A DNA stretch of 64,000 nt, from assembly GCF_000317555.1 (NCBI RefSeq), contig NC_019745.1:1798001-1862000 (forward strand), read 5' to 3'. Positions 1 through 64,000 of the stretch are shown here, in pieces. A program made the position numbers and the translations under genes. Within the stretch, counting starts at the first letter, position 1; each line of letters opens with the position of its first letter. This DNA comes from Gloeocapsa sp. PCC 7428. Lineage in GTDB: Bacteria > Cyanobacteriota > Cyanobacteriia > Cyanobacteriales > Chroococcidiopsidaceae. The notes below the pieces were generated by a model that did no database searches, was not told where the DNA came from, and saw only the letters and a program-made list of their open reading frames with translations.

Positions 1-371
1 AATTAGTGACACGCCACGCAGGAAAACGCCCAATATGGAGTAGTGTAAGTCAAGAATCTCATGCTGTACAGCGAGTGCGAGAATACTTAGAAGCACAGTA
101 CGCAGAAAATATTTCCTTAGATGCGATCGCCCGCGTTGCTAATTTGAGTCCGTTTTACTTGATTCGCACGTTTCGCAAGTTTACTGGTTTACCACCCCAC
201 GAATATTTAACACAGATCCGCATTGCGCGTGCCAAAATCCTACTAGCGCAAGGATGTGCGATTTCCCAAGTAGCCAACAACACAGGTTTTGCCGATCAAA
301 GTCATTTAACACGACACTTCAAACGCGTCACAGGTGTTACTCCTGGTCAATACCAGCATATAGGGCAATAA
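1..371 (+). CDS. AraC-family transcriptional regulator, C-terminal part (truncated by window edge)
   Basis: The reading frame is open to the first base, so the gene starts outside the window. What remains is about 120 residues holding the double helix-turn-helix of the AraC/XylS family. The stretch around VREYLEAQYAENISLDAIA followed by SPFYLIRTFRKFTGLPPHEYL is the first HTH plus linker, and the conserved FADQSHLTRHFKRVTGVTPGQY is the second HTH and family signature. The missing N-terminus would carry the ligand domain. The azlC-azlD pair starts 62 bases downstream on the same strand. AraC-type regulators often sit beside AzlCD exporters, so control of these genes is a reasonable inference, but no operator was identified. 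Confidence 0.9.
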   Translation, partial: LVTRHAGKRPIWSSVSQESHAVQRVREYLEAQYAENISLDAIARVANLSPFYLIRTFRKFTGLPPHEYLTQIRIARAKILLAQGCAISQVANNTGFADQSHLTRHFKRVTGVTPGQYQHIGQ

Positions 372-432
372 CGTTCAAGACACAGTGAATTTGCGGTATG
401 TAAACTTAGGGGTGGTAATTGGTAATGGGTAA

Positions 433-1092
433 TTGTCACCTATGCAGGAATTTCTTAAAGGTGTCAATCGTGCTTTGGGAGTTGGTATAGGATACATCCC
501 GATCGCAATCAGTTTTGGGGCGCTAGCGACGCGATCGGGGCTTTCAGATGCTGCGGCTGTCTTTATGTCCGTTTGGGTGTACGCAGGTGCGGCACAATTT
601 GCGGCACTCGAAGGAATCAGACAAAATCTTTCTTGGCTAAGTATTGTCTTGACAATGCTGCTGATGAATCTACGACATATGCCGATGAGTTTAGCAATTA
701 ACCCTATTTTCAATCGATTTAACCGCAAACAACAGCTATTTCTCGCACATGGGCTTACCGACGAAGCCTTTGCCTTAGACGTTTCCGACAAACCCCAATC
801 GTGGCATTATTACACTGGCATTCACCTATTTTGCTGGCTTTCTTGGATTCTTGGCACGTGGATCGGCTGTCAACTAGGACAACAAATCCCAGCGCAATGG
901 TTACAATTCGCCCTCCCCAGCTTATTTATTTGCCTTCTCACCGACAATATCAAAAGCTGGAATCAACAGCTAATCTTCACAATCCTCACAGGTATTGTTC
1001 TAGTAATAATCCTCCAAAACATCGGCACCCTCGGCATTCTCGTATCCATCCTCACAGTCGCAGCCGTAGCAACATTACAAAAATCCTCTTAA
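433..1092 (+). CDS. azlC: AzlC-family branched-chain amino acid permease, large subunit
   Basis: This is a multi-spanning inner-membrane protein of about 219 residues, the usual length for AzlC/YgaZ. Family hallmarks are the N-terminal GYIPIAISFGALA segment, the WVYAGAAQFAAL helix and the LLMNLRHMPMSLAI motif. In characterised members AzlC and AzlD (YgaZ/YgaH) together export branched-chain amino acids and analogues. The start is ambiguous: TTG at 433 or ATG at 442, with the ATG more likely. Upstream bases carry the TGGTAAT-type repeat found elsewhere in the window. azlD follows after 34 bases and is probably cotranscribed. Confidence 0.9.
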   Translation: MSPMQEFLKGVNRALGVGIGYIPIAISFGALATRSGLSDAAAVFMSVWVYAGAAQFAALEGIRQNLSWLSIVLTMLLMNLRHMPMSLAINPIFNRFNRKQQLFLAHGLTDEAFALDVSDKPQSWHYYTGIHLFCWLSWILGTWIGCQLGQQIPAQWLQFALPSLFICLLTDNIKSWNQQLIFTILTGIVLVIILQNIGTLGILVSILTVAAVATLQKSS

Positions 1093-1126
1093 TCTCCAAT
1101 CTCTGTATCTAGTAAGGTTCGTTAAC

Positions 1127-1414
1127 ATGAACATCTGGCTAATTATTTTCCTATCTGGCTTAGGCACCTACGTAATGCGTAGCCTTGGCATTTGGGCAAC
1201 AAAACCAATAGAATCGGCGTGGCTGCATCACATCCCCTTCGCTGTCATCCTCGTCATGGCAATCAGTGGTATTGTTGATTTGAGCCAAACACCACAAACA
1301 ACCAAAAGCGCGATCGCCGCAACCATCGTTGTCATCGCCGCCAGCGTCTTCAAACTACCACTCGTCCTACGTATTGCCTTAGGTTGTCTTATTTTTGGAG
1401 CAATAGCAGCATAG
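1127..1414 (+). CDS. azlD: AzlD-family branched-chain amino acid transport small subunit
   Basis: This is a 95-residue hydrophobic protein with three to four predicted membrane helices. The N-terminal GLGTYVMRSLGI matches the AzlD/YgaH family, and the length is typical. It follows azlC on the same strand, and the pair forms the two-component exporter. The gene ends just before a GC-rich hairpin that separates it from the convergent chlB. Confidence 0.88.
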   Translation: MNIWLIIFLSGLGTYVMRSLGIWATKPIESAWLHHIPFAVILVMAISGIVDLSQTPQTTKSAIAATIVVIAASVFKLPLVLRIALGCLIFGAIAA

Positions 1415-1415
1415 A

Positions 1416-1432
1416 GTGGGCAACAAGCCCAC
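1416..1432. terminator. Hairpin between convergent azlD and chlB
   Basis: GTGGGC and GCCCAC form a 6-bp stem around the loop AACAA, extended outward by AGA/TCT pairing. There is no clear T-run on either side, so terminator function is inferred from its position between two convergent genes. Confidence 0.45.
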
Positions 1433-1441
1433 CCTCTAAAC

Positions 1442-2968
1442 TTATGCGCCCACAGCTTCTTTCGCCGCGTACATTACTTCGAGTGTAATTTCACTTAAAC
1501 CGCGATCGCGGGCAAATTTTTCGGTGTTACGCTTGACTTTACCCCGCACAAAACCAGGAACTTTATTAAGTTCAGCTTGCGCTTCTTTGTTCCAACTTAA
1601 ATCCGAATCCGCAGAAATTCCCTTGGTAATCACTTCCTTCGTATCATGCCCGCCGAAGATTTCGAGCAAGTGATCTTCCATTCCCAACGTAAAGGAATTG
1701 TAGACCAAATCGGTAACTTGATTTGTACCTTCGTAACCCAAGAAAGGCTTATAACCAATCGGGAAGTTTTGAATGTGAATTGGTGCAGCTATGACACCAC
1801 AAGGGATATTTAAGCGCTTACCAACATGACGTTCCATCTGCGTACCAAAGATCGCTGCTGGTTCGACGCGGGCGATCGCATCACCAATCGCACCATTATC
1901 GTCGGTAATAATCACTTCATCGCAATATTCACTGACTTGTTCGCGAAACCAATCTGCATCGTATTTACAGTAAGTTCCTGCCCAAACAACGCGAATACCC
2001 ATCTCCCGCGCCAAAATCTTCGTCATCGCCGCCGCGTGCGTATTATCACCAAATACGACAGCTTTTTTCCCTGTTAAATTTTGACAGTCAATCGAACGCG
2101 AGAACCACGCTGCTTGCGAAACGTACAACGTTTGGTTTTCAATAAACGCTTCGTAATTAACATCCGCACCTTGTGCGTTAATCACCTGCTGAATCTTCCG
2201 AATGCATCGGGCTGTTTCTACGACACCCATCGGTGTAATATCGACATACGGCATCCCAAATTCTTGTTCTAGATATCGCGCCGTCATTAAACCGAGTTCG
2301 CGATACGGTACTAAGTTAAACCAAGCGCGGGGTAAATTCTTTAACTCGTGTACCGAAGCGCCTTCGGGAATTACGGCATTGACTGCAATACCCAAGTCAG
2401 CCATTAGTCGCTTTAACTCAGTACAGTCGTGCTGATTGTGGAAACCAAGCGTAGAACTACCAATGATATTGACGGAGGGCTTTTCGGTTTTATCTGTGGG
2501 TAATTCGCCTTTGCGACGGGCTTTATTGATGTAGTACTGGACAATTTGATCCAAAGTCCGATCCGCCGCTTGTAACTCGTTAACGCGATAGTGGTTAACA
2601 TCCGCCAACATCACATCAGCTTTGGCTTCGATCGAGGCGCGTTCGACGAAGTTATTTAAATCTTCTTGTAAAATGCTCGATGTACAAGTCGGTGTCAGTA
2701 CAATCAAGTCGGGATGTTCTTCTGCATCTTTGCGCGTGATGTTGTCTACAACTTTTTCTTGCGAGCCACGCGCTAATACGTTGCGATCGACGATACTCGC
2801 GGTTACTGGAGTAAAATTCCTCTCCCGTTCTAACATTGAGCGCATGACGTTGAAATAGTCATCGCCTAAAGGGGCGTGCATAATAGCGTGGACATTCTTA
2901 AACGAACTGGCGATGCGCAGCGTACCAATATGGGCTGGACCTGCATACATCCAGTAAGCCAATTTCAT
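1442..2968 (-). CDS. chlB: Light-independent protochlorophyllide reductase subunit B (ChlB)
   Basis: ChlB forms the catalytic NB component with ChlN and reduces ring D of protochlorophyllide in the dark, using electrons from ChlL. It belongs to the nitrogenase-like family. The 508-residue length and the start [18 protein letters not shown] are typical. Asp36 (within APLGDDYFN), known in the family as the unusual Asp ligand of the NB [4Fe-4S] cluster, is present. The segments LTPTCTSS and [11 protein letters not shown] are also conserved. An AGGGAGA ribosome-binding site lies just upstream of the ATG. chlL and chlN are not in the window, so chlB stands alone here. Confidence 0.97.
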
Positions 2969-3339
2969 AAAGTTGTCTCCCTTGTGCTGATTATTATCAG
3001 TTAATTTACGGCGTTTATGAGATTCTAATTGTCTCAGATTGTCTCAAAGATCCAGGGGCATGAGTACGGTTGATATGCTGTCACTTAATGCTAACGATTA
3101 GAGGCTACAAATGAGACTATGCAAGCGTTTCATCCAGATAAAACTGCGATCGTCTGCTGCCTTATATGCAACTATTCTTAATGTTTCGCTATATTCTGTA
3201 TTAGTCAATGCGCTATGTGTGAATAAACCCTACAGACAACGCTTGATTGCACATACATATAATCAATTTCAATTCACAAATAAAACGAGAAGTCAATAAG
3301 AAAAAATGACTTTTTTGTTGCTGAACTTAGTACACAACA
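2969..3339. other. Intergenic region upstream of chlB
   Basis: This stretch should hold the chlB promoter on the minus strand. It contains a GTCTCA direct repeat around 3033-3045. A 62-codon open frame at 3111-3299 has neither family resemblance nor a good ribosome-binding site and is not called. Nothing else is recognised. Confidence 0.4.
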
Positions 3340-3396
3340 ATGCTTTTTTCTAGGAAATAAACTGCATCTATCTTCGCTGAATTCGGCAATCTCATA

Positions 3397-4531
3397 CCAA
3401 TTCTTTGAAAGTAGAAGACAGATAATAGAAGATTGGTAGAAGGTTCAGTCGTAGAGTATGGCAGGGATTGACAAACTGGAGATCCAAGAGAGCGAAGAGA
3501 ATCGCCAGCAGTTGTTGAGAGAGCAGAAAACAGCATCCGGCAAAGAACGAATTCACTTGCTGTAATTACTTAAAAGCAAGCACCAACAGTACAAAAAGCC
3601 GCGTCTATCTTGGGGCGACACCGAGCGACATTACACGAGTGGCTGCGATTGTACCGCCAAGGCGGCAGTGCTGAGTTGCTCAAGCGCAAAACGCCATCAG
3701 GGAGACGACGTGCGATTCCTGCATGGGCAGAGAAAGCGTTGCACCTCCGCTTAGAGGAGCCGCAAGGCTTTGATGGGTATCAAGCGATTTGCGACTGGTT
3801 GGAGAGTCAGTTGGCGATTGAGGCAAAGTATAAAACGGTGCATAAACTGGTGTATTACCGCTTGCAATCATCACCTAAAGTGCCACGACCAGTGAGTGTC
3901 GAGCACTCCTGTGAGCCACTCGAAGCATAGAAAAAAACTTAGGCGAGAACTTGGTGATGCTGGTGGGGGTCGCATTCAGTATGTTGGGTTGGAGTGGGAA
4001 GGTACGCTTCTTCGGCGGCGATGAAACTCGACTGGGATTGAAGGCGTGAGGAGGACGCCAGATTACTGCCAAAGGCGTCAAACCAACTGGACAGGTGCTC
4101 TTGTCTATTTCAAGCAACTTACATTTATGGCATTGTAGAACCGAAGACGGGAGAGCTTTTTTCTTTGAGTTTTCTCATCTCAACACCGATTGCTGCCAAG
4201 TGTTTTTGAATTTAGTTTCGCAACAGTTCAAGGATGATTTTTTAATTATTCAATTGGACAATGGTGGTTTTCACAAAGCCAAGCGATTGAAGGTTCCCAG
4301 CAATATTATTTTGTTGTTTCAACCTCCTCACTGTCCTGAACTGAAACCGATTGAGCAAGTGTGGCAATATCTAAAGCGCCAACGCAATCGTCGCTTTCCA
4401 GCAACCCTTGACCAGTTACGTCAGCAGTTGAGAGAACGGCTGGAAGTACTGACCCCTGAGATTGTTGCAGGAATTACCGGACGCCAGTCCATTCTGCATG
4501 CTCTATCTGTCGCTCAAATTTAGAGAATTGG
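3397..4531 (+). mobile_element. IS630-family insertion sequence, decayed
   Basis: The element is 1,135 bp. Both ends begin CCAATTCT when read inward (3397-3404, and the reverse complement at 4524-4531), and both flanks carry TA (3395-3396 and 4532-4533), the TA target duplication typical of IS630/Tc1-mariner elements. The internal transposase is broken by a stop and frameshifts. The clean ends show insertion into the thioredoxin-like frame. Confidence 0.85.
3458..4523 (+). pseudogene. IS630-family transposase, frameshifted
   Basis: The frame from ATG 3458 encodes a short N-terminus ending at a TAA near 3563. A second frame (about 3605-3930) gives the helix-turn-helix part (RATLHEWLRLYRQGGSAELL, then a WLESQL region). 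A third frame (about 4140-4523) carries the C-terminal DDE half, with IIQLDNGGFHKAKRL (second Asp) and PPHCPELKPIEQVWQYLK (catalytic Glu). At least two frameshifts plus nonsense changes separate these parts, so no full transposase can be made. Autonomous movement is unlikely. Confidence 0.85.
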
Positions 4532-4877
4532 TATTACCTGTTCTTGTAGATTTTTGGGCACCTGGCTGTCAACCGTGTGAAATGCTCTCCCCAATCGTCG
4601 ATAAAATCGCTACACAATATGGCGATCGCCTGAAGCTGATCAAAATTAACGTTGAAAAAAGTTTTAGTATTCCTATGCACTACAATCTAGACTGTTTTCC
4701 AACACTACTCATGTTTAATACAGGACAAGTAGTCGAAAAGATTGTGGGTACAATACCTGAAGCTGTGTTGATGAAAGTTATCCGTAAGCATTTAACAGCT
4801 TGAATACAGTTTATAGCGAGATTAGTCAAACTTCTGTTACTAATCTCTCGCTATTTTTTACTAATACTCGGAATATT

Positions 4878-5153
4878 ATGATTTTCACCTTAATCGCCTT
4901 ACCGTTTAATCTCTTAGATGTCGTGCGAAAATGGCTAGATTCAATACAAATTTGCGATCCAATCGCTGCTCAATTTATTTGTAAACTTATTCCAGCACGT
5001 TGTCCTTTTGAACGAAAAATCAATTTTTTCAATTGCTTTATGATTCATATTCCGCCCTTATGTCATTTCAATCCTATCTATCAATAGTTGATTTCTCTGC
5101 GTCTGAGAGCTTTAACTTATTTGTTTGAAGTCGAAGAAGAAAATATTTCTTAA
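4878..5153 (+). pseudogene. Mo-dependent nitrogenase C-terminal (Mo_nitro_C) family protein with in-frame TAG
   Basis: From ATG 4878 the frame reads MIFTLIALPFNLLDVVRKWL, then a LICxLIPAxCPFER-type core (ICKLIPARCPFERKI) and IPPLCHFNPIYQ, all matching the small cyanobacterial Mo_nitro_C family. A TAG at 5085-5087 interrupts the frame, but the following 21 codons (LISLRLRALTYLFEVEEENI, then Ser) match the normal end of the family and close at TAA 5151-5153. The TAG sits where relatives have Glu or Gln after NPIY, so a single CAG/GAG to TAG change explains it. The family is named after similarity to a nitrogenase-associated domain; its function is not established. Confidence 0.75.
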
Positions 5154-5154
5154 T

Positions 5155-5277
5155 TTAAATTTCTCTTTTTAGGGTTGCAATTCTTCGCTGCACCTCTGCT
5201 CTTACAGATGTAGCAAATCTAAGGCAAAACGGTATTATAGCCCCTGTCAATAAAGTTAGGACATTATCGAAGCTCAT
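5155..5277 (-). CDS. Possible 40-residue small protein downstream of rph
   Basis: A short frame starts MSFDNVLTLLTGAIIPFCLR and ends with a basic stretch (RRIATLKREI). A GAGGG ribosome-binding site lies about eight bases before the ATG. The first half is hydrophobic and could be one membrane helix. It follows rph on the same strand. No family is recognised, and chance occurrence is possible. Confidence 0.3.
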   Translation of the reverse strand: MSFDNVLTLLTGAIIPFCLRFATSVRAEVQRRIATLKREI

Positions 5278-5351
5278 AGCGATTTCCCTCACTAGGGCTT
5301 AACTCTGACCTCTACTATAAACGAGTTTCTTGCCAAACTCTTGTTCATAAT

Positions 5352-6086
5352 TTATCCTTTACCAAGCGCCTGACGTTGTGCTTCTAGTAATTCTTGAATA
5401 CCTTTTTGGGCAAAATCCATAATTTGATTCATCTGATTCCGGCTAAAAGTTCCTGATTCTGCGGTTCCTTGAACTTCGATAATGCCAAGATGTTCATTCA
5501 TGACCACATTGAAATCAACTTCGGCGGCGACATCTTCAACGTAGTTTAAATCTAAGAAAGGTTCGCCTTGCAATAATCCTACCGAAACCGCTGCGACTTG
5601 GTGAACGATTGGCGATCGCGTTAAAACTCCCTGTTGTAATAACTTATCCATCGCGTGTGCTAGCGCCACAAATCCGCCACTAATTGCTGTGGTACGAGTC
5701 CCTGCGTCGGCTTGTAATACATCCGCATCAACCATCACTGTGCGTTCTCCCAAAGCTTCAAAATCAAGGGCGGCGCGTAGGCTACGTCCAATCAGTCGTT
5801 GAATTTCTTGGGTACGTCCAGAGAGTCGCATAAATTCACGTTCTTGGCGTTGCGGAGTTGCACCAGGAAGCATTCGATATTCTGCGGTTAACCAACCTCG
5901 ACCAGAGTCAGTTAAAAATCTAGGGACTCCTGGCTGGATTGAAACGTTACATAAAACTTGGGTATCGCCGCATTTAGCTAGAACCGATGCAGCCGCGAAG
6001 CGCGTAAAGCCAAGTTCAAAGCTATGAGGACGCATTTGGTGTGATTGTCGATGATCTGGGCGTTGCCAGGACATTGCTGTTGCCAT
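5352..6086 (-). CDS. rph: Ribonuclease PH
   Basis: RNase PH is a phosphate-dependent 3'-5' exonuclease that trims tRNA 3' ends. The 244-residue length is standard. Motifs seen are the [20 protein letters not shown] start, the [21 protein letters not shown] segment, the [16 protein letters not shown] active-site helix, and [19 protein letters not shown]. The gene stands alone, divergent from the CobO-like gene at 6277. Confidence 0.95.
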
Positions 6087-6276
6087 ATAAGACCTTGATT
6101 AGAATACAGCACATATGGTGTTGGCGGCAGCAGTGCGCTTGCAAAACATATTAAGTTAAACTACTACTCTATGACAGTTGACGTAGAAACATATCTAGTG
6201 TTTTATTAAAGGACAAACAGAAGAAGTACACTATATATCTGGCTGTTATTCCTCACACCCCACTCAAAATTGCGCT

Positions 6277-6813
6277 ATGGTTGCCCAGCTTGAAAATCCA
6301 GCCTTAAATTCGACTTGCAGTTCACTTTATCCGGTGGAAGGGTTGGTGCAAGTGTTTACTTGCTCACACCGCAGTTTTTTTACAAACGTGATGGCGCAAG
6401 CTTTGCGAATTGCTGGACAAGGAACTCCAGTTTTAGTAGTGCAGTTCCTCAAAGGCGGGATTAACCAAGGACACCAGCATCCGACGCGGCTAGGACAGCA
6501 TCTAGATTGGATTCGCTGCGATTTGCCACGCTATATTGATACACCACAATTAGGCGAGACAGAAAATCAATCGTTATGTCAATTGTGGCAACATACACAG
6601 CAAGTAGTACTAGAAGGAAAATATTCGTTAGTTGTCTTAGATGAGCTAAGCTTGGCGATTAATTTTGGTTTGATTGCGCTAGAAGAAGTTTTAGCTTTGT
6701 TAGACCAACGCCCTAGTCATGTGGATATTATTCTCACAGGACCTGAAATGCCACAACCACTACTTGATGTCGCCGATCAAATTACGCAAGTACGCAGAAG
6801 CGATCGCCCTTAG
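6277..6813 (+). CDS. CobO/BtuR-like P-loop fold protein lacking Walker A
   Basis: The 178-residue protein aligns along its length with the cob(I)alamin adenosyltransferase family CobA/CobO/BtuR: LVQVFTCSHRSFFTNVMAQALRI, then PVLVVQFLKGG, and the Walker B-like SLVVLDELSLAINFGLI, ending in a DIILTGP strand. True CobO has TGxGKGKTT at the phosphate loop; here the place is taken by TCSHRSFFT, which cannot bind nucleotide in the usual way. It is therefore probably not an active adenosyltransferase. It lies 62 bases upstream of dcd on the same strand, and the two are probably cotranscribed. Confidence 0.7.
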   Translation: MVAQLENPALNSTCSSLYPVEGLVQVFTCSHRSFFTNVMAQALRIAGQGTPVLVVQFLKGGINQGHQHPTRLGQHLDWIRCDLPRYIDTPQLGETENQSLCQLWQHTQQVVLEGKYSLVVLDELSLAINFGLIALEEVLALLDQRPSHVDIILTGPEMPQPLLDVADQITQVRRSDRP

Positions 6814-6875
6814 ATAAAACCTAAATAGCCAGATCGATATATTCTAGTATTTCGGTTGCGATTACCTAGGAAACC

Positions 6876-7469
6876 GTGATTAAAAACGACGTTTGGATTT
6901 CACAAATGGCGCAGAAGGGTATGATTACACCTTTTGAGCCTACTTTAATTCGACAACTACAGGAAACTGAATCAGTAAGACCTGTCATTAGCTATGGTCT
7001 GTCTTCTTACGGTTATGATATTCGACTTTCACCAGTTGAGTTTCGCATATTCCGTCACATTCCTGGAACAATCATCGATCCTAAAAATTTTAATCCGCAA
7101 AATTTAGAACCAACGCAACTGCATACAGATTGTTACGGCAGTTATTTTATTTTGCCTGCACACTCGTATGGTTTAGGAGTTGCTTTAGAAAGATTAGCTG
7201 TTCCAGAGAATATTACAGTAATCTGCATAGGTAAAAGTACCTATGCGCGTTGTGGCATTATAGCCAATCTAACTCCCGCCGAAGCTGCATGGCGCGGTCA
7301 TTTGACTTTAGAATTTTCCAATTCTTCAAGTGCAGATTGTCGTATTTATGCATCAGAAGGTGTCGTGCAGTTACTCTTTTTAGAGGGGGAACCCTGTGCA
7401 ACGAGTTATGAAGCGCGCAAAGGGAAATATCAAGATCAGCAGCAGATTGTTACTTTGGCTAAAGTATAA
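6876..7469 (+). CDS. dcd: dCTP deaminase
   Basis: Dcd deaminates dCTP to dUTP, feeding thymidylate synthesis. The GTG start at 6876 gives 197 residues, close to the family norm. Conserved parts are SYGLSSYGYDIRLSP, the ICIGKSTYARCGII substrate loop, and the catalytic segment TPAEAAWRGHLTLEFSNSS, which holds the Arg and Glu of the active site. The archaeal-type ThyA 370 bases downstream on the opposite strand uses the dUMP derived from this product. Confidence 0.95.
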   Translation: MIKNDVWISQMAQKGMITPFEPTLIRQLQETESVRPVISYGLSSYGYDIRLSPVEFRIFRHIPGTIIDPKNFNPQNLEPTQLHTDCYGSYFILPAHSYGLGVALERLAVPENITVICIGKSTYARCGIIANLTPAEAAWRGHLTLEFSNSSSADCRIYASEGVVQLLFLEGEPCATSYEARKGKYQDQQQIVTLAKV

Positions 7470-7543
7470 TTCTTGAGTCAATTCAACTACGAAGATAGGT
7501 AAAATTTATTTTGTTTTTTATCCACTTCAAAACGGTTGAATCC

Positions 7544-7705
7544 ATGATTATTATTAGCTTTAGTATTCCTAAATCTGGTAGTACTCTTGTTTTTAATTAT
7601 CAAAAAGATTTATTGGAACGAGCGGTTCTTAAAGAAAGGCAATCTCAATCATTATGTAATGCTACTTTTCAGCAGGAACTGATTAATATGGGTTATAAAG
7701 TTTAA
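7544..7705 (+). pseudogene. Sulfotransferase-like N-terminal fragment
   Basis: From ATG 7544 the frame reads MIIISFSIPKSGSTLVFNYQ, the PAPS-binding 5'-phosphosulfate loop (PKSGST) of sulfotransferase-fold proteins. The frame stops after 53 codons, whereas intact members have 200-300 residues. No continuation was found in the next 130 bases. It is read as a truncated remnant. Confidence 0.55.
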
Positions 7706-7842
7706 AGGAAAGCTATTAGTTAGTTACGAAAATTAGTTGAGTTGAATTGTAAATTGTTCTTTTTACGTAGACACATAGAGGCTTGCCGTAGACTACCACG
7801 TAGGCGCAACGTTCGCAAAGATAAGTCACAGCGATAAGATTG

Positions 7843-9339
7843 CTAGAGGAAAGGTTTGTCTTGTTGATAATCTTGTTGTAGAGATAAAGCCATTTCTGCT
7901 TTTTGTAATTCAGTTCCTAAATACATGGCGTGTTCGACTTGTAAAGCTGGACAGGCTGTTGCAATTTGTCGATACAGTTGTGTTGCTGATTTACCAAAGT
8001 AGCAGTTGACAACTTCTCCAGTTCCAGGTGTCATGTGTTCAACAACGATTTGGTTATTTTGGATATTAATGACAAAACTACCTGAAGGATCTTTGTAGTC
8101 TCGCTGTTGACAAATTCTAGGATATTGAGTTTGAATAACTTGCTCTGCATTTTCCCAGCAATCGGAATATATGTGCGCACTTTGACTAATCGTAATTAAG
8201 GGCCCCAATTGCAAGTTATGTTTTGAACGATGAGCGATTTCGTTACGAATGTGTTGTTGTAAAGCCCTTAAGCCCATTGCGTTCGCAGCCCACGCCGAAA
8301 ACATATCATTACTGCGAAAAGTTGCGGTTAAAGCAAGTTCGTTTTCGATAACTCTTACCCAAATGTGATTAAGACAAGGGGGACTGCTATTATCTTCATG
8401 ATCTTCTACATCCCATAAGGACATAACTGCTCTAGCTGAGTCAATATCTGCAATAAGTTTTTGAATAACTTGTTCTATTTGATCGCGTCCAAAGTGCGAT
8501 CGCAATCTTTGTCCGTAGGTATATTTCACACCTTCTTGATATGGCGCATCGTCTAAAATTTGGGAAACATATTCTTGAATAAAATTTTTACTACACGGTA
8601 AATAATTCGGTTCAGGAAAATAGAAATCATCAGGTTCATCGGTGACGACCGCCATCAAATCAATTAATTCTTGCCATTGTCCATCGTAACCTGTAGGTCG
8701 AATCGTACCAGTTGTTTTAATGCGATGAATGATTTTTACCCAAGTTTCAGCAATCGTTTTTCCTTCAATGCGATGACCGTAACGCACTCCTGGTAAAACA
8801 GTGGGTTCAACTTCAGTAATGGGAAACTCTAAAGGTTTTCCCCACGGTTCTATGGTGTTTTTCTTAGCAAAGGATCGCACCGCAGATACAGCTTCGTTAA
8901 TTGAACTTGCTTCTTGATAGGCGATCGCGTCTCTTAATGTACGAAGCGCTTCTGCTGCAATTTCGATATCAATATAACCCGTAATTTGAGAGCGAATCAC
9001 CCAAGTTTCGCGCCCAGTATCGCTGTAACCTTTCTCAAATCCATTACGAAAAAAGTCTAATAGACAGATTCCCGCACCAGCGTTTTTGTCTTCTTTAGTA
9101 GCGTTCAGTACAACTAAAAAGCGGACGTGAGGGTTAGCAAGTAAATTGCGAATCAGGAAACTAATCCCGCGCGTAGGAGAATACAATTGTCCGATCGCAG
9201 CATATTCGTGAGGATCGAGTTTTTTGGCGATCGCCTGCTTCATCGTCCATCCTGTAACAACTGCGGTTTGCCCAGTACCATAAAGTAACTGGTTAGGCTT
9301 ATACAGTGGTTTGTACTGATAAGTTGTCTGTGTAGCCAT
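7843..9339 (-). CDS. Archaeal-type thymidylate synthase (ThyA fold) with N-terminal DUF4346-like domain
   Basis: The protein has 498 residues, much longer than bacterial ThyA. The N-terminal ~200 residues (GISFLIRNLLANPHVRFLVV, AGAGICLLDFFRNGFEKGY) form an extra domain resembling DUF4346. The C-terminal part is the ThyA fold: the nucleophile is Cys322 in SSPPCLNHIWVRV, followed by RSNDMFSAWAANAMGL, which corresponds to the RSxDxxxGxPxN nucleotide-binding motif of ThyA, and by SQSAHIYSDCWENA, which matches the GDxHxY region. It should methylate dUMP to dTMP. With dcd nearby it supplies the thymidylate route. Assignment to ThyA is firm; the role of the N-domain is unknown. Confidence 0.82.
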   Translation of the reverse strand: MATQTTYQYKPLYKPNQLLYGTGQTAVVTGWTMKQAIAKKLDPHEYAAIGQLYSPTRGISFLIRNLLANPHVRFLVVLNATKEDKNAGAGICLLDFFRNGFEKGYSDTGRETWVIRSQITGYIDIEIAAEALRTLRDAIAYQEASSINEAVSAVRSFAKKNTIEPWGKPLEFPITEVEPTVLPGVRYGHRIEGKTIAETWVKIIHRIKTTGTIRPTGYDGQWQELIDLMAVVTDEPDDFYFPEPNYLPCSKNFIQEYVSQILDDAPYQEGVKYTYGQRLRSHFGRDQIEQVIQKLIADIDSARAVMSLWDVEDHEDNSSPPCLNHIWVRVIENELALTATFRSNDMFSAWAANAMGLRALQQHIRNEIAHRSKHNLQLGPLITISQSAHIYSDCWENAEQVIQTQYPRICQQRDYKDPSGSFVINIQNNQIVVEHMTPGTGEVVNCYFGKSATQLYRQIATACPALQVEHAMYLGTELQKAEMALSLQQDYQQDKPFL

Positions 9340-9538
9340 GAGTTTTGGGCTAGGGGTATCAAACTCTCTACCGTATCATATGAAGCGAGGGGTTAGTAAG
9401 TGTCTATGAGTCGTCTGGCGTGGCGCAGATGATTCGGAGATGGCAAGTTTTAGCGGTTGGTTTAATACATATATAGCGTAAATTGTCAAGCATAATAAAC
9501 AGCAACGCGATCGCACATTACGTTAGCGTAGCAGCGTT

Positions 9539-9828
9539 GTGAATCTTAAAAATTATTTTGCTGGTTTATCAAAACGCGATCGCTTAATTGCGCAAATGGA
9601 TCGCGTTCTCGAACCCTGGGTTCCCTCTCTCATGGCATCAGGAGGTATACAATACCTTTAAGCGCCACAGGTCATCCAGTTGTAGTAATTCCGATAAAAC
9701 AAACTGAAGATGGATTACCGATAGAAATGCAAATTGTAGGACAGCGGTGGTGCGAGATGAAATTACTAGCGATCGCAGAACACTGGCACCAAATCATTGG
9801 CATTTTTCAACATCCACCAGGTTATTAG
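9539..9828 (+). pseudogene. Amidase C-terminal relic
   Basis: Two frames separated by a one-base shift near 9655 encode pieces of an amidase-signature enzyme. The first reads NYFAGLSKRDRLIAQMDRVL, and the second LSATGHPVVVIPIKQTEDGL continuing to QIVGQRWCEMKLLAIAEHW and ending GIFQHPPGY-stop, the normal amidase C-terminus. The Ser-cisSer-Lys catalytic core, which lies N-terminal in this family, is absent. A small internal loss near the frameshift is also likely. It is a decayed gene. Confidence 0.72.
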
Positions 9829-9856
9829 ACGCGATTCGCACTTCAAGAGTCATTAG

Positions 9857-9892
9857 TTCCCATTACCCATGACCAATTACCGATTACCAACC
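9857..9892. repeat. TTACC(A/C)A-type heptamer repeat
   Basis: The run consists of ATTACCC / AATTACC / GATTACC units of about seven bases. The same family occurs at 411-436, 13064-13204, 15116-15150, 17415-17480 and 21386-21450, always beside genes. It matches the STRR class of cyanobacterial heptamer repeats. Confidence 0.7.
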
Positions 9893-9972
9893 ATGTTGTC
9901 AGTAATTAAATTGCTTTGATACTACTATAAAAATAAAACTCCCTATCAACAAATCTTTTGAAATCCAATTGC

Positions 9973-9977
9973 AGGAG
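9973..9977 (+). promoter_or_regulatory. Ribosome-binding site that decides the redoxin start
   Basis: AGGAG lies 10 bases before GTG 9988. It lies inside the longer frame that begins with TTG 9958, so the GTG is preferred. Confidence 0.6.
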
Positions 9978-9987
9978 CGATTTTATT

Positions 9988-10566
9988 GTGGTAAAAACTG
10001 CTTCAACAATGTTGCCGTTAGGAACTCAAGCGCCGAACTTTGAATTACCAGATGTCGTGACTGGACAGACGATTTCGCTATCAAGCTTTGCTGGAAAGCC
10101 GCTGCTAGTCATGTTTATCTGTCAGCACTGCCCGTTTGTCAAACATATCAAATCAGAACTCGCCAACTTAGGCAAAGACTACGCCAATCGCGATCTTGGA
10201 ATCGTTGCAATTAGCTCTAACGATATCAATAAATATCCAGATGATGCACCGGAAAAATTAAAAGTCATGGCTGAAGAAGCTGGTTTTTTATTTCCAATAT
10301 GCTTCGATGAAAGCCAAGAAGTTGCTAAAGCTTACACGGCGGCTTGTACGCCAGATTTCTTTTTGTTCGATGCGGATCAAAAGTTAGTTTATCGCGGTCA
10401 GTTAGATGATAGCCGACCGAGTAATGGTATACCTGTCACCGGTAAAGATTTACGTGCCGCCTTGAATGCGATCCTAACAGGGAAAACGGTTGATTCTAAC
10501 CAAAAACCTAGTATCGGCTGCAATATTAAATGGAAACCTGGCAACGAACCAAGTTACTACGGCTAG
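9988..10566 (+). CDS. Thioredoxin-fold redoxin (AhpC/TSA-like) protein
   Basis: A soluble protein of about 192 residues with a thioredoxin fold: LGTQAPNFELPDVVTGQTIS, then LLVMFICQHCPFVKHI, which carries a CxxC (CQHC) at the N-terminus of the active helix, and GIVAISSNDINKYPDDAPE. The cis-Pro region is ACTPDFFLFD. It belongs to the widespread thioredoxin-family proteins annotated as redoxin or thiol-disulfide isomerase, and probably acts in thiol redox chemistry in the cytoplasm. No signal peptide is seen. A strong hairpin follows the stop. Confidence 0.88.
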   Translation: MVKTASTMLPLGTQAPNFELPDVVTGQTISLSSFAGKPLLVMFICQHCPFVKHIKSELANLGKDYANRDLGIVAISSNDINKYPDDAPEKLKVMAEEAGFLFPICFDESQEVAKAYTAACTPDFFLFDADQKLVYRGQLDDSRPSNGIPVTGKDLRAALNAILTGKTVDSNQKPSIGCNIKWKPGNEPSYYG

Positions 10567-10581
10567 AACATAGCAAAAAAC

Positions 10582-10606
10582 AAGTCCTTGATCACATCAA
10601 GGACTT
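10582..10606 (+). terminator. Hairpin terminator after the redoxin gene
   Basis: AAGTCCTTGAT and ATCAAGGACTT form a perfect 11-bp stem with loop CAC, 15 bases after the stop. The T-tract (AATGCTTTTA) is imperfect. It also lies between convergent genes. Confidence 0.75.
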
Positions 10607-10657
10607 AATGCTTTTATCAGTTTAAGGAATCAGATGATTAGGCACTTTCAACGTCAC

Positions 10658-11545
10658 CTAACTTTTTTGGTCAACGTTTAAGTTGCCTGATTTACCTAGA
10701 TCCAACTCCTCCCTACGGATTGTTTCTTGTGCGTTAACGGTGTCTTGCTCAACAACTTTCTTCACCTTAACTTCTTCGCGTACAAAAGCTTCTTTTTGAA
10801 CATCTGCTGATTCTTCATGCAATTCTACGCGTGCAACTTCACCCTCGCGGAAAGCATCGGTTCCAGGGGACGCGACAGCTTGAGTGTTGGTAGGGGTTGT
10901 GCGTTCCACAACGACTTTTTCTTTTTCTACAGGTATCGAAACTTGCGCGGTTTCGGTTTCTACCCTTTTACCAATCGATACCTCGCCTGCTTTCCTCCGT
11001 GTCTTATTAGCGACTAACCGCTCTTCATAAAGCTTAAGCGCTTGCTGGTCTTGCCGATTCATGTTGTATAAATCAGCGTCATGTTGGTAGTCGTAGGTAT
11101 CGCGATTGTATTCTGTATTCGCGCGCGGTGCGACAGCACCTGCTGTAGTCGCTGTAGCTGTATCTAGGGGTGCTGTTGATTCTAGCGTTTGTGGACGATA
11201 TACTCCACGTACGCGCTCTTCATAATCGTAGTCTACGCGCAAATCGTCGCTAAATTCGGGTAAAGCTTCGACTTGCTCTTTTGTTAAGCCTGATGCGATA
11301 ACTCTTCCTGCTCCTTGGTCAATCCGCGCGCGACCGACGGGTAATAAAACTTCTTTACCAAAAATCCAGAAACCTGTATCAACCACAAAGTAGCGAAAGT
11401 GTCCGGCTTCGTCTACCAAGATATTTTTGATAGTACCAACATTCTCGTTGTTTACGTCTGTGTAAACATCAAATCCTTTAATATCGCTACCGTCAAAACT
11501 ATCGCGATAGTCAGGATCGAAATCTTCCAGTTTGTAAAGAACCAT
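10658..11545 (-). CDS. PRC-barrel and DUF2382 (YsnF/AvaK-type) stress protein
   Basis: The N-terminal ~110 residues form a PRC-barrel domain (DIKGFDVYTDVNNENVGTIK, then ILVDEAGHFRYFVVDTGFW and LLPVGRARID). A Thr/Ala-rich linker follows. The C-terminal domain is DUF2382: LKLYEERLVANKTRRKAGEV, IPVEKEKVVVERT, and a highly charged KEAFVREEVKVKKVVEQDTV tail. Proteins of this type in cyanobacteria and Bacillus (YsnF) are associated with stress and desiccation; a molecular function is not established. A strong AGGAGG Shine-Dalgarno precedes the ATG, suggesting high expression. Confidence 0.88.
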   Translation of the reverse strand: MVLYKLEDFDPDYRDSFDGSDIKGFDVYTDVNNENVGTIKNILVDEAGHFRYFVVDTGFWIFGKEVLLPVGRARIDQGAGRVIASGLTKEQVEALPEFSDDLRVDYDYEERVRGVYRPQTLESTAPLDTATATTAGAVAPRANTEYNRDTYDYQHDADLYNMNRQDQQALKLYEERLVANKTRRKAGEVSIGKRVETETAQVSIPVEKEKVVVERTTPTNTQAVASPGTDAFREGEVARVELHEESADVQKEAFVREEVKVKKVVEQDTVNAQETIRREELDLGKSGNLNVDQKS

Positions 11546-12134
11546 GTTGTACCCTCCTGTTGATTTCTTCTATTAACTAGCCTAGAAAGTTATTGTGTTA
11601 ATCCATCTTTCTGAGGTAGGAGTTCAATTTGTTTAAAATTCCTATCTTAGGGATGTGTATATCGATGAACTACACAGACGATGCACGGCGGCTATCAAGC
11701 AGGAGTTAGCAAAAATAATGTCATTTTTAGTAAAACTGTCCAATTGCTCGCGTTTTACTCTTTCTTTGGGTATATTCTGAAGATCGATTTAAAGATAGAA
11801 CTTAGTTGAAAAATTATGTTAGCAATCGTTGCTATAAAAGCACTAACTTAGAATACAACACGAGTGATACAGCAATCAAAGAATGTCTCTTACAGACTGT
11901 AAAGACACGCTCTCAAAGCAATTACTGCTCATACCACAGCAAGAAAAATTGAAGAAAATTCTTGAAGGCTGAGCTACAACATATCAAGGAAAAGTCATAA
12001 AAACTATTAAAAACTTTCTATTTATTTAAACGCGTTATCAAGAAAGTCTTTCTATCGAGAGAGGGAGAAGATTAAAAAGGTAATAAAGGTATTTTTAGAT
12101 TAAGAACAAAGTCTTTGAGAAGGGACGTATAAGG
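11546..12134. other. 589-bp intergenic region between divergent stress and SLH genes
   Basis: It should contain promoters for both divergent genes. It is A+T rich, with no open frame that resembles a gene. No known RNA was recognised. Confidence 0.4.
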
Positions 12135-13064
12135 ATGTCTAGCTCGTTTTCCACAAAAGATATAGCACTATTAAGTTTAGGATTAACCGTAGTTGCTCCG
12201 TTGGTTAGTATTGCACCAGCTATAGCACAAACGACTTTTCCTGATGTACCTCAAAATTATTGGGCGCGACCTTTTATTGAATCTTTAACAGCACGCAACA
12301 TCATTGCTGGCTATCCTGATGGTACGTTTAGACCCGAACAAGCTGTACAGCGTGATGAATTTGCTGCACTCGTGCGTCGGGCTTTTAGTACTCAACAAGA
12401 AAGAGATATTCCTAGTGCCAGTGTATTTAATGACGTTCCCGAAGAATATTGGGCAAATCCAGCAATTGAAGAAGCTTACGAACAAGGCTTTATGGAAGCC
12501 ACAGAAAATAATAATTTTCTTCCAGAAGAAGAAATCCAACGCGCACAAGCACTTATGATTTTAATGCGCGGATTGAATTTAGTACCAGCACAAACAGCCG
12601 CAACCACACCGCAAACAACTGCTGGACAAACAACCCCAGCAAATCGCCGCCGCGCACAGAGAGGATCGATTCCATTTGCGATCGCATCCTTAATGCAACC
12701 TGTATTTAGTGCAGTCAGTCAAGTCGCACCCGCACAAGCATCGCCACCTGAAACAACAACCCCGCCTGCGACTCAAGCAGCAGTTAGCCGTCCACCCTCT
12801 GAAATTGTCAACAACTACTACGTTGACGCAGCACAAATTCCCTCAAATGCTGTAGAAGATGTTGCTAGAGCAACGGAAGCAAATATTGTTGTTAATTATC
12901 CTAATGTACGCGTTTTGAATCCTACAGAACCTTTAAGCCGCGCTAGCGCCGCAGCATGGATTCACCAAGCATTAGTTCGTCTCGGTAGAATTGAGCCACT
13001 TACTCCAAATGTAGAAGCGACAAATTATATCGTTGGTCGTTCTACTTTAGAAAATCAGCAATAG
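12135..13064 (+). CDS. S-layer homology (SLH) domain protein
   Basis: A 309-residue exported protein. Residues 1-31 form a signal peptide ending in the Ala-rich PAIAQT. Two SLH domains follow: TTFPDVPQNYWARPFIESLT with GYPDGTFRPEQAVQRDEFAA, then VFNDVPEEYWANPAIEEAYE with FLPEEEIQRAQAL. A Pro/Thr/Gln-rich linker leads to a third, degenerate SLH-like stretch (LNPTEPLSRASAAAWIHQAL). SLH domains bind cell-wall polysaccharide, so an envelope role is likely. It lacks the porin barrel found in larger cyanobacterial SLH proteins. Confidence 0.88.
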   Translation: MSSSFSTKDIALLSLGLTVVAPLVSIAPAIAQTTFPDVPQNYWARPFIESLTARNIIAGYPDGTFRPEQAVQRDEFAALVRRAFSTQQERDIPSASVFNDVPEEYWANPAIEEAYEQGFMEATENNNFLPEEEIQRAQALMILMRGLNLVPAQTAATTPQTTAGQTTPANRRRAQRGSIPFAIASLMQPVFSAVSQVAPAQASPPETTTPPATQAAVSRPPSEIVNNYYVDAAQIPSNAVEDVARATEANIVVNYPNVRVLNPTEPLSRASAAAWIHQALVRLGRIEPLTPNVEATNYIVGRSTLENQQ

Positions 13065-13204
13065 GTCATTGGTCATTGGTAATTGGTAATTGGACGTTCA
13101 TAAGTTTATTACCCATTACCAATTGAATTTGTGCTTGCTTGAGGTAAAAGGAAATTTAGATCAGTTTATCATCTATTACCAGTTACCCATTACCAATTAC
13201 CACC
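13064..13204. repeat. Heptamer (GGTCATT/GGTAATT) repeat cluster between SLH gene and aspS
   Basis: GGTCATT occurs twice and GGTAATT twice in direct tandem at 13064-13091, beginning on the last base of the SLH stop codon. Inverted copies (ACCCATTACCAATT) lie at 13110-13125 and 13181-13203, so the interval could fold into a long hairpin between two convergent genes. Confidence 0.75.
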
Positions 13205-14992
13205 TTAAGCTTTGGGCTTATACGTCGAAACAACCTGCAATTCTTTCAACTGCTTGTCATCCACACTCGAAGGCGCATCGGTTAATAAACACCGCGCTTG
13301 TTGTGTCTTTGGAAACGCGATGACATCGCGAATCGACTCTTCGCCAGCGAGTAACATCACCAAGCGATCTAAACCGTAAGCAATTCCACCATGCGGTGGT
13401 GTTCCATACTCAAACGCTTCTAAAAGAAAGCCAAATTTATTTTGTGCCTGCGCTTGGGAAAGTCCGATCGCACTAAATACTTGTTCTTGAATTTCGCGTT
13501 GATATATCCGCAGACTTCCGCCGCCAATTTCAACACCATTCAATACTAAATCGTACGCTTGCGCGCGCGCAGTTTTAAGATCGTGCAAGTCATCTGGATG
13601 CGGTGCGGTAAAGGGGTGATGCAGCGCTTCTAAACGCTTTTCGTCGGCATTCCACTCAAACATAGGGAAATCTGTCACCCATAGCAAGTTAATTTTATCA
13701 GGGTCGATTAACCCTAATTCGCGTCCAATAACTAGCCGCAATCGATCTAAAGTTTTGTTAACAGTCGCGCTATCACCCGCACCAAAAAGTAATAAATGTC
13801 CGGCTTTCGCACCTGTACGCTGCAATAATTCGTGCTTTTGTTCAGCGGTGAGATTGTCTTTAATCGCGCCAATCGTGTCAATTTCGCCATCATCGCGCAC
13901 GCGAATATAAGCTAATCCTTTAGCACCCGCTTCGATGGCTTCTTTGAATAAATCGCCACCAGGTTTGATACGGACATTAGAAATAATGTCATTTCCGTGA
14001 GGAATTGGCAGAACTTTGACTGTACCACCAGCGGCGATCGCCCCTGAAAATACTTTGAACCCTGAATCTTTGACTAAATCAGAAACATTCACAAGTTCTA
14101 AACCAAAGCGCGTATCCGGTTTATCGCTTCCGTAATGTTCCATCGCCTCCGCCCATGTTAAACGCGGGAAAGGACGTGGAAGTTCGATTCCTTTGACGGT
14201 TTTGAAAATATGACAAACTAAACCTTCGTTGAGTTCGAGAATTTCGGCTTGCGACATGAAACTCATTTCCATGTCGAGTTGCGTAAATTCTGGTTGTCTG
14301 TCGGCGCGTAAGTCTTCATCGCGGAAACACCGCGCAATTTGATAGTAGCGATCGCATCCTGATACCATTAGCAATTGTTTAAACAACTGCGGTGACTGCG
14401 GTAATGCAAACCATTCACTCGGATTGACGCGACTGGGAACGAGGTAATCTCTTGCGCCTTCGGGGGTCGAACGTGTCAAAATTGGTGTTTCAACTTCAAT
14501 AAAGTTGTATTGATCTTCGAGGTAACGCCGAATTGCTTTGACGACTTGGTGACGCAACTGTAAATTGCGACTCATGCGACTGGTACGAATGTCTAAATAG
14601 CGATATTTCAACCGCAATTCTTCGCGCACTGTCTCAGTATCAGCTGTTGCGACTTGAAAGGGTAATTGCTTGTGTACAGCGTTGAGAAGCTTTATTTCAT
14701 CGGCGTAAATTTCGATTTCACCCGTAGGTAGGCGCGGGTTAAGCGATTCGGATGGACGCTGGGTAACTCTTCCAGTGATTTGGACGACGTATTCGTTTCG
14801 CAGTGCGTCAGCTTGCGCGTAAGATCCTGGTGTACGTTGCGGATCGCTAACGATTTGCACAATTCCAGTGCGGTCGCGTAAATCTAAAAATATCACGCCT
14901 CCATGATCGCGGCGACGGTCTACCCAGCCATTTAGGGTGACAGTTTCTCCAATATTTGAGGAACGCAATTCGCCGCAATAGTGAGTTCGCAT
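13205..14992 (-). CDS. aspS: Aspartyl-tRNA synthetase
   Basis: A 595-residue class II synthetase of the bacterial AspRS type. It starts [20 protein letters not shown] and has the OB-fold anticodon-binding domain first ([20 protein letters not shown]). The class II core follows: motif 2 [20 protein letters not shown], a GAD insertion domain (roughly residues 290-410), and motif 3 [20 protein letters not shown]. It charges tRNA-Asp, and possibly tRNA-Asn as in many bacteria that use GatCAB, which cannot be told from here. It is divergent from glyS. Confidence 0.97.
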
Positions 14993-15197
14993 AGTTGCTT
15001 GAGTTTTGTCGCTGGTGATTGAATAAGGTAACAGTTGTCAAAGTCTTTCTATATATCTAGCATCTGCTGAGAAAACAGACACAGATCTAGCTATCTTACT
15101 ATGAATCAGGCTAACGATTACCAACCCCTTACCAATTACCAATTACCAGGTGGCGCGATAAACTGTTGAAACTGGAATATATGTAGTTTAATTTCTT

Positions 15198-17345
15198 ATG
15201 CCTAGTTTTTTATTAGAAGTTGGTACAGAAGAATTACCTGCGGATTTTGTGGGAAGTGCAATTCAACAATGGCGATCGCTGATTCCGCAGAGTTTGCAAG
15301 ACAATAGTTTGTCGGCGAGTTCGATTGACGTTTACGGTACTCCTCGACGATTAGCGATTGTGATTCAGGGATTACCCACGCAACAACCAAATCGCGAGGA
15401 AGAAATTAAAGGCCCACCCGCCCAAGCGGCGTTTAAAGATGGACAACCAACGAAGGCTGCGGAAGGATTTGCCAAGAAGCAAGGTGTTGCGCTTGAAGCG
15501 CTGGAAATTCGCGCTACAGATAAGGGTGATTTTGTCTTTGTGCAACAGCGCATCCCTGGACGACCGACCGCCGAAATCTTAACAGAGTTAGTCCCGCAGT
15601 GGATTACGAAACTCGAAGGTAAGCGCTTGATGCGGTGGGGTGATGGCGATTTGCGGTTTGCGCGACCGATTGTCTGGTTAGTGACGTTGCTCGATGATGC
15701 TGTATTGCCTGTAGAGTTAGAGAATGGTTCAGAAAAGATTAAGAGCGATCGCTTTAGTCTTGGACATCGCGTCTTATCGCCAGAAAAGGTAATAGTTGAC
15801 CATTCTAATAACTATGTAGATATACTACGACGTGCTTTCGTTGAAGTCAACCCACAGCAGCGACAAAATCAAATTCAAGAACAGACACAAGCTGCTGCCC
15901 AAAAAGTCAAGGGAACTACGCAGATTTATCCTGATTTATTAGCAGAAATAACGAATTTAGTAGAATTTCCGACTGCCGTTGTTGGGAATTTTGATGATGA
16001 GTTTTTGAACTTACCTGCGGAAGTCATTACAACGGTTATGGTGACTCAGCAGCGATACTTTCCTGTATTTAAAGCTGATAATTCTGACGAGCTTTTACCA
16101 TACTTTATTACAATTTCTAATGGCGACCCAGCAAAATCAGATATCATTGCTGCGGGTAATGCAAGAGTAATTCGCGCTCGATTAGCTGACGGTCAATTTT
16201 TCTACAAAACTGATTTATCAAAACCATTAGAAAGTTATTTACCACAGCTAGAAACCGTCACTTTTCAAGAAGATTTAGGTTCAGTTCGCGATAAAGTCAC
16301 GCGATTAAGTAAGATTGCTGAACTTGTTTCTGCACAATTAGCGCTATCAGAAAATGAGTGCGACTTAATTCAACGCGCCGCTTTGTTATGCAAAGCTGAC
16401 TTAGTGACACAAATGGTGTATGAATTTCCCGAACTTCAAGGAGTTATGGGGCAAAAGTATGCTTTGGCAAGTGGCGAACCCGAAGCCGTAGCCACCGCAA
16501 TTTTTGAGCATTACTTACCACGCGGCGCAAGCGATCACTTACCAAGCAGCATTATAGGTCAAGTCGTTGGTTTAGCCGACCGCCTCGACACGTTAGTCAG
16601 TATTTTTGGCTTGGGAATGATCCCAACAGGTTCATCCGATCCTTTTGCTTTAAGACGTGCCGCCAATGCCATAATTAATATTACCTGGAGTGCGAACTTA
16701 CAACTCAACTTACATCAACTTTTAGAGCAAGTAGCTACAGATTTTGTCACCGCACATCCTCAAGCGCGATTCGATGAATTAGTACACCAACTTCAAGAAT
16801 TCTTCTTACAACGCCTGCGTACTCAATTACAAGAGGAAAAAGCAGTTGATTATGATTTAGTCAATGCCGTTTTAGGAGATAATGACCTTGAGTACAAGTT
16901 GCGAGCGCTACAAGATTTACTAGACGTACGCGATCGCGCTTTATTTCTCCAATCCATTCGTAATAATGGTGAGTTAGAGAAAGTTTACGACACGGTAAAT
17001 CGATCAACAAGATTAGCTGCGCAAGGAGATTTAAATACTACCGAGTTACATCCACAATTAATCAATCAAGAACTATTTCAAAAATCATCCGAACAAGCAT
17101 TTTATGATGCCTTGGTACAACTCGAACCAAAAACAATTGCTGCTCGTACCTCGCGTGATTATCAACAATTGATAACAGCATTAGCAGAAATTGCCCCTAA
17201 AGTAAGCAACTTCTTCGATGGACCAGACAGCGTTTTAGTGATGGATTCTGACCCAGAAATTAGACGAAATCGTTTAAATCTACTCGGACTCCTACGCAAT
17301 CACGCCCGCGTGTTAGCAGATTTCGGTGCAATAGTCAAAACTTAG
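15198..17345 (+). CDS. glyS: Glycyl-tRNA synthetase beta subunit
   Basis: The 715-residue beta chain of the heterotetrameric bacterial GlyRS. It begins [20 protein letters not shown], the family signature. [13 protein letters not shown] and the HD-like [20 protein letters not shown] region are conserved, as is [12 protein letters not shown]. The alpha subunit gene glyQ is not in the window. The divergent aspS is 205 bases upstream, with TTACCAA repeats in between. Confidence 0.96.
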
Positions 17346-17414
17346 CTTCAACACGCACTAATTTTTAAATCAATATTCACTTAATATCGATAGATGATGT
17401 AATTAAGTAAACAA

Positions 17415-17480
17415 GCTGGTAATTGGTGATTGGCAATAATATTAGGTCAACTTCCTACTACCCATTACCCATCACCTGAC
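17415..17480. repeat. TGGTAAT/TTACCCA repeat upstream of nitrilase
   Basis: GGTAATTGGTGATTGG at 17419-17434 faces ACCCATTACCCATCACC at 17459-17475, giving an inverted arrangement of the heptamer family. It lies upstream of the chosen nitrilase start and accounts for the poorly conserved N-terminal extension of the longest open frame. Confidence 0.6.
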
Positions 17481-17570
17481 CTCAAAAAGTATGATATTGA
17501 GTTAGGATCGCCTTCTCCTAAAGCTCCTCTACCGTCTTTCCACCCTATACATAAATTTTATTACCGATCC

Positions 17571-18383
17571 ATGAAGCCTTATCTTGCCGCCGCAATCCAA
17601 ATGACGAGCCTGCCTAACTTAGAGAAAAACTTAGTTCAAGCAGAAGAATTAATCGAACTTGCTGTGCGTCAAGGTGCCAAGTTAGTGAGTTTGCCAGAAA
17701 ACTTTTCTTACTTGGGAGAGGAAACAGCGAAGATTGCGCAAGCAAGTGCGATCGCGCAAAAGAGTGAAAAATTCCTCAAAACAATGGCACAGCGCTTTCA
17801 AGTCACAATTCTGGGTGGTGGGTTTCCCGTACCTGTAGACAGTACAAAAGTCTACAATACTGCTTTACTCATCGATCCTAGTGGTCAAGAACTCTCGCGC
17901 TATCACAAAGTTCATCTGTTTGATGTCAACTTACCCGACGGTAACACCTACCGCGAATCAAGTACAGTGATGGCAGGGAACCAACTACCCCCTGTCTACG
18001 CTTCCAAAGATCTCGGCAATCTCGGACTTTCGGTGTGTTACGATGTACGGTTTCCCGAACTTTATCGCCACATGGCACTCAAAGGCGCAGATATTCTCTT
18101 TGTTCCGGCTGCGTTTACGGCATACACTGGAAAAGACCACTGGCAAGTGCTACTGCAAGCTAGAGCCATCGAGAATACTTGCTACATTATCGCCCCAGCA
18201 CAAACCGGACAACACTACGCCCTGCGTCAATCGCATGGACACGCAATGATCGTCGATCCTTGGGGAGTCATTTTAGCCGATGCTGGAAATTCGCCAGGAG
18301 TTGCGATCGCCGAAATTAACCCAACGCGCTTAGACCAAGTCCGCAGACAAATGCCATCACTGCAACATAGCGTATTTTTGTAG
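17571..18383 (+). CDS. Carbon-nitrogen hydrolase (nitrilase superfamily, omega-amidase/Nit-like)
   Basis: From ATG 17571 the protein is 270 residues, matching Nit/omega-amidase-like enzymes; the frame is open further upstream but only over repeat DNA. The catalytic triad is visible: Glu in LVSLPENFSYLG, Lys in RYHKVHLFDV, and Cys in LSVCYDVRFPELYR. The YALRQSHGHAMIVDPWG segment is typical. Likely substrates are alpha-keto amides or deaminated glutathione; this cannot be settled from sequence alone. Confidence 0.9.
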   Translation: MKPYLAAAIQMTSLPNLEKNLVQAEELIELAVRQGAKLVSLPENFSYLGEETAKIAQASAIAQKSEKFLKTMAQRFQVTILGGGFPVPVDSTKVYNTALLIDPSGQELSRYHKVHLFDVNLPDGNTYRESSTVMAGNQLPPVYASKDLGNLGLSVCYDVRFPELYRHMALKGADILFVPAAFTAYTGKDHWQVLLQARAIENTCYIIAPAQTGQHYALRQSHGHAMIVDPWGVILADAGNSPGVAIAEINPTRLDQVRRQMPSLQHSVFL

Positions 18384-18445
18384 AGGTGAGAGGTGAGGGA
18401 AAAATACAGCCGCATTTCCTCTTAGAATTTAGGTAGCCGTCGATT

Positions 18446-18898
18446 GTGCAATTAAAGGGTGTTGAGTTGAAAACTTTAAGTAGATTGCTGATTGCTCTAA
18501 TTTTTCTACTTGTTGCAATTGGCAGTGTTGACCGTGAGGCGATCGCCGCCCAAACTGTCACTCAAGTTAAAGTTATTGAAACCGAAATGGCAATTGAATT
18601 ATCGCCCCGCACTGTACCTGCTGGTGCGATCGAATTCATTGCCTACAACCAAGGTCAACTTCCCCACGAAATGGAAATCATCAAAACTGATGTACCACTC
18701 GACCAAATGCCTATCAAAAACAACCGACTCGATCGCAAAAAAGTCGGTGAAAAAATCGATGAAATCGAAGCCGAAGACCTACCCAGCGGCGCAACAGCAA
18801 CACTCCTGACCACCCTCCAACCAGGAAGATACCTCATCGAATGCAACATTCCAGGACACTTCCAAGCCGGAATGAAAGCCGAACTCTTAGTCGAATAA
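18446..18898 (+). CDS. Exported cupredoxin-like copper protein
   Basis: A 150-residue protein with a signal peptide (LLIALIFLLVAIGS, cleavage near EAIAAQ). The cupredoxin fold carries a complete type 1 copper set: His74 (QLPHEME), Cys133 (LIECNIPGHF), His138 and Met143 (AGMKAELLV). The loop is of the sulfocyanin/plastocyanin-like type, not true plastocyanin. It is probably periplasmic or in the thylakoid lumen and may transfer electrons. The GTG at 18446 is one possible start; another is TTG at 18467. Confidence 0.8.
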   Translation: MQLKGVELKTLSRLLIALIFLLVAIGSVDREAIAAQTVTQVKVIETEMAIELSPRTVPAGAIEFIAYNQGQLPHEMEIIKTDVPLDQMPIKNNRLDRKKVGEKIDEIEAEDLPSGATATLLTTLQPGRYLIECNIPGHFQAGMKAELLVE

Positions 18899-18956
18899 TT
18901 AATTTACTCCTCTGGGCGGCAAAAAATCTTCGTGATCTTTGTGCCAATGTGGTTCG

Positions 18957-18986
18957 TAAAAAAACGGGTAGCCCAACGACCACCCG
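18957..18986 (-). terminator. Intrinsic terminator of fba
   Basis: On the minus strand CGGGTGGT pairs with GCTACCCG (with wobbles) around CGTTGG, followed by a run of seven T. It lies just downstream of the aldolase stop. Confidence 0.7.
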
Positions 18987-19008
18987 CCCAAAAAAACCAA
19001 CAAATCTC

Positions 19009-20088
19009 TTACACAGAAACTGTCTTCTTCGTTACAGCACTTAATTCACCCTTAGCGTACTTCGCTGCAAACTCGTCTTGCGAAATTTGCTTGATCTTGC
19101 TAGCTTGACCAGCCGCCTCAAACTGTTGATAGCGGTCTGCACAAACCTTCTGCATATACTTAATCGAAGGCTTGAGGAAGTGACGGGGGTCAAACTCTTT
19201 AGGATTCGCCGCCAAAGCTTCGCGTACTGCTGCGGTAATCGCCAGACGGTTGTCAGTGTCGATGTTTACCTTACGGACACCACTCTTGATACCTTTTTGA
19301 ATTTCTTCTACAGGTACACCGTAGGTTTCAGGAATTGTACCACCATACTGGTTAATAAGTTCTAGCAGATCTTCAGGTACTGAAGAAGAACCATGCATTA
19401 CCAAGTGGGTATTTGGTAGACGACGGTGAATTTCTTCAATTCGGCTAATTGCCAAAATTTCGCCAGTAGGTTTGCGAGTAAACTTGTAAGCACCGTGGCT
19501 AGTACCAATTGCTACCGCCAAAGCATCAACTTGAGTTTGCTCAACAAAATCAACCGCTTGGTCAGGATCGGTTAATAGTTGGGAGTGGTCGAGTTTACCC
19601 TCGAAACCATGACCATCTTCAGCTTCACCCATACCAGTTTCCAAAGAACCCAAACAGCCGAGTTCACCTTCAACGCTAACACCGATCGCATGAGCAACTT
19701 TCACGACTTCACGGGTAACATTGACGTTATACTCATAACTTGCAGGAGTTTTAGCATCTGCTTCCAGCGAACCATCCATCATCACGCTGGTAAAGCCATT
19801 TTTCATCGCAGAGTAGCAAGTCGCTGGCTCATTACCATGATCCTGGTGCATGGCAATAGGAATATAAGGATAGGTTTCTACTGCTGCTAGAATCAAGTGA
19901 CGCAAAAAGTTTTCACCAGCATATTTACGTGCGCCACGAGAAGCTTGTAAGATCACGGGGCTATCTGTCTCTTTAGCAGCCTGCATAATTGCCTGGATCT
20001 GCTCCATGTTGTTCACGTTGAAAGCTGGAATGCCGTAACCGTTTTCAGCCGCATGATCCAACAGCAGCCGCATTGGTACGAGCGCCAT
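19009..20088 (-). CDS. fba: Class II fructose-1,6-bisphosphate aldolase
   Basis: The 359-residue zinc-dependent aldolase cleaves fructose-1,6-bisphosphate and, in cyanobacteria, also forms sedoheptulose-1,7-bisphosphate in the Calvin cycle. Conserved parts are the start [35 protein letters not shown] with the zinc-site His residues, [18 protein letters not shown], and [10 protein letters not shown] strong AGGAGG ribosome-binding site precedes the ATG, consistent with abundant expression. Its own terminator follows. Confidence 0.97.
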
Positions 20089-20334
20089 AGATAGTCCTCC
20101 TAATTTTGATAATCAGCTAGTCGTCTTAAGACAAACGTAATTCTTACGCTAATCTTAAGATAATTTTCAACTTATAAGCAATTATATTCAGAGAATACTT
20201 TGGGATCTTTATTTCTGGTAATTCTCCCTAACTCGTCAACGACAAAGTCAATAGCTACGCTACGACTTTCATTGTCATAAAAAATAGCTAGAACCGTTGT
20301 AATCTATGTATAGCTACCAGCAATTAAATATCTA

Positions 20335-20406
20335 TGGGTCGCCCGGGATTCGAACCCGGAACTAATCGGTTAAAAGCCGAGTACTCTACCGTTGAGTTAG
20401 CGACCC
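20335..20406 (-). tRNA. tRNA-Lys (anticodon UUU)
   Basis: The 72-nt minus-strand sequence folds as a cloverleaf: acceptor GGGTCGC/GCGACCC, D-stem ACTC/GAGT, anticodon loop CTTTTAA with anticodon TTT, T-stem CCGGG/CCCGG with loop TTCGAAT. The first anticodon-stem pair (C27-T43) is mismatched. The discriminator base is A and the 3' CCA is not encoded. Confidence 0.95.
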
Positions 20407-20472
20407 AGATGCCTGATGCTTTTTGGCAACTTTACTAAGATACCACATAAATTCAGAATTTGGTAAGAATTT

Positions 20473-21375
20473 CTATAAAAAAGTGATTTCCATATTTACC
20501 CAAGTATTCAAACTTGCACCAGGTTCTAAGGAGATCAAATCAGTGCCTGTATTGAGCGCATTACGCGGTGCAGTCCACGGCTCGACACAGTAAAAATCTT
20601 TGCCTTTCTGCGTCCAGAAAACGAAGGTTTTGTAATACGTATCATCCCAACTCAGATGCAATTGTAAGCCGCGATCGCGATCGCAAACACTCGCATTTGC
20701 AGCGCTGAGCGGTCGAAACGCAGCGTCGATCTCATCTTGCCCGAAATCAAAATTACCTGTAAAGGCGTGATGTGTCTTGGTACGCTGGTCTTGATATTCC
20801 GTTGCGGGGATAGTGAACTGCAACTGCGTTTTATCGCGTACGAGAAAATAGGGATGCAGCCCTACCGAAAAGGGCATAGCGATTGCGGAGTGATTTGTAA
20901 TACGTTGGAGAATCGCTAATTGATTTCCCTGTAGCTGATATGTAAACGCCAGGTGAAAATCGAACGGATAGACTGTACGCGTTGTGTCGTTGCTTTCTAG
21001 CACCAGCATTAGACTGGCTTGGTCTTGCGTTACCTGTTCGGTGACTTCCCAAGGTAAATCGCGGGCAAAGCCGTGTTGTTTGAGCGTGTAGTGTTGCCCG
21101 TTGTGCGTATAAGTGTTGTCTGGTAAGTTTCCACAAATCGGAAACAAAATCGGTATACCACCACGTACGCTTAAGTGCGGATTCGCAAACCGTTCTGCGT
21201 CCAAGTAGAAAATTTCTTGACCTTGAATCGACCAACGCGTGACGATCCCACCGCGTTCAGGGACAACTTCTAAAAGCGAATCAGCGGCTTTATCGGTGAG
21301 GGTGTAGGTTTTGTATTGTTGTTGAGAAGATGCGATCGCAAACACGATAATTCTCTGTAATTGCGTGAAAATCAA
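20473..21375 (-). CDS. Aldose 1-epimerase family protein (hexose mutarotase-like)
   Basis: The 300-residue protein has the galactose-mutarotase fold: VRGGIPILFPICGNLPDN, HGFARDLPWEV, PFSVGLHPYFLV with the catalytic-type His, and FYCVEPWTAPRNALN. These match the YeaD/LACX-like group that interconverts alpha and beta anomers of sugars or sugar phosphates. The exact sugar is unknown. The first ~16 residues are poorly conserved and the real start may be slightly inside. Confidence 0.85.
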   Translation of the reverse strand: MIFTQLQRIIVFAIASSQQQYKTYTLTDKAADSLLEVVPERGGIVTRWSIQGQEIFYLDAERFANPHLSVRGGIPILFPICGNLPDNTYTHNGQHYTLKQHGFARDLPWEVTEQVTQDQASLMLVLESNDTTRTVYPFDFHLAFTYQLQGNQLAILQRITNHSAIAMPFSVGLHPYFLVRDKTQLQFTIPATEYQDQRTKTHHAFTGNFDFGQDEIDAAFRPLSAANASVCDRDRGLQLHLSWDDTYYKTFVFWTQKGKDFYCVEPWTAPRNALNTGTDLISLEPGASLNTWVNMEITFL

Positions 21376-21385
21376 TAAACATACA

Positions 21386-21450
21386 AGACGGGTAATCGGT
21401 AATTGGTAATAGGAGCGTTCTCTAACCTTTTACCAATTAGCCATTGCCCA
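21386..21450. repeat. GGTAAT heptamer repeat cluster
   Basis: GGGTAATCGGTAATTGGTAA at about 21389-21408 faces CTTTTACCAATTAGCCATTG at 21427-21446, an inverted pair of the same heptamer family, between pdhA and the mutarotase gene. Confidence 0.6.
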
Positions 21451-21480
21451 AGCAAATATTGCGTTGCCCACCACAGTTGA

Positions 21481-22512
21481 TTAATCTTCCGCAAAGATGT
21501 AACGATACAACTCATTAGGATCTGGCTCTGGGCTGCTTTCAGCAAACTTCACCGCTTCGTCAATTTCCTGCTGAATTTTCTGTTCAATTTGTTTCAATTC
21601 TGCCTGCGATGCCAAATTTTGCTCAGTTAAATATGCAGCAAGTTTCTTAATCGGATCGCGGGCAAACCAAAATTCTTTTTCGTCTTTGCTGCGCAACTCA
21701 TCTGGATCAGCCAGCGAGTGACCGCGAAAACGATATGTCAATGCTTCAATTAGTGTAGGACCTTCGCCTGCTCGAGCGCGCGCTACAGCTTCTTGCGCAA
21801 CTTGGCGCACGGCTAAAACATCCATGCCATCAACTTCAACACCCGCCATGCCAAACACGCTAGCTTTCTTATAAATTTCTGGCTGCGAGGTTGCGCGTTC
21901 GTGCGCCATACCGATCGCCCACTTGTTATTCTCGACAACATAAAGAATCGGCAGTTTCCACAACGCCGCCATGTTGAGACATTCAAAAAATTGACCGTTA
22001 TTACAAGCGCCATCGCCAAAAAAGCAAGCCGTCACTTGATCCGCGCTTTCATCGCCCATCACCTCGCGACGATATTTCGATTGAAACGCTGCGCCTGTAG
22101 CCACCGGAATGCCTTCCGCGACAAATGCATAACCACCCAGCAGGCGATGTTCTTCTGAGAACATATGCATCGAGCCACCCCGCCCTTTACTACAGCCTGT
22201 GGCTTTACCGAAAAGTTCTGCCATCACTTGTTTAGCTGGTACTCCTGCACTCAACGCATGAACGTGGTCGCGATACGTGCTACAAACGTAATCTTCGCCA
22301 GGGCGCATCGATTGAATCACGCCAGTTGAAACGGCTTCTTGCCCGTTGTAAAGATGGACAAAGCCAAACATTTTGCCTCGGTAATACATTTCCGCGCACT
22401 TGTCTTCAAAGTAGCGCCCCAAAATCATGTCTTCATACAGCCGCAAACCTTCTTCTTTACTCAGTTGCGCCGTAGTTGCAGAAAAGGTGGGTAATGTTCG
22501 TTCTTGCACCAT
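21481..22512 (-). CDS. pdhA: Pyruvate dehydrogenase E1 component, alpha subunit
   Basis: The 343-residue alpha chain of the E1 heterotetramer decarboxylates pyruvate with thiamine diphosphate. The TPP motif [20 protein letters not shown] with ...VVENN is intact, as are the [10 protein letters not shown] and [19 protein letters not shown] phosphorylation-loop-like segments. The pdhB, pdhC and lpd genes are elsewhere, as is common in cyanobacteria. It is divergent from ftn2, with a 190-bp promoter region between. Confidence 0.96.
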
Positions 22513-22702
22513 CGCCGTGTCGTATCCTCGTAGTAGTATGAATAGTTGTATACTGTCTAGTATCTCAAGTTAGGTAACTTTAACTATTGTGGGCAGATCC
22601 GTGTTGCGGATAAAGCTCTCAAGTTATTATAATTGCACGGTTTTGCTGAGACGGAAAAACGTTCGTTTAAGTTGGTTACTTGCGGTGCAGGGGAAGTAAG
22701 CT

Positions 22703-24850
22703 GTGCAAATTCCACTAGACTACTACCGAATCTTGGGACTGCCAGTCGCGGCGAGTCACGAACAATTACAACAAGCTTATCGCGATCGCCTACAACAGTT
22801 GCCGCGACGCGAGTATTCACCCGCAGCGATCGCCGCCCGCAAGCAATTGATCGAGCAAGCGTACGCAGTTTTATCTGAACCCAGCCAGCGTAAGACTTAC
22901 GATACAAATTATTTTGCGCATCGCTACGAACAGCAACCAACACCAAAAGACACGGAAAATTCAGCAGAATTTCTCATTGAAGATATTTTCGCGCCGCACA
23001 CGCCGATTATCGAGATTTCGGATGATTTATTCGCTGGTGCTTTGCTGATTCTCCAAGAACTCGGCGAATATGAACTTGTTTTAACGCTGGGAAATGCGTA
23101 TCTCAATAACTCGTACCGCGAACAAAATGACGATCAACTCCGCGCGGATGTTGTCTTAACCGTTGCCTTAGCATGCCTAGAATTAGGACGCGAACAATGG
23201 CAGCAAGAAAACTATGAAAGTGCTGCAAACTCGCTACAAAATGGCGAACAACGGCTGACGCGCGAAGGTATCTTTCTGAACTTGAGAAACGACATCGCCG
23301 CAGATCTCAATAAATTACGTCCCTACAGAATTTTGGCATTACTTACCGAACCAGAAGGCACAAGCTTAGAACGCCGACATTTGGGACTCAGGTTATTACA
23401 AGATCTTCTCAACGCGCGTGGCGGAATTGATGGTACAAGTGATGATGGTTCAGGGCTGAGTCTTGATGACTTTCTGCGGTTTATTCAGCAACTACGCACT
23501 TACCTCACTGTATCCGAACAACAAACTTTATTTGAAGCAGAAAGCAAACGCCCTTCGGCAGTAGCCAACTATCTTGCGGTGTATGCGTTAATCGCGCGTG
23601 GCTTTACGCAGCGAATGCCTGTGTTGATTTCGCAAGCGAAGCTGTTGTTACACCATTTGGCTCAAGCTAAGCGTCAAGATGTGTACTTAGAACAAGCGAT
23701 CGCGGCACTGCTTTTAGGTCAAACTGTTGAAGCAAATCACGCTTTAGAGCTTTCACACGAACACGAACCATTAGAATTTATTCGCGAACATTCGCAAGGT
23801 TCTCCTGATTTATTACCTGGTTTGTGTCTCTATGCCGAACGTTGGTTACAAAATGAAGTCTTTCCCCAGTTTCGCGACTTAAAACACCAGCAAGCTTCTT
23901 TAAAAGAATATTTTGCTGACGACCACGTTCAAACTTACTTAGAAGCGCTACCCAATCAAAGCGAAACTTCACAAACCGTGGCTAAGGGGGCAACATCAAC
24001 AACTCATAAGGCATCTCAACCGCAAAGGCAAAAGCCAAACCGTACGCGCCAAACGACTGCAAATGCAGCAGTGAATACGACAACAAATGTTACTACCAGT
24101 GTTAATACGGTCGGTAGTGCTACCTTAGAGCCGGCAACAGAGCATACTACTTCAACGCAGAACGGGTACTTGACAGTTTCACGAACATCTGCTATGGAAC
24201 ACGTACGCGTTCCCCATAGAAAAAGACGCAAAAGAAAAGCTTTTGCTGTTAAAGACAAAACAGCGATCGCCTTATTAGCGCTTGTAGGACTTGTTGGCAG
24301 TGTATTTGTATTTGCCCTGCTTGGTCAAGCCTTCGGGTGGTTACGCCAAACGTTATATCCAGCACCACCACCGCTACCAGGTGAGCAACTAGCAGTACAG
24401 TTAAACCAACCACTGCTTGCTATTCCTAGCCCTGGTTCGCAATTTTTGCCTGTTGTTGAACCGCTGGATGCGGCAACCGCCGAGCAAGTTATCCAAAGTT
24501 GGCTATCGGCTAAAGCAGCGGCTTTTAGCACTGATTATGCGATCGCCAGCTTGCAAAATATTTTAGTCGATCCGGCGTTAGCACAATGGCAACAGCGTGT
24601 GAGGAGCGATCGCGCGAATAACCGCCATCGACAATTTCAGCACAATCTAAAAATAGATTCCGTACAAGTCAATGCGACGAATCCAAATTTAGCAACAGTA
24701 CAAGCAACCGTCAGCGAAATTGCCCAAATTTACGATCGGGGAAAGCTGAATCAACGTGCTTCCTATGCTGATGAAAACCTCCGCGTTAGATACGATTTAG
24801 TCCGCAGCAATAGCGCGTGGCGAATTCGACAAATGCAAGTATTGAATTAG
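22703..24850 (+). CDS. ftn2: Cell division protein Ftn2/ZipN (ARC6 homologue)
   Basis: Ftn2/ZipN anchors and organises the FtsZ ring in cyanobacteria and is the ancestor of plastid ARC6. The GTG start gives 715 residues, the family size. Order: N-terminal DnaJ-like domain (residues about 5-65, LDYYRILGLPVAASHEQLQQ) lacking the HPD motif; a long helical region to about residue 420; a Thr/Asn-rich low-complexity stretch; a basic patch (HRKRRKRKAF); one membrane helix near residues 521-545; and a C-terminal DUF4101/IMS domain (AEQVIQSWLSAKAAAF) in the periplasm. The missing HPD fits the family, which does not act as a co-chaperone. Confidence 0.93.
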   Translation: MQIPLDYYRILGLPVAASHEQLQQAYRDRLQQLPRREYSPAAIAARKQLIEQAYAVLSEPSQRKTYDTNYFAHRYEQQPTPKDTENSAEFLIEDIFAPHTPIIEISDDLFAGALLILQELGEYELVLTLGNAYLNNSYREQNDDQLRADVVLTVALACLELGREQWQQENYESAANSLQNGEQRLTREGIFLNLRNDIAADLNKLRPYRILALLTEPEGTSLERRHLGLRLLQDLLNARGGIDGTSDDGSGLSLDDFLRFIQQLRTYLTVSEQQTLFEAESKRPSAVANYLAVYALIARGFTQRMPVLISQAKLLLHHLAQAKRQDVYLEQAIAALLLGQTVEANHALELSHEHEPLEFIREHSQGSPDLLPGLCLYAERWLQNEVFPQFRDLKHQQASLKEYFADDHVQTYLEALPNQSETSQTVAKGATSTTHKASQPQRQKPNRTRQTTANAAVNTTTNVTTSVNTVGSATLEPATEHTTSTQNGYLTVSRTSAMEHVRVPHRKRRKRKAFAVKDKTAIALLALVGLVGSVFVFALLGQAFGWLRQTLYPAPPPLPGEQLAVQLNQPLLAIPSPGSQFLPVVEPLDAATAEQVIQSWLSAKAAAFSTDYAIASLQNILVDPALAQWQQRVRSDRANNRHRQFQHNLKIDSVQVNATNPNLATVQATVSEIAQIYDRGKLNQRASYADENLRVRYDLVRSNSAWRIRQMQVLN

Positions 24851-25099
24851 CTTTTGCCGATGAGCGATTAGCCATTAGCTTCTACAATCATGATGGTAAG
24901 TCACGAACATAGTTAGCTTCCAAGGGACTGTTGTATAGCAATAGTCAATTAGGACATGATGGAAACTCAGAACCGTTGTCTTGTAAAGTTTGCGCTGAGC
25001 AAAGGACGCCTCTGCACGGGGGGTTTGTGCTGATTCAACTAGCTTTTAATTCTGACCTCTGACCTCTGCTACATTATCTTCGCTCCTCACCCCTCAAGA

Positions 25100-26047
25100 A
25101 TGACACAAACGCTATTTGATGCCTACTTCCCACTGATTTTGTGGACAAGTTTAGGATTGTTATGCTTTCGCTTTCTGCCGCAAACGTTACCGCGCCTGCT
25201 AGGGCGTAGCCTGTATTGGGTGGGTATACCAATAGAAATTTTGGCACTGGCGCGACAGACAGATTTTTCGCAATCGATCGCGCTTCCTCCATTTATTACG
25301 TTCACAGCACTGCTTTTGGGGCTGGGTGTTGCCGTTTTGTGTTTAAAAATAATACAAAGACTTGCTTTTTTGCCGATGGCTGCGGCTTTAACTTCCCCAG
25401 CAATTCAAGGCAGTTTTATTTTAGCTGCGGTACTGGGTAATACTGGGTTTGTGGGACTTGCGATCGCACCGGCGTTTATCGATCATACCTACCTAAACTG
25501 GATCGTCTTCTATAGCCTGACACACAATTTGATTGGTACTTATGGCTTTGGTGTTTTCATTGCGAGTTACTTTGCGCGTGAAACGCACCAAAATCATTGG
25601 TGGGTACAGCTACGAGATGTTTTAACCGTACCAACGCTATGGACTTTCTTGCTGGGCTACCTGACGCGTAATATCGAACTACCTTCTTCTATAGAATCAG
25701 GACTGCAAGCATCAATTGGAATTGTGATTCCGAGTGCGTTTTTGTTAACGGGAATGCGACTTGCCCAACTACGCGGGTGGAAGAGTTTGAAGCTTGCAAT
25801 TATTCCCGCAATGCTAAAAGTCGTTGTTATTCCTGGGTTAGTCGGTATTTTGACGACATTATGTTTAGGATTATCAGGCGATCGCCGTTTAGCTATGGTA
25901 TTAATGTCGGGAATGCCTTCGGCGTTTGCTGGATTAATTTTTGCAGAGGAATACAATTTAGAACGCGAATTAGTCGCTAGCTGTATTGTTGTCTCTACGA
26001 TTTTATTACTGCTTGTATTGCCTTTATGGTTATTTCTATTTCAATAA
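25100..26047 (+). CDS. AEC (auxin efflux carrier) family transporter
   Basis: A 315-residue integral membrane protein with about ten hydrophobic helices. Typical features are the N-terminal FPLILWTSLGLLCFRFLPQT, AVLGNTGFVGLAIAPAF in the middle and MLKVVVIPGLVG with MSGMPSAFAGLIFAEEYN at the end. AEC members export organic anions or amino-acid derivatives; the substrate here is unknown. It is flanked on both sides by CTGACCT-type heptamer repeats. Confidence 0.88.
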   Translation: MTQTLFDAYFPLILWTSLGLLCFRFLPQTLPRLLGRSLYWVGIPIEILALARQTDFSQSIALPPFITFTALLLGLGVAVLCLKIIQRLAFLPMAAALTSPAIQGSFILAAVLGNTGFVGLAIAPAFIDHTYLNWIVFYSLTHNLIGTYGFGVFIASYFARETHQNHWWVQLRDVLTVPTLWTFLLGYLTRNIELPSSIESGLQASIGIVIPSAFLLTGMRLAQLRGWKSLKLAIIPAMLKVVVIPGLVGILTTLCLGLSGDRRLAMVLMSGMPSAFAGLIFAEEYNLERELVASCIVVSTILLLLVLPLWLFLFQ

Positions 26048-26059
26048 GAGAGATCGAAG

Positions 26060-26219
26060 GTTGAAGGTCAAAGGTCAGGGAATGCGGGTATTAACTCCTC
26101 ACTTGGCAGCTTTGCTTGTCTGATGACCAATAGAAAAATCTCGTATTTCCTACGATCCTCAATCAAAAGTTTACGCTATTTTTAGCCTAACCTCTGACCT
26201 CTGATCCCTGACCCCTTCT
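26060..26219. repeat. GGTCAAA / CTGACCT heptamer repeats
   Basis: GGTTGAAGGTCAAAGGTCAG at 26060-26079 and CTAACCTCTGACCTCTGATC at about 26188-26207 form an inverted pair between two convergent genes. Related copies lie at 25055-25075 and 27680-27700. Confidence 0.6.
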
Positions 26220-27587
26220 TTAGTCTTGCGGCGCAAGTTGCAGTATCTGTGCGGTTACAGCAAGGCTTTCTTCATAAAGTGCCTCATGTCCGACACGTTG
26301 CAGTTGCTGGCTTAGCAAAATTTCTGCTTTTTGGTCAGCCAGCGATGATACTTGCTGAAAACGACACGCTTGCGCACCGCCGCCGACTTCCATGCGCATA
26401 CAACCACCCGTTTCCGAACAAACAACTGTACAGCAATCGGCTTCGGTGTTCGTCGAGTTCAAGCGCAGCGCGATTAAATCTCCAGGAATCTCACCGCTAT
26501 CAGCCGTGGGAATCGCGGCTAACTCGGCTTCAACTTGGCGTTGGTCTTGCGCGGTAAAGCGGATGCGCTTGATTTCGTAGTCTCCTGATTCTTGCTCAAA
26601 TTCGCACGGGTGCCAATGCAGACGACTTGCCAACCAACCTAAAAATAGCAGTGCTTGTGTAGGGTTGCCTTTTTCGTAATCGATCGTAACGCGGTCTACC
26701 TCGCTTAACGCCGCACGTCGTTGCGGCGGGTCAAACGCTTCTGCTGTTAATTCTTGCCAAGCTGATATGCGCCGCCAGTTGAGATCGGCGATGGGAATAC
26801 CTGCTTCGACGAGTTCTTGGACGCGCAACAGCCCAAATTCTGGGGCATTAAATCCACTAGAGTCTACAATTACCGAATTACAGACGGATGCGAGACGCTT
26901 GAAAAGTGGATTATGGTGATCTGGCGTTGTCTTCCACCACATAAACTTGGGCAAGTCACCGATGAGAAGTGCGGCGATCATTCCTGCGACTCGTTCTAAT
27001 CCGGCGGTGGTTCCTGTAAATGTGATGTATTCGCAACAAATCAGCGTCGTTGCAGATTGCTTTTGAATCGGACAATACGCTGAAACTTGTGCCGTTACGC
27101 CGTCATCATCACCGACAACGGGACACAGCGTGATAATGCGACACGGGTTGCGCAGTGCGATCGCATCAGCAATTTTGGGATTTCTGCTAGTATCCCAACT
27201 ATAAGGCGCATCACCATCACCATTCACTGATCCGTGTTGCTGTGCAACAGCTTCGCGTAATTTCGTCCGTGTTTCTGGTGTTGCCGTACCACTTACGGGC
27301 AAGTCATATTTTTTCTGAAATTCGCGGAGTGCGGCTTCGGTCTGTGGTCCAGGAATTCCATCAATTGGACCGCGATAAATATTTAAATTTGCGAGCAGGA
27401 GTTGCGTTTCTTCGGGTTCGTAAACAATTAGACTAAATGTTGTAGCACGAGTAGCTGCGGGACTTCCCTCACCGTTTCCAGTAGTCCCGTAACTTTGCCA
27501 AATTTTATTGAGTTCTGCCTCAATTTCACCGAGGGAAACATCCTTTGGCTCCTGAAGTGAAAAAATTGGAGGAGATTGAATTGCCAT
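26220..27587 (-). CDS. opcA: Glucose-6-phosphate dehydrogenase assembly protein OpcA
   Basis: OpcA is the cyanobacterial and actinobacterial allosteric activator of Zwf, controlled by thioredoxin. The protein is 455 residues. A peptidoglycan-binding-like module lies near residues 60-115 (NIYRGPIDGIPGPQTEAALR), as in cyanobacterial members. The OpcA core has IITLCPVVGDDDGV, LLIGDLPKFMWWKT, and IADLNWRRISAWQEL. Cysteines in the core (CPVVGDDD, CPIQKQ, CCEYITF) are candidates for redox control. It closes the fbp-tal-zwf-opcA run, 190 bases after zwf. Confidence 0.94.
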   Translation of the reverse strand: MAIQSPPIFSLQEPKDVSLGEIEAELNKIWQSYGTTGNGEGSPAATRATTFSLIVYEPEETQLLLANLNIYRGPIDGIPGPQTEAALREFQKKYDLPVSGTATPETRTKLREAVAQQHGSVNGDGDAPYSWDTSRNPKIADAIALRNPCRIITLCPVVGDDDGVTAQVSAYCPIQKQSATTLICCEYITFTGTTAGLERVAGMIAALLIGDLPKFMWWKTTPDHHNPLFKRLASVCNSVIVDSSGFNAPEFGLLRVQELVEAGIPIADLNWRRISAWQELTAEAFDPPQRRAALSEVDRVTIDYEKGNPTQALLFLGWLASRLHWHPCEFEQESGDYEIKRIRFTAQDQRQVEAELAAIPTADSGEIPGDLIALRLNSTNTEADCCTVVCSETGGCMRMEVGGGAQACRFQQVSSLADQKAEILLSQQLQRVGHEALYEESLAVTAQILQLAPQD

Positions 27588-27777
27588 AATTTACTTTACA
27601 GTTTTAATGTGATGGGCTGTCAGTCGTTAGCTTTAAGGTAGTTCAATTTTTTTTCAGTTTTTGTATACCAGGATTGTCTAGCAGAGGTCAGAGGTTAGGG
27701 GTAAATTTTGAATAGAGTTAATTCATATCTCAAAACAAATCACTAGCCACCAGTCACTAACCCCTCACCTCTACTTA

Positions 27778-29307
27778 CTAAAGTCTGCGCCAGCGTCGTC
27801 CGTCGCGGTTGATTAGGGCTTCAGCTTCAGCGGGTTCCCACGTTCCGGCTTCGTACTGCGGAATACTCGCGGGGTCAGCGGGTGCATCCCAAGCGGCGAG
27901 TGCGGGAGTCACGACTTGCCACGCTACTTCGACTTCATCGGCGCGTGTAAACAAAGTTTGGTCGCCCATCATACAGTCTAGGAGGAGGCGATCGTATGCA
28001 TCCGAAGCAGCAAACCCGAAGGTTGAACCGTAGCTAAAGTCCATATCCACCGACCGAGTCCGCAAATCGGGTCCTGGCATTTTCACTTCAAAGCGCAGTG
28101 AAATTCCTTCATTCGGCTGAATTCGCATTGCCAGAATGTTTGTATTCATCTGCTGTGAAGCGGATTGAAAGATCAAATTTGGGACTTCGCGAAAATGAAT
28201 CGAAATTTCCGATACTTTCTTTGGCAAGCGCTTTCCGGTGCGTAAATAGAATGGTACGCCGTTCCAGCGCCAGTTATCGATCATAAACTTCATTGCCACA
28301 TAGGTGTTGGTAGTTGAGTTCGGATCGACACCTGGTTCCTCGCGGTATCCTGGAACTTTTTTGCCTTTCATCCACCCAGCGCTGTACTGTCCCCGCACTG
28401 CACACAAGTCTAAGTTTTGCACATCTGCTAAGCGCGTTGCTTGTAGAACTTTGACTTTCTCAGTCCGGAAACTCTCTGCATCGAGTGAATTTGGTGGTTC
28501 CATCGCCGTAAAGCAAAATAGTTGCATCAAGTGATTTTGCAACATATCGCGCAATGCGCCAGCGGTTTCGTAGTAGCCTGCACGGTCTTCTACGCCTACG
28601 GTTTCAGCAACTGTGATTTGCACGTGATCGACAAACTGACGATTCCACAGCGGCTCAAAAATCGCGTTGGCAAAGCGAAAGACCAACAGATTTTGCACCG
28701 TTTCTTTACCTAAGTAGTGGTCGATGCGGTAAACCTGTTCTTCGCGACAGACTTTCTGCACAATGCGGTTGAGCGATCGCGCCGAAGCTAAATCTCGTCC
28801 AAAGGGTTTTTCAATCACCAAACGATGCTTTACAGGATCGCTAAGCATTCCTGCTTGTCCGAGTTGCTCAATTGCTTCGGGGAAGAATTTTGGTGCGACT
28901 GAAAGATAAAATACGCGGTTGCCTTGCGTACCGCGCTTGCCATCAAGTTCGCTTAACAACTCTTTAAGCTTTTGATAGCTTTTAGGGTTATCTATATCAC
29001 CTGGGCAGTAAAATAATCCTTGAGAAAATTCTTGCCACAGTTCTTCGCGACCAAGACCGTCGGAAAATTGCTCGATCCCTTCGCGCATTTGTTCGCGGAA
29101 GTAGTCGTGACTCCAATCTCGACGGGCGACACCAACAATTGTTGTTTCTGGGGGAATGCGTCGTTCGCGGCGTAGTTTGTAAAGTGCTGGAACCAACTTG
29201 CGCTGGGTAAGATCCCCTGATGCTCCAAAAATGACCAGAATTTGAGGTTCTGGCATTCTTTCCTGTTGCAACCCTACGCGCAGCGGATTTTCTAGCAGCG
29301 TGACCAT
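27778..29307 (-). CDS. zwf: Glucose-6-phosphate 1-dehydrogenase
   Basis: Zwf commits glucose-6-phosphate to the oxidative pentose phosphate route, making NADPH in the dark. The NAD(P)-binding loop is [20 protein letters not shown]; the substrate and catalytic segment is [14 protein letters not shown]. The ATG at 29307 ([20 protein letters not shown]) is chosen over the slightly longer frame because this N-terminus is conserved in cyanobacteria, giving 509 residues. It is third in the four-gene OPP cluster. Confidence 0.96.
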
Positions 29308-29406
29308 AGTGTTTCTAAAGGTTTTATATACTTGATTCAACAATTAGCAATTAGCAACTAGCAGTTTACCTTGCCCACTAATTGCTAATTGCTCACAGCT
29401 AACTGC

Positions 29407-30570
29407 TTAAACAGGGGATAATTTGCTTACCTTTTGTTCTAAAGATTCCATCAACGATTGGAAAGGTGTAACAAATTTGTCAATACCTTCGACGAGTAAT
29501 TCATCCATTACTTCATCAAGGTCGATGTTAATTTCTGGGTTTTTGAGGTTCTCAATCAATTGATAAGATTCTTCAATCCCAGTCTCGATGCGGTTATCAA
29601 CATTGCAGTGGTCAGCACAGGCTTCGATCGTGTTTGGTGGGAGAGTATTGACCGTATCAGGACCGATTAATTCATCGACGTACATCACATCGCTGTATTT
29701 GGGGTCTTTAGTGCTGGTACTTGCCCATAATAGCCGCTGAATTTTACCACCTTTTTCTTGCAGTGCTTTCCAGCGGTCACTACCAAAAATCTCTTTGTAT
29801 TTCTGATAGGCAATTTTAGCGTTAGCGATCGCGACTTTACCTTTGATGGCTTCGAGTTTCGCTTTATGGCTCAAATCGTCGATTCCTTGCTCTAGTTTTT
29901 CATCAATGCGCTTATCGATGTTGCTATCGATGCGGCTGAGAAAGAAACTTGCGACTGAGGCGATATTGCTGATATCTTTACCTTCAGCTACGCGCTTTTC
30001 TAGACCGCGAATATATGCCCAAGCTGTTTCAACATAGCTATCTACTGAAAACAGCAGCGTAACGTTAACATTAATTCCTTCTGCAATAACTTGCTCAACT
30101 GCTGGTAAGCCTTCTTTGGTACCAGGAATTTTGATCATGACATTTTCCCGACCAATTTCTCGGTAGTAACGCTTGGCTTCCTTGACAGTTGCTTCGGTGT
30201 CGTGTGCGATCGTGGGTGGAACTTCAATACTTACGTAGCCATCAAGACCGTTCGAGGCTTCATATACAGGGCGTAAAATATCGCACGCATTACGAATATC
30301 TTCAAAAATCAGTGATTCGTAGATTTTGTATGTTGGTAACTCCGCCTTGATCCCCGCTTCGATATCTGCGTCGTAGATGACGTTACCATTAATTGCTTTT
30401 TCAAAAATTGCTGGGTTTGAGGTGATACCACAAATTCCACCATTTTCAATTAGCTGTTTGAGTTCGCCTGATTGAATCATGTCACGAGTCAAGTTATCCA
30501 TCCAGATACTTTGACCGTACTCTTTGATTTCGATCAAGTGATTAGCAGGTTTTCTTGCTTGATCAGTCAT
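29407..30570 (-). CDS. tal: Transaldolase
   Basis: Transaldolase moves a three-carbon unit between sugar phosphates. The 387-residue form is the longer type found in cyanobacterial OPP clusters, starting with IKEYGQSIWMDNLTRDMIQS. The Schiff-base Lys lies in NVMIKIPGTKEGLPA; GGICGITSNPAIFEKAI is also conserved. It lies between fbp and zwf, with gaps of 66 and 99 bases. Confidence 0.96.
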   Translation of the reverse strand: MTDQARKPANHLIEIKEYGQSIWMDNLTRDMIQSGELKQLIENGGICGITSNPAIFEKAINGNVIYDADIEAGIKAELPTYKIYESLIFEDIRNACDILRPVYEASNGLDGYVSIEVPPTIAHDTEATVKEAKRYYREIGRENVMIKIPGTKEGLPAVEQVIAEGINVNVTLLFSVDSYVETAWAYIRGLEKRVAEGKDISNIASVASFFLSRIDSNIDKRIDEKLEQGIDDLSHKAKLEAIKGKVAIANAKIAYQKYKEIFGSDRWKALQEKGGKIQRLLWASTSTKDPKYSDVMYVDELIGPDTVNTLPPNTIEACADHCNVDNRIETGIEESYQLIENLKNPEINIDLDEVMDELLVEGIDKFVTPFQSLMESLEQKVSKLSPV

Positions 30571-30636
30571 TGCTATTCTCTCCTGTCTCGATTATTTTTA
30601 ACGACAAATGTAAAATCTTTTACTTGCTCCTCGCCC

Positions 30637-31716
30637 CTATTGTGGTACGCGGGAACGAGCCATCATTGTTTTTTCGCTTTGTTCTTTTGCTTGTTGCTGA
30701 ATAAATGACTCTACTAACGCAACGTTTTCCTTACTTCCAATAATCAAAGGTGTGCGTTGATGAAGTTGTTCGGGTACTACGTCTAAAATTTCCTGGGTTC
30801 CCGTACTTGCTCTTCCACCTGCTTGTTCAATCAGAAAAGCTAAAGGAGCAGACTCGTATAACAAACGAATTTTACCATCAGGTTTTTTTGTCGTTCCTGG
30901 GTAGAGAAACACGCCACCTTGCACCAAAACTCGGTGAATATCACTCACCATAGCTCCACTGTAGCGCGCTGTATAACCTTCTGTACGATGTACGTAGCGG
31001 ATATACTCGCGAATTGATTCTTCCCACTGCCAGAAGTTACCTTCATTAACGCTGTATACGGCTCCTTTTTCGGGAATTTGAATATTTTCTTCGGTTAAAA
31101 TAAACTCGCCTAAACTAGGGTCAAGCGAAAACGAGTGTACGCCTTTGCCGATCGAGTACACGAGCATCGTACTAGGACCATAAAGAATGTATCCTGCGGC
31201 AATTTGTTTGCGACCACTTTGTAATAAGTCAGTTGCTGCGCCATCGCTGTCGTCTCCTTCTTGCTGTCTAATTGCAAAAATGGAGCCTAAGCTTAAGTTA
31301 ATATCTGTATTCGAGGAGCCATCAATGGGGTCGTAAAGTAGTGTATAACGACCTATTGGGCAGTTTTCTGGAATGTAGTAAGGTTTTTCCATTTCCTCGG
31401 AAGCTAAGCGACAAACTAGACCACTTTGCTTAAATACCGAGATGAAAACATCGTTCGCATAGACATCCATCTTTTTGACGGATTCACCTTGAACATTAAC
31501 GTCTCCCGTAAAGCCCAAGACACCTTCCATTAAACCTGCACGGCTAAGACGTCGGGCAATAAGCTTACCAGCCAGGGCGATGCGATTCATCAAGGCGCTG
31601 AGGTCTTGTGCATCCGGCGAGAAGCTTTGGAGTTGCTGTAATACATGCCGTGACAAAGTTGTACAATCGCGATCCAGCGCGTACTCGTAGTCTAGTGGTT
31701 GTTGCGCTTCAGCCAT
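30637..31716 (-). CDS. fbp: Class I fructose-1,6-bisphosphatase
   Basis: A 359-residue class I FBPase with the metal-binding signature [20 protein letters not shown]. Also conserved are [38 protein letters not shown] and [18 protein letters not shown]. It hydrolyses fructose-1,6-bisphosphate for gluconeogenesis and the Calvin or OPP cycles. It is the first gene of fbp-tal-zwf-opcA, and the promoter for the cluster should lie in 31717-32108. AGGGAGA precedes the ATG. Confidence 0.96.
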
Positions 31717-32108
31717 GTTTCTTCTCCCTAGGTTTGTGGATCGCGTGTAAAAATCTTCGCGATCGCCAAGTTTGCGCCAAGTATAAACGCGTCTTACTCG
31801 TGAGCGATCGAGCTATAGTTGAGTTATGCAATCGCCCTTAATTTCTATATTAAGAAGGGATTTCAATTGTGAAATCTGACTTTGGGTTAACTCACCCTAG
31901 TTCAAGCTTCACTGCTGACAATTTCAATTCACCGTATCTTACGCTGAATTTTACTCTTTTTAAGCTCGCAGGCACGTTACACTTAAGCTTAAATTCAGCT
32001 TAATGACTGCAAAGTTAGGGAAGTTTGATAAATTGCTCTTTAAAAAGCCACGAGGGGCAAAGCAACGCCTCACCCCTCATAATTAACGGTTCGTGCCTTT
32101 AGCAGAAA
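31717..32108. other. Intergenic region upstream of the fbp-tal-zwf-opcA cluster
   Basis: This 392-bp region separates cysC from fbp on the minus strand and should carry the OPP cluster promoter. It has HIP1 sites near 31761 and 31804 and an AGCTTAAATTCAGCTTAA direct repeat at about 31984-32001. No gene was found. Confidence 0.45.
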
Positions 32109-32666
32109 TTAAATCACGTACTCAAGTTGGGGTTTTTCGGAAACATATTCTCTTTGTTGTAGTTCCGCTATAACTTTAGTCACACTTTCTTCAACGGTTT
32201 CTTCGGCGGTGTAACAAATGATATCTGGGGTTAAGGGTTCTTCGTAAGGATCGTCAATTCCTGTAAAAGCGCGAATCTCACCCGCCCTTGCCATCGCATA
32301 CAATCCTTTTACATCACGCATTTCACATACTTCTAGCGGAGCATTGACATATACTTCAACAAAATTATTGGTTGTGCGACGTAGTTCATCTCTGGCTGCG
32401 CGGTAGGGACTGACTACAGCTGCAATGACAATCACGCCGTTGCGACTCAAGAGATTAGCGACGAAGCCTATCCGTCGAATATTTGTGTCTCGGTCTTCTC
32501 GGCTAAAGCCTAAACCTTTGGAAAGGTTGGTTCTGACAACATCGCCATCGAGTAACTCTACTAAACAGCCACGTTCTTTGAGTTCGCGCTCGATTCCTTT
32601 AGCAAGAGTTGTTTTGCCCGAACCACTCAACCCAGTTAGCCACAAGATTAAACCTTTGTTATTCAT
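32109..32666 (-). CDS. cysC: Adenylylsulfate (APS) kinase
   Basis: CysC phosphorylates APS to PAPS in sulfate assimilation. The 185-residue length is normal. Walker A is LTGLSGSGKTTLAKGIE; GLGFSREDRDTNIRRIGFVA and FVEVYVNAPLEVCEMRDVKG are family motifs, and IDDPYEEPLTPDI closes the substrate site. No other sulfur genes are adjacent. Its relation to the sulfotransferase stub at 7544 is only thematic. Confidence 0.95.
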   Translation of the reverse strand: MNNKGLILWLTGLSGSGKTTLAKGIERELKERGCLVELLDGDVVRTNLSKGLGFSREDRDTNIRRIGFVANLLSRNGVIVIAAVVSPYRAARDELRRTTNNFVEVYVNAPLEVCEMRDVKGLYAMARAGEIRAFTGIDDPYEEPLTPDIICYTAEETVEESVTKVIAELQQREYVSEKPQLEYVI

Positions 32667-33348
32667 TGTTAATTGCTGAGAGCTTGCTCAATGTATTGAT
32701 GATGAAAGAGGATAAATCTTGACTCGTACGCTATTTAACTCACATCTGTATTTACGGTAACTATGTCAGAAAAGTTCCACATCCAGCACTCAATTTGCAA
32801 ATTATGAAAGCTTACTATCTAAAGAGTGGCAACGGCGATCGCTTTCATATCTACTATTAGACATCTTGTATGAATCGAAACGTAGTGTATTGTTCGCGTA
32901 GCGTTGCTGTCCGAGAGATTTAGTGTCGCCCTTGAGCGAGAACGTTGCGGCTCAATATTATATACAAAGTATTCACGGTATTCACGCAGGAGGTCTACTC
33001 ATCTACTTTGAGTTTGGCGATTTTCAGCAATTGCTTTACACAATAGGATTGTGAGTTCAAACCGGCTTATTTTTAGAAAGTAATGTCCTTTTTTATTTGG
33101 TTCTTTTGAAGATTAATCTTATCTCAACTTGGTCGATAAAGAGTAAAGTTTAACCATGAGTAGGTAAGCATAATCTTCAGAAAAAGTATGTCTTAGAAAT
33201 AACATTATTGATACAACAAACTGCGTACTGATTTTTCATGACGGATTGACTGATTGGAAATACGATTTTGTGAAAGCTCCGCTTTATCGTTAGAATTCTG
33301 AAAACGCCATAAGTTACTTTCTGGTGACTCGTCGCACCTCCTTGAACC
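32667..33348. other. 682-bp intergenic region with a dispersed GCAGGAGGTCTACT motif
   Basis: No gene was recognised. The interval contains a HIP1-like GGCGATCGC near 32835 and the motif ATTCACGCAGGAGGTCTACT at 32980-32999, which recurs with one change at 40293-40312. A region at 32892-32950 has GTAGCGTTGCT and GAACGTTGCGG segments like those at 7784-7800. It may hold remnants of small dispersed repeats. Confidence 0.45.
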
Positions 33349-33735
33349 ATGCTCAGTGATATTTTTCCGTTTAAATTCGATATCAATGCTACAACGATCG
33401 CCGGAGCGAGTTTGTGGTCTTTGGCTTTGTATCTGGGGTTTTCGCCTGTTAGTGAGTGGGTAATCGATCAACTCAATCGCTGGTTTAATTTTGCCGAGCG
33501 ATCGCTTTACAGCAGCGAAACTGAATTTGAGAAAACCCGCGTTGCCAGGGAATCGCAAAACGCTTTCTACGCCTCACTTTTTAGCATTGTGCCCTTTCTG
33601 ATTGTCGGTAGCTTATGCAACTATGGTGTCGAAATTGGCTTAGGTAAAAGCTGGGCAATCAGCATGGGAATTCTCGCGTGCATGGGTTGCGGGGTGTATG
33701 AACTAGGGCGACGCGATGGTCAGTCTTCGAGATAG
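33349..33735 (+). CDS. Cyanobacterial membrane protein of unknown function
   Basis: A 128-residue protein with an N-terminal hydrophobic segment (ATTIAGASLWSLALYLGF) and two more near residues 70-115 (FSIVPFLIVGSLCNYGV and SWAISMGILACMGCGVY), separated by a charged loop (RSLYSSETEFEKTRVARESQ). It looks like a conserved small cyanobacterial membrane protein, but no named family was identified. It stands alone, convergent with the LpxB-like gene. Confidence 0.65.
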   Translation: MLSDIFPFKFDINATTIAGASLWSLALYLGFSPVSEWVIDQLNRWFNFAERSLYSSETEFEKTRVARESQNAFYASLFSIVPFLIVGSLCNYGVEIGLGKSWAISMGILACMGCGVYELGRRDGQSSR

Positions 33736-33856
33736 CTGTTATAGCAGGGATCAAAGATCAGAGAATATTCATTCATTGATACTTGAGTGTTGCGTCACAA
33801 CCCATCTCGACACACATCTTTATCTATCGTTAAAACCCTGAGTGCTGACCTCTTTC

Positions 33857-35140
33857 TTAATCAATAACTTCTTTGACGATGCTGGCTAGTTTTTGGGCTG
33901 CGCCAGATTCGCCGCGAATGTGACGAAGTTGTTCGCGCATGGCTGCAAGTTTTTCAGGATGATTTAAGTAATCTAAGGCAAGTTCTGCGACGGCGTGCGG
34001 TTGTAAATTGCCGACAAGTTCGGGAACAACTTCAGACTTTGCCCAAATATTAGGCCATGCGAGTAACCCTAAGCGTCTTAATGCTAGCCAATTAATTGTT
34101 TTTGCCATGCTAGAGCCAACAACTGGTAAATTTGCTAATAGTCCTGGAAGTCCATCCCAAGCCCGCATCGCATCGAGTTGCTGCGTAGGAAGTAATACAA
34201 TCATTGGCACAGCTAAAGCGCCTAATTCTGCCGTGTTCGCGCCGACAGTTGTTAAGCACAGACTGCACTCGGCAAGTAAGTCATACGCAGGGAACCGCGT
34301 TTCTAGCTTGATACGCAATCCGCTATTTGTTTTTAAAAATGGGCGCGCCTCGGTTGTAATAAGTTCAGCACTAACGCCGCCTAAATGCTCAATCATCGAA
34401 TTGAACTGTGGATGAGCAAACTGAGCTAAAGTTTCCAAATCGAGTGTAGGCGCGACAGGAATCACAAATTCTGTTTCAGGTTTTTGAGCGTGGATATGCT
34501 GCGCGATCGCCAACGCTAACGGTACACCTTGCGTTAATTTTGCAGGTTTTGACCCTGGTAATAAACCAATCAATTGTTTGTATTGCTTTGCCTTGAAATA
34601 ATCCTCGGTTTGGGCAAGGCAATGACTTGCCGCTGTTGCCATTAAATCGCCAACAACCGTGAATTTATGGGCATATTTCGCAGGAATGCGCGAAATCAAT
34701 TCAGCTTTCATCACACCAAAGCGATCGATCCAGCGATACCATCGCGCGTCCCATTCGGCATAAATAACGGTGCGGTAGCCGAGACGTTTGCCAATCACAA
34801 CCGGAAAAAATTGATCCCCACCCAGAAAGAGAACGACACCGTGCTTGCGCCAATCCCAATTTGCGGCAGTTTTACCTGTTAAAAGAAATTGCCAGAAATG
34901 CTCTGCGGCTTGAACGCGATCGACTTCTGGATAACTTTGTGCGATCGCTGCTTCTTTACCGCTTGCATTCGGACACGGCGACAAAATGACAGAAATGCGG
35001 ACTTGAGCGCGATCGCCTTTGGTGCTGCGTGCAGCGCAATCGCTTCCTAATTGTTGACGCAATGCTTGGACAACCGGACGCACCCACGTTGTAATTTCTC
35101 CTGGACCATTCGAGAGAATTAAAATATCAATCGCTGACAT
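33857..35140 (-). CDS. Lipid-A-disaccharide synthase-related protein (LpxB-like)
   Basis: A 427-residue protein related to the LpxB glycosyltransferase. Features are the N-terminal ILILSNGPGEITTWVRPVVQ, ISVILSPCPNASGKEAAIA, LFLGGDQFFPVVIGKRLGYR, LLPGSKPAKLTQGVPLALA and LTTVGANTAELGALAVPMIV, the last resembling the nucleotide-sugar site of LpxB. It corresponds to the cyanobacterial and algal 'LpxB-related' family rather than LpxB itself; its substrate is unknown. Residues 33-44 (SDCAARSTKGDR) are an in-frame insertion encoded by a 35-bp repeat, see that entry. Without it the chain would run LG directly into AQVRISVIL. Confidence 0.8.
   Translation of the reverse strand: MSAIDILILSNGPGEITTWVRPVVQALRQQLGSDCAARSTKGDRAQVRISVILSPCPNASGKEAAIAQSYPEVDRVQAAEHFWQFLLTGKTAANWDWRKHGVVLFLGGDQFFPVVIGKRLGYRTVIYAEWDARWYRWIDRFGVMKAELISRIPAKYAHKFTVVGDLMATAASHCLAQTEDYFKAKQYKQLIGLLPGSKPAKLTQGVPLALAIAQHIHAQKPETEFVIPVAPTLDLETLAQFAHPQFNSMIEHLGGVSAELITTEARPFLKTNSGLRIKLETRFPAYDLLAECSLCLTTVGANTAELGALAVPMIVLLPTQQLDAMRAWDGLPGLLANLPVVGSSMAKTINWLALRRLGLLAWPNIWAKSEVVPELVGNLQPHAVAELALDYLNHPEKLAAMREQLRHIRGESGAAQKLASIVKEVID
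35009..35043 (-). repeat. 35-bp HIP1-ended repeat inside the LpxB-like gene
   Basis: Read on the coding strand it begins GCGATTGCGCTGCACGCAGC and ends GGCGATCGC. A copy of the same length with four differences lies in the methyltransferase gene at 41541-41575, in the same reading frame and orientation relative to its gene. Confidence 0.85.
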
Positions 35141-35355
35141 TATTTACTTATATTTTCGATAATTTTTATTAATTAGACAGAAGTCACGACTTGATTAGTT
35201 GTCAACAAATAAGAAGAATTATTTCAACTTATTTATCAAATTGTGTCAGTTAAGCGCGGAAATTCTCGGCAGGTAAGCATTTTCTGGTAAAAAACACTTC
35301 ATAGCCTAAAAAAGAGAACACAGAACACGCATTGTTATTAAGGAGCCTTACCTGA

Positions 35356-38300
35356 ATGTTTACACACGTCAAGTCCACCATTCGTCACATTGCTCCTGAA
35401 AGCCTCCAGGGACGTTCTTTAGTCAAGGTGGTCTATGTCGTGCTTGAGTCACAGTACCAAAGTGCGTTATCGCAAGCGGTACGCACAATTAATGCAAACA
35501 ACTCATCTGTGGCTATTGAAATTAGCGGCTACTTGGTTGAAGAACTCCGAGACGCAGGAAACTACGAGGACTTCAAACGTGACGTTGCCGAGGCAAATAT
35601 ATTTATCGCTTCATTAATTTTTATCGAAGATCTAGCTGACAAAGTTGTCGCCGCTGTTGAACCACACCGCGATCGCTTAGATGCAGCGGTTGTATTCCCC
35701 TCAATGCCGCAAGTGATGCGCCTTAACAAAATGGGTAGCTTCTCGATGGCACAGTTAGGGCAATCAAAAAGTGCGATCGCGCAATTTATGCGCAAGCGTA
35801 AAGAAAAATCTGGCTCGTCGTTCCAAGATGGAATGCTCAAGCTGTTGCAGACGCTACCAAAAGTGCTGAAGTACCTACCTATGGACAAAGCACAAGACGC
35901 GCGTAACTTTATGCTCAGCTTTCAGTATTGGTTGGGTGGTTCTGCCGAAAACTTGGAAAACTTCTTGCTGATGTTGGCAGATAAATACGTACCTTCATTG
36001 CAGCAAAAGGTAAAATTCCAAGATCCCGTAACGTATCCTGATATGGGAATTTGGCACCCGCTAGCACCACAAATGTTTGAGGATGTCAAGGAATATTTCA
36101 ACTGGTACAACAGCCGTAAAGATATTCCTGCGGATCTCAAAGATCCCTTAGCTCCGTGCGTTGGTTTAGTATTGCAGCGTACGCACCTGGTGACGGGTGA
36201 TGATGCGCATTACGTGGCAATGGTGCAAGAAATCGAAGCAATGGGCGCGCGAGTGATTTCGGTGTTTGCTGGCGGTTTGGACTTCTCTAAACCTGTGGAT
36301 GCTTATTTTTATGATCAGGGGCGAGGAGCGAGGAGCGAGGAGCGAGGGGAAGGGTTTCCAATAGTTGATGTGGTGATTTCGCTGACGGGGTTTGCGCTCG
36401 TTGGTGGTCCTGCACGCCAAGATCATCCGAAAGCAATTGAGTCGCTCAAGCGTTTGAATCGTCCGTACATGGTGGCATTGCCATTAGTGTTTCAAACTAC
36501 CGAAGAGTGGCAAGATAGCGATTTAGGATTGCACCCGATTCAAGTCGCGTTGCAAATTGCGATCCCCGAACTCGATGGCGCGATTGAACCGATTATTTTA
36601 TCAGGAAGAGACGGCACAACCGGAAAAGCGATCGCCCTGCAAGATCGCATCGAAGCTGTCGCGCAACGAGCATTAAAATGGGCAAACTTGCGGCGCAAGC
36701 CAAAACTACAAAAGCGCGTAGCAATTACTGTCTTTAGCTTCCCACCGGATAAAGGTAATGTGGGAACAGCGGCGTATCTTGATGTGTTTGGCTCAATTTA
36801 TGAAGTGATGCAGTCATTGCAGCGGAATGGCTACGACGTGCAGAACTTGCCAGAATCTGCCGAAAAGCTGATGCAAGAAGTGATTCACGACGCGCAAGCG
36901 CAGTATAGTAGCCCTGAACTCAATATTGCCTATCGGATGTCAGTTCCGCAATACGAGGAGCTTACACCTTATTCAGAAAGATTAGAGGAAAATTGGGGAC
37001 CACCGCCAGGACATCTTAATAGCGATGGGCAAAATCTGCTGATTTACGGCAAACACTTCGGTAACGTCTTTATCGGCGTACAGCCAACATTTGGTTACGA
37101 AGGCGATCCAATGCGGTTGTTGTTCTCGCGATCCGCAAGTCCGCATCATGGTTTTGCGGCTTACTACACGTATTTAGAGCGTGTTTGGCAAGCTGACGCG
37201 GTGTTGCACTTCGGTACGCATGGCTCGTTAGAATTCATGCCAGGAAAACAGATTGGGATGTCTGGCGAGTGCTATCCTGATAACTTAATCGGTACGATTC
37301 CGAATGTGTACTACTACGCGGCGAATAACCCCAGCGAAGCCACAATCGCCAAACGCCGCAGCTACGCGGAAACGATTTCTTACTTGACTCCCCCTGCCGA
37401 AAATGCTGGGTTATATAAAGGGTTGAAGGAACTAAGTGAACTAATCGCTTCGTATCAAACGCTCAAAGACAGCGGACGCGGAATTCCGATCGTGAATACG
37501 ATTATGGATAAGTGCCGCGTTGTCAATTTGGATAAAGATATTGCTTTACCCGAAACCGATGCGAAGGATATGTCGGCGGAAGAACGCGATGGAATTGTCG
37601 GTTCGGTGTATCGTAAGCTGATGGAAATCGAGTCGCGACTTTTACCGTGTGGTTTGCACGTAATTGGTAAACCACCGACAGCCGAAGAAGCGATCGCAAC
37701 TTTAGTGAATATCGCCGGACTCGATCGCCCAGAAGAAGAAATTCTGAGTCTACCTCGAATTATTGCGAATAGCATTGGTCGCGATATTGATGAAATTTAT
37801 CGCAATAGCGATCGCGGTATGCTCGAAGACGTGCAATTGTTGCAAGAAATCAGCCTCGCGACACGTGATGCACTCAGCGCCTTAGTCAAAGCGCAAACCG
37901 ATGCAGATGGACGAGTTTCCAAGGTTTCTAAACTCAATTTCTTCAACATGGGTAAAAAAGAGCCTTGGTTAGAAGCATTGCATCAAGCAGGCTACCCCAA
38001 AGTTGATCCCCAAGCGTTGAAACCGCTGTTCGAGTATCTCGAATTCTGCTTGCAACAAGTTGTCGCCGATAACGAACTGGGTGCTTTACTCAAAGCCCTC
38101 GAAGGCGAATACGTCCTTCCTGGACCTGGCGGCGATCCAATTCGCAATCCTGATGTGCTTCCCACTGGCAAAAACATCCACGCCCTCGATCCCCAATCGA
38201 TCCCCACAACTGCTGCGGTACAATCTGCTAAAATTGTTGTCGATCGCCTCATAGCACGGCAAAAAGCCGATAATGGCGGTCAATATCCCGAAACGATCGC

Positions 38301-39354
38301 GTGCGTCCTCTGGGGTACGGACAACATCAAAACCTATGGCGAATCCCTCGCGCAAATCATGTGGATGGTAGGCGTGCGCCCTGTTCCTGATGCGTTGGGA
38401 AGAGTGAATAAACTCGAACTGATTCCGTTAGAAGAATTAGGACGTCCGCGCATCGATGTTGTCGTTAACTGTTCCGGTGTCTTCCGCGACTTGTTCATTA
38501 ACCAAATGAACTTACTAGATCAAGCTGTAAAAATGGCAGCGGAAGCCGATGAACCGCCATCGATGAACTTTATCCGCAAACACGCCTCGCAACAAGCTGA
38601 GGAAATGGGGATCAACTTGCGTCAAGCTGCTACCCGCATCTTCTCAAATGCTTCGGGTTCTTATTCATCTAACATCAACTTAGCCGTCGAAAACAGCACT
38701 TGGGAAAGCGAAGCCGAGTTACAGGAAATGTACCTCAAGCGTAAATCCTTCGCCTTCACATCCGATAACCCTGGCACAATGGAAGAATCGCGGAAGATTT
38801 TTGAAAGTTCTTTAAAAACTGCCGAAGTCACCTTCCAAAACCTTGATTCTTCCGAGATTAGCCTTACCGACGTGTCGCACTACTTCGACTCTGATCCTAC
38901 TAAAGTCGTCGCAAGTTTACGCGGTGATGGCAAAACTCCAGCAGCTTACATCGCAGACACCACAACAGCAAATGCGCAAGTCCGCACCTTGTCTGAAACC
39001 GTACGCCTCGACGCCCGTACCAAACTACTTAATCCCAAGTGGTATGAGGGAATGTTGAGTCACGGTTATGAAGGTGTCCGCGAACTCTCGAAGCGCCTTG
39101 TCAATACAATGGGTTGGAGTGCAACAGCGGGCGCTGTCGATAATTGGATTTATGAGGATACCAACGCCACATTTATCCAAGATGAAGCGATGCGTCAGCG
39201 GTTGATGAATCTCAATCCACATTCATTCCGTAAAGTTGTCGCAACTTTACTAGAAGTCAACGGACGCGGTTATTGGGAAACGAGTGAAAGTAATCTCGAA
39301 CTCCTCCGCGAGTTGTATCAAGAAGTCGAAGACCGCATCGAAGGAATCGAGTAG
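35356..39354 (+). CDS. chlH: Magnesium chelatase subunit H
   Basis: ChlH binds protoporphyrin IX and is the catalytic subunit of Mg-chelatase, which together with ChlI and ChlD starts chlorophyll synthesis. The 1,332-residue length is typical. Recognisable parts are [80 protein letters not shown] and [17 protein letters not shown]. An AAGGAG ribosome-binding site precedes the ATG. Between DAYFYDQ and [10 protein letters not shown] the chain carries about 12 residues (residues ~322-333, Gly/Arg/Glu-rich) encoded by a heptamer tandem repeat; relatives are shorter here. A terminator follows the stop. Confidence 0.97.
36321..36348 (+). repeat. Heptamer tandem repeat (GCGAGGA)x4 inside chlH
   Basis: Three perfect GCGAGGA units and one GCGAGGG lie in tandem within the coding frame. 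Seven bases is not a multiple of three, so any change in unit number would shift the chlH frame. Confidence 0.92.
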
Positions 39355-39376
39355 ATCTTAATAAAGATAAACTAAT

Positions 39377-39415
39377 TAGTAGGGTGGGCATTACCTATCC
39401 TACTATTTTCTTTTT
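39377..39415 (+). terminator. Intrinsic terminator of chlH
   Basis: TAGTAGG (39377-39383) pairs with CCTACTA (39399-39405), followed by TTTTCTTTTT. It lies just downstream of the chlH stop. Confidence 0.85.
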
Positions 39416-39430
39416 GGGATAAAGCATCAA

Positions 39431-40006
39431 ATGACCTCCCTGATACTCAATCTCAAACCTGCTATCGAACTGACTGATGAGCAATTTTTTCAGCTATGCC
39501 AAGCAAACCAAGATTTCCGGTTTGAACGCACAGCTACTGGAGAATTAATTGTTATGCCACCTACGGGAGGAGAAACTGGAAATCGTAATGCTGGAATCAC
39601 TGCACAACTTTGGTTATGGAATGATCAAAAGCAACTTGGTCTAGTATTCGATTCTTCTACTGGTTTCAAACTTCCTAATGGTGCAGATCGTTCGCCAGAT
39701 GCTTCATGGTTAAAATTAGAACGCTGGAATACCCTAAATCAAGAGCAAAAAGAGAAGTTTATTCCTCTTTGCCCTGACTTTGTTATTGAATTACTTTCTC
39801 CTAGCGATAACTTAAGAATGCTTCAGGACAAGATGAAAGAGTATTTAGATAATGGTACTCGCTTGGGCTGGCTAATTAATTGTAAAGCTCAACAAGTTGA
39901 AATTTATCGTTCAAATCAAAAAGTCGAAGTTATACAATCTCCTGCTACTTTGTCAGGAGAAGATGTTTTGACTGGATTTGTACTCGACTTAGAAAAGATT
40001 TGGTAA
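39431..40006 (+). CDS. Uma2-family (DUF820) predicted endonuclease
   Basis: A 191-residue member of the PD-(D/E)XK fold Uma2 family, highly expanded in cyanobacteria. The core motifs are present: RSPDASWLKLERWN, FVIELLSPSDNLRMLQDKMK, and EYLDNGTRLGWLINCKAQQV. The conserved PPTGGETGNRNAGI near the N-terminus is also typical. Nuclease activity is predicted from fold only; no biological role is established. It starts shortly after the chlH terminator. Confidence 0.9.
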   Translation: MTSLILNLKPAIELTDEQFFQLCQANQDFRFERTATGELIVMPPTGGETGNRNAGITAQLWLWNDQKQLGLVFDSSTGFKLPNGADRSPDASWLKLERWNTLNQEQKEKFIPLCPDFVIELLSPSDNLRMLQDKMKEYLDNGTRLGWLINCKAQQVEIYRSNQKVEVIQSPATLSGEDVLTGFVLDLEKIW

Positions 40007-40120
40007 AAATTGATAGTTGAAAAGCCTGAATCGTCGCAAATAAAATAATGTTTTTAAAATAGCGAACGCTTAAATCAGGACTTACGCAGTAGAGGCATTA
40101 GAGATAGTCATTCTCCCCAG

Positions 40121-40314
40121 TCACTAGACTTCCTGCATGAATCACAAATGCCTTCCAACTGAAGTTGGGGGCTACAAAACAAAGTGTACCTTCGTACACT
40201 TAAACAAGACTTTTAAGAGGGTAAGGCATGCCTTAACCGTAGTCCACGGAAGTAGACAGGCTTTAATTAGCTGCGAATTTATTCACAATCACATTCATGC
40301 AGGAGGTCTACTGA
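40121..40314. mobile_element. MITE-like element bounded by 22-bp inverted repeats
   Basis: The left end (40121-40142, TCACTAGACTTCCTGCATGA then AT) and the reverse complement of the right end (40293-40314, TCAGTAGACCTCCTGCATGA then AT) match at 20 of 22 positions. The 150 bases between have no recognisable gene; a 68-codon frame runs through them. Single copies of the end motif lie at 32980-32999 and 45376-45390. The structure suggests a non-autonomous mobile element; no target duplication was confirmed. Confidence 0.55.
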
Positions 40315-40583
40315 GTAAGAAGGCTCAAATAAGACTGAGGTAGCGCTCTTTAGCATCTGCGCTTTCTCACTGTCCTGATGGACAGTTGGTACGCCACCAA
40401 AAATTGGAGCGCACTTTCAGGAGTTTCACCACGAACTCAAGCAGTTGACTAGGGTGGAAGTTTGCAACGCCATGATGACTGTGACTCTAAATGTCTGCCC
40501 CACTATGTGATTGGGCTTCACATTACCTGTGGGAACGGTCTTTTGAACTGAACTGTTGGAGTTCGGAGTTCAGTGATTATAGG
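40315..40583. other. Intergenic region upstream of the orphan gene at 40584
   Basis: No gene could be identified. In several frames it holds broken pieces with a transposase-like feel (for example GQLVRHQKLERTFRSF in one frame), but no family could be assigned. Confidence 0.3.
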
Positions 40584-41207
40584 ATGAAGGTGCGTATCTT
40601 TGAAGTTATCGGGGGCACTTCAGTACAAATGATTCTCACGCACTACTATCACAGAGATGATCAGCCGTTTCAAATCTTGTCAGATCTTGCTGAAGAAGAA
40701 GCCCTAAGCGTTATATCTAATCTGCGCGATCGAACTGGTGCGGTATATGACAGGTTCAGCAACCCTAAGAAGTATTTGCAACGGAGGCAAGAAGCAGAAA
40801 GTTGGGTCAGACAAGAGTTCATCAAAAAGGGTGGTCAGCCCATTTCTCTCTATCCTCAGTACTTTGTAGTTGAGCGAGCCGTATGGATCGAAGAAGGGTT
40901 CAATGGGCAAAGCAACTCAGTACAGATTCCACTGTCGGCTTTTAGTGCTGAACAAGTTAGCTTTACTTACCCAGATAGCATGATCAGTTACTGGTTAAGA
41001 AACCAAACAGATCAAGAGTTCTACCATTCCGAGTATCATGGTCAAGTATTTGTATTGAGTGAAATTTGCCAAATCGTTGATAAGTTTGGCATCCCTAACG
41101 AAGAGTGGCGAACAAACAGAGCGCGAGAATGGGATTTTTTCATTGAGGCTCAAGTGTGGAGTAATATTCCAAGCTTGTATGCAACGCAGCCAAATAATTC
41201 AAAATAA
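40584..41207 (+). CDS. Uncharacterised protein
   Basis: ATG 40584 gives a 207-residue protein beginning MKVRIFEVIGGTSVQMILTH; the longer frame from 40491 has an unlikely N-terminus. The protein is soluble, rich in aromatic and charged residues, with no signal peptide or membrane segment. Visible stretches are VEYLR-type charged helices (FSNPKKYLQRRQEAESWVRQ) and SEYHGQVFVLSEICQIVDKF. No family is recognised. Neighbours are a MITE-like element and a gene relic, so it may be part of an accessory island. Confidence 0.6.
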   Translation: MKVRIFEVIGGTSVQMILTHYYHRDDQPFQILSDLAEEEALSVISNLRDRTGAVYDRFSNPKKYLQRRQEAESWVRQEFIKKGGQPISLYPQYFVVERAVWIEEGFNGQSNSVQIPLSAFSAEQVSFTYPDSMISYWLRNQTDQEFYHSEYHGQVFVLSEICQIVDKFGIPNEEWRTNRAREWDFFIEAQVWSNIPSLYATQPNNSK

Positions 41208-41261
41208 TGACTAAATCAGCTTTTGTCTCGCGAATAGTTCTCAAGTTTAAGAAATCTAGGA

Positions 41262-41441
41262 GCCAACGTGCATACAATATTCAGCATGAGTAATATACAA
41301 CTCTGGTTGATCTGCAACACCTTTTGAGAGATATCCCACAGGTTGCATGCCTAGTTCGAGTAAGATATCTAATAAACCTGCGGCAGTCAAATACAAAATG
41401 CGTTTTGCAGGTTGCGTAAGTTCAATAGATAAATTTTTACC
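41262..41441 (-). pseudogene. Fragment of an iron-siderophore ABC substrate-binding protein (FecB-like)
   Basis: The minus strand encodes about 60 residues, including IELTQPAKRILYLTAAGLLD and LLELGMQPVGYLSKGVADQP, typical of the N-terminal lobe of FecB/BtuF-type binding proteins. It has neither a start nor an end and abuts the methyltransferase start. It is a decayed remnant. Confidence 0.65.
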
Positions 41442-41443
41442 AA

Positions 41444-42229
41444 ATGCAGAATCAATGGGATGCTAAACTCTACGATCGCAACCACACTTTTGTTTCAGAA
41501 TTAGCAACAGATTTAATAGAAATACTCGCACCTCAAGCAGGCGATTGCGCTACGCGCAGCACCGGAGGCGATCGCATTCTTGATTTAGGTTGTGGTACAG
41601 GCGACTTAACAAACAAAATTGCGAGTCAAGGTGTCGAAGTTGTCGGTATAGATTCCGCTACGACGATGATTGAACAAGCGCGTAACAAATACCCACATTT
41701 GCATTTTGAAGTATTAGACGCGAGAAACTTACAATACAAAGAAGAATTTGATGCTGTGTTTTCTAACGCTGCACTACATTGGATTACAGAACCAGAAAAA
41801 GTGATATTTGGAGTTCATCAAGCTTTAAAATCAGGCGGGCGTTTTGTCGCAGAATTTGGTGGTAAAGGTAATGTAAAGGCAATTATTACGGCGTTATATC
41901 AAGCTTTAGAAAATGCAGGTTATCCAGTAAATACAATATCAAACCCTTGGTATTTTCCAAGCATTGCAGAGTATGGAAATTTGCTAGAAAAACACGGTTT
42001 ACAACTTACATTTGCGACTCTTTTCGATCGCCCTACACGTTTGGAAGAGAGGGAGAAAGGAGTGCAAAACTGGTTGAGAATGTTTGCAAATAGTTTTTTA
42101 GATACATTTTCATCTGAGCAGCAAGCAAGGATTATATCTGATGTAGAAAACCAATTGCGTCCTGTCTTGTATCAAAATGGCGTATGGTTTGCTGATTATC
42201 GACGTATACGGATTGTTGCAGTTAAATAA
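41444..42229 (+). CDS. Class I SAM-dependent methyltransferase
   Basis: A 261-residue class I methyltransferase resembling trans-aconitate methyltransferase. Motif I is RILDLGCGTGDLTNKIA, the acidic end of strand 2 is VVGIDSATTMIEQAR, and the later FDAVFSNAALHWITEPEKVI is typical. Residues 33-44 (GDCATRSTGGDR) are encoded by a 35-bp HIP1-ended repeat that lies directly before motif I; relatives run from the LAP-type segment straight to RILDLG. The start overlaps a FecB-like relic on the other strand. The methyl acceptor is unknown. Confidence 0.88.
   Translation: MQNQWDAKLYDRNHTFVSELATDLIEILAPQAGDCATRSTGGDRILDLGCGTGDLTNKIASQGVEVVGIDSATTMIEQARNKYPHLHFEVLDARNLQYKEEFDAVFSNAALHWITEPEKVIFGVHQALKSGGRFVAEFGGKGNVKAIITALYQALENAGYPVNTISNPWYFPSIAEYGNLLEKHGLQLTFATLFDRPTRLEEREKGVQNWLRMFANSFLDTFSSEQQARIISDVENQLRPVLYQNGVWFADYRRIRIVAVK
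41541..41575 (+). repeat. 35-bp HIP1-ended repeat inside the methyltransferase gene
   Basis: It begins GCGATTGCGCTACGCGCAGC and ends with the HIP1 octamer GCGATCGC, matching the element at 35009-35043 at all but four positions. In both genes it is read in the same frame, giving DCA(A/T)RST(K/G)GDR. Confidence 0.88.
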
Positions 42230-42243
42230 TGATAATACAGCAA

Positions 42244-42264
42244 GGGTTTGGCACTGCCAAACCC
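42244..42264. terminator. Bidirectional hairpin between methyltransferase and desA
   Basis: GGGTTTGG and CCAAACCC form an 8-bp stem with loop CACTG between convergent genes. T-runs are weak on both sides. Confidence 0.6.
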
Positions 42265-42295
42265 CTATATCGATGGATATAATGTTTCGTTCTAC

Positions 42296-43339
42296 TTATC
42301 TACTGATACCATGATAATCTTGAAAAGATTGATAGCAATTTTCCGGTTCGTATAGATAACATTCATCTGTAATCTGCTGCATCAATGACCACGAAAATTG
42401 CGATTCTTCATGAAGGTAATCTGCCCAGTTTTCTTTTAAGCTGCTGTACGCTAAGCGCAAATTATACGAAGGAATCGCAGTAGAAATATGATGCGGAACG
42501 TGAACATTAATATCGTGGCAAAGAAACTCAATCCAGCGCGGATAGTTGCAGTGAATTGTACCAGATAATTGTGCTGTAGCTGCATTCCACTCGCTGGCTA
42601 CAGTGAATGGAACATCTGACACTGTGTGATGAACTAGTGTAAACGTACTCATCCAGAAATGATAGACTAGCCACGGCATCAACCAAAATTTCACAAAGCC
42701 CCAACTTCCAGTTGTCGCGATTAAAACCGGAAAAGCGATCGCTGCAAATACTGCGACAACCAACACGGATAGTTTAACTTGCTCGCGGTTCTTTCCTGAA
42801 AATTTTGACCAATCAAAGTGTAAAAGCGCCCAGTGGGCAATTGATCCTACCCACCAAAATCGACCGCGTACTAAGCGATAACCCCAATGTGTAAATTTAT
42901 CCGAACTTGCATAAATTTCAGGGCGAAACGGTTGCCAAGCATTGTCTATATCGAGTTTATTTGTATGCAAGTGGTGATGATTGTGCAGTAACCGCCAACT
43001 ATGAAACGGGTAAATCAACGGCAACATAAATATATGTCCAACAAGATCGTTTACCCAACGACGTTTCGCAAACGATCGATGTCCGCAATCATGCGCAATC
43101 ACAAAAAAACCGGTTAATGCTGTACCGGTAAAAATCCAAAACAGAGGTAGTGCAAACCAAGGTGCGATCGCTATACCGGCGTAACCTAAACCAACCAACA
43201 ATACATTTATTAACAGCCCTAACCAAGCTTTGCGCTGATTTTGCTGAAAACATTCTTTCGGTAAAGTCTTGAGAATGTCTTTGAGGCGAATTGTCCCTTC
43301 ATTGGTTGGAATCGAACGCGGTGTCGTTAATGTAGTCAT
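42296..43339 (-). CDS. desA: Acyl-lipid desaturase, DesA (delta-12) type
   Basis: A membrane di-iron fatty acid desaturase of 347 residues with the three histidine boxes in order: HDCGH at 83-87, HNHHH at 119-123, and HVPHH at 280-284. The surrounding [20 protein letters not shown] and [20 protein letters not shown] match DesA, which introduces the delta-12 bond of membrane-lipid acyl chains, more closely than DesB or DesC. Four hydrophobic helices are visible. DesA in cyanobacteria is cold-induced in general; no cold-box element was identified here. Confidence 0.9.
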
Positions 43340-43568
43340 GAATACCTAAACGAAGTGTGCCACATCGCTGCCAAACTCCTTAGCAAAGAACTTGCTGTTA
43401 AGTTTTGTAAAAGAAGCGCTTTGAAATTATACCAATGTCAGGCGATCGCTAGAACACTGTACTTGTACTCATTTGGAAAGAATTTATTGGATAGACATTC
43501 AGAAAAGTTTGCTTGACAATTTGCTGTTTTTATGAATTAGAAGTTAGTGACTAGCCACTAGCAATTTG

Positions 43569-45224
43569 TTAAGTTTTTGCAAGTAAAGGGGCAGCTTGCA
43601 GTAAAGTTTGCGTGTAAGCGTGTTTTGGGTGATGAAAAATTTCTTGTGTAGAACCAATTTCAACAATTTGACCTGCATTCATCACTGCAATGCGATCGCA
43701 TAAAAATTTTGCTACCCAAAGGTCATGCGTAATAAATAAATACGTTAAATCAAACTCGCGCTTCAATTCCAGCATCAAATCTAACACTTGCGCTTGGATG
43801 CTAGCATCTAACATACTCACTGGTTCATCGCAAATAATCAATTTCGGGTGCGTAATTAACGCCCGTGCGATCGCCACTCGTTGCTGCTGTCCGCCAGAAA
43901 GATCGCTAGGGTATCGTTCATAATACTCAGTTGCGGGGTTCAAGCCAACGCGTTCGAGCATTTGCAACACTTGTTTTTTCGCGGAAGTCGGATCGGCTAA
44001 GTTGTGAATCAATAATGGATCGGCGATACTTTGTCCCACTGTCATCGCTGGATTGAGACAAGCGTGCGGATCTTGAAACACCATTTGCATTTGTCGTCTA
44101 AAGGAACGCAATCCTGCTTTTGGTAATGCCGTAATATCAGTTCCTTGTAACTCTACCTTACCCGCCGTTGGACGAATCAACTGCAAAATTGTGCGTGACA
44201 GCGTACTCTTACCACACCCCGACTCGCCGACTAATCCTAAAATTTCTCCTTGATACAACTCTAAGTTGACACCATCAACTGCTTTAATTGTTTGATTTTT
44301 TCCCTGAAAGAGTCGTTCGATAAAATTGCTTTCTAGGGAATAATGTTGTTTTAAATTCGTGATGCGGAGGATTGGGAATTGGGAATTGGGAATTGGGAAT
44401 TGGGAATTGCGAACCTCGTTATGATTGGTAGCTTGGAGATGTAATGCGGCGTTGAGAAGAGAACGTGTATATTCGTGCTGAGGATCGCGAAAAACTGCTT
44501 TTGAAGTTCCAATTTCAACAAGTTTTCCGCCATACATCACACCGATGCGATCGCAGTATTCCCCGACTAAGGCTAAATCGTGTGAAATCAACAACAGCGC
44601 CATGTCGCGATCGCGGCATAATCGAGTTAACTCTTGCAATATCTGCGCCGCCACTGTCACATCTAAACTTGTAGTTGGTTCATCTGCAACAATCAACTTG
44701 GGATTGAGTAACAATGCAAGTGCAATAGCAACTCGTTGACGCATTCCCCCGCTAAATTCATGCGGATACTGACTCCAGCGACTTGCAGGAATTTTGACAG
44801 CTTCGAGGGTTGCGATCGCCGTTTCTTTGGCTTGGCGCTGTGACAAATGCGGTTGATGCGCTTTCAGCGTTTCGACACAATGATCCCCGATTGTCATCAA
44901 CGGATCGAGGCGTGTCATCGGATCTTGAAAAATTAACGCGACAGCTTCCCCACGAAATTTTCGCAACTGTGCAGGAGTAAAATCCAAAACCGATTTTCCC
45001 TCAAACGTGACTTTACCCTCAATTTGCGTCGATGCTGGTAATAAGCGCATCGCGGCGCGCCCTAGCGTTGACTTTCCACAACCCGATTCCCCCACTAATC
45101 CTAGTCTTTCCCCCCGATTGAGTGTTAAAGACACATCATCAACAGCCCATTGTAATTGCTGCGTTGCGTAGCGTTGCGGATAAGCAACTTTGAGATTTTC
45201 AATACAAAATAAAGCTTCGCTCAT
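43569..45224 (-). CDS. Fused peptide/nickel ABC transporter ATPase (OppD-OppF type)
   Basis: Two complete ABC ATPase domains are fused in one chain of about 551 residues, counting from the ATG at 45224 (MSEALFCIENLKVAYPQRYA) rather than the longer frame. The first has GLVGESGCGKSTLGRAAM and HEFSGGMRQRVAIALALLL; the second has GLVGESGCGKSTLSRTIL and SDLSGGQQQRVAIARALI. Each is followed by an oligopeptide-type C-terminal extension. Such fusions energise uptake of di/oligopeptides or nickel. No permease or binding-protein gene is adjacent. The linker (residues ~272-285) is encoded by a 7-bp tandem repeat giving the repeated residues NSQFPIP. Confidence 0.9.
   Translation of the reverse strand: MSEALFCIENLKVAYPQRYATQQLQWAVDDVSLTLNRGERLGLVGESGCGKSTLGRAAMRLLPASTQIEGKVTFEGKSVLDFTPAQLRKFRGEAVALIFQDPMTRLDPLMTIGDHCVETLKAHQPHLSQRQAKETAIATLEAVKIPASRWSQYPHEFSGGMRQRVAIALALLLNPKLIVADEPTTSLDVTVAAQILQELTRLCRDRDMALLLISHDLALVGEYCDRIGVMYGGKLVEIGTSKAVFRDPQHEYTRSLLNAALHLQATNHNEVRNSQFPIPNSQFPILRITNLKQHYSLESNFIERLFQGKNQTIKAVDGVNLELYQGEILGLVGESGCGKSTLSRTILQLIRPTAGKVELQGTDITALPKAGLRSFRRQMQMVFQDPHACLNPAMTVGQSIADPLLIHNLADPTSAKKQVLQMLERVGLNPATEYYERYPSDLSGGQQQRVAIARALITHPKLIICDEPVSMLDASIQAQVLDLMLELKREFDLTYLFITHDLWVAKFLCDRIAVMNAGQIVEIGSTQEIFHHPKHAYTQTLLQAAPLLAKT
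44371..44412 (-). repeat. Heptamer tandem repeat (ATTGGGA)x6 in the OppD-OppF linker
   Basis: Five perfect ATTGGGA units and one ATTGCGA run head to tail within the coding frame. On the coding strand they encode NSQFPIP NSQFPI, a seven-residue period that arises because three units (21 bp) make seven codons. Confidence 0.93.
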
Positions 45225-45581
45225 AAGGGTATTTTGCAATAAACTGTTGCTGCGATATGAGTGATGTGTCAAAGGCATGATTACATAAATGCGATCGCGG
45301 CGATCGTTAACAATATTAGGTAAATATTTTTGCACCTCATCCAGCACATCTGACAAAGAAAAAAATATAGAATAAACCTCCTGCATGAATCAAATCTCGT
45401 CTGCCAGAATAAGGCTGTTGTATCAACCTCAAAAGCCTATATCTGCACCAAAATTGAGGCGAGTGAGAGGGCGCGAGCTAATGCATGGGGGATTTAGGAG
45501 GCGAGTTACGGCAACTGCTTATGTCAGAACTTCCAAACATTCACAGGTCTTTTTTATAAACAGTGGTAGCAACTTTGACCA

Positions 45582-45947
45582 CTATTCACCCACCTCTAAC
45601 AAAACCTGGCAATAGTTGATTAAAGTTTGAATTCTAGTACAAATTTGTGCTTTTCGCGCTGCAATTGTCGCCGGTTGTCGTGCTGCTTGCAAAAAGCTGA
45701 CATCAACGCCTAGTAGCCTTAGCTGCTTATCAATTTCCGTGTGATACGAATGGACGCGCGATGCAATACTCGGTGCTAAATCGCTCGTATCCATAGTAAC
45801 GATTTGCTGCCGAAATAGCTGTTGTGCTTGCTCAAATACTCGACGCAGTTGAGCAACGTCTAGCTGCGCGCTATTAGCATTTGCTTGTAACTCGTCGAGA
45901 ATCGCAGCAAATTCTTGATAGCTCTGATAATGAAAATTAGACAACAT
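45582..45947 (-). CDS. patD: PatD-family protein (heterocyst frequency control)
   Basis: A 121-residue helical protein. The C-terminal stretch HTEIDKQLRLLGVDVSFLQA followed by ARQPATIAARKAQ matches the PatD family, first described in Anabaena as affecting heterocyst frequency. The N-terminal half is less conserved. The family also occurs in cyanobacteria without heterocysts, so its presence alone does not prove that this organism forms them. It is divergent from rel, sharing the promoter region 45948-46233. Confidence 0.75.
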   Translation of the reverse strand: MLSNFHYQSYQEFAAILDELQANANSAQLDVAQLRRVFEQAQQLFRQQIVTMDTSDLAPSIASRVHSYHTEIDKQLRLLGVDVSFLQAARQPATIAARKAQICTRIQTLINYCQVLLEVGE

Positions 45948-46233
45948 TCAGTAGCTTCTTACGATATTATTAATGTAAAGAATTTTGTCCCGTAGCATAA
46001 ACTCTGTTCCAGAGCGAAAGCTTACTCATGCTTATCTGCAAGTTTGAGTCAATCGTGCAATTTTTGGAAACTTTAATATTTCTCGCAGATAATACTTAGC
46101 ACAATCTACGCGATGATAATTTTACTCTATAAATTTATTCATTAATGCCTCGTTATCTTCATCCTTTTAAATAGTGGAGTCTTCCACACATATCTTATCC
46201 AACATCCACCATCCGCATTTACCGCCCGATCCT

Positions 46234-48519
46234 ATGAACGCTGCTGTTTCCACCGTTACTCATGCTACCGCTCCCGTCGCCTTTGATGTCGAGCTTCCCG
46301 AATGGCTGCAAAAGTGTTTAGTTGCACCGCAGGAGAGTCATCAACCTTCGGAGCAAGACAATAGCTTGATTTGTCGGGCTTTTAGCTTCGCGTACGATCT
46401 ACACCAAGGTCAATACCGCAAATCTGGCGAACCTTACATATGTCATCCCGTAGCTGTCGCCGGTTTGTTACGCGATTTGGGTGGTAGCAGCGCGATGATC
46501 GCTGCGGGATTTCTCCACGATGTCGTTGAAGATACGGATGTCTCAATCGAGGACATCGAACAGCGGTTTGGGAATGAAGTACGTCAGTTAGTTGAGGGGG
46601 TAACAAAGCTATCCGAATTTTCGCAGAAGTTTTCTAGCAAAACTGAGCGCCAAGCAGAGAATTTTCGTCGGATGTTCTTGGCGATGGCGAAAGATATCCG
46701 CGTGATCGTGGTGAAACTTGCCGATCGCCTGCACAATATGCGGACGTTGGAACACCTCGCACCCGAAAAACAGCGACGAATTGCCTTAGAAACACGCGAA
46801 ATTTTTGCACCGTTAGCAAATCGGTTAGGAATTGGACGCTTCAAGTGGGAATTAGAAGATTTAGCGTTTAAGTACCTAGAACCTGAAGCGTATCGACAAA
46901 TTCAAGACTTAGTTGCCGAAAAACGCGTAAATCGAGAAGCTAGACTCACACGCGTCATCGATGTGTTGACAGCGCGGATGGAGCAAGCTGAAATTAAATG
47001 TATCGATATCAGCGGTCGTCCGAAGCACCTCTATGGCATTTACCAGAAAATGCAGCGGCAACAAAAAGAATTTCACGAAATCTACGACATCGCTGCGATT
47101 CGGATCATTGTCAATACCAAAGAAGAATGCTACCGCGCTTTAGCCGAGGTTCACGATGCGTTTAAACCCATTCCAGGGAGATTTAAAGACTACATCGGCT
47201 TACCAAAGCCTAACCGCTACCAATCATTACATACAGCCGTCGTCGGTTTTACTGGGCGTCCATTAGAAGTTCAAATCCGCACGCTAGAAATGCACCACGT
47301 CGCCGAGTACGGAATCGCAGCGCACTGGAAGTATAAAGAAACAGGAAGTTCTAGCCATAGTCAACTCAAGACAAGCGAGGAAAAATTTACCTGGTTGCGC
47401 CAAATCTTAGAATGGCAAAATGACCTCAAAGATGTCAATGATGCGCAAGAATATCTTGATAGCGTCAAAGATAACTTGTTTGAAGACGACGTTTATGTTT
47501 TTACCCCTAAAGGTGATGTCGTTTCGCTAACCGCAGGTGCAACACCTGTTGATTTTGCCTATCGCATTCACACCGAGGTCGGAAACCATTGTTGCGGCGC
47601 GCGTGTCAATGAGAGAATGGTAACGCTGGATACGCCATTAAAAAACGGCGATATCGTAGACATCCTGACGCAAAAAAATAGCCATCCGAGTTTAGATTGG
47701 CTCAACTTTGTGGTGACGACTGGGGCAAAAAACCGCATTCGTCAATGGTACAAGCGATCGCACCGCGAAGAAAATATCGCACGGGGACGCGAGTTGCTAG
47801 AAAAAGAACTTGGTAAAACAGGTTTTGAAGCGCTTCTCAAATCAGAACCGATGCAAGCCGTCGCCGAAAAATGCAACTATCACAGCGTCGAAGATCTCCT
47901 AGCGGCGTTGGGTTACGGTGAAATAACTTTGAATCTCGTTCTCAATCGTTTGCGCGAAATTATCAAAGCCCAACAACCGATCGCGCAAACGGCGGATGTC
48001 ACCGTTTTACCGTCTTCTACCAAAACACATAAAGAACCGCTACCAAGTTCGCGGTCCGATTCTCCCATCGCGGGAGTCGAAGGCTTGTTGTATCATTTGG
48101 CAAAGTGTTGCACTCCGATTCCAGGTGAACCGATTATCGGGGTTGTGACGCGCAATAGTCGCGGTATTTCAATTCACCGTCAAGGATGCCAGAATGTTGA
48201 GAATATCGAAGGCGATCGCTTAATTCCTGTCAGTTGGAATCATAACAACTCCGAAAGAAGTCGCCCGCAGACTTACACTGTCAATATTCAAATTGAAGCA
48301 ATTGATCGCGTGGGAATTCTTAAAGATATTCTCTCACGTCTCAGCGACCAAGGAATCAATGTGCGTAACGCGCAAGTGAAAACATCCAACGGACAACCTG
48401 CTTTAATTGATTTGGGAATTGATATCCGCGATCGCACTCAGCTTGAACAAGTTTTTGCACAAATTAAGAAAATGAGCGATGTTATTAATCTACGCCGTAT
48501 CGGTCAGGCTGAAGACTGA
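46234..48519 (+). CDS. Bifunctional (p)ppGpp synthetase/hydrolase (Rel/SpoT)
   Basis: The ATG at 46234 gives about 761 residues. Domains in order: HD hydrolase with HPVAVAGLLRDLGG and GFLHDVVEDTDVS; RelA/SpoT synthetase with RFKDYIGLPKPNRYQSLHTA; TGS (VYVFTPKGDVVSLTAGATPV); a zinc-finger-like helical part with LAKCCTPIPGEPIIG; and a C-terminal ACT domain (DRVGILKDILSRLSDQGINV). Both catalytic halves look intact, so the enzyme should make and degrade the stringent-response alarmone. Confidence 0.95.
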   Translation: MNAAVSTVTHATAPVAFDVELPEWLQKCLVAPQESHQPSEQDNSLICRAFSFAYDLHQGQYRKSGEPYICHPVAVAGLLRDLGGSSAMIAAGFLHDVVEDTDVSIEDIEQRFGNEVRQLVEGVTKLSEFSQKFSSKTERQAENFRRMFLAMAKDIRVIVVKLADRLHNMRTLEHLAPEKQRRIALETREIFAPLANRLGIGRFKWELEDLAFKYLEPEAYRQIQDLVAEKRVNREARLTRVIDVLTARMEQAEIKCIDISGRPKHLYGIYQKMQRQQKEFHEIYDIAAIRIIVNTKEECYRALAEVHDAFKPIPGRFKDYIGLPKPNRYQSLHTAVVGFTGRPLEVQIRTLEMHHVAEYGIAAHWKYKETGSSSHSQLKTSEEKFTWLRQILEWQNDLKDVNDAQEYLDSVKDNLFEDDVYVFTPKGDVVSLTAGATPVDFAYRIHTEVGNHCCGARVNERMVTLDTPLKNGDIVDILTQKNSHPSLDWLNFVVTTGAKNRIRQWYKRSHREENIARGRELLEKELGKTGFEALLKSEPMQAVAEKCNYHSVEDLLAALGYGEITLNLVLNRLREIIKAQQPIAQTADVTVLPSSTKTHKEPLPSSRSDSPIAGVEGLLYHLAKCCTPIPGEPIIGVVTRNSRGISIHRQGCQNVENIEGDRLIPVSWNHNNSERSRPQTYTVNIQIEAIDRVGILKDILSRLSDQGINVRNAQVKTSNGQPALIDLGIDIRDRTQLEQVFAQIKKMSDVINLRRIGQAED

Positions 48520-48525
48520 TGTAGG

Positions 48526-49098
48526 CTAGCGATTAACTGTTTGCGCATATTGTTTTGTCTTGACTTGATTAATAATGATGTTGTCACCTTCAGTGACAAC
48601 ACGTGCCAAGCAAAATTCTGTATTTAACGCTTGGCATTTTTTGCTGGGCGCAGATAGTACTATTAAAGAGCATTCGCTGCACTGTTTGAGCGTATCTATC
48701 GCGACTAAATGCTGATTTAATGTTGCACTGTCAGTGTCGTAGTGCGCTAGTTTCGTCTCAAAAAATGTTCTTTTCAGTACATCTGTAGTATTTTGATTGT
48801 TCTTACTATTGTTATCTGCTGCAACTGTACTACATTGTGCTAATACACGAATAGATTGTCTTCTAATAACTGAGCGAAAATTACTTTTTGTGACGTTTTC
48901 TGCGAAAGCCTGCGAAAGTAAAATCCATAATTTATAACCAACATTTTTAATATAATTTGCCTCATATCCATAACTTTCTGCAATTTCTGGATATGTTTTA
49001 CCTTCCCAAGATTGTCGCAAAACTAGCTCTTGTACATTACTTAAATAAATGTTTTCTAAAGCTGCATCTACGACAAGTAGTGCTTGTTCAATATCCAT
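48526..49098 (-). CDS. Stand-alone vMAP-type helix-turn-helix protein
   Basis: Residues 1-80 (MDIEQALLVVDAALENIYLS, then VLRQSWEGKTYPEIAESYGY and KNVGYKLWILLSQAFAENVT, KSNFRSVIRR) match the HTH domain found at the N-terminus of cyanobacterial vWA-MoxR-associated and NB-ARC/WD40 proteins. In those proteins it is followed by large signalling domains; here the protein stops at 190 residues. The C-terminal half has several cysteines (LKQCSECSLIV, KKCQALNTEFCLARVV) and could be a small sensor, but this is speculative. It is divergent from the first RTX gene. Confidence 0.7.
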   Translation of the reverse strand: MDIEQALLVVDAALENIYLSNVQELVLRQSWEGKTYPEIAESYGYEANYIKNVGYKLWILLSQAFAENVTKSNFRSVIRRQSIRVLAQCSTVAADNNSKNNQNTTDVLKRTFFETKLAHYDTDSATLNQHLVAIDTLKQCSECSLIVLSAPSKKCQALNTEFCLARVVTEGDNIIINQVKTKQYAQTVNR

Positions 49099-49223
49099 TA
49101 CTCAACAAAACAGCGATATTTATCGTACTTTATTTTGCTTCCTAGCTTACCCGCAGATTTACAGACAACAGATCAGTGAGTTCACCGAAATTTATCTAAG
49201 TTTCCAAAACTTTTTCATGAAGT

Positions 49224-49248
49224 GTGACTTTAGGTGACTTTAAGTGAC
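49224..49248. promoter_or_regulatory. Three GTGAC direct repeats at 10-bp spacing
   Basis: GTGAC begins at 49224, 49234 and 49244, separated by TTTAG and TTTAA. An exact helical-turn period in the 313-bp divergent region between the vMAP-HTH gene and the RTX gene suggests a binding site for one side of the helix. Which protein binds is unknown. Confidence 0.5.
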
Positions 49249-49411
49249 AGACAAAAATCGGTAGATACACTTAAATTTGATCTAGCTTCTAATTAAAGCA
49301 AAACTGCATCAGCGTGTTTATCAGATTCTCTCCGAAAAAACGCGCAAATCATTAACAAAATCTATAGTTTTTATCGCGTATCAAAAATTAGAAAATATAG
49401 GAGAAATTAAT

Positions 49412-50005
49412 ATGGCAACGTTTCATGGCACTGATAAAGCTGACTATCTATTAGGTTCGTCATCTAATGACATCATTTATGGCTACCAAGGTAGAGATAC
49501 GCTAGTAGGGGATGCTGGAAACGATACTCTCTACGGTGGTGGCGGTGATGACTATCTTGAGGGTGGTGCAGGTAATGACTTGCTTCAGGGTGGTGCAGGT
49601 AATGACACGCTGTATGGTGGTATTGGTAATGACACTTTAATCGGTGGTTTCGGTGATGACTACCTGATCGGCTTTGCTGGTAATAATCATCTCAAGGGTG
49701 GTCAAGGTAACGATACACTCGAAAGCGGTATTGGAAATGATACTCTCACTGGCGGCGCAGGTGCAGATGTCTTTATTTTAAATAATCCCTCAGCCTACGC
49801 AACGATCCAAGACTTCAATGGAACGCAAGGAGATATGATTGTTGCCAGCTTTGTGGGCTTTTATAACGGTACATTCACTTATAACAGTAGTAGCGGAGCG
49901 CTACTTTATAATGAAGTTATCAATCAGCAGGTTGTTGAACGTCAAGTCGCTCAACTCCAACCAGGTACAATGTTTGATGTCGAGACTCAATTAATGTTCT
50001 GGTAA
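49412..50005 (+). CDS. Small RTX calcium-binding protein
   Basis: A 197-residue protein. Residues about 12-125 are RTX nonapeptides of the GGxGxDxLx type ([20 protein letters not shown] and others), which fold as a calcium parallel beta-roll. The C-terminal ~75 residues ([20 protein letters not shown], then [17 protein letters not shown]) form the non-repeat end, which in this class contains the type I secretion signal. There is no Sec signal peptide. It is likely exported by the HlyB/HlyD-like system at 53.8-58.2 kb. AGGAGAA precedes the ATG, and a terminator follows the stop. Confidence 0.9.
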
Positions 50006-50031
50006 ACTGTCTCTCAGATTTAATTTATGGT

Positions 50032-50058
50032 TCCCCATCCTCTGCATGGGGATTTTTT
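50032..50058 (+). terminator. Intrinsic terminator of the small RTX gene
   Basis: TCCCCAT pairs with ATGGGGA around CCTCTGC, followed by TTTTTT. Confidence 0.9.
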
Positions 50059-50725
50059 ATGTCATATACATCGAGCGATCGCGCTTATCCTTGCGGGTGT
50101 TAATTAAAACAAACACTTAATTTCTACTTTTTGATAGATGCAACTTTATCATTTATTTATAAATTGAATTATAAAATATTACTAAAATCTGATTTAGCTC
50201 GCGTTAGCTTGATCGCTTGTTCTAAAACTCAAAGATTAATTACTGTTCATAAATTTTTCATCAAGTCTTTACATAAAATTTATACAATTAACGAATCAAA
50301 AGTAATACTTTAATATTTAGCGATTCTGATATCAGGAGGATTTACCTATTTTAGCTTTAGGATAATCTAGAAATGATTCAATCAATTTTAAAGTATTTGT
50401 TTATGAAAAATCCAGCAATCCTCTTTATCAGTCACAGTCTCAAGTAAATCTAAAGTAAGATTAGCATTTTTTTATACCAGTGTTTGATAGCCCATAAGGT
50501 GAAATTTATTTCAGAAAGCAAATAGCCCTTGGGTGCAACAGAAGTTATTTCAAAAGGTTCTTGAAAATCATTTTAGTCAGCGTTTTTTGCAGAAAAATCT
50601 GCATTAGCCCTGAAACCTTTATAGAAAAAATTAAATCAAAGCAGAAAGTGCGAGTTTGACATGATGTCGTAAATCATCCATCAAATCTACGCCTTGAATG
50701 TGGTTGAGGGAAAGCAGGAGAAAAT
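50059..50725. other. 667-bp A+T-rich region between the two RTX genes
   Basis: No gene was identified; a 60-codon frame at 50131-50313 has no support. The 3' part should hold the promoter of the large RTX gene. Confidence 0.4.
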
Positions 50726-52867
50726 ATGTCAATTATTCATGGTACGAGGAAACCTGACCTAATAAAAGGCACTGCGAGTGCAGATCGAATCTTCGGTTGG
50801 GCATCAGGCGATAATGCTGCAAGTCCTTCAGGAAACGATACTTTGCTAGGTAATGCGGGCAACGATACGATTTATGGCGGTACAGGAGATGACAGCTTAG
50901 TAGGTGGTGCAGGGCTAGATATTCTTTATGGTGGTACAGGAAATGACACACTAGAAGGAGGTAACGGCAGCGATCGCCTCTACGGAGAAGCAAACAACGA
51001 CTTACTCGCAGGCGGTAAAGGCGACGATAGCATTTACGGTGGTTCTGGTAAAGATACTTTATACGGTGGAGATGGTCACGACCATATTCATGGTGGTGGC
51101 GGTAACGACAAGCTTTACGGTAATGCGGGTGATGATGTCTTAAATGGTGGGTACGGCGATGACACTCTAGCAGGTGGAATTGGTAATGATGTCTACCTAG
51201 TTGACAGTGCTAGCGATGTCGTCATTGAGAAAATTAACCCACTAGAAATTTTTGATGAAAACTGGAATATAAAAATTGTTGATGCAGATATAGATACAGT
51301 CTATGCCTCGATTAATTACACTTTAACTGATAACGTAGAGAACTTATTTCTTGTTGGCGATCAGCCTCTAAATGGTACAGGAAATTCTTTAAACAACTTT
51401 CTCGTTGGCAACAATGCTAACAATAAACTCTACGGTAAAGCTGGCAATGATACGCTTGATGGCGGCTTGGGCAATAATACCTTAGTCGGCGGAGTGGGTG
51501 ATGATATTTACATTATTAATAGTGCGAATGACGTCATTGTTGATTTACCAAACCAAGGTGTTGATATTGTTTATTCTTCCATCAGTTATGTTCTTGGCGA
51601 AAATGTAGAACATTTAGTCCTCATCGATAATGGAACCGAGGACGGGCTAATAGGTGTTGATAATCCGTTAAACACTACAGCAAATAGTATCAACACTCCT
51701 AGCTTTGCAGTGGGTAATACTTTAAACAATGACATTGTTGGCAACGATGCTAACAATATACTGTACGGTGGTGCAGGTACAGACTACCTAGATGGGGGCT
51801 TGGGGAATGATACCTTAGTCGGTGGTACGGGCAATGACTATTACATTGTTGACAGTATTGAAGATTCCATTATTGAATTGGCGAATGAGGGTGTGGATTG
51901 GGTTGAATCAACCGTCAATTACACGTTAAGCAATCATCTTGAGAACCTATTACTAGGTGGCGAAGGTAATATCAACGGCACTGGTAATGCCCTCAACAAC
52001 ATTATCTATGGCAACAGTGGCAACAATATCTTATCCGGTGGGCTAGGTAACGACAAAATTGACGCTAGCTTTGGTAACGATCGCCTTTACGGTAACGATG
52101 GTAGCGACACGCTCAACGGTAGCGGAGGAGACGATTTCATCGCAGGTGGTGATGGCAATGACTCGCTTGAAGGTGATGATGGCAATGACACGATCTTTGG
52201 TGGCGCGGGTAACGATAAATTAAACGGTAGTTTCGGTGATGACAGCCTCGATGGTGGAATTGGTGACGACACACTCCAAGGCGGATATGGTAACGATACG
52301 CTGATAGGCGGCGAAGGCGACGATGTTTTGCGAGACATGGAGTTTGGTGCCGAGGCTAACTTTTTGTTTGGTGGCGCGGGTAACGACACGCTAGAAGGAG
52401 GCGGTACACTCAACGGCGGTGATGGTCACGATTACATCAGAGGTGGTTCCGACAATGACACTCTCATTGGCGGTGCGGGTAACGATACGCTTTTTGGTAG
52501 CTTTGGCGATGATGTTCTCACCGGTGGCGCAGGGCGTGACGAATTTGGCTTTTACGAACCGTTTCAAGGAGTCGATAGAATTACCGATTTTGTCGTTGGC
52601 GAAGATCAAATTGCTGTCTATGCGATCGCACCTAATTCAGGTGTTGGTTTTGGTGTCAACTGTCAGTTGAATCGCGGGACGCACATTAGCGCCGCCCAAT
52701 TTGCGATCGGTCAAACGGCATCAAACACCGATCAGCGCTTTATTTATAACCGCAACACTGGCGCGTTGTTTTTTGATGAAGATGGTACAGGCGCAACGCA
52801 GAAGGTACAGTTTGCACTTCTACCTAAAGGATTAGACATAACATATGCAGACATTTTCGTTTTGTAG
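50726..52867 (+). CDS. Large RTX calcium-binding repeat protein
   Basis: A 713-residue protein composed mostly of RTX blocks. Three groups of GGxGxDxLx nonapeptides (residues about 25-150, 345-370 and 430-620) alternate with about 80-residue spacers that each contain a (V/I)DSAxDVVIE...V(D/Y)[16 protein letters not shown] unit, a known companion of RTX repeats in cyanobacterial proteins. The C-terminus ([20 protein letters not shown], then [20 protein letters not shown]) resembles that of the small RTX protein and is the likely secretion signal. It lies directly upstream of the exporter genes. It has no enzymatic domain, so a surface or structural role is more likely than a toxin. Confidence 0.92.
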
Positions 52868-52986
52868 TCCTTCGCCAGTGTAGTCATTAGGGGCATATTT
52901 GTTGTGTCCCAAACCTATTAATACATTGATGCTGTCCGCATCAAGCTTTTGGGCAAACATCGAGGATGATTTTGTAAGCTGGAATT

Positions 52987-53721
52987 ATGCAAACGAGTAG
53001 TAAAGACCAACTTGATGCAGTTTTAGGTTTATTGAGCCGTTATCAACTCATGCCGCAGTTAGCGCGAAACCTCATTATTGATGATGCGATCGCTAACATA
53101 CCTTGCACCGACGAGGAACGCCAAGCCGCAATCGAAGCTTTTGAAACACAACATCAAATTACCCCCACAACCCGCGACACTTGGCTCAAGCAACAAGGTA
53201 TGACGATGACGCAAATGCACGACCTCGCGCTAAGACCTGTATTGCTAGAAAAGCACAAAACGACAGTTTGGGGACCTAAAGTAGATAACTATTTCTTAAC
53301 CCGCAAAGCCCATCTCGATCAGGTAGTATATTCTCTGATCCGGACGAAAGATATGGGGTTAGCTCAAGAAATTTACTTTCGGATTTTAGAAGGCGAACAA
53401 TCGTTTGCCGAATTAGCCCGCGAATACTCGCAAGGTGCAGAAGCTAAAACAAGTGGGTTATTGGGACCTGTGCCTTTAGCACAACCGCATCCTGCTATTA
53501 GTAAACTGCTATCTGTGAGCCAACCAGGACAACTTTGGGCACCGCGTCCTTTAGCCGAATGGGTGGTGATTATTCGTCTCGAAAAGTTAATTCCAGCACA
53601 ACTCGATAAATCAATGCGCCGTCGTTTACAAGATGAATTGTTTGAAAATTGGCTTGCAAGCAAAATGCAGCAAATTGATATAACGGAGTTTGTATCAGCA
53701 AGTTTACGCAATCGCAACTAA
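52987..53721 (+). CDS. Parvulin-type (PpiC) peptidyl-prolyl isomerase near the type I exporter
   Basis: A 244-residue protein with no signal peptide. The N-terminal ~130 residues are helical (SurA-N-like). The parvulin domain follows: FRILEGEQSFAELAREYSQG, AKTSGLLGPVPLAQPHPAIS, and VVIIRLEKLIPAQLD near the end. Similar isomerases are commonly found beside HlyB/HlyD-type exporters in cyanobacteria. It starts 119 bases after the RTX gene and ends 93 bases before the exporter, all on the same strand, so it is likely to act on the secreted proteins or the exporter. Confidence 0.88.
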   Translation: MQTSSKDQLDAVLGLLSRYQLMPQLARNLIIDDAIANIPCTDEERQAAIEAFETQHQITPTTRDTWLKQQGMTMTQMHDLALRPVLLEKHKTTVWGPKVDNYFLTRKAHLDQVVYSLIRTKDMGLAQEIYFRILEGEQSFAELAREYSQGAEAKTSGLLGPVPLAQPHPAISKLLSVSQPGQLWAPRPLAEWVVIIRLEKLIPAQLDKSMRRRLQDELFENWLASKMQQIDITEFVSASLRNRN

Positions 53722-53814
53722 ATGTTGTGAAATGCAAAAATTTTTCTTTAATTGGGAATTGTTTATACAGCGGGTGTGGATACTTAATAAAATCAGCATA
53801 TGAATTTATAGTCT

Positions 53815-56787
53815 ATGACTCAAAGCATTCCTCTGGCTCCAATTCGAGATTTCTTGGCACAAACTCCCCCGTTTGACCAGCTATCAACAGAGGTTATAGA
53901 AACGATTACCGCGAAATGCCAACTGATGCGCTATCGCGTCGGGCAATCAATTCTTGTTCGAGAAAAAATGCCTGCGCAGGTCGCCATCATCTATCAAGGA
54001 CAAGCACGGTTATTAGGCTACGACCAGCGATCGCGTACCCCAGTCAGCTTAGAATTACTAGGCACAGGCAGAATTTTAGGAGCAAATTCTATAGTACGCG
54101 GCATTCCCTGTGAAACTGCGATCGCTTCAACTGAAGTTATTTGTATTACAATACCATCTCAAAATTTCTTAGACTTGCTCAGTTCAGAACCAATTCTAGA
54201 ACAAGCTTTTCACAATAGTTGTAGCTTGAGTGAAGTTTTTGAGTTATTAAGTGTCGAACTCCAACGCAGCGCTAACGAAACTCCCAATTTAAAAGAGTTA
54301 GCCACCGCAGCGTGGCAAGATGCCGTTGTCCGCAACATCCCCAAAGGCAAACTCAATCTTGCACAACTTGACGCGGATCGCGTATGGTTAGTCAGTAGTG
54401 GGACAATTTCAGATTTTCCCGTCGGTAGTCGTTTACCTGTTGATGGTTCCTCGCAAGTGATTCGCGTTGAGAACACGCGTTTACTGGGACTTTTTATCCG
54501 CGAACAAATCAACACCGTTGATGCAATTTTGCCGAGTGCTACCCAGGAACTCACGAGTTTTAGTGTACCTCCTCTGGAAACAATTCCTTACGCGCCCGAC
54601 CATCCACCCGAAGCACCACCCGATCCTTACGCTGCTAAACCGAAATACCCACTCGTACGCGCTAGAGGTACAATTGACGCCCCTCTAGCGTGTTTTCAGA
54701 TGTTGAGTCAGTCGCTTGGACTCACGTTTCGTAAAGATTTAATTCGCAAAGTTTTAGAAAATCAATACAAAAGCGCCGGAAATATTTCGCTGCAAGCGTG
54801 TGGTGCGATCGCCGAGATGATGGGTTTACGCGCGCAGTTAGTGCAAGTATCTGCAACTGCGATCAATCGCCTCAAAGCCCCTGCATTAATCCGCTACGCT
54901 GATAGTTTTGCCGTTATCTACAGCATTACGGAAAAAGAACTAGTTCTCGCCATTCCAGAAAGTGGAATTTTGCGAAAAAGTCCCCAAGGTTTCGCCGAAA
55001 TTTGGGGAAAAGAAGGACAAGTACTACTTCTACAAGCGCCCAGTCATCAAGTTAAAGAAAAGTTTAGCCTGCGCTGGTTTTTACCATCACTTTATCGCTA
55101 TCGTAAAGTTTTAATCGAAGTTTTAGTCGCCTCACTTTTTGTTCAGCTTTTCGGTTTAGCCAATCCACTCATTACCCAAGTTATTATTGATAAAGTTTTA
55201 GTACAGCGCAGTATTGATACTTTAGATGTTTTAGGTATTTTTCTACTTGGAGTCGCTGTATTTGAGGCATTATTAACGAGCGTTAGAACATATTTATTTG
55301 TTGATACAACCAACCGTATTGACCTTAGTTTAGGCTCGGAAGTTATCGATCACTTATTACGCCTACCGCTTAAATATTTCGATCGCCGCAGAATAGGAGA
55401 ATTAGCAGGACGAATTAACGAACTTGAAAATATTCGCCAATTTTTAACAGGGACAGCATTAACTGTTGTATTAGATGCCGTATTTTCGGTAATTTACGTT
55501 GCCGTCATGCTATTTTATAGCTGGCTGCTTACCCTCGTGACTTTAGTTACAATCCCGTTATTTGCCTTACTGACAATATTTGTCTCACCCATCGTTCGCC
55601 GACAACTGCATAAAAAAGCTGAAAAGTATGCAGATACGCAGTCTTATTTAGTAGAGGTTTTATCGGGAATTCAAACAGTCAAAGCGCAAAATATTGAATT
55701 GAAATCGCGCTGGCAGTGGCAAGAACGCTATGCCAAATATATCACTGCTGGTTTTCAAAACGTTCTCACGTTTAGTACTGCAAGTTCAATCAGCGGCTTT
55801 TTAAATAAATTTACAGGCTTACTTTTACTGTGGGTAGGTGCGCATCTTGTTTTAGCAAATCAACTGACATTAGGACAATTAATCGCCTTTCGGATCATTG
55901 CAGGTTACGTCACAAGTCCTTTATTAAGACTGATTCAACTGTGGCAAAACTTTCAAGAAACCGCCTTGTCAATTGAACGACTCAGCGATGTTTTAGATGC
56001 ACCGCAAGAAGTCGATGAAACGAATCGGGATAATATTCCCATGCCAGAAATTAAAGGCGATGTGCATTATGATGCGGTGTCATTTGGGTTTAATAGTAAT
56101 GGTCCGTTGCAATTAATTAATGTCAACCTAGAAATTCCTGCTGGTTCTTTTGTGGGAATCGTCGGGCAAAGCGGTTCGGGTAAAAGTACTCTAGCTAAAT
56201 TATTGCAGAGATTATACGAACCCACCTCCGGTAGAATTCAGATTGATCGTTACGACATTAGTAAAGTTGAACTTTATTCGTTGCGGCGACAAATTGGCGT
56301 CGTTTTACAAGATACGTTGCTATTTAATGGTACTGTTCAGGAAAATATCGCCTTAACAAATCCTGAAGCAAGTTCTGAAGAAATTATTGCTGCTGCAAAA
56401 ATCGCAGTGGCGCATGATTTTATTATGTCTTTGCCGCAAGGATATAACACTGTGGTGGGCGAACGCGGTTCTTCATTATCCGGCGGACAACGCCAACGAA
56501 TTGCGATCGCGCGTACCGTCTTACAAAATCCTAAACTACTGATCTTAGATGAAGCAACGAGTGCTTTAGACTACAATTCCGAGCGGCAAGTGTGCAACAA
56601 CTTAAACGAAGCGTTTCAAGGTAGAACCGTATTCTTTATTACGCACCGCCTTTCTACCGTAAGAAATGCCGATACAATCGTCGTCATGGATCAAGGTTCA
56701 ATTGTCGAGCAAGGAACGCACCAAGAATTAATGGCACTCAAAGGACGGTACTACTGTCTTTATCAACAACAGGAGTCGCAGCTATGA
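53815..56787 (+). CDS. Type I secretion ABC exporter with cNMP-binding and C39-like domains (HlyB-like)
   Basis: A 990-residue inner-membrane exporter. Order: a cyclic-nucleotide-binding-like domain (about residues 12-140, LLGTGRILGANSIVRGIPCE); a linker with a Pro-rich stretch (YAPDHPPEAPPDPYAAKPKY); a C39-peptidase-like domain (about 278-410); six membrane helices (about 425-720); and an ABC ATPase with Walker A VGQSGSGKSTLAKLL near residue 784 and LSGGQRQRIAIARTVLQNPK. In C39 peptidases the nucleophile lies in a DCGxxC motif; here the place reads DAPLAC (288-293), with Ala289 instead of Cys. It therefore should not cleave a leader, like HlyB. The stop overlaps the HlyD start. Confidence 0.93.
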   Translation: MTQSIPLAPIRDFLAQTPPFDQLSTEVIETITAKCQLMRYRVGQSILVREKMPAQVAIIYQGQARLLGYDQRSRTPVSLELLGTGRILGANSIVRGIPCETAIASTEVICITIPSQNFLDLLSSEPILEQAFHNSCSLSEVFELLSVELQRSANETPNLKELATAAWQDAVVRNIPKGKLNLAQLDADRVWLVSSGTISDFPVGSRLPVDGSSQVIRVENTRLLGLFIREQINTVDAILPSATQELTSFSVPPLETIPYAPDHPPEAPPDPYAAKPKYPLVRARGTIDAPLACFQMLSQSLGLTFRKDLIRKVLENQYKSAGNISLQACGAIAEMMGLRAQLVQVSATAINRLKAPALIRYADSFAVIYSITEKELVLAIPESGILRKSPQGFAEIWGKEGQVLLLQAPSHQVKEKFSLRWFLPSLYRYRKVLIEVLVASLFVQLFGLANPLITQVIIDKVLVQRSIDTLDVLGIFLLGVAVFEALLTSVRTYLFVDTTNRIDLSLGSEVIDHLLRLPLKYFDRRRIGELAGRINELENIRQFLTGTALTVVLDAVFSVIYVAVMLFYSWLLTLVTLVTIPLFALLTIFVSPIVRRQLHKKAEKYADTQSYLVEVLSGIQTVKAQNIELKSRWQWQERYAKYITAGFQNVLTFSTASSISGFLNKFTGLLLLWVGAHLVLANQLTLGQLIAFRIIAGYVTSPLLRLIQLWQNFQETALSIERLSDVLDAPQEVDETNRDNIPMPEIKGDVHYDAVSFGFNSNGPLQLINVNLEIPAGSFVGIVGQSGSGKSTLAKLLQRLYEPTSGRIQIDRYDISKVELYSLRRQIGVVLQDTLLFNGTVQENIALTNPEASSEEIIAAAKIAVAHDFIMSLPQGYNTVVGERGSSLSGGQRQRIAIARTVLQNPKLLILDEATSALDYNSERQVCNNLNEAFQGRTVFFITHRLSTVRNADTIVVMDQGSIVEQGTHQELMALKGRYYCLYQQQESQL

Positions 56788-58220
56788 AGTCAGAATCGAT
56801 CGAACAACCAGTCATTTTAGAACAGCCAGCAGTATGGTCACGAGTCGTCATGTGGTTACTTGTGTCGGTGACGACTTCGGCGTTTATCTGGGCTTCAGTC
56901 GCCAAAATTGAACAAGCCGTACCTGCAACCGGTAAACTCGAACCGCAAGGATCGACAAAAGAAATTAAAGCCCCATCTGGTGGCGTTGTCCGCGAAATTT
57001 ATGTTCAAGATGGGCAGTTAGTTAAAAAAGGAGAACTATTAGTCACATTCGATCCCACCGCACCACAAGCAGATGTGCGATCGCTCATTCAGTTAAAAGC
57101 TTCCTTATTACGCGAAAATCAATTTTATACAACCGCCGCCGCCGGTAATAACTTAGATAATTCATCAGACTTCGCGACACTAACGCGATTGCGCGCCGCT
57201 TTAGTTGCAGAAAATGACTTTTTAAAAGCCCAAGTTAATGGTTTTAATCCTAACAAGCCAATAGAAGGCGAATTTGATGCTAACCAACAACAATTACTAG
57301 CAAGTGCAAGAGCCGAATATCGTTCGCGTGTAGCCGATGCCTATCTTGAAATTAAAGAATTAGAAAAACAACTGAGTCAAACGCGATCGCAACTAGAAAC
57401 CGCTAAAAAAGTCACTGCAATCAATCAAGGAATTCTTGATAAAATTGCACCTGTCGCCGAAGAAGGTGGATTATCGCAAGTACAATACCAACGCCAACAA
57501 CAAGAAGTTTTAACACGCCAATCTGAAGTAGATCGTCTAGAAAGTGAACAGCAAAGACTATCAATTCAAATCGCTCAAGCACGAGAGCAGTTACAAAATA
57601 CCGTTGCGCTGACTGCAAAAGATATTTTAACTAAAATCGCAGATAATCAGAAAAAAATTGCGGAAATTGATACTCAACTTGGGCGAAACAAAATAGAAAA
57701 CGAAAAACGAATTGCAGAAATTGATGGACAACTCAGTAAAGCAAATCAAAGCTTGCAATATCAAGAACTGCGATCGCCTGTGGATGGAATTGTTTTTGAT
57801 TTGCAAGCAAAATCGCAAGGATTTGTAGCAAATTCTGCTGAGCCAATCCTAAAAATTGTGCCAAACGAGAACTTAGTAGCTTCTGTATATCTAACAAATA
57901 AAGATATCGGTTTTGTGTATCCAGGTATGGAAACTGACGTTAAAATTGAATCTTTTCCAGAATCAGAATTTGGTAGTATCAAGGGCAAATTAATCTGGAT
58001 TGGCTCAGATGCTTTACCACCTACACAAGAGCGCCCTTATTATGCCTTTCCTGCCAAAATTCAACTAGAACGCCAAGCTTTAAATATTAATGGAAAAGAA
58101 GTGCCACTACAATCAGGCATGAGTGTTAATAGTAGTATTAAAGTGCGTAAAAGAACAGTTTTAAGTATGTTTATGAATATGTTTGATAAGAAGATTAAGA
58201 GTTTAGAAACAGTTAGATAA
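56784..58220 (+). CDS. HlyD-family membrane fusion (adaptor) protein of the type I exporter
   Basis: A 478-residue protein. One N-terminal membrane helix (residues about 20-40, VVMWLLVSVTTSAFIWASVA) is followed by a biotinyl-lipoyl-like half (TGKLEPQGSTKEIKAPSGGV, then GELLVTFDP), a long coiled coil (about 155-335), the second lipoyl half (LQYQELRSPVDGIVFDLQAK), and a beta-barrel C-terminus (ENLVASVYLTNKDIGFVYPG). It bridges the exporter to a TolC-like outer-membrane pore, which is not in the window. Its ATG lies inside the exporter stop (ATGA overlap), showing translational coupling. Confidence 0.94.
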   Translation: MKSESIEQPVILEQPAVWSRVVMWLLVSVTTSAFIWASVAKIEQAVPATGKLEPQGSTKEIKAPSGGVVREIYVQDGQLVKKGELLVTFDPTAPQADVRSLIQLKASLLRENQFYTTAAAGNNLDNSSDFATLTRLRAALVAENDFLKAQVNGFNPNKPIEGEFDANQQQLLASARAEYRSRVADAYLEIKELEKQLSQTRSQLETAKKVTAINQGILDKIAPVAEEGGLSQVQYQRQQQEVLTRQSEVDRLESEQQRLSIQIAQAREQLQNTVALTAKDILTKIADNQKKIAEIDTQLGRNKIENEKRIAEIDGQLSKANQSLQYQELRSPVDGIVFDLQAKSQGFVANSAEPILKIVPNENLVASVYLTNKDIGFVYPGMETDVKIESFPESEFGSIKGKLIWIGSDALPPTQERPYYAFPAKIQLERQALNINGKEVPLQSGMSVNSSIKVRKRTVLSMFMNMFDKKIKSLETVR

Positions 58221-58587
58221 AAAGAAGGGGTAGGAGGAAAAGCTATGCCTCTCGAATCTACCCCCAATTCTAGTAGGGCTGTTTCATTGTCACTGAAGGA
58301 AAACAAGGTCGAATTAGGTTAGCCAAGTGTCGCATAGCGGTTGAAATCGAATCAAAGCCGCAGTGTCGAGCAACGGTAATGCCATCCGCTCGACCACAAT
58401 TGAATGAACGTAACCCGCGCGACTTGCTGAATTAACAGTAAAACAGGGCGATAGACTTATACCACCTCACAAAATGACAACTACAAGTAGTTTTCCTCTG
58501 CTTCCTCTGCTCCTCAACGTAATTTCTACTTATCTAGCTCCCAACCCCTAGCCCCTCGTATGATGATCTGGTAACGATCATTTCTGG
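58221..58587. other. Intergenic region after hlyD-like gene with two possible RNA hairpins
   Basis: GTCGAGC (58365-58371) pairs perfectly with GCTCGAC (58388-58394) around a 16-base loop. A neighbouring GCGGTT...AAGCCGC pair (58337-58342 with 58355-58361) forms a second, bulged hairpin. No gene frame was recognised on either strand. The rest contains CCTCTGC-type heptamer repeats near 58497-58515. Confidence 0.4.
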
Positions 58588-58596
58588 GTGTTGCTA

Positions 58597-59454
58597 ATGT
58601 CACTAGCTTCCGATTTACTAGCGCAGTTTGCTTCTCCAGGTCCCATTTTCATCAATATTGGACCAATTACAATCCGCTGGTATGGTTTACTCATCGCTTC
58701 GGCTGTATTAATTGGAATCACGCTTTCGCAGTATCTTGCGAAACAGCGCAAAGTTAATCCAGATTTAATCGGTGACTTGGCAATTTGGTTAGTCATTGGG
58801 GCAATACCTGCCGCGCGTTTGTACTATGTTTTGTTTGAGTGGTCAGAGTACGCGCAGAATCCTGAGCAAATTATTGCGATTTGGCAAGGAGGAATTGCGA
58901 TTCACGGAGCAATTATTGGTGGTTTGCTTGCAGCACTGATTTTCGCACGTATCCGGCGAGTTTCGTTTTGGCAGTTAGCCGATTTAGTCGCTCCCTCACT
59001 GATTTTAGGACAAGCGATCGGGCGTTGGGGCAACTTTTTCAACTCCGAAGCTTTTGGGAATCCGACAAATTTACCTTGGAGATTGTATATCCCTCCCGAA
59101 ATGCGTCCGCCAGAATTTGCAAATTTTGCTTATTTCCATCCCACCTTTTTATACGAATCGCTGTGGAATTTGATGGTGTTTGCGTTGTTGATCGCTTTAT
59201 TCGTGAGAGATGTACAAGGTAAACAGCGTTTAAAAACTGGCACACTATTTCTTGTTTATCTCGTTGCTTATAGCTTAGGACGCGTTTGGATCGAAGGATT
59301 ACGTACTGATAGTTTAATGCTCGGACCACTACGCATTGCTCAGGTAGTAAGTTTAACAGGAATCGCGATCGGATTAGTAGGCTTGGTATGGCTGTACGTA
59401 TACAATCGTGCTTTACCTGATGTGGTAGAAGAAGGGGTAAGGGGTGAGGGGTGA
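58597..59454 (+). CDS. lgt: Prolipoprotein diacylglyceryl transferase
   Basis: Lgt adds diacylglycerol to the lipobox Cys of prolipoproteins at the inner membrane. The ATG at 58597 gives 285 residues, slightly shorter than the GTG at 58588. Conserved stretches are [40 protein letters not shown] with the catalytic-type His, and [20 protein letters not shown] (the Lgt signature with the key Arg). About seven helices are seen. The last eight residues (EEGVRGEG region) are encoded by a GGGGTGA heptamer repeat, and its last unit provides the TGA stop. Confidence 0.95.
59434..59454 (+). repeat. Heptamer repeat forming the lgt 3' end
   Basis: GGGGTAA, GGGGTGA and GGGGTGA lie in tandem; the final TGA is the lgt stop. 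The unit is of the same class as the repeats between genes. Confidence 0.85.
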
Positions 59455-59490
59455 GAGAGTAAGATTAATAGTCTACACTCACTTTTACTA

Positions 59491-60279
59491 ATGACTAACT
59501 CAACATCACTATTACCGAAAGTTTATCTTGTAGGCGCGGGTCCAGGAGATCCGGATCTCTTGACGATTAAAGCACAAAAGATTCTCGCGCAAGCGGATGC
59601 GATCTTATTTGCCGATTCGCTGGTTCCACGCGAAATTTTACAATATTGTCGCTCGGATGCCGAAATAATTAGGACGGCGAATAAGACTTTAGAGGATATT
59701 CTACCTGTGATGGTGGAACGCGTGCGATCGCATAAATCAGTCGTACGACTTCAATCAGGCGATCCGAGTCTCTATAGTGCGATCCACGAACAAATGCAAG
59801 CCTTAGCAGAAGCTGATATTCCCTTCGAGGTGATTCCTGGAATTAGTGCTTTTCAAGCTGCGGCCGCTAAACTCAATGTTGAGCTTACAATTCCTGGAGG
59901 TGTACAAACCATTATCCTTGGTCGGATTAGTGGACGCACAGAAGTTCCCGCAACCGAAGAATTATCCTCACTGGCAGCGCATCAAGCAAGTCTTTGCTTA
60001 TATCTCAGTGCGCGTCACGTAGACAAAGCCCAAAACCAACTTCTCGAACACTACCCAGGACACACCCCAGTCGCAATTTGCTTCCGCGTTGGTTGGTCAG
60101 ATGAGAAAATTGTGCTGACAACGTTAGCGGAAATGGCAAAAGTGACTCAAGCAGAAAACTTAATTCGCACCACACTCTACATCATTAGCCCCGCCCTCAC
60201 AGCAACCGCCGCCCGTTCTCGCTTATACCACCCCGAACACTCTCACCTATTTCGCCCACAGCGATCCACAGCATCTTAA
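59491..60279 (+). CDS. cobM: Precorrin-4 C11-methyltransferase
   Basis: CobM methylates precorrin-4 (or CbiF cobalt-precorrin-4) at C11 in cobalamin synthesis. The 262-residue protein has the tetrapyrrole methyltransferase fold: KVYLVGAGPGDPDLLTIKAQ at the start, VVRLQSGDPSLYSAIHEQMQ, and FEVIPGISAFQAAAAKLNVE. SLCLYLSARHVDKAQNQLLE matches the CobM branch. No other cobalamin gene is beside it. Confidence 0.94.
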   Translation: MTNSTSLLPKVYLVGAGPGDPDLLTIKAQKILAQADAILFADSLVPREILQYCRSDAEIIRTANKTLEDILPVMVERVRSHKSVVRLQSGDPSLYSAIHEQMQALAEADIPFEVIPGISAFQAAAAKLNVELTIPGGVQTIILGRISGRTEVPATEELSSLAAHQASLCLYLSARHVDKAQNQLLEHYPGHTPVAICFRVGWSDEKIVLTTLAEMAKVTQAENLIRTTLYIISPALTATAARSRLYHPEHSHLFRPQRSTAS

Positions 60280-60396
60280 ATTAAACTTCTCCATTATTCT
60301 TCTCTTTGATTCCTAGCCTTTGGCAACCCCTTTGGGGAATGTGTCTTTGTGATTCGTTAAACTTAGCGATGTAGCAATCCAATAGGAGAACAACCC

Positions 60397-60876
60397 TTGT
60401 TAGACGAACAAGCCAAAAAAACCATGCTGCGGAAAATTCCTCACGGCTTATACATCTGTGGCGTCAAAGATGGAGAAGAAGTCAATGGCTTTACTGCTAG
60501 CTGGTTAATGCAAGCTTCCTTCAAACCGCCTTTAGTTGTTAATTGTGTTAAACAAGATTCCAAATCCCACGCCATGATTAAAAATAGCGGGGTGTTTGCT
60601 ATCAGCTTCCTAGATGATTCCCAAAAGGAAGTCGCCCAAAAATTTTTTCAACCGCAGCGCCGTGTTGGTAACAAATTTGAAGATGTAGAATTTTACATCG
60701 GCGAAACTGGATGTCCAATTATTTCTGATAGTCTTGGCTACATCGAATGTCAAGTTGTTGATGCCGTAGAAAAAGGCGACCATACTGTTTATATAGGTGA
60801 AGTGATTGCTGCGGGTGTTCACCGTGAAGGTAATTCTCTCAGGCTAGAAACCACAGGTTGGAACTATGGTGGATAA
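60397..60876 (+). CDS. Flavin reductase-like FMN-binding protein
   Basis: A 159-residue single-domain protein of the flavin reductase/flavoredoxin family. The start is TTG, with AGGAGA about ten bases upstream. GLYICGVKDGEEVNGFTASW and MQASFKPPLVVNCVKQDSKS form the FMN-binding part, and SGVFAISFLDDSQKEVAQKF follows. It resembles the C-terminal flavin-reductase module of cyanobacterial diflavin (Flv) proteins but stands alone without the metallo-beta-lactamase and flavodoxin parts. The electron partner is unknown. Confidence 0.85.
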   Translation: MLDEQAKKTMLRKIPHGLYICGVKDGEEVNGFTASWLMQASFKPPLVVNCVKQDSKSHAMIKNSGVFAISFLDDSQKEVAQKFFQPQRRVGNKFEDVEFYIGETGCPIISDSLGYIECQVVDAVEKGDHTVYIGEVIAAGVHREGNSLRLETTGWNYGG

Positions 60877-61052
60877 ATAGGAGTTTGGCTACAGCAGGCG
60901 TCTTGCCTGCTTGTCATTGTTCGAGATACTCTATGTTGTGAAACATATTTTTTAATAAACCACAGAGGCGCAGAGAACACAGAGCAAGAATTTAAAAAAG
61001 GCTTTTTTATGAATAATTTCAGCTTACTTTATATGTTATTATTAGGGTGAAT

Positions 61053-61406
61053 ATGCCTTTGATCAAAGTTCAAACTTCTGTAGCTAATGTTGAGAAATCT
61101 GATGCTGAAGCTTTATTGAAAAGTCTTTCTTCAGCATTAGCAAAACATTTGGGTAAACCCGAATCTTATGTAATGACTGCTTTGGAATCTGGAATTCCGA
61201 TGACTTTTGCTGGTACGCTTGACCCAGTTTGCTATATCGAAATTAAAAGTGTTGGTACGATGAAACCAGAGCAAACTAAAGCAATGAGTCAAGATTTTTG
61301 TCAAAAGATTAATCAAGCTTTGGGTATTGATAAAAATCGAGTCTACATTGAATTTGCCGACGCGAAAGGTTATATGTGGGGCTGGAATGGTTCTACGTTT
61401 GGTTAA
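61053..61406 (+). CDS. MIF/phenylpyruvate tautomerase-like protein
   Basis: From ATG 61053 the protein is MPLIKVQTSVANVEKSDAEA onward, 117 residues. Pro directly after Met is the catalytic base of the tautomerase superfamily once Met is removed, which decides against the GTG at 61047. SALAKHLGKPESYVMTALES, with Lys in its usual place, and NRVYIEFADAKGYMWGWNGS at the end match macrophage migration inhibitory factor-like proteins. It should trimerise in the cytoplasm. The physiological substrate in cyanobacteria is unknown. Confidence 0.88.
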   Translation: MPLIKVQTSVANVEKSDAEALLKSLSSALAKHLGKPESYVMTALESGIPMTFAGTLDPVCYIEIKSVGTMKPEQTKAMSQDFCQKINQALGIDKNRVYIEFADAKGYMWGWNGSTFG

Positions 61407-61414
61407 TCGTTGTA

Positions 61415-61990
61415 TCACTTTACTTTAATCGGCTCGCCTGGGCGAGTAAAACGAATTTCAATACGTCGCCGTGTTGCATCTGGCTTACGATTGACTGATG
61501 CAAAATTCCCATCGGGTAAAATTAGCTGTGCGGCTGAATAAGCTCTAAATTTTAAGCCTTTCAGCTGTCCTTTAGATTGCAGATCGTGCAAAATTCTTAC
61601 AACTGCTAAAGCACGCATCAATCCAAGATCGGCATTAGACCCTGCTTTGAGTTGACTTACAGGTATACTTGCATTAGCAACTTTCTCTAAGTTTTGGTCT
61701 AAGTTATTGGTGGCATTACCGTTGCCTTGACCGTCAGTATGACCGATAATTTCTACAACGTTAATTTGATATTCTTTTGTGTTACGCTCAATTTCTGGAA
61801 CAATTTTATTTTTGATATATGCATTCATAGCTGGTGGAATTTCCGCACTTCCCGAAGCGAATCTATAAGCGCCTTCGTCTTCAATCACAAGTATGGGAGG
61901 AGGGCTTTTGGGAGTTTGAATTTCTGCTACTTCAGTTTGAGCGATCGCACTTTTAATAATAGCTAGTAATAAAAACAACATAGCTATCAT
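61415..61990 (-). CDS. OmpA-like peptidoglycan-binding domain protein
   Basis: From the ATG at 61990 the protein is about 191 residues: a signal peptide (MIAMLFLLLAIIKSAIAQTE) and an OmpA-C-like domain with VVEIIGHTDGQGNGNATNNL and the end motif PDATRRRIEIRF, which supply the Asp and Arg that usually hold diaminopimelate. The proposed start follows directly on a broken tubulin-like frame, so the N-terminus could be altered by the deletion seen there. It is the third member of a VWA/tubulin-like/OmpA module. Confidence 0.8.
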   Translation of the reverse strand: MIAMLFLLLAIIKSAIAQTEVAEIQTPKSPPPILVIEDEGAYRFASGSAEIPPAMNAYIKNKIVPEIERNTKEYQINVVEIIGHTDGQGNGNATNNLDQNLEKVANASIPVSQLKAGSNADLGLMRALAVVRILHDLQSKGQLKGLKFRAYSAAQLILPDGNFASVNRKPDATRRRIEIRFTRPGEPIKVK

Positions 61991-62210
61991 AATCTTGAAA
62001 ACATAAATCAACACCTTGATAAATCTTTCCTGTACGCAAGCTAACAGATTGTGTTGTTTCTTTGTCTGTATCAATATGAATAAAACTAACAACTGGTAAC
62101 TTATCTAAACTTTTATAGCGATCGACAATGAGTTTGCGAACACGCATCAAAACTTCTTTACCAGTACCGCCTAGACCGATACAAATAGTACGATTGATTC
62201 CTTTGAACCA
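61953..62210 (-). pseudogene. Tubulin-like (Tubulin_2 / FtsZ-like) N-terminal remnant
   Basis: The minus-strand frame reads TICIGLGGTGKEVLMRVRKL followed by IVDRYKSLDKLPVVSFIHID and TDKE, characteristic of the N-terminus of the large bacterial tubulin-like family (Pfam Tubulin_2), with the glycine-rich nucleotide loop GLGGTG. Homology fades after LRTGKIYQGVDLCF, and the frame stops at 61953, where the OmpA signal peptide is already running in another frame. Intact family members are around 1,000 residues or more, so a large internal deletion appears to have joined the start of this gene to the next one. Confidence 0.65.
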
Positions 62211-63178
62211 GGATAATCTATTTCATCAATACAATTAGAATCAGTTTGCCCGATAGCTAAAGCTTTTACAGGTAATAAAGGACGACATTCTTTTTCATAT
62301 TTGTCTAAATCTACAGAGACTGAAATCTGGCATTTACAACGTAATTTCAGGAGGTATTCTCTTAATAAAGAAGTAGAAAATAATCCTAAAATAGTTAGGG
62401 CAAGAGGTAGCCATAGTTGTCCTATCAAGTAAGAATTAACTTTACAAAATTCTTTGTTGTTTGGAGCAATTGTGCAAAACTCTTGTACAGTCGGTTCTAT
62501 ATCAACAACAGCTAATTTATATCGTTGAGATGCTGAGTTTTCAATTGTTAGCTCTCTTTTATTTAAAGGTAAAATATTGAGCCATGCTTGTCGTTCTTTA
62601 CTTTGAGAAGAATCTGCTACTCGAAAAGGACTATTGGCCGGTGTTTCAATCCAATCATTTCCCGATTTTGCTAATAAAGGAGCATCGGTCATCCAAACAA
62701 CTGATTGTGCTTTAATCGGATGATTTTGTTGAAGACGATTTTGATTAAGCTGAGCTAAGCCTTGATATATAGTAAGTTCTGCTTGTTGAATATCTGTGTT
62801 TTGTAACTGTAAATCTGCTGCTAGTGGAATTTTCTGAATAACCTTATCAAAATTTTCTTTATGGCTACTAAATTCGATCGGTATTCCTAAAGGATATAAA
62901 TCATATGAGCTTTGTAATGGAACGACTTCAACCGCGAAAGGAACAATGTATACTGAATCTCCTAGTTTTAAACTATCCTCAATAATTTGTTGTAATCGAA
63001 TACGACCTTCATCATTAATGCCTACACTGTCAGTTAAATCAATTGCTAATACTACATCGCGTTTTCCATGAATACGTGCAACTAATCCTAAAGCTGTTTG
63101 TTGCTGAGAGCTTAGTATTTTTCCTGGAGTAACTTTTGTATTCGTAGATAATGATGAAATACGCTCAAACACAAACAT
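62171..63178 (-). CDS. VWA-domain membrane protein
   Basis: A 335-residue protein. The VWA domain (residues about 38-200) starts KRDVVLAIDLTDSVGINDEG, where Asp47-x-Thr49-x-Ser51 forms the metal-ion site, and has AQSVVWMTDAPLL later. One membrane helix near residues 250-270 (LIGQLWLPLALTILGLFSTS) is followed by a cytoplasmic tail. The last residues (PGSKESIVLFVSV) overlap the start of the tubulin-like frame, so the normal C-terminus could have been altered. It is the first gene of the VWA/tubulin-like/OmpA module. Confidence 0.8.
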   Translation of the reverse strand: MFVFERISSLSTNTKVTPGKILSSQQQTALGLVARIHGKRDVVLAIDLTDSVGINDEGRIRLQQIIEDSLKLGDSVYIVPFAVEVVPLQSSYDLYPLGIPIEFSSHKENFDKVIQKIPLAADLQLQNTDIQQAELTIYQGLAQLNQNRLQQNHPIKAQSVVWMTDAPLLAKSGNDWIETPANSPFRVADSSQSKERQAWLNILPLNKRELTIENSASQRYKLAVVDIEPTVQEFCTIAPNNKEFCKVNSYLIGQLWLPLALTILGLFSTSLLREYLLKLRCKCQISVSVDLDKYEKECRPLLPVKALAIGQTDSNCIDEIDYPGSKESIVLFVSV

Positions 63179-63855
63179 ATTTTCAACAAATAGTTATTGA
63201 CAATAAGTGGGTTTAATTTTAATTGATTGAGAGAAGGATTAGTTAGTAAAAAATATAGCTTTAAATAGAAATTGCAGTTTTGATTTAGTCTAATCGAAAT
63301 TTATTTTCCTGTATAAGCGCCATCTTACTGATCATCTTATAAATTCAATTGATAATTGAATTTGAGTTCAGTAATATCACTGTAGAGACTGATTAGATTC
63401 TTTTAGTAAGATATCGTCTTGATACTGAATCAAAGTTGAAAATCCAAAATTGTAAGTAGTATTTCTCTGAACTCGTTTAAGCTTAAAATTAGCTTAAAAA
63501 AAATTTAAGGAAAGATTGCCTTGTGAAAAACTTGTAAATTTCTGGGGAAAACTTTGGGAAAATCTGTGGAAAACTAAACAGGTTGAGGAAAAAAATATAA
63601 CTAAGTATAAATACTTTGTGAAAAACTTGGGACTTTTTCCACAAGTTTTCCACAAGCTCAAATCTCCAGAATGAAGGCAGGTAAAGTTTTTTTCGACTTT
63701 TTCCACAATTTCCACAGCCCCTACTACTACTGTAGAAAAGAATAAATATATTCGTAGTAGATAGATTGCAGCAAATGTCAAAAGCAAGTGTTAGGATAGT
63801 TCCTCTAAGCTGAATTTGACCAAAACGCGATCGCAAGCAACTGCTGGATACATCA
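63179..63855. other. oriC: Putative replication origin (oriC) with DnaA boxes upstream of dnaN
   Basis: TTTTCCACA, the cyanobacterial DnaA box, occurs on the plus strand at 63635-63643, 63646-63654 and 63699-63707, and inverted (TGTGGAAAA) at 63565-63573. Near-matches lie at 63708-63716 (ATTTCCACA) and 63616-63624. An A+T-rich stretch (63180-63530) lies beside the cluster and could be the unwinding region. dnaN starts 140 bases after the last box; in several cyanobacteria oriC lies next to dnaN. Confidence 0.75.
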
Positions 63856-64000
63856 ATGAAATTCGTTTGCAACCAAAGTGATATCAGTACAAACTTGTCA
63901 CTCGTAAGTCGGGCGGTTCCTTCACGTCCTACGCATCCAATTTTGGCAAACGTTCTCTTAACCGCAGATGCACAACAAGGACAGGTGAGTTTGACTGCGT
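63856..64000 (+). CDS. dnaN: DNA polymerase III beta subunit (sliding clamp), N-terminal part
   Basis: From ATG 63856 the frame is open to the window edge: MKFVCNQSDISTNLSLVSRA, then VPSRPTHPILANVLLTADAQ. This is the highly conserved start of cyanobacterial DnaN, the ring that tethers DNA polymerase III. Forty-eight codons are visible. It lies directly downstream of the DnaA-box cluster. Confidence 0.93.
   Translation, partial: MKFVCNQSDISTNLSLVSRAVPSRPTHPILANVLLTADAQQGQVSLTA

Follow-up and report, generated by a model that had tools for sequence, protein, structure and literature searches.

The window analysed here is a stretch of 64,000 nucleotides of contig NC_019745.1 of Gloeocapsa sp. 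PCC 7428 (positions 1,798,001 to 1,862,000). HIP1 occurs 74 times in it, and two unrelated genes, encoding an LpxB-like protein and a SAM-dependent methyltransferase, respectively, each contain one copy of a HIP1-ended repeat of 35 bp (Table 1). Such a shared repeat had been proposed in an initial annotation made from the sequence alone, and comparison of the two 35-mers confirmed it, with 4 of the 35 positions differing between them. When the window was scanned at up to 13 mismatches, no third stretch was found within 12 mismatches of either 35-mer. Both copies are read in the same frame and orientation, giving peptides DCAARSTKGDR and DCATRSTGGDR, as had been claimed; these peptides were counted at residues 34–44 of both proteins, instead of the residues 33–44 given originally. 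In the methyltransferase, the PF13649 match starts at residue 45 and the insert ends just ahead of the methyltransferase domain. The AlphaFold2 model of the LpxB-like protein (mean pLDDT 84.2) has 426 residues because the first Met is left out, so that protein numbers are one higher than model numbers. In model numbering, helix 12–31 (helix 1) precedes the insert and strand 46–52 follows it, and residues 34–38 are the sole segment of at least three residues with pLDDT below 50. The model places the insert in a loop of low confidence that joins helix 1 to the following strand.

Table 1. Coordinates in the window of the two repeat copies, their inserted cores and their host genes.
Feature	Position	Strand	Description
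Copy 1, 35-mer of the initial annotation	35009..35043	-	27-bp element plus both HIP1 target halves, within the LpxB-like gene
Copy 1, inserted 27-bp core	35014..35040	-	Presumed placement between HIP1 bases 3 and 4
Host gene 1, LpxB-like (lipid-A-disaccharide synthase family), 427 aa	33857..35140	-	ORF; PF02684, E 6.6e-6
Copy 2, 35-mer of the initial annotation	41541..41575	+	27-bp element plus both HIP1 target halves
Copy 2, inserted 27-bp core	41544..41570	+	Presumed placement between HIP1 bases 3 and 4; 27-bp difference
Host gene 2, SAM-dependent methyltransferase, 261 aa	41444..42229	+	ORF; PF13649, E 5.8e-21

The genome search for further copies that had been suggested with the initial annotation proved fruitful. 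A degenerate pattern allowing up to 3 mismatches matched 28 copies in the 5.88-Mb genome, against 0 matches for the reversed pattern, used as a control in the same genome at up to 3 mismatches; the repeat is thus far more frequent than chance would allow. A covariance model was trained on 48 copies, among them 26 of the 28 pattern copies of this genome; it gave 32 matches in the genome at E below 0.001 and 52 at E up to 1. The two window copies, each itself in the training set, matched the model with 49.5 bits and E 1.6e-7 (copy 1) and with 52.8 bits and E 2.9e-8 (copy 2). Dispersed copies were found in both coding and non-coding DNA, and their occupancy differs between close relatives. The pattern was matched at up to 3 mismatches in 22 of 60 genomes, Gloeocapsa sp. 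PCC 7428 included, and the covariance model at E up to 0.001 detected copies in 13 of 22 named genomes and none in 9. Copy number across genomes is patchy, with 57 model matches in Hydrococcus sp. Prado102 (G081) and 37 in Gloeocapsopsis crepidinum.

The flanks of all 28 copies were compared with five relatives chosen from the genomes searched: the two further ones of its genus (G001 and G002) and, from its family, the three with most copies (G004, G010 and G014). BLAST matched both flanks in 79 comparisons. The flank-to-flank distance was exactly 8 bp in 41 of them, occupied by GCGATCGC in 27, by GCAATCGC in 6 and by other octamers in 8; it was exactly 35 bp in 13 and of other lengths in 15, and the anchors failed in 10. 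At least one empty 8-bp allele was present at 19 of the 28 sites, and an exact GCGATCGC empty allele at 17. Four sites had no usable flank comparison (L004, L017, L025, L028), four had 35-bp comparisons only (L023, L024, L026, L027) and L012 had irregular lengths only. Since the 8-bp gaps left between the flanks in relatives are mostly GCGATCGC, it is 27 bp that went into a pre-existing HIP1 octamer, and the 35-mer consists of 27 inserted and 8 target bases. The 35-bp element of the initial annotation is thus a dispersed repeat, as proposed, but the inserted unit is shorter than was thought. The idea of a small mobile repeat that enters coding DNA with the frame kept is borne out directly by the empty sites in relatives. 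As 27 bp make nine codons, an exact insertion keeps the reading frame and normally adds nine residues; the notion that the element survives when it keeps the frame is therefore not supported in that form, since any exact insertion stays in frame, save where one of the variable bases creates a stop.

The inserted unit has 27 nt, approximately ATTGCGCNNAGCGCAGCGCCNNAGGCG, and would lie between bases 3 and 4 of HIP1 (GCG^ATCGC). The 27-bp difference at 8-bp sites agrees with a precise insertion at that point, which covariation at pair 20–30 favours over the few other placements that would be equivalent. A five-base target duplication was also considered, and is not separable from microhomology. 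Left-arm variants (GTGAT, GCAAT) were, by eye, mostly unmatched on the right side, the exception being the G001 copy at L010.

At the lpxB site (L001), G001, G004, G010 and G014 show an exact 27-bp gap; the gap in G002 is imperfect, with 5 bp left and three further bases missing. None of the five relatives has exact GCGATCGC there, the sequences present instead being ACAATCGC (twice), ATGACCGC, GCGATTCC and ATTCG, so that the target octamer of copy 1 is only presumed. The boundary of its core is ambiguous by a few bases because of the repeated GCGAT; the net length difference is 27 bp, and the placement in Table 1 follows the covariation at pair 20–30 and a statement on the repeat SDR5 in excerpts of PMC4390886. 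The methyltransferase site is an empty GCGATCGC in G001 and holds 8-bp variants in G010 (ACTATCGC) and G014 (GCGAGCGC). It is occupied in G. crepidinum LEGE 06123 (G004) by a copy identical at 35 of 35 positions, and in G002 a partial match, outside the flank-comparison tally, spans the site without the element. Empty sites in relatives, which the initial annotation had anticipated for both genes, were accordingly found for the lpxB copy in all five and for the methyltransferase copy in G001, G010 and G014, but not in G. crepidinum.

The LpxB family aligns without the insertion, as had been noted: the spacing between anchors is 16 residues in 49 of 80 relatives, compared with 25 (+9) in the window protein, the anchor pattern having failed in 9 relatives and the other 22 having 13–17, 24, 25 or 41. 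Distant orthologues carrying the same residues had been named as a test of ancestry. The lpxB gene of Fischerella muscicola (L033) does carry its own copy of the element at the matching protein position, inside an older, different insertion, and this copy came out as a repeat event, not as ancestry. The related lpxB genes L030, L037, L038 and L039 are without the element, and in L030 the HIP1 at the corresponding place is empty. This lpxB position appears, from the sequences compared, to be an insertion hot spot. The older insertion is a different short sequence found at that position in lpxB of these Fischerella relatives (L030, L033, L037, L038, L039); it contains GGAGACGCTA in four of the five, with HIP1 at its end in L030 and L033.

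The methyltransferase copy is probably shared with G. crepidinum through recombination. Identity to that genome is 97% in the DNA 800 to 150 bp upstream of the element (window 40741–41575; L138, G004:C106), 94% and 90% over the final 150 bp before it, and 81–85% over 400 bp downstream, and this drop across the element suggests a break near the repeat. A further case concerns L026 (G000:C5), L139 and L276, where the surrounding DNA shows no difference from G002 throughout the stretch compared and is 84–100% identical per segment to that of G010; the region around the contig C5 copy has probably moved recently between genera.

Pfam assigned a family to 19 of 20 host proteins. Pfam-backed coding hosts comprise thymidylate kinase, a SufB/SufD-type protein, a PucR-type regulator, a CheA-like kinase, two GNAT proteins, a solute-binding protein, an amidase, a PIN protein, cytochrome b561, an FGGY kinase and an alpha/beta hydrolase. 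Two of the 20, L012 and L016, probably start downstream of the element, and L016 was nonetheless called coding; coding calls are codon scores, not annotation, and some of the 59 of 136 first-set copies not called coding lie in Pfam-supported ORFs (L013, L018, L027). In five genomes, 67 of 118 distinct loci were called coding, whereas the HIP1 sites of that DNA gave 367 of 505 (odds ratio 0.49, p 0.001). Since the coding share is below that of HIP1 sites, insertion in genes is tolerated yet apparently selected against. Coding copies occur in all three frames and both orientations, and frame use tracks that of HIP1 (27:29:11 versus 32.9:24.6:9.5 expected, p 0.36). The conserved frame that the initial annotation had read from the window pair is not supported in that form, given that all frames and orientations are used and that random coding pairs share both in 27–31%; the frame and sense orientation of the window pair are the commonest class among coding copies. 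Nor is the suggestion that the element has evolved towards translatability: of 193 distinct copies, 92 are open in all six frames, compared with 40 of as many composition shuffles and 6 of as many random sequences of 43% GC, a share above composition and far from absolute. The stricter proposition that all six frames are always open was rejected on the same count.

As HIP1 is palindromic, the orientation of insertion is free. A first set of 136 copies, with 67 coding among its 118 distinct loci, had 57 coding loci in sense and 10 in antisense orientation; a second set of 77 copies, which added 58 distinct loci, 33 of them coding, had 19 and 14 (p 0.49). The difference between the sets has p 0.005 (G016 by itself gave 1:4), and pooling gives 76:24 for 100 coding loci. 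A universal sense bias was discarded, the 57:10 ratio not having been replicated. When loci were split by frame, a division chosen after a first look at the data, frame NGC-GAT-CGC showed 28:1 in the first set and 11:2 in the second (p 0.02), together 39:3, and the other frames 29:9 and 8:12, together 37:21. The sense peptide of frame NGC-GAT-CGC is D-C-A-x-R-S-A-x-G-D-R, and the sense excess in this one frame, with gene calls made by codon score and the split made post hoc, points to selection on the encoded peptide. Target context was rejected as a cause of the sense bias: a context matrix derived from the 59 copies not called coding and applied to the 367 coding HIP1 sites predicts a sense share of 0.43, which cannot account for 57:10.

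A possible fold of the 35-mer is GCGAT-(TGCGC nnn GCGCA)-G-(CGCC nnn GGCG)-ATCGC. Covariation was assessed in 128 rows (126 distinct) among the matches listed, G010 rows and repeats being left out, by comparison of the 126 distinct copies with 2000 shuffles. Stem 1 showed 15 both-sided pair changes (shuffle mean 3.1, maximum 11) and stem 2 showed 30 (mean 11.7, maximum 20); the outer stem, most of which is target sequence, showed 0. Sliding stem 2 by 1 to 3 columns yielded up to 23 both-sided changes with less than half of the cells paired, versus 87% unslid. In alignment A1, of whose 48 rows 47 are distinct and 22 were hand-picked for diversity, 17 cells had both-sided changes versus 4.7 expected; none of 500 shuffles was as high, and slid versions of the structure reached up to 14, with far fewer cells paired. 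The number of pairs with both-sided changes was less striking in A1, 30 of 500 shuffles being as high. These results indicate that the paired stems are maintained through covariation; palindrome-correcting mutation, not selection, could give the compensatory changes. Canonical copies, and only these, reach the full three-way fold, at -12.2 kcal/mol, and for the two window copies folding has no clear advantage over shuffles (z -0.31 and -0.41). The three-base loops vary freely, and five were found in both complementary forms. Of the orthologous copies L339 and L356, which lie in different genomes, one has the loop TTC and the other GAA, as a flip of the hairpin loop would produce.

The occupied and empty sites could also be read as loss, ancestral elements having been precisely deleted by slippage between the flanking near-repeats GCGATTGC and GCGATCGC. 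These flank each core at 27-bp spacing and would ease exact deletion, and some losses would fit the patchy occupancy of L011 and L016 among relatives and the state of L008, where an identical 35-mer in this genome (G000) and in G010 lies in flanks only 78–90% identical and four other relatives are empty, a state that fits transfer, repeated insertion or precise loss alike. Between G010, which has the L008 element, and G001, which is empty, identity is 98% over the left 150 bp, 94% over the right 50 bp and 75% beyond, a polymorphism between close relatives that speaks for mobility. As a general account loss is quite improbable, since ancestry at most of the 28 sites would demand many parallel exact losses. 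L014 and L019 are empty in all five relatives, L001 is cleanly empty in four, with three further bases missing in the fifth, and the lpxB segment is short in the 49 of 80 relatives mentioned above; the methyltransferase copy in common with G. crepidinum is accounted for by transfer, given the upstream and downstream identities. Hardly credible is the view that the segments are features of the host proteins, conserved loops or linkers whose DNA became alike by convergence on HIP1-rich codons. HIP1 is indeed common in the window and both peptides are in one frame, but the 27-bp core beyond HIP1 is common to 28 loci, in unrelated genes and intergenic DNA and in several frames, and it is exactly absent from relatives at 19 of the 28 sites.

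SDR5 and other small dispersed repeats of cyanobacteria were reportedly treated by Elhai et al. in 2008. In excerpts of PMC4390886, from a search of open-licence PubMed Central papers, SDR5 is a very small mobile cyanobacterial repeat that inserts precisely between bases 3 and 4 of HIP1, as the 27-bp unit appears to do, the two being likened by target site and description. A very small repeat inserted in HIP1 is thus already known and, because the HIP1 insertion of SDR5 is in print, the unit is most likely SDR5 or a sister repeat. Rickettsia palindromic elements, as presented in excerpts of PMC10969869, are palindromic repeats that likewise enter unrelated genes in frame; unlike these, which are about 150 bp long with a conserved translated peptide, the present unit has 27 bp, is HIP1-targeted, uses all frames and both orientations, and belongs to another phylum. 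REPINs are reported from RAYT-containing genomes, including Nostoc punctiforme, in excerpts of PMC3116915 that also mention SDRs. The unit resembles REP and REPIN repeats in being short, dispersed, hairpin-forming and non-autonomous, and this genome has 3 matches to the Y1 family (PF01797), one of them weak and with a stop. Mobilisation as a REPIN-like element by a RAYT or Y1 transposase is nonetheless unlikely. REP repeats are extragenic according to the same excerpts, whereas the HIP1-targeted unit often lies in genes (67 of 118 distinct loci called coding). Y1 matches were present in 35 of 40 genomes with no visible relation to element copy number. In G016 (88% complete), which has no match to Y1, the pattern was matched 9 times at 8 places, and G008 has 11 Y1 matches and no element copies. 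A Y1 (IS200/REP-type) transposase is therefore disfavoured as the mover, and the comparison of Y1 counts with copy number over 40 genomes yielded no mobilising enzyme.

Taken together, each of the two window segments is very probably a copy of a single, very small mobile repeat that is non-autonomous and most likely SDR5 itself or closely related to it. The repeat may move as a folded strand with two hairpins, its outer arms GCGAT/ATCGC coming partly from the target, and could be copied into HIP1 by some enzyme or by template switching via HIP1 microhomology at both ends. Adding nine residues without a frameshift, copies would persist where the protein tolerates a short loop, and selection would remove the others. 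The thymidylate kinase gene is usually essential in bacteria, and persistence would extend even to such genes. No function in the host cell is needed by this explanation. A more tentative possibility is that this HIP1-seeking repeat of 27 nt is a natural source of in-frame linkers of nine residues in cyanobacteria at large, with the copies in genes sorted through selection on their peptide; it might spread by template switching, with no need of a dedicated transposase. Exact empty and filled sites in close relatives offer a countable system for the movement of small repeats and for HIP1 targeting, and the same sites show which nine-residue insertions are tolerated by proteins, including thymidylate kinase and an Fe-S assembly protein. 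The frame-dependent sense bias, if true, separates selection on the peptide from the mechanism of insertion.

Several variant forms of the repeat were also observed. L437 and L439 (G015:C35:56963-57024) form a tandem pair with one HIP1 octamer in common and a 27-bp period. Hydrococcus sp. Prado102 (L362–L374, L404–L429, L445–L464) has many re-paired stems, TGCCC/GGGCA and CGGC/GCCG. In a subfamily from G014 and G004 (L327, L328, L349, L351, L355), stem 1 is TGCGCT(T/C)TTCTCA, which makes the hairpin impossible, and the orthologous site L355/L379 has this form in one genome and the hairpin form in the other.
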